Source: Rhodospirillaceae bacterium (GTDB taxonomy: Bacteria > Pseudomonadota > Alphaproteobacteria > Rhodospirillales > Casp-alpha2). Taken from it: a DNA stretch of 32,143 nucleotides. Shown piece after piece: positions 1 to 32,143 of the stretch; position 1 is the first letter of the stretch; every line of letters starts with the position of its first letter. The stretch is taken from NCBI GenBank assembly GCA_002686255.1, contig NZAZ01000135.1:1-32143 (forward strand), written 5' to 3'. The notes beneath the pieces are model-generated. The model had not been told where the DNA came from and ran no database searches. It saw nothing but the letters and a program-made list of their open reading frames with translations. A program made the translations under genes and the position numbers.

Positions 1-108
1 CCTCAGGGTGAGGCATAAGGTATTGTAATTCCTCATCCTGAGCAGCGAGCGCAAGCGAGCGTGTCGAAGGATTGTTGGAGAAAATCCACTTTTTCAGCAA
101 CCTGCTAG
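1..108. repeat. Right part of a MITE (family A), cut by the window edge
   Basis: This stretch matches 17558-17666 along most of its length. It has the same arms (TCAGGGTGAGG and CCTCATCCTGA), the same GTCGAAGGATTGTTG block and the same right terminal repeat (TTTTTCAGCAACCTGC, one mismatch to the other copy). The left terminus lies outside the window. The loop between the inner arm and the GTCGAAGG block differs from the other copy (AGCGAGCGCAAGCGAGCG here). The element ends at a CTAG at 105-108 that also supplies the stop codon of the acylphosphatase gene. Confidence 0.8.
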
Positions 109-386
109 AACGTCGGCAGATGTCCGAACCCGTCTCCTTCCGGCGCCTCGGCCGGGTGCTCGGTGATGTTGACGACCCGGGCCGCCGGCGGCCCCTGCCA
201 GCAAGCCTCGATCATGTCGTCGACGTCGGCCTCGGCGCCCGAGAACAACGCCTCGACGGTGCCGTCCGGGCGGTTGCGGACCCAGCCCCGCAGGTTCCTC
301 AGTTCCGCTTCCTGGATCGTCCAGGCGCGGAACCAGACGGCCTGGACACGGCCTTCGATGACGACGCGGACTGTCTTAACAGGCAT
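105..386 (-). CDS. acyP: Acylphosphatase
   Basis: This 93-residue protein should hydrolyse acyl-phosphates such as carbamoyl- or acetyl-phosphate in the cytoplasm. The acylphosphatase signature is visible near the N-terminus (GRVQAVWFRAW, residues 12-22, catalytic Arg20) together with the active-site Asn in GWVRNRPDG (Asn38). The family consensus is GxVQGVxFR, so Ala16 replaces the usual Gly. I chose the ATG at 386; an in-frame TTG at 398 would add four residues and overlap the end of pccA. The gene follows pccA with no gap, so co-transcription is likely. Its TAG stop lies in the CTAG target of the MITE that follows. Confidence 0.9.
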   Translation of the reverse strand: MPVKTVRVVIEGRVQAVWFRAWTIQEAELRNLRGWVRNRPDGTVEALFSGAEADVDDMIEACWQGPPAARVVNITEHPAEAPEGDGFGHLPTF

Positions 387-390
387 GGGG

Positions 391-2376
391 TCACTCAAAT
401 TCCAGAATCACCTGATCGACGGCCAGGCTGTCGCCGGGCCCGGCCTTGATGGCGGCCACGACCCCGTCCCGTTCGGCGCGCAGCACGTTTTCCATCTTCA
501 TCGCCTCGATCACCGCCAGTTCCTCGCCGGCCTTGACTTCCTGGCCCTCCTCGACGGACAGGGAAATCAGCAGGCCCGGCATCGGCGACAGCAGATACTT
601 CGACGTATCGGGCGCTTCCTCGACCGGCATCAGGGCCTGCAGTTCGGCGTGCCGGGGGCTCAACACCAGCACCTCAGCCTCGGCGCCGCCGTGGAACAGC
701 CGGTAGGCCACGCCCTGGCGCTCCACCTGGAGGCAGAAGCCGCGGCCGTTCAGGGTTCCCCGGAACAACGGCTGGCCCAGCTTCCAGGCGGTCTCGATCA
801 GGATATCCACGCCCTCGACGACAAGCTCATAGCCGCCGTCGACGGGCTTGATCCGGACCGGGACGGTGCCGCCGCGCAGGATCACCACCCAATCGTCCGA
901 CACCACCCGTTCGCGGCCGGCGGTCTGCCCCGAGATCATCGAGGCGCGGGCCTGATAGGCGCGATGGACGCAACCGGCGACGGCGATCAGCAACCGCGGG
1001 TCTTCCGGGGTCAGGTCCCGGGAATGGAAGCCGTCGGGGTATTCCTCGGCGATGAAATCGGTGCTTAGCCGCCCCTCGGCGAAGCGCGGATGGGCGATCA
1101 ACGCGGCCAGGAACCCGATGTTGTGGCGAACGCCGCTGATATGGAACTGATCCAGCGCCCCGGACATGCGGGCGGCGGCTTCCTCGCGGGTAGGGCCGTA
1201 GGTGATCAGCTTGGCGATCATCGGGTCGTAATAGATGGAAATTTCCCCGCCTTCGGCGACGCCGGTATCGACGCGCACGTGGCCGTCCCCGTCCGGCGGC
1301 CGGTAGCGCACCAGCCTGCCGGACGACGGCAGGAAATCGCGGAACGGGTCCTCGGCGTAAATCCGGGCCTCGATGGCGCAACCGTTCAGCACCACGTCTT
1401 CCTGGGAAAAGGCCAGCTTTTCGCCGGCGGCGATGCGGATCATCTGCTCCACCAGGTCGAGGCCGGTGATCAATTCGGTCACCGGGTGCTCGACCTGAAG
1501 CCGCGTATTCATTTCCAGGAAATAGAAATTCCTGTCCTGATCGACGATAAATTCGACCGTCCCGGCGGAGCGGTATTCCACCGCCTGGACCAGGGCCATC
1601 GCCTGTTCGCCCATGGCGCGCCGGGTCCGTTCGTCGACCAAGGGCGACGGCGCCTCTTCGATGACTTTCTGGTGGCGGCGTTGAATGGAGCATTCGCGTT
1701 CGCCCAGGTAAACGGCGTTGCCGAAGCCGTCGGCCAGGACCTGGATTTCGATGTGGCGCGGATTTTCGATGTATTTTTCGACCAACACCCTACCGTCGCC
1801 GAACGCGGTTTCGGCTTCGCCCGACGCGCGCTTCAATCCGTCCCGGCATTCGGCGTCGTCGGCGGCGATCCGCATGCCCTTGCCGCCGCCGCCGGCGGAC
1901 GCCTTCAACATCACCGGATAGCCGATCGCGCCCGCGATCCTGACCGCGTCGGAGGCGTCCTTGACCGCGCCGCCGTCGCCGGGGATGGTGTTGAGGCCGG
2001 CTTTTTTCGCCAGCTTCTTGGATTCGATCTTGTCGCCCATGACCGTCATCGCCTTCGGCCCCGGGCCGATGAAGGCGACTCCGGCCTCGTCCAGGGCCTT
2101 GGCGAATTCGGCGTTCTCCGACAAAAAGCCGTATCCCGGGTGCACGGCTTGCGATCGGGTTTCCTTGACAGCGTCGAGAATTTTCCCGATGTCCAGGTAG
2201 CTTTCGGCCGCCGGCGGCGGGCCGATCAGGACCGCTTCGTCGGCCATTTCCACGTGCAACGCCCGGGCATCGGCCTCGGAACAGACGGCGGCGGTCTTGA
2301 TGCCCAACCGCCGGGCCGTGTGGATGATCCGGCACGCGATCTCTCCCCGGTTGGCGATCAATATTTTCTTGAACAT
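391..2376 (-). CDS. pccA: Propionyl/acetyl-CoA carboxylase alpha subunit (biotin carboxylase + biotin carrier)
   Basis: This 661-residue subunit carries out ATP-dependent carboxylation of its own biotin and passes the carboxyl group to the beta subunit, normally giving methylmalonyl-CoA from propionyl-CoA. The N-terminal biotin carboxylase domain starts KILIANRGEIACRI. The ATP-grasp region has the glycine-rich loop KASAGGGGKGMRI, and RLQVEHPVTE is the usual carboxylase signature. The C-terminal biotinyl domain carries EAMKMEN with Lys627 as the biotinylated residue. The length fits PccA/AccA-type alpha subunits. The start is an ATG with AAGGAG upstream. Substrate choice (propionyl versus another acyl-CoA) is inferred from the PccB-like partner, which lies 2.6 kb upstream instead of adjacent. 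acyP follows directly. Confidence 0.93.
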   Translation of the reverse strand: MFKKILIANRGEIACRIIHTARRLGIKTAAVCSEADARALHVEMADEAVLIGPPPAAESYLDIGKILDAVKETRSQAVHPGYGFLSENAEFAKALDEAGVAFIGPGPKAMTVMGDKIESKKLAKKAGLNTIPGDGGAVKDASDAVRIAGAIGYPVMLKASAGGGGKGMRIAADDAECRDGLKRASGEAETAFGDGRVLVEKYIENPRHIEIQVLADGFGNAVYLGERECSIQRRHQKVIEEAPSPLVDERTRRAMGEQAMALVQAVEYRSAGTVEFIVDQDRNFYFLEMNTRLQVEHPVTELITGLDLVEQMIRIAAGEKLAFSQEDVVLNGCAIEARIYAEDPFRDFLPSSGRLVRYRPPDGDGHVRVDTGVAEGGEISIYYDPMIAKLITYGPTREEAAARMSGALDQFHISGVRHNIGFLAALIAHPRFAEGRLSTDFIAEEYPDGFHSRDLTPEDPRLLIAVAGCVHRAYQARASMISGQTAGRERVVSDDWVVILRGGTVPVRIKPVDGGYELVVEGVDILIETAWKLGQPLFRGTLNGRGFCLQVERQGVAYRLFHGGAEAEVLVLSPRHAELQALMPVEEAPDTSKYLLSPMPGLLISLSVEEGQEVKAGEELAVIEAMKMENVLRAERDGVVAAIKAGPGDSLAVDQVILEFE

Positions 2377-2557
2377 GCGCCGCCCCGCTCCTTGGTATTA
2401 CCGTGGTTTTCCGAGTGCCCGGATCTCTGGGGCCGAAGTTCTTGAACCACAAAGACACTAAGAAAAATAAGAAGGGGAAAAATATGAAGGGATTAAGAAA
2501 CACCCTTTTTAGAGTCTTTGTGCCTTAGTGGTTGAACTTTTTTTTACCTAAAAAAAA
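2377..2557. other. Intergenic region upstream of pccA
   Basis: No gene is visible. The region holds the pccA ribosome-binding site (AAGGAG just upstream of the ATG on the minus strand), the imperfect inverted repeat at 2442-2536 and A/T homopolymer runs around 2537-2558. The 17-base sequence around the pccA ribosome-binding site (2385-2401) occurs again, inverted, at 3825-3841. Confidence 0.6.
2442..2536. repeat. Imperfect inverted repeat (stem-loop) upstream of pccA
   Basis: The left arm at 2442-2462 (AACCACAAAGACACTAAG core) pairs with the right arm at 2516-2536 at 17 of 21 positions, around an A/G-rich loop of about 53 bases. A run of T follows the right arm on the plus strand, but no gene on that strand leads into it, so it is probably not a classical terminator. 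The arms resemble the 'accacaaagacac' type of simple intergenic repeat seen in other bacteria; that resemblance is from memory only. Confidence 0.6.
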
Positions 2558-2617
2558 CTACGCAAATACTAAAATCACCCGATCGACGGTCAGGTTGTCG
2601 CCGGGGCCGGGCTTATT
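2558..2617 (-). pseudogene. Remnant of the 3' end of a second pccA-like gene
   Basis: Positions 2573-2614 match the 3' end of pccA (406-447) at 37 of 42 bases. Read on the minus strand, the fragment encodes NKPGPGDNLTVDRVILVFA followed by TAG, against pccA's KAGPGDSLAVDQVILEFE: 12 of 18 residues agree and the stop falls at the equivalent place. No upstream biotinyl domain or EAMKMEN motif precedes it. It overlaps, in a different frame, the last codons of the 2TM-like gene. It looks like the tail of a duplicated or replaced carboxylase gene. Confidence 0.75.
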
Positions 2618-3024
2618 CCCGGTTGGAGGCGCCGGCGGCGGACTCTCCGGTTTCGAACGGGTTGAATGACCGCCTTGATCCGGCTTTCCTTGCCCGAACG
2701 CCTGAGAATCGGCCTCAAGGCATAATTGGCATGAAAGGCCAGAAGGCCCACCCAGGCGGCCAGGGGAACCAGGAAAAAAGCTTCGTGGTATTCCTCGAAA
2801 ACCGTCAGACGCAAGGGGATCACCGCCGCGATCGCGGCCACGAAGAAGGTCAAATGATTGGCCAACCCGCGCATGCGCTTGTGCCCGATGGCCACCTTGG
2901 CGTCGATTTCCTGTTTGAACTCCTTCACCATATCGGGGTCGACCCGCGCCGGCGCCCGCGGTTTGGCCGGGGCGTGGACGATTTCGTCCTCCAGCGCCCC
3001 CGGGATATCGTTTTCGTCGGCCAT
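2590..3024 (-). CDS. Small two-transmembrane-segment protein (2TM-domain-like), hypothetical
   Basis: About 144 residues from the ATG at 3024; a TTG at 3060 would add 12 residues and has no better ribosome-binding site. The N-terminal part is hydrophilic and proline-rich. It is followed by the amphipathic KEFKQEIDAKVAIGHKRMRG and two hydrophobic segments (around LTFFVAAIAAVIPL and AFFLVPLAAWVGLLAF), then a basic tail. This layout resembles the 2TM domain family of inner-membrane proteins with unknown function. The last codons run out of frame into the pccA-like remnant at 2558-2617, so the natural C-terminus may have been altered. No function can be assigned. Confidence 0.6.
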   Translation of the reverse strand: MADENDIPGALEDEIVHAPAKPRAPARVDPDMVKEFKQEIDAKVAIGHKRMRGLANHLTFFVAAIAAVIPLRLTVFEEYHEAFFLVPLAAWVGLLAFHANYALRPILRRSGKESRIKAVIQPVRNRRVRRRRLQPGISPAPATT

Positions 3025-3100
3025 GCCATAGGTGCTAACCCGCCTTGCGGCCTTCCGCAACAGGCAATAGCCACAAACCGACCTCGAATGGGCGGCCGCG

Positions 3101-3787
3101 TCATCGGGGTCCGGCGAGGGCGCGCACTTGTTGCATCAGCGCTTCGGCGCGAAACGCCCCCGACGCGCCGACATCGAACCCCGCGGCCGCGAGAGCGCGG
3201 GCGGTCCAGGTGTTGCAGGTATTGAAGAGGTGAAAGCTGCCCTTCGCGGGATAAAAACGGCTCGTGGCGTAGAGCCCCGGTCCCGTGGCGGCGGCGCGCG
3301 CGGCTCCGGAGCGCTCGAAGGTGGCGTCGAGGAAATCGACGAGACGGCGGAAGTTTTCATCGTCGATCGGAAGTGAAACAACCTCGGCCTTGGGGTAGAC
3401 GCGCGCCGGTTCCCCCCACAGGCCGGCGACATGAACCACGGCCGGGGTCGGAACGAGCGCGGCCTGCAAGGACATGCCGAAGGTCGGCTGCTTGGCCGGA
3501 TAGTAGACGGCGTCGCCCCAGCCGAACTCGAGGAAACGCGCCTCGGGGAAATCCGCCGTCTCGGGAAGCCGATCGGGCGGCAGGTCGGCCTTCGCCACGA
3601 CAATGCCGCTGTGCCAGCCGTTGCTGGTGACGAAGATGACGGTCTTCGCGCCCAGGTAGGTTGGGCTCGGGGGCGGGGCGGGCGGCGGCGGCGCACAGGC
3701 CGTCAGCAGCAACGCCAGCACCGGCACGATCCAAGGCCGGGGTCGCGGGAGACGAATGTCGTCGGATCGTCGCCTAAATATCGGCAT
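3101..3787 (-). CDS. DUF2459-family lipoprotein
   Basis: A 228-residue predicted lipoprotein. The N-terminus has a basic stretch, a hydrophobic segment (WIVPVLALLLTAC) and a lipobox LTAC with the lipidated Cys at residue 31, then a proline-rich linker. The body has the features I associate with DUF2459 (TIGR02117, first noted near urease genes): VTSNGWHSGIVV, FLEFGWGDAVYY and FHLFNTCNTWTARAL. The conserved His and Cys suggest a papain-like or NlpC/P60-like fold, but that is inference and no activity is known. The ATG at 3787 has AGGA eight bases upstream. No urease genes are in the window. Confidence 0.8.
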   Translation of the reverse strand: MPIFRRRSDDIRLPRPRPWIVPVLALLLTACAPPPPAPPPSPTYLGAKTVIFVTSNGWHSGIVVAKADLPPDRLPETADFPEARFLEFGWGDAVYYPAKQPTFGMSLQAALVPTPAVVHVAGLWGEPARVYPKAEVVSLPIDDENFRRLVDFLDATFERSGAARAAATGPGLYATSRFYPAKGSFHLFNTCNTWTARALAAAGFDVGASGAFRAEALMQQVRALAGPR

Positions 3788-3874
3788 GCGGTTTATCCTA
3801 AATCACCGTAGGGTCATTCCAGCAGTAATACCAAGGAGCGGTGGCCAATCTTGCATCTCGGGCCTAGGCGCCAG

Positions 3875-4564
3875 TCAGGATCGCTTTTTGAGTATCATGA
3901 ACCGTGCCTGAAAGCCGCTTTCCCGCCAAGCGAAATGGGTGATGAACGTGTGCCCCAAGAGCAAGAGTGTGAGCCCCCATTCGAAAGCATCCTCGTAGCG
4001 GCGGTAATCATCATAAAACGCCCAGGACAACAGGCTGACCGCCCCCAGGATAGCAACGGCGCCGCAGATCGCCACGAGGCTCCGGTATGTTGACACCGAC
4101 ATCGGCACACCCCGCGTTCTCACCACCGACGCTATCTGGACGGTCATCAATAGTTGGGCGGGGTAAGTAAAGATGTAGAAAAGGATCATGCCGATGCGGC
4201 GTTGCTGGCGATAGAGATCACCCGCCTCACCCAAGAGGCTGGAATAGACAAACAGACCCAAGGCCGCCGCCATTCCGAGCCATGCCATGGCGCGGTTGAG
4301 TCGAACCATGCGCGTTCCCAGTGCCTTGAGCCAGCCTGAACTGAGTCTCCAGTAGATCATCATCAAGACGGCGGTAGGGATGATCGCGGCGCGGAAAACG
4401 ACACTCTCGGGACGATGACGCCCGGTGGCGCTGATGGATACGCAGTCCGGGAAGTAAGGAAAGCACCACGAGACATGGCCTTGATTGGCGGCCAGAAGAT
4501 AACTGATGTGAACGGCGACAGCGGGTAGCAGGGCCGTCGCCAAGGGAATGGCTTTCAGTTTCAT
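3875..4564 (-). CDS. Six-TM membrane protein, possibly Frag1/DRAM/Sfk1 family
   Basis: About 229 residues from the ATG at 4564, chosen because AAAGGA lies five to eight bases upstream; an upstream start at 4597 has no such site. Six hydrophobic segments are visible, among them IPLATALLPAVAVHISYLLA, AAIIPTAVLMMIYW, AMAWLGMAAALGLFVYSSLL and WGLTLLLLGHTFITHFAW. The loop CFPYFPDCVSISATGRHRPE and the following FRAAIIP recall the 'PYISDTG..PPE..F' loop of the Frag1/DRAM/Sfk1 family. The match is by eye only. Bacterial members have no defined role. A LexA-type box lies 167 bp upstream, but in the opposite orientation. Confidence 0.7.
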   Translation of the reverse strand: MKLKAIPLATALLPAVAVHISYLLAANQGHVSWCFPYFPDCVSISATGRHRPESVVFRAAIIPTAVLMMIYWRLSSGWLKALGTRMVRLNRAMAWLGMAAALGLFVYSSLLGEAGDLYRQQRRIGMILFYIFTYPAQLLMTVQIASVVRTRGVPMSVSTYRSLVAICGAVAILGAVSLLSWAFYDDYRRYEDAFEWGLTLLLLGHTFITHFAWRESGFQARFMILKKRS

Positions 4565-4704
4565 CCGTATCCTTTCCCGGGTGGGGCCATCGGGCAATTA
4601 ACCCACTCCCACGAAATACCAACTCTTGCTTAGACTCGGCGCCGAAGAAAGGGCATCGGGTCGCCTTCGGGTCGATTGAGGGTTAAAAAAAATCCTGTCC
4701 GGGC

Positions 4705-4745
4705 TTGAAAACCGTCTCGAAACCGATTATGTTCTTTTTTTGTTC
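4705..4745 (+). promoter_or_regulatory. Sigma70-like promoter overlapped by a LexA-type SOS box
   Basis: A -35 element TTGAAA (4705-4710) and a -10 element TATGTT (4728-4733) are separated by 17 bp. The box GTTC-TTTTTTT-GTTC (4731-4745) overlaps the -10 element and the start region. GTTC-N7-GTTC is the established LexA operator of alphaproteobacteria. The N7 here is all T, so chance in a T-rich tract is possible, but the overlap with a well-spaced promoter argues for a real site. Confidence 0.6.
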
Positions 4746-4878
4746 TTTTACAGGGTGAATACCGCCCTCTCGACCGTTCGGGCCGACAACGCCGGGATGG
4801 ACGGGAAACGGGCCAGGAAAACCGGGGCCGGACGGCGGGCCGTCGGGAATTCGCGCCCGCGGTGGAAATGCAGATCTT

Positions 4879-4918
4879 TGCCTACTTATGCCTACTTATG
4901 CCTACCAATGCCTACCTT
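4879..4918 (+). repeat. Four tandem decamers, consensus TGCCTACYWA
   Basis: TGCCTACTTA occurs twice, then TGCCTACCAA and TGCCTACCTT, all in exact 10-bp register. A related set (TGCCGACTTA, TGCCGACCGA, TGCTGACCTT) lies on the minus strand at 13513-13546, with similar flanks (TTGCC before and ACCTTTC at the end). Confidence 0.85.
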
Positions 4919-4974
4919 TCGACGGGGATTCGGGCTTGTCTCGTTTTAAATCAAAGGCTTAGGCCGTTTCGACC

Positions 4975-5014
4975 CGCCTTTAAACGTCCTTTAACGCCTT
5001 TGAACGCCCTTAAA
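4975..5014 (-). repeat. Four tandem decamers overlapping the pccB stop codon
   Basis: On the minus strand the units are TTTAAGGGCG, TTCAAAGGCG, TTAAAGGACG and TTTAAAGGCG, in exact 10-bp register. The pccB stop codon TAA lies inside the first unit. The unit sequence is unrelated to that of the array at 4879-4918, but the period and copy number are the same. Confidence 0.8.
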
Positions 5015-6542
5015 GCGGGATGTTGCCGTGCTTCTTCCACGGGTTGTCGAGTTTCTTGGTGCGCAGCATGCCGAGGCTCTTGGCGATCCTGAGGCGCGTG
5101 TTGTGGGGCATGATGACGTCGTCGATGTAGCCCCGGTGCCCGGCGATGAACGGGTTGGCGAAACGCCGGCGGTATTCCTCGGTGCGCTCGGCGATCTTTT
5201 CCTCGTCGCCGATGTCGCCGCGGAAGATGATCTCGACCGCCCCCTTCGGCCCCATGACCGCGATCTCAGCCGACGGCCAGGCGAAGTTGACGTCGCCGCG
5301 CAGGTGCTTCGAGCTCATGACGTCGTACGCCCCGCCATAGGCCTTGCGGGTAATCACCGTCACCTTGGGCACCGTCGCCTCGGCAAAGGCGAACAGCAGC
5401 TTCGCCCCGTGCTTGATGATGCCGCCCAGTTCCTGCGCCGTGCCGGGCAAAAAGCCGGGCACGTCGACGAAGGTGACGATGGGGATATTGAAGCAGTCGC
5501 AGAACCTGACGAACCGCCCGCCCTTGATCGAGGACGAGATATCGAGGCAACCGGCCACCACCATCGGTTGATTGGCGACGATGCCGACGGTGGCGCCTTC
5601 CATGCGCCCGAAGCCGATGATGATGTTGGCGGCGTAATCGGGCTGCAGCTCGAAGAAATCGCCTTCGTCGACCACCTTTTCGATCAACTCCTTCATGTCA
5701 TAAGGCTTGGCCGGGTCGTCGGGGATCAGGGTGTCCAGCGATTCCTCGACCCGGTCGCCGGGGTCCGGCGTCGGCCTTGACGGCGGGCGTTCGGTGTTGT
5801 TGGCGGGCAGGAAGTCGATGAAGCGGCGCACCGACAGCAACGCCTCGGCGTCGTTGTTGAACGCCTTGTCGGCGACGCCCGACGTCGTGGTGTGGGTGCC
5901 GGCGCCGCCCAGTTCCTCGAGCGTCACTTCCTCGTGGGTGACGGTCTTCACCACGTCGGGGCCGGTGACGAACATATACGACGTGTCCCGGACCATGAAG
6001 ATGAAGTCGGTCATCGCCGGCGAATACACAGCCCCCCCGGCGCACGGCCCCATGATCAGGGAAATCTGCGGCACCACGCCGGATGCCAGGACGTTGCGTT
6101 GGAACACCTCGGCATAGCCGCCCAGCGACGTCACTCCTTCCTGGATGCGCGCGCCGCCGGAATCGTTGATGCCGACCACCGGCGCCCCGACCTTCATCGC
6201 CTGGTCCATGATCTTGCAGATTTTCCCGGCGTGGGCTTCGGACAGCGAGCCGCCGAAGACGGTGAAATCCTGGCTGAAGACGAATATCAGCCGTCCGTTG
6301 ACGGTGCCGAAGCCGGTGACGACGCCGTCGCCGGGGATGGTCTTCTCCGCCATGCCGAAATCGGTGGCCTGGTGTTCGACGAACATGTCCCATTCCTCGA
6401 ACGAGCCGGGATCGAGCAGCAGTTCGATGCGTTCGCGCGCCGTCAGCTTGCCCTTGGCGTGCTGGGCGTCGATGCGCTTCTGGCCGCCGCCCTTGCGGGC
6501 GCGTTCACGCTTTTCCTCCAACTGGCGGATGATGTCCTGCAT
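5010..6542 (-). CDS. pccB: Propionyl-CoA carboxylase beta subunit (carboxyltransferase)
   Basis: A 510-residue carboxyltransferase that moves CO2 from carboxybiotin to an acyl-CoA, normally propionyl-CoA. It feeds the methylmalonyl-CoA route from odd-chain fatty acids and branched amino acids. The N-terminal half has [20 protein letters not shown] and [17 protein letters not shown], which form the acyl-CoA and oxyanion site. The C-terminal half has [20 protein letters not shown] and [14 protein letters not shown], which hold the biotin side. The length matches PccB. It lies just downstream of the ATP12 gene. In many relatives pccA is close by; here three other genes intervene. Its stop codon is within a decamer array. 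Confidence 0.95.
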
Positions 6543-6597
6543 GGCGCCCCCGGATGGTGATCGTAGCCGTTGCCCTTACTGTACCGAATTTCGTGGG

Positions 6598-7314
6598 CTA
6601 AATAAAATCGTCGGTCAATTCGACCAGCGCCGCCGCCGCCGCGATTTCCATTTTCAGGGCCTCCAGGCGCCCGGCCTGTTCCGGGTCCCCGCCCCATTTT
6701 TCGTTGTGCCAGGTTTCGTCCAACTGCGAGGCGGCGGCCGCCTCCCCGGCGGTGATATGGCCGTGGACCAGGGCCAGCCCGATGATCAACGACCCCGAGG
6801 CCTGGGTTACCGCGGCCACGGCGGTGAGTTGAAGGTCATCCAGGGCCTCGACGGCGCGGCGGAGGTTTTCCAGCGCTGCCCTGGGCTGGTCCCTGGGAAC
6901 GATGCCCTCCGTTGCCGCCAGCCGGGCGCCGAACTTCTCCGCCGCCCAATCGAGAAGCGGCTGCCACCGGGCCTGCTGGTGTCGTTTGAGTTCCTGGGGC
7001 TCGTCGGCCCGGTAACACAGCAAATCGGTTGGGGCGTATTTGAGCGTATGGTCGATTATCGCTCCACGGCCGTTCTTGACCCGGTCGATGGCGGTGCAGG
7101 CAAGACCAGTGATGGGCATGGATTCGGCCCGGATGTCGCCGTCCTGGCCGGCCCATTCCCGGGCCACCGCCCGGGCCAGCCTTTCGCTGACAAGGACCAG
7201 CGGGTTGCCTTCCGGCGTATTGGCCGGCCGGCCGTCGAGGGTCAGCGCGAAGCCGCCGCCGGCGGCTTTATAACCGGCTTCCTTGTAGAAACGCTTGGCA
7301 TTGCCCCAGGGCAT
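6598..7314 (-). CDS. ATP12-family F1-ATPase assembly chaperone
   Basis: A 238-residue protein of the ATP12 family, which in mitochondria binds the F1 alpha subunit before assembly with beta. Alphaproteobacterial homologues are thought to do the same. Family features are the N-terminal RFYKEAGYKAAGGGFALTLDGRPANTP, then ITGLACTAIDRV, the TDLLCYRAD segment and the late SLIIGLALVHGHITAGEAAAAS. The protein is cytoplasmic with no signal peptide. It starts 21 bp after asmA and is followed by pccB, so it probably belongs to a left-going transcript with HAD and asmA. The identification rests on several colinear motifs and is firm; the partner is inferred from the family. Confidence 0.88.
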   Translation of the reverse strand: MPWGNAKRFYKEAGYKAAGGGFALTLDGRPANTPEGNPLVLVSERLARAVAREWAGQDGDIRAESMPITGLACTAIDRVKNGRGAIIDHTLKYAPTDLLCYRADEPQELKRHQQARWQPLLDWAAEKFGARLAATEGIVPRDQPRAALENLRRAVEALDDLQLTAVAAVTQASGSLIIGLALVHGHITAGEAAAASQLDETWHNEKWGGDPEQAGRLEALKMEIAAAAALVELTDDFI

Positions 7315-7335
7315 GGAATCCCGTCCGAAGACCCG

Positions 7336-9318
7336 TTACTTCCCCAACAGGCCCTTCAAGGCGCCGCCGAGGCCTTTGCCGATTTCATCCAGTTTCCTGT
7401 CCATCTTGTCGGTGGTCGAGGCGCCGGAGGACGGCTGTTGGGGCTGCGTTGGCGGGAGCTGGGAAGCAGAAGAAGAGTCCGGCGGCTGTTTGGCCTTGGC
7501 CCGGACCAGGGGCCGGCCGGCCAGGGCGAGCTTGCAATAGTCCGTATCGTCGACATTCCCCGACCCGCCGCCCGGTTCCTTGTTGCCGCCGACGCCGACA
7601 AGTTTGCCAAGCGCGGAAACGCCGCCCTTGGCGATATCGGTGGCGGTGGAGACGGCGCCGGTCACTACGCCGATGGCGGCGCCGCCCAGGTCGGGGAAGG
7701 CCGTCGGGTTGACCAGCGTGCCGCCGACGTTGACCGGCACCATGGTCAGCTTCAGCAGGCTGACTTTCTTGGCCCGGGGATCGATGTTGATGTCGATGGT
7801 CTCGTCCTTCAGGTTGACGCCGCCACGGTCGATCATGCCGAGGCCGCCGGTTTCGAACACCAGCGCCTTGGCTTTTGCCCGGCCCTTGCGGACATCGAAA
7901 TCGGCGACGATGCAACGGATGTCCTTGTCGCCCTTGCTGTCGACGAACGGCAGCGCCGACATCACGTCCGCCGACAGGACGTTGAGAAGGCCGCTTTCGA
8001 CCTTGCCGCCCCGGGTGACGATGCGGGCGCGTCCGTCAAGGCCGACCATGATGGCCCGGACCGAAGAACCGCGGCCCTTCAGGTTGATCGCCGCGTCGAC
8101 CTTGCCGCTGGCGATGCCGGTCAATTTCAGTTGCTCGAGGACGGCCCCGTAATCGATTTGCCGGGCATCCAGGTTGACGGTGATCGCCGGCACCGCGCCG
8201 GAGCCGTCGACAACGATGTTGCCGCTGACCCTACCGCCGCCGATGGTCGCCTTCAGGGGCTTGACGTCGAGCTTCCCGGCGCCGAGGACCAGCGCCAGCT
8301 CGACGTCGTTGACGGCAATGCCGCCGGTGACCAGGCGGCCGATATTGATCCTTACTCTGGCGTCCGCCGCCTTGAGGCCGCCCGTGGGCAGCGGATCGGC
8401 GGCGAACACCCGCTCCCCTTTGCCCTTGGCGTAGGCCTTCCCATCCGGGCCGGGCGCAAGCAGCGCGTCGAGATCGATCAGTTTCGAAGTCAGCTCGGCG
8501 GACACGGCGGGGCGTGCCACCCCGGCCAGGTTCACCGAGGCCCAGCCTTCCAGGTCGCTGCCGCCGATTTCGGCTTTCAGGCCGTCGAGCCGGTAGCCAC
8601 CCTTGGGATCGGACACCGCCGCCGTCACCTTGAAGGCCTGGATCTTGGGCAGGGTCAGTCCCGCCGCCTTGGCCAGGGAGCCGAGCCGACCCGATAATTT
8701 AACCGCCTGGCCGTTCAAATCGCCGGTCAGCGCGATGTTCATCGGCGCGTCGAGGCCGTAGCTCTGGATATCCAGGTTGGCGATGCGAAGGGCGGTCTTT
8801 TTCCCGCTTCGGCCATCACGATAGGTCAGGTTGAGGTCCTCGATCCGGACCCGGTTCACCACCGGCAACGTCCCGGGACCCGAGGATTTAGGCTCGGCTT
8901 TTCCTTGGGCCGTTAACCCCGTGGGGTCCAGTTCCCAGTTGCCGCGTCCTTTGGCATCGGTTTCGGCCCAAAGGTCCAGCCCGACCAGCACCAGCCTCTT
9001 GACCCGGACATCGCCGCTCAGCAACGGCAGCAGTTCAACCTCGGCGGCAAGCCGTTTCAGCTTGACCATTTCCCCCCGCGATCCCCAAGGCGCGTTGGCG
9101 AAGGTCACCCCTTCCACGGCCACGGACGGCCTCAAGGACAGGGCCAGGTTCAATTCTCCGGAAATGGTCAAATCGCGGCCCGTCGCGGACTTAACCTGTT
9201 CCGCGATCAGCCCCCGGTATTGGTTGAAATCCAGGGACTTGATGATAACGATCCCGGTCACCACCCCGGCCGCTGCCAGGATGACGACGCTGGAAAGGAT
9301 CTTTCTCCAATGTTTCAT
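7336..9318 (-). CDS. AsmA-family envelope protein
   Basis: A 660-residue protein with an N-terminal membrane anchor (ILSSVVILAAAGVVTGIVII, about residues 8-27) and a long periplasmic beta-rich body. The N-terminal AsmA pattern is clear (SATGRDLTISGELNLALSL, then VEGVTFANAPWG). The C-terminal part (GGVNLKDETIDINIDPRAKK, then PVNVGGTLVNPTAFPDL) matches the AsmA C-terminal domain. AsmA-like proteins are linked to outer-membrane assembly and lipid transport, so this is probably an envelope maintenance gene. A low-complexity Ser/Pro/Gln segment lies near the C-terminus. Its ATG overlaps the HAD stop by four bases (ATGA), so translation is probably coupled. Confidence 0.85.
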   Translation of the reverse strand: MKHWRKILSSVVILAAAGVVTGIVIIKSLDFNQYRGLIAEQVKSATGRDLTISGELNLALSLRPSVAVEGVTFANAPWGSRGEMVKLKRLAAEVELLPLLSGDVRVKRLVLVGLDLWAETDAKGRGNWELDPTGLTAQGKAEPKSSGPGTLPVVNRVRIEDLNLTYRDGRSGKKTALRIANLDIQSYGLDAPMNIALTGDLNGQAVKLSGRLGSLAKAAGLTLPKIQAFKVTAAVSDPKGGYRLDGLKAEIGGSDLEGWASVNLAGVARPAVSAELTSKLIDLDALLAPGPDGKAYAKGKGERVFAADPLPTGGLKAADARVRINIGRLVTGGIAVNDVELALVLGAGKLDVKPLKATIGGGRVSGNIVVDGSGAVPAITVNLDARQIDYGAVLEQLKLTGIASGKVDAAINLKGRGSSVRAIMVGLDGRARIVTRGGKVESGLLNVLSADVMSALPFVDSKGDKDIRCIVADFDVRKGRAKAKALVFETGGLGMIDRGGVNLKDETIDINIDPRAKKVSLLKLTMVPVNVGGTLVNPTAFPDLGGAAIGVVTGAVSTATDIAKGGVSALGKLVGVGGNKEPGGGSGNVDDTDYCKLALAGRPLVRAKAKQPPDSSSASQLPPTQPQQPSSGASTTDKMDRKLDEIGKGLGGALKGLLGK

Positions 9319-10001
9319 TTTGAAACCTTTCCCAGGGTTTCGATCGTTTTGGGCAAATCCCGAAATTCATCGATGACGGCCTGGGCTCCGGCGGCGTACA
9401 GATGCTCCCCCGGATGATACCCCCAAGAGACGCCGAGGGCCATGGTGCCGGCGCGTTTCGCCATTTCCATGTCGAAGGTGGTGTCGCCGATCATCACCGT
9501 GGCCGCCGGATCGGCGCCGGTTTCCCTCATGGCGTTCAGCAACATGTCTGGGTTCGGCTTGCCGGGACCGCTGTCGGCGGTTTGCAGGGTCTGGAAACGG
9601 TCGGTCAGGCGGTGGGTTTCAAGGGTCATGAGAAGGCCCCGGCGGCTTTTTCCCGTCGCCACGCCCAGGACCCATCCCGCCGCCTCCAGAACCTCCAGGA
9701 CCTCCAGGGCGCCGGGATAAAGAGGATCATGGACTTCCCCTTTGTTCCTGAGGTCGGTAAAGGCTTCCTTATAGCTTATCACCAGCCCGTCGTGATCGTC
9801 CGGACCGGCGTCGGGAAGCAACCGCACCATGGCCTCGCACAGCGGCAGCCCGACCACCTGGCGCACCGCTTCGGCTTCCGGCCTGGGGTGGGCGCGGGCG
9901 TCGAAAGCGCTGAACATGGAGGAAATGATCGAATGTTGTGAATCGACCAGGGTGCCGTCACAGTCGAAAACGGCCAATCGCGGGGAACGGGATTCAGGCA
10001 T
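9315..10001 (-). CDS. HAD-family hydrolase, phosphoglycolate phosphatase-like
   Basis: A 228-residue HAD hydrolase (subfamily IA). Motif I is FDCDGTLVDS (nucleophile Asp13, Asp15), motif II is the GVATGKSRRG region, a Lys is in KPNPDMLL, and motif IV is MIGDTTFDMEMA. The insert after motif I is the helical cap of the Gph/PGP type. The likely reaction is dephosphorylation of a small phosphate ester such as 2-phosphoglycolate, but substrate cannot be read from sequence. In alphaproteobacteria a HAD gene often follows rluC in this cluster. The stop overlaps the asmA start. Confidence 0.88.
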   Translation of the reverse strand: MPESRSPRLAVFDCDGTLVDSQHSIISSMFSAFDARAHPRPEAEAVRQVVGLPLCEAMVRLLPDAGPDDHDGLVISYKEAFTDLRNKGEVHDPLYPGALEVLEVLEAAGWVLGVATGKSRRGLLMTLETHRLTDRFQTLQTADSGPGKPNPDMLLNAMRETGADPAATVMIGDTTFDMEMAKRAGTMALGVSWGYHPGEHLYAAGAQAVIDEFRDLPKTIETLGKVSK

Positions 10002-10046
10002 GGTCAGGGGATTCCCAATGGCGGCACGGGAATATCAAAACGCGCT

Positions 10047-10736
10047 TTATTGGGGGTTTAAGGTGTTTTCTTCGGACAACAGATAGCCGACACCGCGAAG
10101 GGTGTGGACGCTGACATTGGCGCCGGCGCCGGCCAATCGTTTGCGCAGCCGCGAAACGTGAACCTCTACCGAGTTGGACGAGACTTCCTTGCCGAAGCCG
10201 TAAATCTTGTCTTCGAGCACGTTCTTGGGGACGACGCGGCCGGCGCGGCGCATCAGTTGTTCGAGTACTCCCAATTCGCGCCTCGGAATGGAAATCGTCC
10301 TGTCGTTGATTTGCACCTCGCGGGCCGTGGTGTCGAAGGAAACGTTGCCGGCGGTAATCACCAAACCGAGAACCCCCCCAGGACGGCGCAGCAAGGCCCG
10401 GATGCGGGCGATCAGCTCTTTCATGGCGAAGGGCTTCAACAGGTAATCGTCGCCGCCGCTGTTGAGGCCGCGGATGCGGTCGTCGACGCCGTCGCGGGCG
10501 GTCAGGATCAGGACCGGCGTTTCTTCGCCAGCGTCCCGCCACGACCGCAACAGGTTCAGCCCGTCGGTATCGGGAAGGCCCAGGTCGAGGATGATGGCGT
10601 CGTATTGTATCGTCGCCCGGGCGGCCTCGCCGCCGCTGCCGGTATCGGCGGTGTCAACGGTGAAGCCTTCCTTTTCCAAGCCGTCCTTGACGAAATTGGC
10701 AAACCGTTCGTGATCTTCGACCAATAAAAGCCGCAT
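10047..10736 (-). CDS. Orphan OmpR/PhoB-family response regulator
   Basis: A 229-residue two-component regulator from the ATG at 10736; a TTG at 10751 is possible. The receiver domain shows the acidic pair in LLLVEDHE (Glu7, Asp8), the phosphoacceptor Asp51 in ILDLGLPDTDG, and Lys in LLKPFAM. The C-terminal winged helix has SVEVHVSRLRKRL and LRGVGYLL. It resembles the TctD/QseB/PmrA subgroup. No histidine kinase gene lies in the window, so its partner is encoded elsewhere. A promoter with a leader of about 140 bases lies upstream, between it and rluC. It sits between rluC and the HAD gene, as an insertion in an otherwise housekeeping cluster. Confidence 0.9.
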   Translation of the reverse strand: MRLLLVEDHERFANFVKDGLEKEGFTVDTADTGSGGEAARATIQYDAIILDLGLPDTDGLNLLRSWRDAGEETPVLILTARDGVDDRIRGLNSGGDDYLLKPFAMKELIARIRALLRRPGGVLGLVITAGNVSFDTTAREVQINDRTISIPRRELGVLEQLMRRAGRVVPKNVLEDKIYGFGKEVSSNSVEVHVSRLRKRLAGAGANVSVHTLRGVGYLLSEENTLNPQ

Positions 10737-10881
10737 GCGCCATCTCTGCAAAGTAGGCCGACGGCAATGCGCCGGTGCGCATTCCCCTTCAAAAACGCTT
10801 CAGACCTCAAGAATTTTTGCCGCCTTTTTCGGGAAACCGGTTCCCCTTCGAACCATTCCCGGAAGGCTGGCTTGTTTATTT

Positions 10882-10909
10882 ATTGTAATCTTAAAGGACT
10901 ATTTGGCAA
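10882..10909 (-). promoter_or_regulatory. Probable sigma70 promoter for the response regulator
   Basis: On the minus strand TTGCCA (10904-10909) and TACAAT (10882-10887) are 16 bp apart, immediately downstream of rluC. Transcription would start near 10875 and leave a leader of about 140 bases before the ATG at 10736. Confidence 0.5.
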
Positions 10910-10939
10910 GCGGCCTCATGGTGCTTCTAAGTCTTTGAA

Positions 10940-11911
10940 TTATTGAAATAAATCCTTCTCGGCCCGGTCATCGAAACCGAGCGTACGGAAAGTCGCCCGC
11001 ATGTGGTCCGGCAACGGGGCCGACACTTCCAAAATACCGCCCGCCGGGTGCGGTATGCGGAGCGCCTTGGCATGCAGGTGGAGTCGCCTGGAGGTATCTT
11101 GGCCGGCAATAAAGGCCTCGCGGCCGCCGTATTTTCCGTCGCCCAGGATCGGCGTCTCCACCGCCGCGGCATGAACCCGCAATTGATGGGTGCGGCCGGT
11201 TTCAGGTTCAAAAGCCACCCACGCGGCCTGGCGACCGGCGCGGTCGATGACGCGGTAACGGGTGAGGGCCCTTTTGCCGCCGGCAACCCCCGCGCCGACC
11301 TTTTCCCCGCCCCGGCCAAGCCGTTTTGCCAGCGCCAGATCGATGATCCCCTCGGGCGGCCTGGGAACCCCCGCCACCACCGCCCAGTAAAGCTTGCGCG
11401 CCTGCCGGGAGCGGAAGGCGGCGGTCAGTTTCCGGGCCGCGGCGCCGTTGCGGGCCAGTACCAAGACGCCGCTGGTGTCCTTGTCGAGCCGGTGCGCCAG
11501 CCGGGGACGTTCGCGGGCGCCGAAGCGAAGCGCCTCGAGCAGGGCGTCAAGATGTTTGCCAAGGCCGCTGCCGCCCTGAACCGCCAGGCCGGGCGGTTTG
11601 TCGATGACAAGGACATCGTCATCCCGGTGCAGGACCCGGGCTTTCAGGTCCCGGTCATCGGCCTTGGAAATCCTGGGCTTGCGGCGTCCGGGTTGCGGCG
11701 CCGGTAAGCCCAGGGGCGGCACCCTCACTTGTTGTCCCGCCTGTAAACGGGCGCCGGCCTTGACGCGCCCTCCATCGACCCGGACCTGCCCGGTGCGCAG
11801 CCATTTCTGCACCCGGGCGTGGCCGAGGCCGGGGAAACGCCGCTTGAACCAGCGGTCGACGCGCATGCCCGCTTCGTCGTCCCTGACCTTGAGGGTTTTC
11901 ACGCCGCCCAT
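10940..11911 (-). CDS. rluC: RluA-family 23S rRNA pseudouridine synthase (RluC-like)
   Basis: A 323-residue enzyme from the ATG at 11911; a TTG at 11917 adds two residues. The N-terminal S4 RNA-binding domain (residues about 12-65) contains RVDRWFKRRFPGLGHARVQKWLRTG in shortened form and VRVDGGRVKAG. The catalytic domain holds the RluA motif HRLDKDTSG (140-148) with catalytic Asp143, and later GRTHQLRVHAAAVETPILGD. Such enzymes convert uridines of 23S rRNA to pseudouridine. RluC versus RluD cannot be settled by eye; the position after rarA favours RluC. It lies about 40 bp after rarA and is probably co-transcribed with it. Confidence 0.85.
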   Translation of the reverse strand: MGGVKTLKVRDDEAGMRVDRWFKRRFPGLGHARVQKWLRTGQVRVDGGRVKAGARLQAGQQVRVPPLGLPAPQPGRRKPRISKADDRDLKARVLHRDDDVLVIDKPPGLAVQGGSGLGKHLDALLEALRFGARERPRLAHRLDKDTSGVLVLARNGAAARKLTAAFRSRQARKLYWAVVAGVPRPPEGIIDLALAKRLGRGGEKVGAGVAGGKRALTRYRVIDRAGRQAAWVAFEPETGRTHQLRVHAAAVETPILGDGKYGGREAFIAGQDTSRRLHLHAKALRIPHPAGGILEVSAPLPDHMRATFRTLGFDDRAEKDLFQ

Positions 11912-11952
11912 GGCCAAAATCCCAAATCGCTGAGGCTGGCGATCATCTCTGG

Positions 11953-13239
11953 CTAGTCCTTTTGGCGGCGCAGTTTATCCCAGTAATCGAGCCGTTTGGC
12001 GATTTCGCGCTCGAACCCCCGCTCGCCGGGCTCATATAAGCGCGTGCGCGTCATGCCGTCGGGAAAATAGTTCCGGCCGGAAAAGCCTTCTTCGGTGTCG
12101 TGGTCGTATTCGTAACCGGCGCCGTATCCCAGGTCCTTCATCAACCCCGTCGGCGCGTTGAGGATATGCTTCGGCGGATCGAGGGACCCCGTCTCCCGCG
12201 CCGCTTTCGCCGCCGTTTTTTCGGCCTTGTAGGCGGCGTTGGATTTGGGCGCCGTGGCCAGATAAATGACGCTTTGCACGATCGCCAGTTCGCCTTCCGG
12301 CGAGCCCAGGCGCTCATAGGCTTCCCAGGCGGTAATGGATTGCACCAGGGCCTGCGGATCGGCGAGGCCGATGTCCTCGGAGGCGAAACGGACCAACCGC
12401 CGGGCGATATAGCGGGGGTCTTCGCCCCCGGCCAGCATCCTGGCCAGCCAATAAAGCGCCGCGTCGGCATCTGATCCGCGAAGCGATTTATGGAGCGCGC
12501 TGATGAGGTTGTAATGGCCCTCCTGCGACTTGTCGTAAAGCGGCACCCGGCGCTGCACCACCCCGGTCAACTGGGCGGTGTCGATGAGCGGTGTATCGGG
12601 CAGCGCCAACACCGATTCGACCATGTTCAAAAGGTACCGCCCGTCGCCGTCGGCCATGGCGCGGAGCGCGGCCCTGGCGTCGGCGTCCAGGGGCAGGGCC
12701 CGGCCTTCCAGTTTTTCGGCCCGGACCAGCAACTCTTCCAACGATCCGTCGCCGAGCCGGTTCAGCACCAGCACCTGGGTCCGGGACAAAAGCGGGGCGT
12801 TGAGCTCGAACGACGGATTTTCCGTCGTCGCGCCGACCAGGATCACGGTGCCGTCCTCCACATAGGGAAGGAACCCGTCCTGCTGGGCGCGGTTGAAACG
12901 ATGGATTTCGTCAACGAAAAGCAGGGTTCCCTGACCCATTTCGCGTTTTTGCCGCGCCGTTTCGAACACCTTGCGCAAGTCGGCGACGCCGGAGAACACC
13001 GCCGACAGGCGTTCGAAATGCAAATCAGAAATGTCCGCCAACAGCCAGGCGATGGTGGTCTTGCCGGTGCCCGGCGCCCCCCAAAGGATGATCGAGTTGA
13101 GCTTCCCCGATTCCACCATCTTCGATATCGGCCCGTCGCCGCAAAGCAGGTGGTCCTGGCCGACGACTTCGGAAAGGTCCTTCGGCCGCAGGCGGTCGGC
13201 CAGGGGGCGCGGGGCGCCGGATTCGAAGAGCGTGCTCAT
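11953..13239 (-). CDS. rarA: Replication-associated recombination protein A (RarA/MgsA AAA+ ATPase)
   Basis: A 428-residue AAA+ ATPase of the RarA/MgsA/WRNIP1 family, which acts at stalled replication forks and is related to clamp loaders. Walker A is GAPGTGKT (54-61) and Walker B is LLFVDEIHRFN (106-116). Sensor 1 is GATTENPSFELN, and the C-terminal tetramerisation part has KSLRGSDADAALYWLARML and ARRLVRFASEDIGLADP. The length is normal. The ATG at 13239 has GGAGAAG upstream. A small gene with a strong ribosome-binding site ends 17 bp before it and may be translated from the same mRNA. Confidence 0.95.
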   Translation of the reverse strand: MSTLFESGAPRPLADRLRPKDLSEVVGQDHLLCGDGPISKMVESGKLNSIILWGAPGTGKTTIAWLLADISDLHFERLSAVFSGVADLRKVFETARQKREMGQGTLLFVDEIHRFNRAQQDGFLPYVEDGTVILVGATTENPSFELNAPLLSRTQVLVLNRLGDGSLEELLVRAEKLEGRALPLDADARAALRAMADGDGRYLLNMVESVLALPDTPLIDTAQLTGVVQRRVPLYDKSQEGHYNLISALHKSLRGSDADAALYWLARMLAGGEDPRYIARRLVRFASEDIGLADPQALVQSITAWEAYERLGSPEGELAIVQSVIYLATAPKSNAAYKAEKTAAKAARETGSLDPPKHILNAPTGLMKDLGYGAGYEYDHDTEEGFSGRNYFPDGMTRTRLYEPGERGFEREIAKRLDYWDKLRRQKD

Positions 13240-13256
13240 GTCTTCTCCGGCCCCGG

Positions 13257-13430
13257 CTAGGGTCTTTCCGGCCCAAATTGGATCAATTCTGTTTCTCGAT
13301 TGGCGCGGCTATCCGGTGCCGAAACGGTTGCAGGGCGGACTTCGGCATGCTGTTCGGGGGGCGCGAACTCGTCCCCGTTGGGGACATGGAGAACCGGCGG
13401 CGCGTTGATGGTGATTTCCCTGCCGCTCAT
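13257..13430 (-). CDS. Small hypothetical protein, 57 residues, upstream of rarA
   Basis: An open frame runs from the ATG at 13430 to TAG at 13257, giving a 57-residue, Pro/Glu-rich product beginning MSGREITINAPPVLHVPNGD. The start has a strong ribosome-binding site (AGGAG, nine bases before the ATG), unlike random frames here. It ends 17 bp before rarA and lies directly left of the left direct repeat of the island. There is no signal peptide, membrane segment or recognisable domain. Before the island arrived, it would have followed htrA. The call rests on the ribosome-binding site, position and codon use, not on similarity. Confidence 0.6.
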   Translation of the reverse strand: MSGREITINAPPVLHVPNGDEFAPPEQHAEVRPATVSAPDSRANRETELIQFGPERP

Positions 13431-13464
13431 GGTCTAATTCTCCTGCAAGTTTTTCTTATTTTGA

Positions 13465-13505
13465 ACGTTATCGCATTATCAATGACGGGGCCAACCCGCG
13501 CCCCA
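13465..13505. repeat. Left direct repeat flanking the accessory island
   Basis: Positions 13465-13504 match 15467-15506 at 34 of 40 positions in the same orientation. Shared blocks include GCATTATC and GACGGGGCCAACCCG. The two copies bracket the only accessory genes between htrA and rarA, so they are candidates for attachment sites or for a duplication made on insertion. Confidence 0.7.
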
Positions 13506-13512
13506 CGCCGCC

Positions 13513-13617
13513 GGAAAGGTCAGCATCGGTCGGCATAAGTCGGCAACCGGTCATCTTCCGGTACACACCGGGCAGGCATTCGGTAAACATTCCGGTCAAC
13601 ATCGGGTCATCCTCCGG
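13513..13617 (-). repeat. Degenerate 10-12 bp tandem repeats after the TerS-like gene
   Basis: On the minus strand the pattern TGnnnACCgga recurs about nine times, for example TGTTGACCGGAA, TGTTTACCGAA, TGTGTACCGGAAGA, TGCCGACTTA, TGCCGACCGA and TGCTGACCTT. The last three units are in exact 10-bp register and are near-copies of those at 4879-4918. The first units overlap the stop codon of the TerS-like gene, whose last residues LTGG are encoded by one of them. Confidence 0.65.
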
Positions 13618-14092
13618 TAAGCGCCCGCCCGCCGGGTCCGGCGCGGCCGGCCCGGCCGAGCAGCGTTTCGGCCTCGGCGACGATGTCGGCGGCCGAACGG
13701 GCGGCCGTCCCCGGCGGCGCCGGCGGCAGCGGCGGCAGCCGGGGCAGCGCCGCGCGGCGCTCCTTGAGGATGCCCAGCCTCGCCTGCAGCTCGACGGCGC
13801 GCGCCGCGGTGTGGAAGTGGTGGTCCTCGATGGCGCGGCGGTAGACGTTCTCGAGCTTGCCGATCAGCACCTCGGTGTCGCGGCCCTGGTCGCGGCAAAG
13901 CTGGGCGTGGAGGGCGCGGATGCGGGCGCGCACGCGCTCGGTCCTCAACAGCCGGTAGCCCTGCTGCTTGGCCGAGCCGCGGGCGTAGCCGGCCTCGGAG
14001 GCCGCCACCGAGGCGTTGGCGTAGTTGATGAAGGCGTGGCAGAACCGCTCCTGCCTGGGGGTGAGAAGTTTCCTGGGAATAGGGGGTTCCAT
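13607..14092 (-). CDS. Phage terminase small subunit-like protein (Terminase_2)
   Basis: A 161-residue protein whose residues about 9-60 match the terminase small subunit pattern: LTPRQERFCHAFI, NASVAASEAGY, then QGYRLLRTERVRARI, a DNA-binding helix-turn-helix. The middle is helical (GRDTEVLIGKLENVYRRAIED, in shortened form). The C-terminus is Ala/Pro/Gly-rich. TerS recognises packaging sites in phage DNA, but there is no large terminase, portal or other phage gene here, so its role in this island is unknown. The reading frame is open up to 14257, but a near-consensus promoter at 14126-14154 would start transcription near 14119, which fixes the ATG at 14092. Its stop codon lies in a tandem-repeat tract. 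Confidence 0.75.
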   Translation of the reverse strand: MEPPIPRKLLTPRQERFCHAFINYANASVAASEAGYARGSAKQQGYRLLRTERVRARIRALHAQLCRDQGRDTEVLIGKLENVYRRAIEDHHFHTAARAVELQARLGILKERRAALPRLPPLPPAPPGTAARSAADIVAEAETLLGRAGRAGPGGRALTGG

Positions 14093-14125
14093 GATATTTT
14101 GCCTTTTTTCGGACGCGAAAAAGAA

Positions 14126-14154
14126 AATATAAGCATATTTAGGATAAATGTCAA
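14126..14154 (-). promoter_or_regulatory. Near-consensus sigma70 promoter of the TerS-like gene
   Basis: On the minus strand TTGACA (14149-14154) and TATATT (14126-14131) are separated by exactly 17 bp. The predicted start lies about 27 bases before the ATG at 14092. This is one of the strongest promoters in the window and lies in AT-rich DNA unlike the surrounding genome. Confidence 0.75.
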
Positions 14155-14235
14155 GGACTTTCGAACGAAAAAGGAACACGCCAGCCCGCCCTTTTTCGGC
14201 GCCCATGTCTGGCATAAACATTTCGGTTTCTTCCC

Positions 14236-14301
14236 TTGAATTGACTCTATAATTCATTTATATATTACCGCTGAACACATGTCTACTTTTAATTTATAGA
14301 G
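14236..14301 (+). promoter_or_regulatory. Promoter and possible operator of the XRE gene
   Basis: TTGAAT (14236-14241) and TATATA (14259-14264) are 17 bp apart, about 40 bases before the TTG start at 14302. An imperfect inverted pair, CTCTATAATT (14245-14254) and AATTTATAGAG (14291-14301), brackets the start region and could be the binding site of the XRE protein itself. The operator role is inference. Confidence 0.45.
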
Positions 14302-14553
14302 TTGATAATTACAGACAGCCTTTCCCCGGAGCAATGCAAGGCAGCCAGAGCGTTGCTCCGGCTTCACCAAACCGACTTGTGCGGCCTTGCCGATATAACG
14401 ATCAAAACCCTTTCCGACTTCGAAGGCGGCAAGACCAAGCCCTACGCCAGCACTATTGATAAGATCAAGGACGCCCTGGAAGGGGCCGGGGTTGAGTTCA
14501 TCAACGCGGACAACGGCGGGCCGGGGGCACGACTCCGGGAAGCCGGGGAATAG
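14302..14553 (+). CDS. XRE-family helix-turn-helix regulator
   Basis: An 83-residue single-domain DNA-binding protein. The XRE fold is clear: LSPEQCKAARALLRLHQTDL (helices 1-2), then CGLADITIKTLSDFEGGKTKP (recognition helix and turn), helix 5 STIDKIKDALEGAGVEF, and the ending GGPGARLR common in this alphaproteobacterial subfamily. The start is TTG; no in-frame ATG is available and the ribosome-binding site is weak. The upstream region has a good promoter and an inverted pair, so self-regulation is plausible. It lies divergent to the TerS-like gene and ahead of the NYN gene, making it the likely regulator of the island. Confidence 0.85.
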   Translation: MIITDSLSPEQCKAARALLRLHQTDLCGLADITIKTLSDFEGGKTKPYASTIDKIKDALEGAGVEFINADNGGPGARLREAGE

Positions 14554-14583
14554 CGGTGCTGCCGATCAACATCACCATGATGC

Positions 14584-14613
14584 TTGAAAACAGCACCCAA
14601 TCCGGCGTATATA
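14584..14613 (+). promoter_or_regulatory. Probable sigma70 promoter of the NYN gene
   Basis: TTGAAA (14584-14589) and TATATA (14608-14613) are separated by 18 bp. The start would be near 14620, leaving a leader of about 75 bases that contains a GC-rich hairpin-prone segment (GCCGTTGCCTCCGGGCGGCGGC). Confidence 0.5.
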
Positions 14614-14695
14614 AGGGTCGTATTCTTCCCGGCGGGCATGACCCGTCGGATAGGGCCGTTGCCTCCGGGCGGCGGCCTTTCACTTTGAGGCAGCC

Positions 14696-15310
14696 GTGAA
14701 GCGCCTCGCGGTCTATATCGACGGGTTCAACCTGTACCACGCCATCGACGATCTGCGGCAACCGCATCTCAAGTGGCTGGACCTTTGGGCGCTTGCGGAA
14801 ACGCTGGCCCATCCCCGCGAAACCGTTGCCGCCGTCCATTATTTTTCGGCCTTTCCGACGTGGCGGAAAAAGACCTTCGCCCGGCACCGCGAATATGTGA
14901 AGGCGCTCGAATCCCGTGGCGTCACCGTCCACCTTGCCAGCTTCAAGAAAAAGCCGCGCCAGTGTTTTGCTTGTGGCGCCACCTGGACCGATCATGAGGA
15001 AAAGGAAACGGACGTTCATGTTGCCGTTCAGCTTGTCGCCGACGCCCTAACCAACGCCTTTGACCGGGCCATCCTCATCAGCGCCGATTCAGACCTTGCC
15101 CCGGCCATTCGCAAGGTGCGGGAAGTTGCGCCACGCAAGGCAATCTTGGTTGCCGCGCCGCCGGGCCGGTTTACCCATGCAAGGGACTTGGAGCCGAAAC
15201 TTGAAATCACCAGGGGCCGTGTCGTAAAATGCCTGTTGCCTGAACGGATAGAGGCCGATGGAAAGACAGTCGCCACGCGGCCCGCGAATTACACCCCGCC
15301 GAAGGATTGA
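14696..15310 (+). CDS. NYN-domain (LabA/DUF88-like) putative ribonuclease
   Basis: A 204-residue protein with the NYN/PIN-like nuclease core: AVYIDGFNLYHAI (Asp9, Asn12), the ETDVHVAVQLVADAL helix with Asp106, and ILISADSDLAPAI with Asp131 and Asp133. These acidic residues are the metal site of the NYN family, so RNA cleavage is the likely activity. A CxxC pair (Cys90, Cys93) with a nearby His100 lies in a loop just before Asp106 and could bind zinc; the loop is shared by some DUF88 relatives. It starts with GTG after GAGG with five bases between. A strong palindrome follows its stop. It lies on the same strand as the XRE gene, but with its own promoter. Confidence 0.85.
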   Translation: MKRLAVYIDGFNLYHAIDDLRQPHLKWLDLWALAETLAHPRETVAAVHYFSAFPTWRKKTFARHREYVKALESRGVTVHLASFKKKPRQCFACGATWTDHEEKETDVHVAVQLVADALTNAFDRAILISADSDLAPAIRKVREVAPRKAILVAAPPGRFTHARDLEPKLEITRGRVVKCLLPERIEADGKTVATRPANYTPPKD

Positions 15311-15364
15311 GCGAAAAGGTTGCGGCCTTCACAGGCACGGACCGTGCTTTGCTCGAATTACAAT

Positions 15365-15428
15365 TACGGTGACAGTTTACTAATTAGCTCATCTTTGCCA
15401 TTCGGGTAATTAGTAAACTGTCACCGTA
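15365..15428. repeat. Perfect 22-bp palindrome with T-run (REP-like or terminator)
   Basis: The left arm at 15365-15386 (starting TACGGTGACAGTTTACTAAT) and the right arm at 15407-15428 are perfect inverted copies around a 20-base loop; a run of seven T follows on the plus strand. It lies between the convergent NYN and htrA genes, where it can end transcription from both. The arm sequence recalls palindromes found near REP-associated tyrosine transposases; this is from memory and no such gene is in the window. Confidence 0.85.
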
Positions 15429-15466
15429 TTTTTTTGCCCATCCCCTCAAAAAACGCCAACGGGTAG

Positions 15467-15507
15467 ACGTTAGCGCATTATCCGGGACGGGGCCAACCCG
15501 GGCCCGG
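15467..15507. repeat. Right direct repeat flanking the accessory island
   Basis: This is the second copy of the repeat at 13465-13505 (34 of 40 matching). It ends seven bases before the end of htrA, so it marks the right border of the island. Confidence 0.7.
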
Positions 15508-15513
15508 CCAAAC

Positions 15514-16980
15514 TCAACCGTTGATCGTCAGGCTCAACACCTTGCCGCCGCGGTCGACGGTAATATGCCAACGGCTCGACTTTACAGACATAAGCGAGCG
15601 AAGGTGAGCCACATTGGTAACGTCCTTGCCGTTGACGGACCGCACCAGGTCCCCCAAACGGAAGCCCAGGCGGTTGGCGGGCGAGCCCCTTGTCATCTCG
15701 ATCACCACCACGCCGCCGGCGAATGGATCGAGACCGAATTCATCGGCCAACGCCGGCGACAGGTTGGCGACCTTGGAACCGGCCAGGGGTTGTTGCCCGG
15801 TCAGTACGGTAATATTGCGCCGAGGGGTTTCCGGCGGCGGGGCCAGCAAAAGCTTCAACTCCATCGTCCGCTCCTTGCGCATCACCCGGAGCGCCGCCGT
15901 TTCACCCACCGGCAGCGTGGCGATGCGGTACCGCAGCCCCTTTGGGTCGTTGACTTCACGGCCGTTGACGGCCAACACCACGTCGCCGACCCGGAGCCCG
16001 GCCCTGTCGGCGGCCCCGCCTTTGTAGACATTGTTGATCAGCACCCCCGTCGGCCGCTTCATGCCGAGAGACGTGGCGATGTCCTGGGACACCCCCTGCC
16101 CCGAGGCCCCGAGCCAGGGCCGCACCAGCTTGCCGCCGTTGGTAAGGCCGTTGATCACGGCCCGCACCATGTTCGAAGGGATGGCGAAACCGATGCCGAG
16201 GGAACCGCCGCTTTTCGAGAATATGGCGGTGTTCACGCCGACCAACTTGCCGTCCATGGTCACCAGGGCGCCGCCGGAGTTACCCGGATTGATGGCGGCA
16301 TCGGTCTGAATGAAGAAATTAAGGTCCGACGAGGTGACCCGCGTGCGGGCCAACGCCGAAACGATGCCGCTGGTCACCGTCTGGCCGACGCCGAAAGGAT
16401 TGCCGATGGCGAGAACCAGATCCCCGACTTCGAGATCGTCCGAATCGCGGAGCCCCATCACCGGCAGCGAATCCTCGCCGGCCTCGACCTTGAGGATCGC
16501 CAGGTCCGTACGATCATCTGTGAGGACCGAGATGGCGGCGAATTGGCGCCGGTCGGCCAGCACCACGTTGATCTGATCGGCGCCCTCGATGACGTGCTTG
16601 TTGGTGACGATCAGTCCGTCGGAGCGGACGATGACGCCCGAACCGAGGGAGTTCTGTTGCTGCTTGCGGGGCTGCCCGAATCCGAAATCCTGGCCGAAAA
16701 AGCGGCGGAAAAAGGGGTCGTCGAACAGCGGCAGGCTTCTGCGCCCCTGCACCACCTTGCGGGCATAGATGTTGACCACGGCGGGGGCGGCTTTCTTGAC
16801 CAGGGGCGCGAAAGACAGCCGCACCTCGGCTTTCGTGCCGGGCACCTGGCGTTCGGCGGCCTGGCCGTCAAAAGCGGCCAACACCAATGCCAGGGCGGTT
16901 AGGGTTCTAAAAAGGAAAAAGGCAACCACCCGGACTGCCTTTCCTGTAGGTATTCGGCGATCCCGGCGACGGTCGATCAA
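15514..16980 (-). CDS. DegP/HtrA-type periplasmic serine protease
   Basis: A 488-residue secreted protease and chaperone that degrades misfolded envelope proteins. The N-terminal signal peptide has the core [20 protein letters not shown]. The trypsin-like domain has the catalytic triad His129 ([10 protein letters not shown]), Asp159 ([10 protein letters not shown]) and Ser235 ([11 protein letters not shown]). Two PDZ domains follow, about residues 290-375 ([24 protein letters not shown]) and 405-485 ([21 protein letters not shown]). The length fits Do-like DegP/DegQ. The start is TTG, overlapping the rplQ stop by four bases with GGGAGAGG upstream, so translation is coupled to the alpha operon. 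Confidence 0.93.
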
Positions 16981-17411
16981 GCTGCCTCTCCCGGCCCTTC
17001 GGCTTCCGCCTCAAGGGCGTGGCGGGCCTTGTCTTCGGCGCCCTTGGCGTCGGGGTCCCGATCGACCAGTTCGATGACCGCCATCGGCGCGTTATCGCCA
17101 TACCGGAACCCGGCCTTCATCACCCGGGTATAACCGCCGCTTCGTTCCTTGTAGCGCTCGGCCAGGACCCCGAAAAGCTTGGACACGGCGCTGTCGTCGC
17201 GCAGGTATGAGTGCGCCCGGCGGCGGGCATGAAGGGTGCCGCGCTTGCCCAGCGTGATCATTCTGTCGGCAACGCGCCTGAGATCCTTGGCCTTCGGCAA
17301 GGTCGTCTTTATCTGTTCGTGGGTCAGCAAAGACACCGCCATGTTGGAAAACATGGCCTTGCGGTGTGAGCTGGTGCGGTTCAGCTTGCGGGCGCCGTGG
17401 CGGTGACGCAT
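16977..17411 (-). CDS. rplQ: 50S ribosomal protein L17
   Basis: A 144-residue L17, last ribosomal gene of the alpha operon. The core is [20 protein letters not shown] followed by [17 protein letters not shown] and the basic loop [10 protein letters not shown]; the C-terminus is acidic and Ala-rich as in relatives. AAGGAG precedes the ATG. The gap to rpoA is 251 bp, of which about 170 bp are a MITE, so the operon is interrupted but its order is kept. The stop overlaps the htrA start. Confidence 0.97.
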
Positions 17412-17494
17412 GGTTCAGGCTCCTTTTTGCTTCCGTACGCGTGCCATTTTACACGCACGTATGTTGGTTCTTTCTTTTCAGGCCGGAAAGACTC

Positions 17495-17665
17495 TAGCAG
17501 GCTGCTGAAAAACGCACGATCTGGAGCAATTGCCCTTCGAGACGGACCTCCGGTCCTCTTCAGGGTGAGGCATAAGGTATTGTAATTCCTCATCCTGAGG
17601 AGCCGGCCAGCGGACGGCGTCTCGAAGGATTGTTGTAGAAAATCCATTTTTTCAGCAGCCTGCTA
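17495..17665. mobile_element. MITE, family A, complete copy between rpoA and rplQ
   Basis: The element has 16-bp perfect terminal inverted repeats (GCAGGCTGCTGAAAAA at 17497-17512 and its complement at 17648-17663) and is flanked by TA within CTAG on both sides (17494-17497 and 17663-17666). Inside are further nested inverted arms: CCTTCGAGACG (17534-17544) with CGTCTCGAAGG (17618-17628), and TCAGGGTGAGG with CCTCATCCTGA. The whole can fold into one long hairpin. It encodes no protein. A TA duplication in CTAG fits the IS630 family; IS5-type relatives also duplicate TA. The inner palindrome resembles the CCTCATCCTGAGGAGC...GTCTCGAAGG repeats common in alphaproteobacteria, which is from memory. 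Confidence 0.85.
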
Positions 17666-18679
17666 GAAAGGGTCTTCCAGCTTTTTCGCCAATTCCTCGA
17701 TATTATCGGGCGGCCAATCGGGGATTTCCATACCCAGATGCAGGCCCATTTGCCCCAGGACCTCCTTGATTTCATTTAACGACTTGCGGCCGAAATTGGG
17801 AGTTCTCAGCATATCGGTTTCGGTTTTCTGGACCAAATCGCCGATGTAGATGATGTTGTCGTTCTTCAGGCAATTGGCCGAACGAACCGAAAGCTCCAAT
17901 TCATCGACCTTGCGCAAAAGGTTCTTGTTGAACGGCAGTTCTTCGCGCTGCTCTTCGGAGAGGGCTTTTTGCGGCTCCTCGAAGTTGATGAACAGGCTCA
18001 ACTGGTCCTGAAGGATGCGGGCCGCCAACGCCACCGCGTCGTCGGGGGAAATGACGCCGCTGGTGGTGACTTCAAGGCTCAGCTTGTCGTGGTCGGTGAC
18101 CTGGCCGACGCGGGTATTGTCGACCTTGTAGGTGACCTTGCGCACCGGGGAAAACACCGCATCCACCGGGATCAAGCCGATGGGGCTGTCCTCGGGCCGG
18201 TTCTGGGCCGCCGCTACATAGCCTTTACCGTTTTCAACGGTCAGTTCCATGTTCAGCTTTGCACCCTTGTCCAGATGACAAAGCACCAAGTCCGGATTCA
18301 TGATTTCGATGTCGGGACCGGCTTCGATGGCGGCGGCCTTGACTTCGCCGGGGCCCGAAGCCTTCAGCGTCATCCGCTTCGGTCCCTCGGCGGACATCCG
18401 GATGTTGAGGGACTTGATGTTGAGGACAATGTCCGTGACGTCTTCGCGGACGCCCGGGATGGCTGAAAACTCGTGCAGGACGCTGTCAATCTGCACCGAC
18501 GTCACCGCCGCGCCTTGCAGGGACGACAACAAGACCCTTCTTAAGGCATTGCCAAGAGTCAGGCCAAAGCCTCGTTCCAGCGGTTCGGCGACGATGGTGG
18601 CCGTGCGCGCCGCATCGGCGCCCGGTTGCACGTCGAGTTTTGTCGGTTTAATCAGTTCTTGCCAGTTTTTTTGAATCAA
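17663..18679 (-). CDS. rpoA: RNA polymerase alpha subunit
   Basis: A 338-residue alpha subunit. The N-terminal dimerisation domain shows [22 protein letters not shown] and [19 protein letters not shown]. The C-terminal domain (about 250-330) has [16 protein letters not shown], then [16 protein letters not shown], which binds UP elements and activators. The start is TTG, supported by GAGGT seven bases upstream and by [12 protein letters not shown], the usual N-terminus in alphaproteobacteria. The C-terminus KLEDPF is also normal. The TAG stop is the CTAG target of the MITE that follows. It is co-transcribed with rpsM and rpsK. Confidence 0.98.
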
Positions 18680-18751
18680 TTTGGTGACCTCTGGCTCATG
18701 GGAGCCTTTTCCATTTCCATACCGCCTGCCCTCCCGGGGCCGGCGATGATT

Positions 18752-18771
18752 GGGATGCTTCGTTGCATCCC
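18752..18771 (-). promoter_or_regulatory. Short hairpin between rpsK and rpoA
   Basis: On the mRNA a 7-bp stem of GGGATGC and GCATCCC encloses a six-base loop. It lies in the 124-bp gap before rpoA. No T-run follows, so it is not a terminator; it might affect mRNA stability or translation. No function is shown. Confidence 0.35.
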
Positions 18772-18803
18772 CGCCGCGACGGGCGCGGCTTTCTTTCGCC
18801 GCC

Positions 18804-19196
18804 TTATACGCGGCGGCGCTTCCGGGGTCGGCAGCCGTTATGGGGGATCGGCGTCACGTCACGGATGGCGGTGATGGTAAAGCCGACGGCCTGCAAGGCG
18901 CGCAAGGCGGATTCACGGCCCGACCCGGGACCTTTGACTTCCACCTCAAGGGTTTTCATGCCGTGCTCCATGGCTTTACGCCCGGCATCCTCGCCCGCAA
19001 CCTGGGCCGCATAGGGTGTGGATTTCCGTGAACCCTTGAACCCCTGTGACCCCGCCGACGACCAGGCGATGGTGTTGCCCTGGGCATCGGCAATCGTAAT
19101 CATGGTGTTGTTGAACGTGGCGTTCACATGGGCGACGCCCGAAGCGATGTTCTTGCGTTCGCGGCGCCGCGTCCGATGAGTGGTTTCTTTTGCCAT
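18804..19196 (-). CDS. rpsK: 30S ribosomal protein S11
   Basis: A 130-residue S11 of the small-subunit platform. It has [16 protein letters not shown] and ends in the family signature [15 protein letters not shown]. It lies 13 bp after rpsM in the alpha operon. Nothing is unusual in length or sequence. Confidence 0.98.
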
Positions 19197-19209
19197 GCCG
19201 GTTGCTCAG

Positions 19210-19590
19210 TTATCCCTTGAGGACTCTTTTCTTGCCCGCGATGGCCTTCGCCGGGCCCTTACGGGTACGGGCATTGGTATGGGTGCGCTGGCCGCGCACG
19301 GGCAGGCCGCGGCGGTGGCGGCGACCCCGGTAACAGCCCAGGTCCATCAACCGCTTCACGTTCATGGCCACTTCGCGCCGCAGGTCGCCTTCGACCTGAA
19401 ATTCCTGATCGATGGTTTCGCGGATTCGCACTAATTCGTCGTCGGTGAGGTCGTTGACCCGACGTTCCGCGGGAATACCGATCTCCTGGCAAATCTTCTC
19501 GGCCGAGAACCGGCCGATGCCGTGAATATATGTGAGGGCGATTACCACTCTCTTCGCGGTCGGAATATTAACACCAGCGATACGCGCCAA
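19210..19590 (-). CDS. rpsM: 30S ribosomal protein S13
   Basis: A 126-residue S13 of the head of the small subunit. It begins [20 protein letters not shown], has the [10 protein letters not shown] segment, and ends with the [19 protein letters not shown] tail that contacts tRNA. It is the first gene of the alpha operon and has its own promoter at 19658-19685. No rpmJ lies between adk and rpsM, as is usual for this class. Confidence 0.98.
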
Positions 19591-19657
19591 AGCCCATTCT
19601 CCTTAAACTTTGGAAATAAATAACTTTTTTCGTCCATTGGGTGCCGGAAGAGGCGCG

Positions 19658-19685
19658 ATTATAGGGCTTGATAGCCCCAAGTCAA
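19658..19685 (-). promoter_or_regulatory. Near-consensus promoter of the alpha operon (rpsM-rpsK-rpoA-rplQ)
   Basis: On the minus strand TTGACT (19680-19685) and a perfect TATAAT (19658-19663) are separated by 16 bp. The spacer contains a small palindrome, GGGCT-ATCA-AGCCC. Transcription would begin near 19651, giving a leader of about 60 bases. This separates the alpha operon from the spc operon upstream. Confidence 0.8.
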
Positions 19686-19717
19686 CACGCTCAGCCGCAC
19701 TTTTCCGCCCTTTTTCA

Positions 19718-20362
19718 TTATCCCAAAAGGGCATTCATTTGCTCCGTCACCGCATCGATTTCGGCCATGCCGTCAACCTCCTCCATTAGCCCTTTTTCCT
19801 TGTAATAGGAAAAGATAGGGGAGGTTTGCTCATGATAGGCCTGAAGCCGGACGCTAACCGTTTCCGCGTTATCGTCGGCGCGGCGGGTAAATTCGGTGCC
19901 CCCGCATTGGTCGCAAACACCGTCTTTTTTGGGTTTTTGAAACTCATCATGGTATCCGGCGCCGCACCCGTCACATGAAAACCGGCCGGTAATCCGTTTG
20001 ACCATGGCATCGTCGTCGACCTTGATTTCAATGACATGGTCGATATCCAATCCCTTTTCAGCCAGCATCGCGCCGAGGGCCTCCGCCTGGGGCTTGGTGC
20101 GTGGAAAACCGTCCAAAATGAACCCGTCTTTACAGTCTTCCTGGTCGATGCGGTCGGAAATCATGGCGATGATCAGATCATCGGGCACCAATTGGCCGGC
20201 TTCCATGATTTCCTTGGCCTGAAGGCCGAGTTCGCTGCCTGAATCAACTTCGGCGCGCAGCATATCCCCGGTCGATAGCTGGACGATGCCGTGGGTTTCC
20301 TGCAAACGCCTGGCCTGGGTTCCCTTGCCGGCGCCCGGGGGTCCAAAAAGGATGAGCTTCAT
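19718..20362 (-). CDS. adk: Adenylate kinase (long, zinc-type)
   Basis: A 214-residue enzyme catalysing ATP + AMP to 2 ADP. The P-loop is GPPGAGKGT (7-15), with FILDGFPRT as the second signature. The LID domain has four Cys (130, 133, 150, 153) in CxxC...CxxC, which bind zinc in this class of adenylate kinase. The ATG at 20362 overlaps the secY stop as TAATG. A longer upstream reading frame exists but lies inside secY in another frame and was not used. Confidence 0.97.
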   Translation of the reverse strand: MKLILFGPPGAGKGTQARRLQETHGIVQLSTGDMLRAEVDSGSELGLQAKEIMEAGQLVPDDLIIAMISDRIDQEDCKDGFILDGFPRTKPQAEALGAMLAEKGLDIDHVIEIKVDDDAMVKRITGRFSCDGCGAGYHDEFQKPKKDGVCDQCGGTEFTRRADDNAETVSVRLQAYHEQTSPIFSYYKEKGLMEEVDGMAEIDAVTEQMNALLG

Positions 20363-21702
20363 TACCGCCTGCCTTTCAGTTTCGATTTCTTGATCAAACC
20401 CTCGTACTGGTGCGCCAGAAGATGGGACTGCACTTGGGCCACCGTATCCATGGTCACGGTAACGACGATCAGCAGGCTGGTGCCGCCGAAATAGAACGGC
20501 ACCGAATAGCGCGAGATCAGGATTTCCGGCAGCAGGCAGATGACCGCCAGATAAGTGGCGCCGGTAACGGTCAGGCGGGTCAACACCCAATCCAGGTACT
20601 CGGCCGTGTTGTTGCCCGGCCGGATGCCGGGAATGAAGCCGCCGTAGCGTTTCAGGTTATCCGCCGTTTCCGTCGGATTGAAAACCACGGCCGTATAAAA
20701 GAAAGCGAAAAACACGACCATGGAAATATAAATAAATAGGTACAACGGCTGCCCGCGTCCCAGATAGGCGGCTATGTTGGTCAGCCATTCCGGGCCCGAT
20801 CCGGCCGAAAATCCGATCACCGTAATCGGCAGCAGCAGCAGGGAGCTGGCGAAAATCGGCGGAATCACTCCGGCGGTATTGATTTTCAACGGCAGATGCG
20901 AGCTTTCGCCGCCGGTCATCTTGTTGCCGCGTTGGCGTTTCGGATACTGGACGATGATCCGGCGCTGGGCGCGTTCGACAAAGACGATGAAATAAATGAC
21001 GCCGACCGACATCAACAGCAAAAAGATGATGAAAGCGGTCGTCAGCGCCCCCGTCCGTCCCAACTCCAGCGTCCCGGCAAGGGCGCTCGGCAGGTTGGCG
21101 ACGATGCCTGAGAAGATGATCAGCGAGATGCCGTTGCCGACGCCGCGCGCCGTGATCTGTTCGCCCAGCCACATCAGGAAAATGGTTCCGCCGACAAGGG
21201 TCACCACCACCTGAAAACGGAAAAACATTCCCGGATCCGTCACCGCCGGGCCGGCGGAAGAGCTCATGCCCTCGAGGCCGGCGGATATGCCGTAGGCCTG
21301 AAACGCCGCAATGAGCACGGTGCCGTAGCGGGTATATTGGTTGATCTTCTTGCGCCCGGTTTCGCCTTCCTTCTTCAACGCCTCGAGCTGCGGCGATACC
21401 GCCGTCATCAACTGCATGATAATGGAGGACGAAATATAGGGCATGATGTTAAGGGCGAAGATCGTCATCCGCCTCAAGGCCCCGCCGGCGAACATATCGA
21501 ACATGCCCAGCACGCCGCCTTGGTTTTGGCGGAAGATGTCTTGAAGGACCACCGGGTCGATACCGGGGAGCGGGATATAGGTGCCGAGGCGATAGACGAT
21601 CAGCGCGCCCAGAGTGAACCAAATACGCTTCTTCAATTCGGTGGCCTTGGCGAAGGCCCCGAAGTTCATATTGGAAGCTAATTGTTCGGCTACTGATGCC
21701 AT
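20362..21702 (-). CDS. secY: Preprotein translocase subunit SecY
   Basis: A 446-residue channel subunit of the Sec translocon with ten hydrophobic segments expected. Signatures include LGTYIPLPGIDP near the N-terminus and GVIPPIFASSLLL, then the C-terminal YEGLIKKSKLKGRR. It starts 16 bp after rplO and is translationally coupled to adk. Length and position in the spc operon are normal. Confidence 0.98.
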   Translation of the reverse strand: MASVAEQLASNMNFGAFAKATELKKRIWFTLGALIVYRLGTYIPLPGIDPVVLQDIFRQNQGGVLGMFDMFAGGALRRMTIFALNIMPYISSSIIMQLMTAVSPQLEALKKEGETGRKKINQYTRYGTVLIAAFQAYGISAGLEGMSSSAGPAVTDPGMFFRFQVVVTLVGGTIFLMWLGEQITARGVGNGISLIIFSGIVANLPSALAGTLELGRTGALTTAFIIFLLLMSVGVIYFIVFVERAQRRIIVQYPKRQRGNKMTGGESSHLPLKINTAGVIPPIFASSLLLLPITVIGFSAGSGPEWLTNIAAYLGRGQPLYLFIYISMVVFFAFFYTAVVFNPTETADNLKRYGGFIPGIRPGNNTAEYLDWVLTRLTVTGATYLAVICLLPEILISRYSVPFYFGGTSLLIVVTVTMDTVAQVQSHLLAHQYEGLIKKSKLKGRR

Positions 21703-21718
21703 CGATGCGCTTTTTTAT

Positions 21719-22453
21719 CTAACTTTCGTTCGAGCCCGAGTCGCCGTCCTCGCCGTCTTTGGTTCCCTCTTTAGTTTCAGAGGGTTGTTCCCCTTCTGCC
21801 TGATCCGGCGCTTGATCATCGGCCGGATCTTTTTGTTGTTCCGCCTGCCCGGCCTCTTTCTTCTTGGCCCTCTTGTCGGCCTTGTCTTCCTTGGAGTCCC
21901 CGTCGGCCCCGGACTCGGCTTTCTTCTTCGGCGCTTCGGCACCTTCCTTGAACTTCCTGTGCCGCGCCTTGCCCTTGCCTTCGGGCTTCGGTTTCGGGGG
22001 CGTCACGGTAATGCCGCCGCCAGCTTTTTCGACCGCCGCGATCGCCGCCTTCGAGGCCCCGGTCACTTCAATGGTTAATTTGGTCCTCAATTCCCCCTTC
22101 GCAAGCAGGCGCACGCCGTGGCGGCTCTTTTTCACCATGCCGCTGGCGCGAAGCACTTCCTCGGTCACCGGTTTCTTGGCGTCGATCTTGCCTTTGGCGA
22201 CGGCGGCTTCCAGGTCGGCGAGCGTCAGTTCGGCATAATCCTTGGTAAACGGATTATTGAACCCGCGCTTCGGCAGCCGCCGGTAAAGCGGCATCTGACC
22301 GCCTTCGAAGCCGAGCAGGGAAACGCCACTCCGGGATTTCTGGCCCTTATGGCCACGCCCGGACGTCTTGCCCTTGCCGGAGCCCATGCCGCGCCCGACC
22401 CGCCTCCGGAGTTTGCGCGCGCCTTGGCAATCAACCAGTTCGTTCAATCTCAT
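21719..22453 (-). CDS. rplO: 50S ribosomal protein L15 with long charged C-terminal tail
   Basis: A 244-residue protein. Residues 1 to about 155 are a normal L15 ([52 protein letters not shown], and [17 protein letters not shown]). The family is usually about 150-160 residues long, so about 85 residues are added. This tail is rich in Lys, Glu, Asp, Gln and Gly, first basic ([12 protein letters not shown]) then increasingly acidic, with no hydrophobic core. It is probably disordered. The reading frame is intact and the following secY spacing is normal. The ATG at 22453 was chosen from the MRLNEL start. Confidence 0.95.
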
Positions 22454-22469
22454 CTCTTTGACTTCCTTT

Positions 22470-22670
22470 TCAGCCGCCTTCATCAATGCGGACCAGGTGG
22501 CTGACTTTTTCAATCATGCCGCGGACGGCCGGCGTGTCCTCGAGCTCGCGGGTCCGGTTGATCTTGTTCAGGCCCAACCCGATCAGCGTCGCGCGCTGGT
22601 CCTTCGGACGCCCAATGGGGCTGCGGGTTTGCGTGACCTTGAGGGTCGATTTCTTTTTGCCTTTGGCCAT
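22470..22670 (-). CDS. rpmD: 50S ribosomal protein L30
   Basis: A 66-residue L30 with [20 protein letters not shown] and [21 protein letters not shown], in shortened form, and the usual [10 protein letters not shown] ending. It lies four bases after rpsE and 16 bp before rplO. Confidence 0.97.
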
Positions 22671-22674
22671 TGTT

Positions 22675-23280
22675 TTATTCCTTGGCGGCGGCTTCCGCCG
22701 GCCCACCACGTCGTGAAACGATCTCCGAAACCTTCTTTCCGCGCCGGGAAGCGACGCTTCGGGGCGAGGCGCAGGACTGAAGGGCCTGAAAAGTGGCCTT
22801 GACCATGTTGTGGGGGTTGGCGCTGCCGAGGGATTTGGCGACGACGTCCTGGACTCCCATGGTCTCGAACACCGCGCGCATGGGTCCGCCGGCAATGATG
22901 CCGGTCCCCGGCGGCGCCGCCCTGAGGATAACTTTTCCGGCGCCGTAACGGCCATTGACGTCATGATGAAGGGTGCGGCCTTCGCGGAGCGGTATTTGGA
23001 CCATGCTCCGTTTCGCCTGATCGGTGGCCTTGCGGATGGCTTCCGGGACCTCACGGGCCTTGCCGGTGCCGTAACCGACCCGGCCCCGTCCGTCGCCGAC
23101 CACCACCAGGGCACCGAAGGAAAACCGGCGCCCACCCTTGACCACCTTGGCGACACGGTTGATGTGTACCAGCTTGTCTAGAAGATCGTCTCCCTCATCC
23201 CGGTCATGGCCGCGGTCGCGTCCACGGGGTGATCCCCGCCCGCCGCGGGGATGTGATGAAGGAGTTCTTTTTTCCGCCAT
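22675..23280 (-). CDS. rpsE: 30S ribosomal protein S5
   Basis: A 201-residue S5. An N-terminal Arg/Gly/Asp-rich segment of about 32 residues ([18 protein letters not shown]) precedes the double-stranded RNA-binding domain ([20 protein letters not shown], in shortened form). The C-terminal domain ends [18 protein letters not shown]5 helps decoding accuracy. Normal position between rplR and rpmD. Confidence 0.97.
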
Positions 23281-23292
23281 TAAGGTGCTCCC

Positions 23293-23655
23293 TTAAAAAC
23301 TCAGTCCACTCTCGCGGGCGGCATCGGCCAGGGCCTTGACCCGGCCGTGATACCTGTATCCGCCACGGTCGAAGATGACTTCCTTGATTCCCTTTGCCAT
23401 CGCCCGTTCGGCGATCGCCTTGCCGACCTGACCGGCGGCGTCCTTGTCGGCCCCGGTCTTAAGTTTTCCGCGCAGGCCCTTATCCAGCGTCGAGGCCGCC
23501 GCCAGGGTGACCTGTTGGCGATCGTCGATGACCTGAGCGTAGATATGTTTTCCGGACCGGAAAACGGACAGCCGCGGGCGTTGCCCGGATTTGCGCTGAA
23601 GCTGCTGGCGTGTCCGCCCCTTGCGCCGGTTGAATAAATGTTTTGTCCTGGCCAT
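23293..23655 (-). CDS. rplR: 50S ribosomal protein L18
   Basis: A 120-residue L18 that binds 5S rRNA. It has [20 protein letters not shown] and the ending [20 protein letters not shown]. Its ATG overlaps the rplF stop by one base (TAATG). A longer upstream frame inside rplF was not used. Confidence 0.97.
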
Positions 23656-24188
23656 TACTTTTTCTTGCCTTCCTTGCGGAAGACAAACTCGCCTTGGTAT
23701 CTGATTCCCTTGCCCTTGTAGGGTTCCGGCGGACGGAAACCCCTGATTTCGGAAGCCGTTTGGCCGACCTTCTGTTTGTCGGCGCCGCTGACGGAAATAT
23801 GGGTCTGGTCCGAACACTGGATGGTGATGCCTTCCGGAACCGGGAACCGAATTTCATGGCTCAGCCCGAGTTGCATGACCAGTTCCTTGCCCTGGACCTG
23901 GGCCCGGTACCCGACGCCCTGAATTTCCAGATTCCGTGAGAATCCTTCGGAAACGCCGGCAACAAGGTTATTAACCATAGTCCGGGAAGTTCCCCACACC
24001 TTCCGCGCCGACAGGTCGTCTGTTCGGGGCTTGACCCAGATTTGGCCGCCTTCACGGCTCACTTCCACTTCGTGGGAAAGAGTCACGCTGAGTTCCCCCA
24101 ACTTTCCCTTGGCCGTGACGACCTGTCCGGCGAGGTCGACGTTAACGCCTTCGGGGATATCCACGGGGTTTTTGCCAATTCTGGACAT
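23655..24188 (-). CDS. rplF: 50S ribosomal protein L6
   Basis: A 177-residue L6 with two similar domains. It begins [19 protein letters not shown] and has the C-terminal signature [18 protein letters not shown]. Length normal; coupled to rplR. Confidence 0.98.
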
Positions 24189-24218
24189 GGTATTTTTCGG
24201 TTGCTTCCTAATAGGGCC

Positions 24219-24617
24219 CTAGAAGACCTGGCAAAGAACTTCGCCGCCAACATTTTTGTCGCGGGCTTCGGAATCCGAAAGCACCCCTTGCGGGGTCGAT
24301 AAAATGGAGATTCCCAGGCCGTCATAGACCCTTGGCAGGTCTTTGATCCCCGAATAAACGCGCCGACCAGGGGTTGACACGCGGCTGATTTCGCGGATCA
24401 CGGGATCCCCTTCGTGATACTTGAGCTCGATCTTGATCTCGGAGATGCCGGGCCGGACCTCGAGCTTGGAAAAATCGCGAATGAAGCCTTCGCGCTTTAG
24501 AACTTCGAGCACATTGGCGCGCAGCCTGGAAGCCGGCGACGTGACGGAGGATTTCCGGGCCCGCTGTCCGTTACGGATGCGGGTCAGCATATCGCCCAAG
24601 GGGTCGGTCATCGTCAT
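24219..24617 (-). CDS. rpsH: 30S ribosomal protein S8
   Basis: A 132-residue S8. It begins [20 protein letters not shown] and ends with the family signature [19 protein letters not shown]. The ATG at 24617 has GGAGAG upstream; the open frame extends further but the signature and ribosome-binding site fix the start. S8 is the usual translational repressor of the spc operon in other bacteria. Confidence 0.97.
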
Positions 24618-24630
24618 CGGGTGTCTCTCC

Positions 24631-24936
24631 TTACCAACTGGATTTGACCATTCCGGGAATCTGCCCGGATGACGCCAATTCGCGCAAAGCAATGCGGCTG
24701 AGCTTGAACTTTCGGTAATTTCCACGCGCCCGGCCCGAAATCCTGCAGCGCAGGCGTTGGCGCACCGGAGACGAATTCCGCGGCAGTTTGGCCAGCTTTA
24801 TTCGGGCATTGAACCGTTCTTCCGGCGACAGAGTTTGGTCCTTCGCCTGAGCCTTCAGGGCCGTTCGATTGGCGGCAAATTTTTGGGTCAAACGGACTCG
24901 TTTCTTCTCTCTTTCTATCGCGCTTTTCTTAGCCAT
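24631..24936 (-). CDS. rpsN: 30S ribosomal protein S14 (zinc-free form)
   Basis: A 101-residue S14 of the long, zinc-independent type: it begins [18 protein letters not shown] and has [17 protein letters not shown] with no CxxC pairs. Its start codon overlaps the end of the extended rplE by eight bases. Confidence 0.97.
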
Positions 24937-25726
24937 TGGGGTCTTCTCCCTTCGATTCTTCGGCCTCGGGGGCTTCGGGGGCCTTGTCGTCTCCCTTGTC
25001 GCCGGGCTTCCCTTCCGCCGATTCCGCCTCGCCTTCACCGGCGTCCTCGCCGGAAGCGGCCCGTTCGGCGGCGCGCTCCGCATGCTCGGCGTCCTCGACT
25101 TCCTTCATGGCATCCCTGGCCGCCTGTTTTTCCGCCTCAAGGGCGGCCCGCCGGGCGGCTTCTTCTTCTTTTTCCTTTTCCGGGTCCCGGCCACTGAACG
25201 GCATATCCAACCCTTTAAGCAGCACCCTCGCCTCTTCGTCGGTCTTGGCGGTGGTGCAGATCACTACATCCATGCCGCGGATTTGATCGACCTTGTCGTA
25301 GTCGATTTCCGGGAACACGATCTGTTCCTTAAGCCCGAGGGAGAAGTTGCCGTTGCCGTCGAAACTCCTGGGCGAAATACCCCGAAAATCCCGGACTCTC
25401 GGCAAGGCGATGGTGATGAGACGGTCGAGAAATTCGTACATGCGATCACGGCGCAGCGTCACCTTGCAGCCAATGGTCATGCCATCGCGAAGCTTGTAGG
25501 TGGCAATCGACTTCTTAGCCTTGGTGATGACGGCCTTTTGCCCGGCAATCAGGGCCAACTCCTTGGCCGCGGCCTCGACTTTCTTGCGGTCGGTAACGCC
25601 TTCGCCGACGCCCATGTTGAGGACGATCTTGTCCAGCCGCGGCGCCTGCATGGGGTTCGTGTAGCCGAATTCCTTGATCAGGGCCGGCTTGACCGTGTTT
25701 TTGTAATGATCATGTAAGCGTGTCAT
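24929..25726 (-). CDS. rplE: 50S ribosomal protein L5 with long charged C-terminal tail
   Basis: A 265-residue protein. Residues 1 to about 180 are normal L5, which binds 5S rRNA in the central protuberance ([36 protein letters not shown] and [20 protein letters not shown], in shortened form), ending [10 protein letters not shown]5 is normally about 180 residues, so about 85 are added. The first half of the tail is Glu/Ala/Arg-rich and probably helical ([18 protein letters not shown]); the second is acidic and Gly/Pro-rich ([14 protein letters not shown]). The frame is intact. The tail ends inside the rpsN start, so it uses all the space between the genes. Confidence 0.95.
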
Positions 25727-25742
25727 GCTCGTTCAGTCCGCT

Positions 25743-26066
25743 TTATTTATCAATCACTTCGCCGGACCGTTTGGCGAAGCGCACCTTTCGGCCCCCTTCG
25801 AGGGTCTTGTACCCGATCCGTGTCGGCTTATCGTCCTCGGGGTCGATATGCGCCAAATTGGAAATATGAATGGCCGCCTCTTTTTCGACGATGCCGCCGC
25901 CCGAGGCCTGGGTCGGCCGTTGATGGCGCTTGATCATGTTGGCGCCCTGGACGAAGGCGCGGCCCTTCTTGGTCAAAACCTTCATGACCTCGCCGATTTT
26001 CCCTTTGTCCTTGCCGGTCGTCACAATGACCCGGTCGCCTTTCTTGATTTTAAGTTTTGCCGCCAT
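25743..26066 (-). CDS. rplX: 50S ribosomal protein L24
   Basis: A 107-residue L24, an assembly initiator that binds the 5' end of 23S rRNA. The KOW motif is [20 protein letters not shown], followed by [13 protein letters not shown]. The ATG at 26066 overlaps the rplN stop by one base (TGATG); a GTG one codon upstream was not preferred. Confidence 0.97.
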
Positions 26067-26434
26067 CACAACACCTCGGGCGCCAGGGAAATGATCTTCA
26101 TATAGTTCTTGGCCCGCAATTCCCGGGTCACGGGACCGAAGATGCGGGTGCCGATGGGTTCCCCCTGGGGGCTGATCAACACCGCGGCATTGGAATCGAA
26201 CCGGATCGCGGAACCGTCCGAGCGGCGGATGTCCTTAGCGGTTCTGACGACGACGGCTTTCACGATCTCACCCTTCTTGACACGGCCACGCGGTATCGCC
26301 TCCTTGATGGTGACGACGATGACATCACCGACGGAGGCATACTTGCGCTTGGAACCGCCCAGCACCTTGATGCACTGAATCTTCCGGGCCCCGGAATTAT
26401 CAGCAACATTGAGTTTTGTTTCGACCTGAATCAT
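26066..26434 (-). CDS. rplN: 50S ribosomal protein L14
   Basis: A 122-residue L14. It begins [19 protein letters not shown] and has [19 protein letters not shown]. First gene of the spc operon, 35 bp after rpsQ; coupled to rplX. Confidence 0.98.
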
Positions 26435-26469
26435 GGTCCTTGTCCTTATTCGTTTCCCGGAGGGCGTTC

Positions 26470-26706
26470 TCAGGCGTCCCCGGCCAGGACTTCCCAACGC
26501 TTGTTTTTCGAGATCGGCTTGCATTCGCGAATGGAAATCACGTCGCCGACTTTGCAAGCGTTGTTTTCGTCATGGGCGGAATATTTCTTGGAACGCCGGA
26601 TGAACTTCTTGTAAAGCGGATGCATGACCCGCCGTTCGACCTTTACAGTCACGGTCTTGTCCATCTTGTCGCTCACCACGACCCCTTGCATGACGCGTCT
26701 TGGCAT
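26470..26706 (-). CDS. rpsQ: 30S ribosomal protein S17
   Basis: A 78-residue S17 with [34 protein letters not shown] and the S17 signature [19 protein letters not shown]. Last gene of the S10 operon. Confidence 0.97.
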
Positions 26707-26720
26707 GTTCTTCGTTCTCC

Positions 26721-26927
26721 TTAGGCCGCCGGGGCCTCGGCGCGACGGCGTTCATTCAAAATCGTCTTGATGCGGCCGATGTCGCGGCGAACCTCGCGCA
26801 CCCGAGCGGTGTTTTCGAGTTGCCCGCTGGCGGTCTGAAAACGCAGGTTGAAGGATTCCTTGCGGAGGTCCAGCAACTGTTCTTTCAGTTCGTCGTCGCT
26901 TTTGGCGCGCACGTCCTCGGCTTTCAT
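26721..26927 (-). CDS. rpmC: 50S ribosomal protein L29
   Basis: A 68-residue L29 near the polypeptide exit. It begins [20 protein letters not shown], and [18 protein letters not shown] is the family signature. The ATG at 26927 has AAGGA upstream; an in-frame start at 26945 would overlap rplP and is less likely. Confidence 0.96.
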
Positions 26928-26931
26928 GATC

Positions 26932-27351
26932 TTATCCTTCTTCACCCAATCGGGTTACGAACCGGGTTTTGAGGGGCAGCTTGGCGGCGGCCAGGGCGAA
27001 AGCCTGGCGGGCGACGTCCGCCGTTACCCCGTCGACCTCGAATAAAACCCGGCCCGGCTTAACCCGGCAAACCCAGTATTCCGGCGTCCCCTTGCCTTTG
27101 CCCTGGCGCACTTCGGCGGGTTTCCGCGACACCGGAATGTCGGGGAATATCCGGATCCAGACACGCCCGGCCCGTTTCATGTGGCGGGTCATGGCGCGGC
27201 GGGCGGCTTCGATCTGGCGCGCGGTAACACGTTCCGGCGTCACCGCCTTGAGGCCGTAAGAACCGAAATTCAGCTTGCTGCCGCTTTTCGCCTTGCCGTG
27301 GATACGGCCCTTGTGGGCCTTCCGGAATTTCATGCTTTTGGGGCTAAGCAT
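26932..27351 (-). CDS. rplP: 50S ribosomal protein L16
   Basis: A 139-residue L16 near the A-site tRNA. It begins [19 protein letters not shown] and has [17 protein letters not shown] and the [10 protein letters not shown] segment. AGGGAATAG precedes the ATG. The gap to rpsC is 365 bp, almost all of it MITE family B, while rplP normally follows rpsC closely. Confidence 0.98.
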
Positions 27352-27388
27352 TTTTCTATTCCCTGATCCTGTTAGCCATCCGGCGCCT

Positions 27389-27719
27389 TAGGCCCTGTTG
27401 ACCATTAGGTTACGGGCCTGGCGGGAGCGGCTTTGGCCCAAGGCTAGGAGGCGGAGGCGCCGTGGTGCCGACCACCACAAGCCTTCGCCCCGGGGGCCGC
27501 GGGGGCGTCCCCCGCTCAAACGATCCGGGGGGGCACCCCCCATGTCCCCCCGGGCGATCCTGGCCCAAATGCGCCCCGTCCCAGGGGGATATGGCGAAAT
27601 TCGCCCGTTTTCGCGTCGTTCGTCCTCGAATATGCCCAACATGTCCTTCGTCCTCACTCCTAAAATCGGCCTAATTTCGCCTATACCAGGACCCGCAAGC
27701 TAATGGTCAACAGGGCCTA
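27389..27719. mobile_element. MITE, family B, between rpsC and rplP
   Basis: The element is 331 bp with perfect 20-bp terminal inverted repeats, TAGGCCCTGTTGACCATTAG at 27389-27408 and its complement at 27700-27719, counting the flanking TA. The TA at each end fits a target duplication of TA. The interior is very GC-rich on the left (long C and G runs around 27490-27560, including GGGGGGGCACCCCCC) and less so on the right, with no credible coding frame. The right TA lies inside a CTAG that contains the rpsC stop codon. TA duplication fits IS630-type or IS5-type (IS427 group) elements; no transposase is present. Confidence 0.85.
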
Positions 27720-28394
27720 GCGCTGGGGCTGCTGTTCCTGGGCCTGTTTGTCCAGCGCCATGGGATCATGGGCCATGATTTCGCCCTTGTAGATCCAGAC
27801 CTTGACGCCGCAGGTCCCGTAAGTGGTGTTGGCGACGCATTCGCCGTAATCGATGTTGGCCCGGAGCGTATGGAGCGGCACCCGGCCCTCGCGATACCAT
27901 TGGGTACGGGCGATTTCCGCGCCGCCGAGGCGCCCGGCGCAATTGATACGGATGCCTTCGGCGCCGAGCCGCATGGCAGACTGCACGGCGCGCTTCATGG
28001 CCCGGCGGATGGAAACCCGGCGCTCCATCTGTTGGGCGACGTTTTCGGCCACCAGTTGGGCCTCGATCTCGGGCTTGCGGATTTCGACGATGTTCAGGTG
28101 CGCCTCCGACCCGGTCATATTCGAAATCTCGCGGCGAAGCTTCTCGATGTCGACGCCCTTCTTGCCGATAACCACGCCCGGCCGTGCCGTATGGATGGTG
28201 ACGCGGGCCTTTTTCGCCGGCCTTTCGATAATGATCTTGGACACGCCGGCCTGGACCAGGCGTTTGAAAAGAAACTCCCGGATCTCCAGATCCTCGTGCA
28301 GAAGATCGGCATAGTTTCCGTCGGCGTACCAGCGTGAATCCCAGGTGCGGTTGATGCCCAGACGCAGGCCGATGGGGTTGACCTTTTGACCCAT
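27717..28394 (-). CDS. rpsC: 30S ribosomal protein S3
   Basis: A 225-residue S3 at the mRNA entrance. It begins [20 protein letters not shown], the KH domain has [20 protein letters not shown], and the C-terminal domain has [20 protein letters not shown]. The C-terminus ([11 protein letters not shown]) is normal. The TAG stop coincides with the right end of the MITE. The start overlaps the rplV stop by one base. Confidence 0.98.
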
Positions 28395-28774
28395 TAAGCT
28401 GTCTCCTCGCGTTCGCGAACTATTAGCCGCAGATTGCTGAAAGGCTTCTGGATGCGTCCGACACGGCCCCGGGCGCGGGCGCGCCAGCGCTTAATGACCA
28501 TGGTCTTTCCGACCGTCGCCTCGGCCACGTAAAGCCGGTCGACATCCAGTTGATGGTTGTTTTCGGCATTGGCGATGGCGCTTTCCAACAGTTTCTTGAC
28601 CTCGCCGGAGATACGGCGGCGGGAGAATTCGAGTTCCGACAGCGCCGCCTCGCAATTCTTCCCGCGGATGGTTTCGGCTACCAGATTCAGCTTCTGCGGG
28701 CTGGTCCGAAGATTCTTGGCGTAGGCCATGGCTTCGTTGTCGGCGAGGCCGCGTCCGAATGATTTCTTGCCCAT
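28394..28774 (-). CDS. rplV: 50S ribosomal protein L22
   Basis: A 126-residue L22 lining the exit tunnel. It has [20 protein letters not shown] and the loop signature [19 protein letters not shown] coupling to rpsC. Confidence 0.98.
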
Positions 28775-28777
28775 GGT

Positions 28778-29062
28778 CTAATCCGACTCCCTTTTCGCCC
28801 TCTTGTCGGCGGAATGGCCGTAATAAACGCGGGTCGGGGAAAATTCGCCCAGCTTGTGACCGATCATGTCCTCGGTCACCAGAACGGGGATGAACTTGTG
28901 GCCGTTGTAGACGCCGAACGTCAGGCCGACGAACTGCGGCAGGACCGTCGAGCGCCGGGACCAGGTCTTGATGATGTCGTTGCGCCCGGACGCACGGACT
29001 TCTTCCGCTTTTTTCAGCAGATAGCCGTCAACGAAAGGTCCTTTCCAAATCGAACGGGGCAC
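28778..29062 (-). CDS. rpsS: 30S ribosomal protein S19
   Basis: A 94-residue S19. It begins [20 protein letters not shown] and has the signature FTPT-equivalent segment [14 protein letters not shown]. It sits three bases before rplV and 13 bp after rplB. Confidence 0.97.
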
Positions 29063-29075
29063 CTTGGGCGTCCTC

Positions 29076-29906
29076 CTATTTCTTGGCGTGACGGCGGCGC
29101 ATGATCAGGCGGTCCGTCTTCTTGTTGGAACGGGTTCGTTTGCCCTTGGTGGGCTTGCCCCAGGGGGTCACCGGGTGGCGGCCGCCGCTGGTGCGTCCTT
29201 CGCCGCCGCCATGGGGGTGGTCGATGGGGTTCATGGAGACGCCGCGCACCGACGGCCGCTTGCCCAGCCAGCGCTTGCGTCCGGCCTTGCCGAGTTTGAT
29301 GTTCTGCTGGTCGGGGTTGGACACGGCGCCGACGGTGGCCATGCATTCAGCCCGCACCATGCGCAACTCCCCGGAGCTGAGCCGCAACTGAGCATAGCCC
29401 TGGTCCTTGCCGATGATCTGGGCATAGGTGCCGGCGGAGCGGGCGATCTGTCCGCCCTTGCCGACCTTCATCTCGACGTTGTGGATGATGGTGCCGACGG
29501 GAATGTTCTCCATCGGCATGGCGTTGCCCGGTTTGATGTCCACGGTATCGCCGGAAATGATCTTGTCGCCTTCGCGCAGCCGCTGCGGCGCCAGGATGTA
29601 GCTGAGCTCGCCGTCGGCGTATTTGATCAGGGCGATAAAGGCGGTCCGGTTGGGATCGTATTCAAGGCGCTCCACCGTCGCCTCGACATCGTGCTTCAGG
29701 CGTTTGAAATCGATGATCCGGTAGCGGCGCTTGTGGCCGCCGCCCCGGCGCCGCGCGGTGATGCGGCCGTTGTTGTTGCGCCCGCCCTTGTTGCGGAGTC
29801 CTTCGGTCAGGGACTTTTCCGGCTTGCCCTTCCAAAGCCCGGCCCGGTCGACGAGCACGAGGCCGCGGCGGCCGGGGGTGGTGGGGTTGTATGTTTTTAA
29901 TGCCAT
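29076..29906 (-). CDS. rplB: 50S ribosomal protein L2
   Basis: A 276-residue L2, needed for subunit joining and peptidyl transfer. It begins [20 protein letters not shown], and the C-terminal region has the signature [20 protein letters not shown] with the conserved His of HPHGGG. Length normal; basic C-terminus [10 protein letters not shown]. Confidence 0.98.
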
Positions 29907-29912
29907 GATCTT

Positions 29913-30236
29913 TTACAGCCCCGCCATGATATCGATGGACTGGCCTTCGGCCAGGGTGATGATGGCTTTTTTAGTTTCCGCCTGTGTCCCGACGCGGCCC
30001 CGGAAGCGCTTGACCTTGCCTTTTCGGCGCAGCGTATTGACCGCCGCCACCTTGACCTTGAACAGGTCTTCGACCGCCGCCTTGATCTCGAATTTATCCG
30101 CGTCCAGGGGCACCCAGAAGGTGACTTGATTGTGCTCGGATATCAGGGTCGCCTTTTCCGTCACCACGGGCGAACGGATCAACTCATATATCCTTTCGCG
30201 GCTGGGTTTGGCTTTGGGGGGGCTGTATTTCTTCAT
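29913..30236 (-). CDS. rplW: 50S ribosomal protein L23
   Basis: A 107-residue L23 at the exit tunnel. It has [20 protein letters not shown] and [18 protein letters not shown]. The start overlaps the rplD stop by four bases (ATGA). Confidence 0.97.
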
Positions 30237-30853
30237 TTCAACCGCTCCACCAGCTTCTCGACCCCGTCCTTGGTCAGCACAAGGGTATCGCGCCTGAGGA
30301 TGTCGTAAACGTTGGCGCCGCCGCTTGGCAGCACGTCGATGCCGTGGATATTGCTCGCGGCACGGGCAAAATTGGCGTCCACCCCGGCGCCGTCGATGAC
30401 CAGGGCCCGGCCCCAGTCCAGTTTCGCCAAATGCTTGGCCAGCACGGCGGACTTGGCCTGCTTCAGCTTGGCTTCGTTCAGGACCACCAGCTTCCCTTCC
30501 GCCTGCTTGGCGCTGAGCGCCGACTTGAGCGCCAGCAGCCGCACTTTTTTCGGCAGCTTATGGGCATGAGAGCGGGTTCTCGGCCCGAAGGTCACGCCGC
30601 CGCCGCGCATCTGCGGCGCCACGGACGTTCCCTGACGGGCCCGGCCGGTCCCTTTCTGCCGGAACGGTTTTCCCTTTCTCGCCTTGACGTCGCTCCGTTC
30701 CTTGGTATGGGCCGTGCCGGCCCGTCGCTTGGCCAATTGCCAATTGACGGCCCGGGCCAGGATGTCGCGGCGGACATCGAAGCCGAACACGGCGTCGTCG
30801 AGTTCGATGGTGCCGGTTTTCTTGTTGGCGAGGGTGATGACGTCACACTGCAT
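30233..30853 (-). CDS. rplD: 50S ribosomal protein L4
   Basis: A 206-residue L4. It begins [20 protein letters not shown]. The tunnel loop has [20 protein letters not shown] and the [20 protein letters not shown] block. In other bacteria L4 represses the S10 operon; the site cannot be judged here. It lies six bases after rplC. Confidence 0.98.
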
Positions 30854-30859
30854 GGCCGG

Positions 30860-31666
30860 TTAGTCCTCTTTTCCCTCGTCTTTGGATTCTTTGGGCGCGT
30901 CTTCGCTTTTCTCTTCTTCCGGTTTATCCCCCGCCGCATCTCCGTCGGCGTCACTGGCCGGCGCCTCGGCCGGAAGTTCCGGTTCCTGTCCACGGATGGC
31001 ACAGGGAAACGGCAATCCGTCGGGAGGTTGTTTTTTCACCGCATCGGCGATACGGACGTAGCCGTCCCTGGCGCCTGGAACCGCGCCCTTAACCAGGATC
31101 AGGCCCCGTTCAGGATCGGTGCCGACGACCATCAGGTTCTGGGTGGTGACGGTGACGTTGCCCATCTGGCCGGCCATCTTCTTGCCCTTGAATACCTTGC
31201 CCGGGTCCTGGCATTGGCCGGTGGACCCCTGGGAACGGTGACTGACCGAAACCCCATGGGAAGCCCCAAGCCCGGAAAAACTATGCCGTTTCATGACGCC
31301 GGCGAAACCCTTGCCGATGGAGGTGCCGGTCACGTCGACGAACTGGCCGGTGACGAAATGAGCCGCCGACATTTCGGTGCCGACATCGACCAAGCCGTCC
31401 TCGGAAACGCGGAATTCGGTCAATTTGCGCTTCGGTTCGACCTTGGCCTTGGCATAATGGCCGCGCATGGCCTTGGTGACATTCTTGACCTTGGCCTTGC
31501 CCCAACCCAGTTGCAGCGCGTTATAGCCGTCGCGTTCGGCGGTTTTCCGAGCCACCACCTGACAGTCCCCGACATCAAGCACGGTCACCGGCACATGGGT
31601 GCCGTCGTCTCCGAACAGGCGGGACATGCCGACTTTGCGGGCAATCAAACCGGTACGCATGACCAT
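30860..31666 (-). CDS. rplC: 50S ribosomal protein L3 with acidic C-terminal tail
   Basis: A 268-residue L3, one of the first proteins to assemble on 23S rRNA. Family core: [35 protein letters not shown] and [20 protein letters not shown], with the Gln (about residue 151) that is methylated in some bacteria. The core ends near residue 225 ([10 protein letters not shown]). A further 40 or so residues are mostly Glu, Asp, Ala, Pro and Lys ([20 protein letters not shown]). Some alphaproteobacterial L3 proteins have short tails of this kind; this one is longer and more acidic than I would expect. An alternative ATG lies two codons in. Confidence 0.96.
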
Positions 31667-31691
31667 TAAATCCCTAAATCCTCACTCCACC

Positions 31692-32000
31692 TTAGAGCTT
31701 GATTTCCACGTCGACGCCGGCGGCCAGGTCGAGCTTCATCAACGCATCGACGGTCTGTTGGGTCGGATCAACGATGTCCAACACCCGCTTATGGGTGCGG
31801 ATTTCAAACTGTTCGCGCGACTTTTTGTCGATATGGGGCGAACGCAAAATGGTGAACTTTTCAATTCTCGTCGGCAGCGGAATCGGACCACGCACCTGCG
31901 CCCCCGTTCTCTGCGCGGTGGCGACGATTTCCTTCGCCGACTGGTCGAGCACTCTGTGGTCGAACGCCTTAAGACGGATGCGGATGCTCTGTTGGTTCAT
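31692..32000 (-). CDS. rpsJ: 30S ribosomal protein S10
   Basis: A 102-residue S10, also the NusE transcription factor. It begins [20 protein letters not shown] and has [20 protein letters not shown]. First gene of the S10 operon. A terminator-like hairpin ends about 16 bp upstream of its start codon. Confidence 0.98.
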
Positions 32001-32015
32001 AACCTTGGCCCTGCA

Positions 32016-32048
32016 AAAACCACCGGCCCCTTTCGGGGCCGGTTTTTT
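32016..32048. terminator. Rho-independent terminator between tuf and rpsJ
   Basis: A perfect 8-bp stem, CCGGCCCC (32023-32030) with GGGGCCGG (32035-32042), encloses a four-base loop. T-runs follow on both strands (TTTTTT on plus, TTTTT on minus), so it can work in either direction. For minus-strand transcription it lies 13 bases after the tuf stop. Confidence 0.85.
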
Positions 32049-32054
32049 GAATCC

Positions 32055-32143
32055 CTATTCCTTGATCGAGGCGACGACGCCGGCGCCCACCGTGCGCCCG
32101 CCTTCGCGGATGGCGAAGCGCAGGCCGTCGTCCATGGCAATCG
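32055..32143 (-). CDS. tuf: Elongation factor Tu, C-terminal end (partial)
   Basis: The last 28 codons and stop of EF-Tu are in the window: [20 protein letters not shown] followed by VASIKE and TAG. This is the strongly conserved end of domain 3. The rest lies beyond the right edge. Its place directly before rpsJ is the usual str-S10 arrangement. Confidence 0.95.

What the first reader, a model, noticed from the sequence alone, without database searches (positions are those of the whole stretch)
13465..15507. 2-kb accessory island with flanking direct repeats but no integrase
A TerS-like protein, an XRE regulator and an NYN nuclease lie between imperfect 41-bp direct repeats in an otherwise conserved htrA-rarA junction. 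The island differs from its surroundings in strand, AT-rich intergenic DNA and promoters close to consensus. It carries no recombinase or phage structural gene. It may be a decayed prophage edge, a satellite mobilised in trans, or a small defence or regulatory cassette in which the terminase-like protein has a new role. Repeats and genes are seen; mobility and function are inferred.
Basis: partly seen in the sequence, partly recalled or inferred. Interest (0 to 1): 0.7.

Follow-up and report, generated by a model that had tools for sequence, protein, structure and literature searches.

The report
Damage-inducible phage-packaging cassettes scattered in chromosome
The odd 2-kb stretch is a patchwork rather than one mobile island, and its phage-like gene belongs to a family of small, scattered chromosomal cassettes that look switched on by DNA damage and carry what resembles a virus DNA-packaging start signal.

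Summary
The repeats and genes are real but are not one mobile unit. The 39-bp repeat is the leader of a dienelactone-hydrolase (DLH) gene that lies between htrA and rarA in 8 of 9 congeners; the window keeps a DLH remnant. G008 has the TerS gene at the same DLH leader, without XRE or NYN. The NYN protein is a HEC-09-type defence candidate that elsewhere stands alone.

The TerS gene belongs to a dispersed cassette family (48 of 297 genomes of the order, up to 7 matches each): LexA box and promoter, SPP1/SF6-type TerS, then a helically phased 10-11-bp repeat array. In 40 sampled loci most arrays lack TerS but keep LexA box, box1, an IHF site and array at fixed spacing, like lambda cosB. Array motif follows the TerS recognition helix (Asn with GAYGA 12 of 12; others 0 of 14). 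The window holds a second, TerS-less copy at 4731-5016.

Best reading: an SOS-induced TerS binds its own cosB/pac-like array and lends it to a phage TerL in trans, as packaging hitch-hiker or interference. Anatomy is shown; binding, packaging and mobility are inferred. My literature searches showed no description of it.

The parts
13607..14092 (-). TerS-like protein, 161 aa from ATG; SPP1/SF6-type HTH domain plus helical hairpin
14163..14177 (-). LexA (SOS) box GTTC-N7-GTTC, exact, directly upstream of the TerS promoter
   Evidence: the lexA genes of 7 congeners carry the same box with one mismatch
14126..14154 (-). sigma-70-type promoter TTGACA-17-TATATT of the TerS gene
   Evidence: conserved in G008
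13518..13611 (-). phased array after (and over) the TerS stop codon, 11-bp repeats of about ATGTTGACCGG; proposed TerS binding site; no IHF match found here
   Evidence: lag 11, p 0.0085, region chosen after reading it; the G008 copy is clearer (lag 11, p 0.005)
13465..13503 (-). DLH-side copy of the repeat: leader of the DLH gene
15467..15505 (-). htrA-side copy of the repeat: same leader, followed by about 20 bp more of the old leader
13254..13431 (-). remnant of the DLH gene: start codon region joined to a middle piece; most of the gene is missing
   Evidence: DLH family
14302..14553 (+). small XRE-like regulator
14696..15310 (+). NYN-domain protein, HEC-09-type candidate defence gene
15362..15431 (.). 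palindrome with 25-bp arms (GTGACAGTTTACTAATTA type); REP/RAYT-like by recall
4731..4745 (+). second, TerS-less element: exact LexA box
4880..4915 (+). second element: box1-like array, 4 x GCCTAC at 10-bp spacing
   Evidence: p 0.0005
4949..4961 (+). second element: exact IHF consensus AATCAAAGGCTTA
4975..5016 (+). second element: second phased array (CGCCTTTAAA type), running into the 3' end of the carboxyltransferase gene
   Evidence: p 0.0025

Best explanation
The stretch is a composite of three things at one gene leader: a deleted DLH gene, an XRE-NYN (HEC-09-like) insertion, and one member of a dispersed family of terS-array cassettes. In such a cassette LexA represses the promoter; DNA damage would release it; the TerS-like protein would form a ring (as SPP1/SF6 TerS does) and take up the neighbouring phased array, one HTH per helical turn. 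In the copies that have an IHF site, IHF would bend the DNA between box1 and the main array, as in lambda cosB. The bound TerS would then recruit a large terminase made by a prophage or infecting phage, so that packaging starts in the chromosome at the cassette. This would either carry the cassette and its neighbourhood to a new host or draw the terminase away from the phage. TerS-less cassettes would be sites served in trans. Shown: family, LexA boxes, arrays, IHF sites, spacing, match of array motif to recognition helix, homology to TerS. Inferred: repression by LexA, ring, binding, IHF bending, TerL recruitment, packaging, spread.
For: 48 of 297 order genomes carry the family at E<=1e-10, with up to 7 matches in one genome. 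Phased repeats after the core: 28 of 49 units p<0.01, lag 10-12 or 22 in 24 of the 28, against 3 of 47 and 3 of 46 control stretches. Exact LexA box upstream: 12 of 50 TerS units (0.15 expected, 0 of 46 controls) and 15 of 37 TerS-less arrays (0.22 expected, 1 of 35 controls). IHF consensus: exact in 15 of 41 sampled arrays (0.33 expected, 0 of 41 controls), within 1 mismatch in 38 of 41, 35 of these in register with the array (my count). Box1 to array distance 92+11n nt in 25 of the 28 elements with a recognisable box1. Asn at one helix position goes with GAYGA arrays: 12 of 12 against 0 of 14, p 1e-7; the tree needs 4 changes. Mantel r 0.52, p 0.0002. GACGAC arrays: 11 of 48 TerS-positive and 2 of 249 TerS-negative genomes, the two being congeners. 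DNA-binding domain fits SF6 TerS (Z 10.8, 0.8 A over 56 residues). None of 37 flanking ORFs of 20 units matches a packaging, tail or integration PHROG. lambda cosB is R3-IHF-R2-R1 beside the TerS gene (PMC9026076, passages).
Against: No binding, packaging or induction data. The window's own TerS cassette has no IHF match and its array is degenerate. TerL family PF17289 was found in 1 of 10 congeners; other TerL families were not searched, so the partner is unknown. 21 of 49 TerS units show no significant array, and some of the 28 reflect repeats inside the ORF. Only 3 of 42 distinct viral terS loci had significant repeats just upstream and 4 downstream, several of them low-complexity. None of 15 viral stretches with GACGAC arrays or box1 has a TerS match in the held DNA. 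PMC4737164 and PMC9611059 (passages) report that SF6/SPP1 TerS shows little sequence specificity in vitro. TerS-less copies keep LexA boxes, which a pure docking site would not need.
Confidence: 0.45

Rival explanations
1. The cassettes are a domesticated, SOS-responsive DNA-organising or partition-like system: a TerS-derived ring protein binds dispersed arrays with IHF to hold or mark chromosome sites after damage, without any packaging.
For: Arrays persist at the same gene neighbourhoods in different species (L298/L304, L297/L302, L291/L296, L299/L301). Copies of one genome resemble each other (L288/L289 86% over 266 bp; L287/L290 86% over 185 bp). dN/dS of the TerS core is 0.09-0.49 in 7 of 8 pairs. 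TerL PF17289 is missing from 9 of 10 congeners.
Against: Patchy presence (48 of 297 genomes); no partner protein noticed; the anatomy is that of phage packaging sites; window/G008 pair has dN/dS 0.65.
Confidence: 0.25
2. Remnants of prophages or satellites: TerS plus its pac/cos site is simply what is left after decay.
For: Many copies lack TerS; some TerS ORFs are truncated (for example L087, L160); family is homologous to phage TerS.
Against: Same LexA-promoter, box1, IHF, array plan and fixed spacing in copies at unrelated places; no other phage gene among 37 flanking ORFs; most core pairs under purifying selection. A real prophage terS-terL pair in G008 (C211) looks different.
Confidence: 0.15
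3. The arrays are replication iterons and the TerS-like HTH protein acts as an initiator or its control.
For: Some viral GACGAC arrays lie in what look like replication genes (judged by eye, not searched).
Against: Fold and family are TerS; no replication gene noticed beside the units.
Confidence: 0.07
4. One reading: one 2-kb mobile unit of TerS, XRE and NYN bounded by att-like repeats.
For: Single leader copy in G001 and G002, two copies around the island in the window.
Against: TerS alone at the same leader in G008; repeats are a native gene leader; NYN relatives elsewhere stand without XRE or TerS matches in the stretches examined.
Confidence: 0.04

Closest known systems
lambda-type cosB beside the TerS gene Nu1 (R3-IHF-R2-R1)
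   Same: TerS gene next to repeated TerS boxes with an IHF site between the first box and the rest, at fixed spacing.
   Different: Chromosomal and multi-copy, no TerL or head genes seen beside it, 10-11-bp phased arrays of up to 11 repeats instead of three 16-bp R boxes, site after the gene, LexA-box promoter; no cosN recognised (not searched).
SPP1/SF6 small terminase (Terminase_2) and SPP1 pac
   Same: Same protein family and DNA-binding fold; pac of SPP1 has three sets of direct repeats at the terS gene (PMC4737164, passages).
   Different: Solitary in the chromosome, dispersed paralogues with different motifs, LexA box, IHF site.
Phage-inducible chromosomal islands (PICIs, SaPIs) with their own terS or cos-rpp
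   Same: Supply a packaging-specificity factor and its site and could borrow the rest from a helper phage.
   Different: No integrase, replication or capsid-redirecting gene, no att-bounded element, about 0.7 kb in size.
Gene transfer agent small terminases (RcGTA)
   Same: Alphaproteobacterial TerS acting on host DNA.
   Different: RcGTA TerS serves a complete head-tail cluster and packages broadly; here there are discrete arrays and no GTA-type TerL in 9 of 10 congeners. Comparison partly from recall.
REP elements with solitary RAYT transposases, or MITEs
   Same: Dispersed non-coding copies plus rarer copies with a single protein gene.
   Different: The protein is a terminase small subunit, not a nuclease; no transposition evidence.
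HEC-09 (PADLOC candidate defence family)
   Same: The NYN protein matches over its whole length (E 4.6e-56).
   Different: Here it sits behind a small XRE gene; the six other near-full-length relatives do not.

Membership tests
Phage small terminase (Terminase_2, SPP1/SF6 type) | Sequence family | tested here: met
   Pfam PF03592 59 bits, cut-off 26.1; phrog_51 E 3.7e-14; PDB profile hits 21di 1.1e-15, 3zqp 4.5e-15
Phage small terminase (Terminase_2, SPP1/SF6 type) | HTH DNA-binding domain fold | tested here: met
   VIA-align Z 10.8, rmsd 0.8 over 56 residues to 4zc3; Foldseek best E only 3.7e-3
Phage small terminase (Terminase_2, SPP1/SF6 type) | Ring formation and TerL contact | not testable with these tools
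   No complex prediction; helical hairpin 70-117 is a common arrangement in the list
cosB/pac-type packaging site | Repeated TerS boxes next to terS | tested here: met
   28 of 49 units against 3 of 47 and 3 of 46 controls; specificity match 12/12 against 0/14
cosB/pac-type packaging site | IHF site between boxes (lambda type only) | tested here: met
   38 of 41 arrays within 1 mismatch, 1 of 41 controls; TerS units 19 of 49 against 5 of 46; absent from the window's TerS cassette, present in its second element
cosB/pac-type packaging site | Nicking site (cosN) and packaging from it | not tested
   No cosN search; packaging needs an experiment
PICI / phage satellite | Integrase and att-bounded insertion | tested here: not met
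   No integration PHROG in 37 flanking ORFs of 20 units; repeats at the window are a gene leader
Prophage or GTA cluster | TerL and head genes nearby | tested here: not met
   PF17289 only in G008, at C111, C185 and C211; TerS cassettes of G008 are on other contigs, C211 carrying an ordinary prophage terS-terL pair
SOS regulon member | LexA box of the clade at the promoter | tested here: met
   GTTCN7GTTC (alphaproteobacterial box, PMC3091678 passage): 12 of 50 exact, 0.15 expected; window exact at 14163-14177; lexA of 7 congeners has it with 1 mismatch
SOS regulon member | Induction by DNA damage | not testable with these tools
   Uncultured organisms, no expression data searched
HEC-09 | Profile match over full length | tested here: met
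   PDLC04163 E 4.6e-56, residues 1-199 to positions 1-202 of 203
HEC-09 | Anti-phage activity | not testable with these tools
   Candidate family only

The most novel reading that the evidence does not exclude
A new class of minimal selfish or domesticated elements: SOS-controlled terS plus a cosB-like site, and TerS-less sites served in trans, scattered over one chromosome with several mutually distinct specificities, so that any phage large terminase present during damage packages host DNA from many programmed points. It would be programmed chromosomal transduction without a prophage or GTA.
Probability: 0.3. Interest if true: 0.93.

Novelty: new variant of a known kind. Interest (0 to 1): 0.78.

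Why it matters
How small terminases recognise DNA is an open question: PMC9611059 (passages) states that neither wrapping nor threading models explain sequence specificity. This family offers natural pairs of TerS and array in which one helix residue predicts the motif, with repeats in helical phase, which makes the wrapped-ring model directly testable. If the packaging reading holds, these bacteria carry built-in, damage-triggered start points for moving their own chromosome by borrowed phage heads, which bears on gene transfer and on defence against phages.

Tried and rejected
Repeat as att site or genome-wide repeat: only two places in the genome, explained as a gene leader. tRNA target: none found. 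Rfam: no match in the window at gathering thresholds. XRE-NYN as a conserved pair: no XRE match at the six other near-full-length HEC-09 loci; at G008:C132 a 25-residue C-terminal match (E 1e-4) lies before a distant NYN relative. 'BNR-like' gene after htrA in G008: my reading by eye, no Pfam match for the piece tested, so dropped. Presence of the second element in relatives: its neighbour gene was found only in G000 among 10 congeners, so not testable that way; its carboxyltransferase side was not followed. A promoter pattern over the held loci found nothing as written. GACGAC arrays in viral contigs: 13 stretches plus 2 with box1, none with a TerS match in the held DNA. VIA-align matches beyond terminases involve the two-helix stretch 70-117 and were not used.

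Caveats of the statistics: the class boundary (3 or more GAYGA), the choice of 26 units (dropped: units without a clear array after the core, for example L056, L043, L041, L063, L058, L047, L112, L113, L116, L066, L052) and the regions were set after looking at the sequences. Shuffles are first-order Markov. Related copies are not independent; the tree needs 4 changes (bootstrap 3-5) and does not rule out fewer. In one search the first N/GAYGA table used a wrong residue index and was redone. The 40 array loci were a selection from the listed rows, which were themselves cut for long lists; one of the arrays (L285) has neither box1 nor LexA box and may be chance. In one search the window's best signal was a lag-9 repeat inside the ORF, not the array. 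The genomes are draft MAGs and several arrays lie near contig ends.

Literature: searches in open-access PMC papers; none of the listings showed solitary SOS-controlled terS cassettes (titles and abstract starts seen; passages read in PMC4737164, PMC9611059, PMC9026076, PMC3091678, PMC8565338, PMC12447246). Subscription papers and preprints were not covered.
Full report
1. What is at the coordinates. The window is contig C135 of G000, a draft genome of 3.16 Mb in 167 contigs. Between rarA (11953-13239, minus) and htrA (15514-16980, minus) lie a TerS-like gene (minus), an XRE-like and an NYN gene (plus), and two 39-bp repeat copies, 87% identical. There are no tRNA genes and no Rfam matches at gathering thresholds.

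2. The repeat is a gene leader. RarA was found in 41 of 41 relatives (in two of them, G012 and G030, only weakly), and htrA ends a fixed distance before it in 8 of 9 congeners and in G020 of the same family. The roughly 0.8-1.1 kb between them reads as one gene; its G008 copy is Pfam DLH, E 3.7e-46. Its leader is the 'repeat', single in G001 and G002. In the window both copies extend past 39 bp, one into the old leader, the other into the DLH start; the DLH gene itself is reduced to a remnant at 13254-13431. In G008 the TerS gene and its tail lie at the DLH leader at about 81% DNA identity to the window over an 874-column alignment, while htrA is on another contig and is followed by unrelated sequence. 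No XRE or NYN match lies on that contig (best E 0.059). So TerS was there before, or independently of, the XRE-NYN insertion.

3. XRE-NYN. The NYN protein matches HEC-09 over its length. HEC-09 was found in 16 of 297 order genomes at E<=1e-10, seven of them near full length including the window. None of the six others has an XRE match. Passages of PMC8565338 describe the Hma system (it does not mention HEC); one passage of PMC12447246 lists HEC-09 among systems correlated with phage susceptibility, not resistance. Activity is unproven.

4. TerS belongs to a dispersed family. With a 21-row profile, 48 of 297 genomes of the order and 30 of 111 genera have matches at E<=1e-10, G008 with seven, G000 with four. 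Of 36 loci from named records most are Rhodospirillales or unclassified alphaproteobacterial MAGs and Defluviicoccus; the last three (Paracoccus, Caccocola, Oscillospiraceae) are distant. Viral contigs gave 80 loci with at most 48% identity. The predicted structure (pLDDT 83, pTM 0.51) fits the SF6 DNA-binding domain. Core dN/dS is 0.09-0.49 in seven of eight pairs and 0.65 for window/G008, with looser tails. None of 37 flanking ORFs at 20 units matched a packaging, tail or integration PHROG; 11 matched other or unknown families, among them a DNA methyltransferase next to the G006 unit. Some of those ORFs may be spurious frames.

5. The array. After the TerS core a 10-11-bp phased repeat appears: 28 of 49 units at p<0.01 against 3 of 47 upstream and 3 of 46 downstream control stretches; 24 of the 28 have best lag 10, 11, 12 or 22. 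The motif differs between units. Among 26 units with an array after the core, those with Asn at the tenth residue from the AGY motif all have three or more GAYGA (12 of 12), the others none (0 of 14), Fisher p 1e-7; on the tree the label changes 4 times against 8.7-8.9 when shuffled. Array similarity follows protein identity (Mantel r 0.52, p 0.0002), and pairs of similar proteins in different genomes have more similar arrays (0.43, 46 pairs) than dissimilar proteins within one genome (0.12, 10 pairs).

6. Arrays without TerS. The pattern of three GACGAC at 11-bp spacing occurs in all 10 genomes of the genus, the backwards control in none. The four-unit pattern occurs in 13 of 297 order genomes: 9 of 10 in the genus, plus G020, G054, G071 and G096, all four TerS-positive. 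In 40 loci fetched 41 arrays were analysed, one with a TerS piece. An exact LexA box lies upstream in 15 of the 37 TerS-less arrays with enough upstream DNA (0.22 expected; control 1 of 35), with one mismatch allowed in 26 of 37 (5.15 expected; control 7 of 35). A box1 (two GAYGAC, 10 bp apart) precedes the array at 92+11n nt in 25 of 28 elements that have it. Between them lies the IHF consensus: exact 15 of 41, within one mismatch 38 of 41, controls 0 and 1 of 41; by my count 35 sit in the same register and strand. In TerS units the figures are 9 and 19 of 49 against 0 and 5 of 46. The IHF consensus itself is recalled.

7. LexA. Upstream of TerS, exact GTTCN7GTTC in 12 of 50 units (0.15 expected, 0 of 46 controls), within one mismatch 28 of 50 (4.5 expected, 3 of 46), a few of these away from the promoter. 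A LexA-type protein was found in 8 of 10 congeners; in the 7 whose start could be read, the lexA gene carries the box with one mismatch 90-143 bp upstream. PMC3091678 (passage) gives this box for alphaproteobacteria.

8. Second element in the window. At 4731-5016 an exact LexA box, 4 x GCCTAC at 10 bp (p 0.0005), an exact IHF site and a second phased stretch (p 0.0025) lie between a Frag1-family gene and a carboxyltransferase gene. It has no TerS.

9. Copying and position. Different loci of G000 share 86% identity over 266 bp (L288/L289) and 185 bp (L287/L290), while several arrays occupy corresponding places in different species. By gene content the aspS and esterase neighbourhoods hold a unit with TerS in one species and without in another (judged by eye). 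This fits copying in the past and long residence; active movement is not shown.

10. Comparison. SPP1 pac has three sets of direct repeats at terS, and DNA wrapping on a ring of HTH domains is a model (PMC4737164, passages); SF6 TerS showed little sequence preference there. PMC9611059 (passages) calls specificity unexplained by present models. lambda cosB is R3-IHF-R2-R1 next to the TerS gene, and PICIs divert TerS or bring cos-rpp (PMC9026076, passages). A 70-kb viral contig, L275, with TerS and a TerL-like ORF (phrog_2, E 1e-23) has a 10-bp phased ATGTCC array just before terS; two more show three such repeats. Overall only 3 of 42 viral terS loci were significant upstream.

11. Verdict. I hold the dispersed, LexA-box-bearing, array-linked family as well supported; TerS binding to its array as likely; packaging or interference in trans as the best but unproven function.

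Noticed in passing
window 4731-5016: A second, TerS-less element with LexA box, two phased arrays and an IHF site, with a different motif (GCCTAC).
   Followed up: partly
window 15362-15431: Near-perfect palindrome with 25-bp arms, found in no held locus other than those overlapping this place; looks REP/RAYT-like by recall. G008 has different palindromes of similar style near its TerS unit (L067, about 8600-9740).
   Followed up: partly
window 13254-13431: DLH gene lost in the window genome but present beside rarA in 9 of 9 congeners read.
   Followed up: yes
L084 (G006:C43), 3212-5205: A C5 DNA methyltransferase gene and a further ORF lie beside a TerS unit, as the HEC-09 gene does in the window; the cassettes might be landing places for defence genes.
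   Followed up: no
L291, L292, L294, L296, L319, L321, L326, L327, L334: Several TerS-less arrays share a nearly identical LexA box GTTCTATAT[TA]TGTTC; in the first four a conserved GCTCTTTGA[CT]AT.GTGAATA stretch follows.
   Followed up: no
L275 1470-1560; L262, L271 upstream of terS: Viral terS genes with 10-11-bp phased ATGTCC repeats just upstream.
   Followed up: partly
L346, L347, L348: Viral contigs with 11-bp GACGACC repeats that look as if they lie in replication genes; possibly origins.
   Followed up: no
G017:C10:17681-18960: rarA homologue split with stop codons in one relative.
   Followed up: no
G000:C62, C100, C114; G009:C8, C18, C37, C41: Many arrays lie within about 1.3 kb of contig ends, so repeated sequence next to them may break assemblies.
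   Followed up: no
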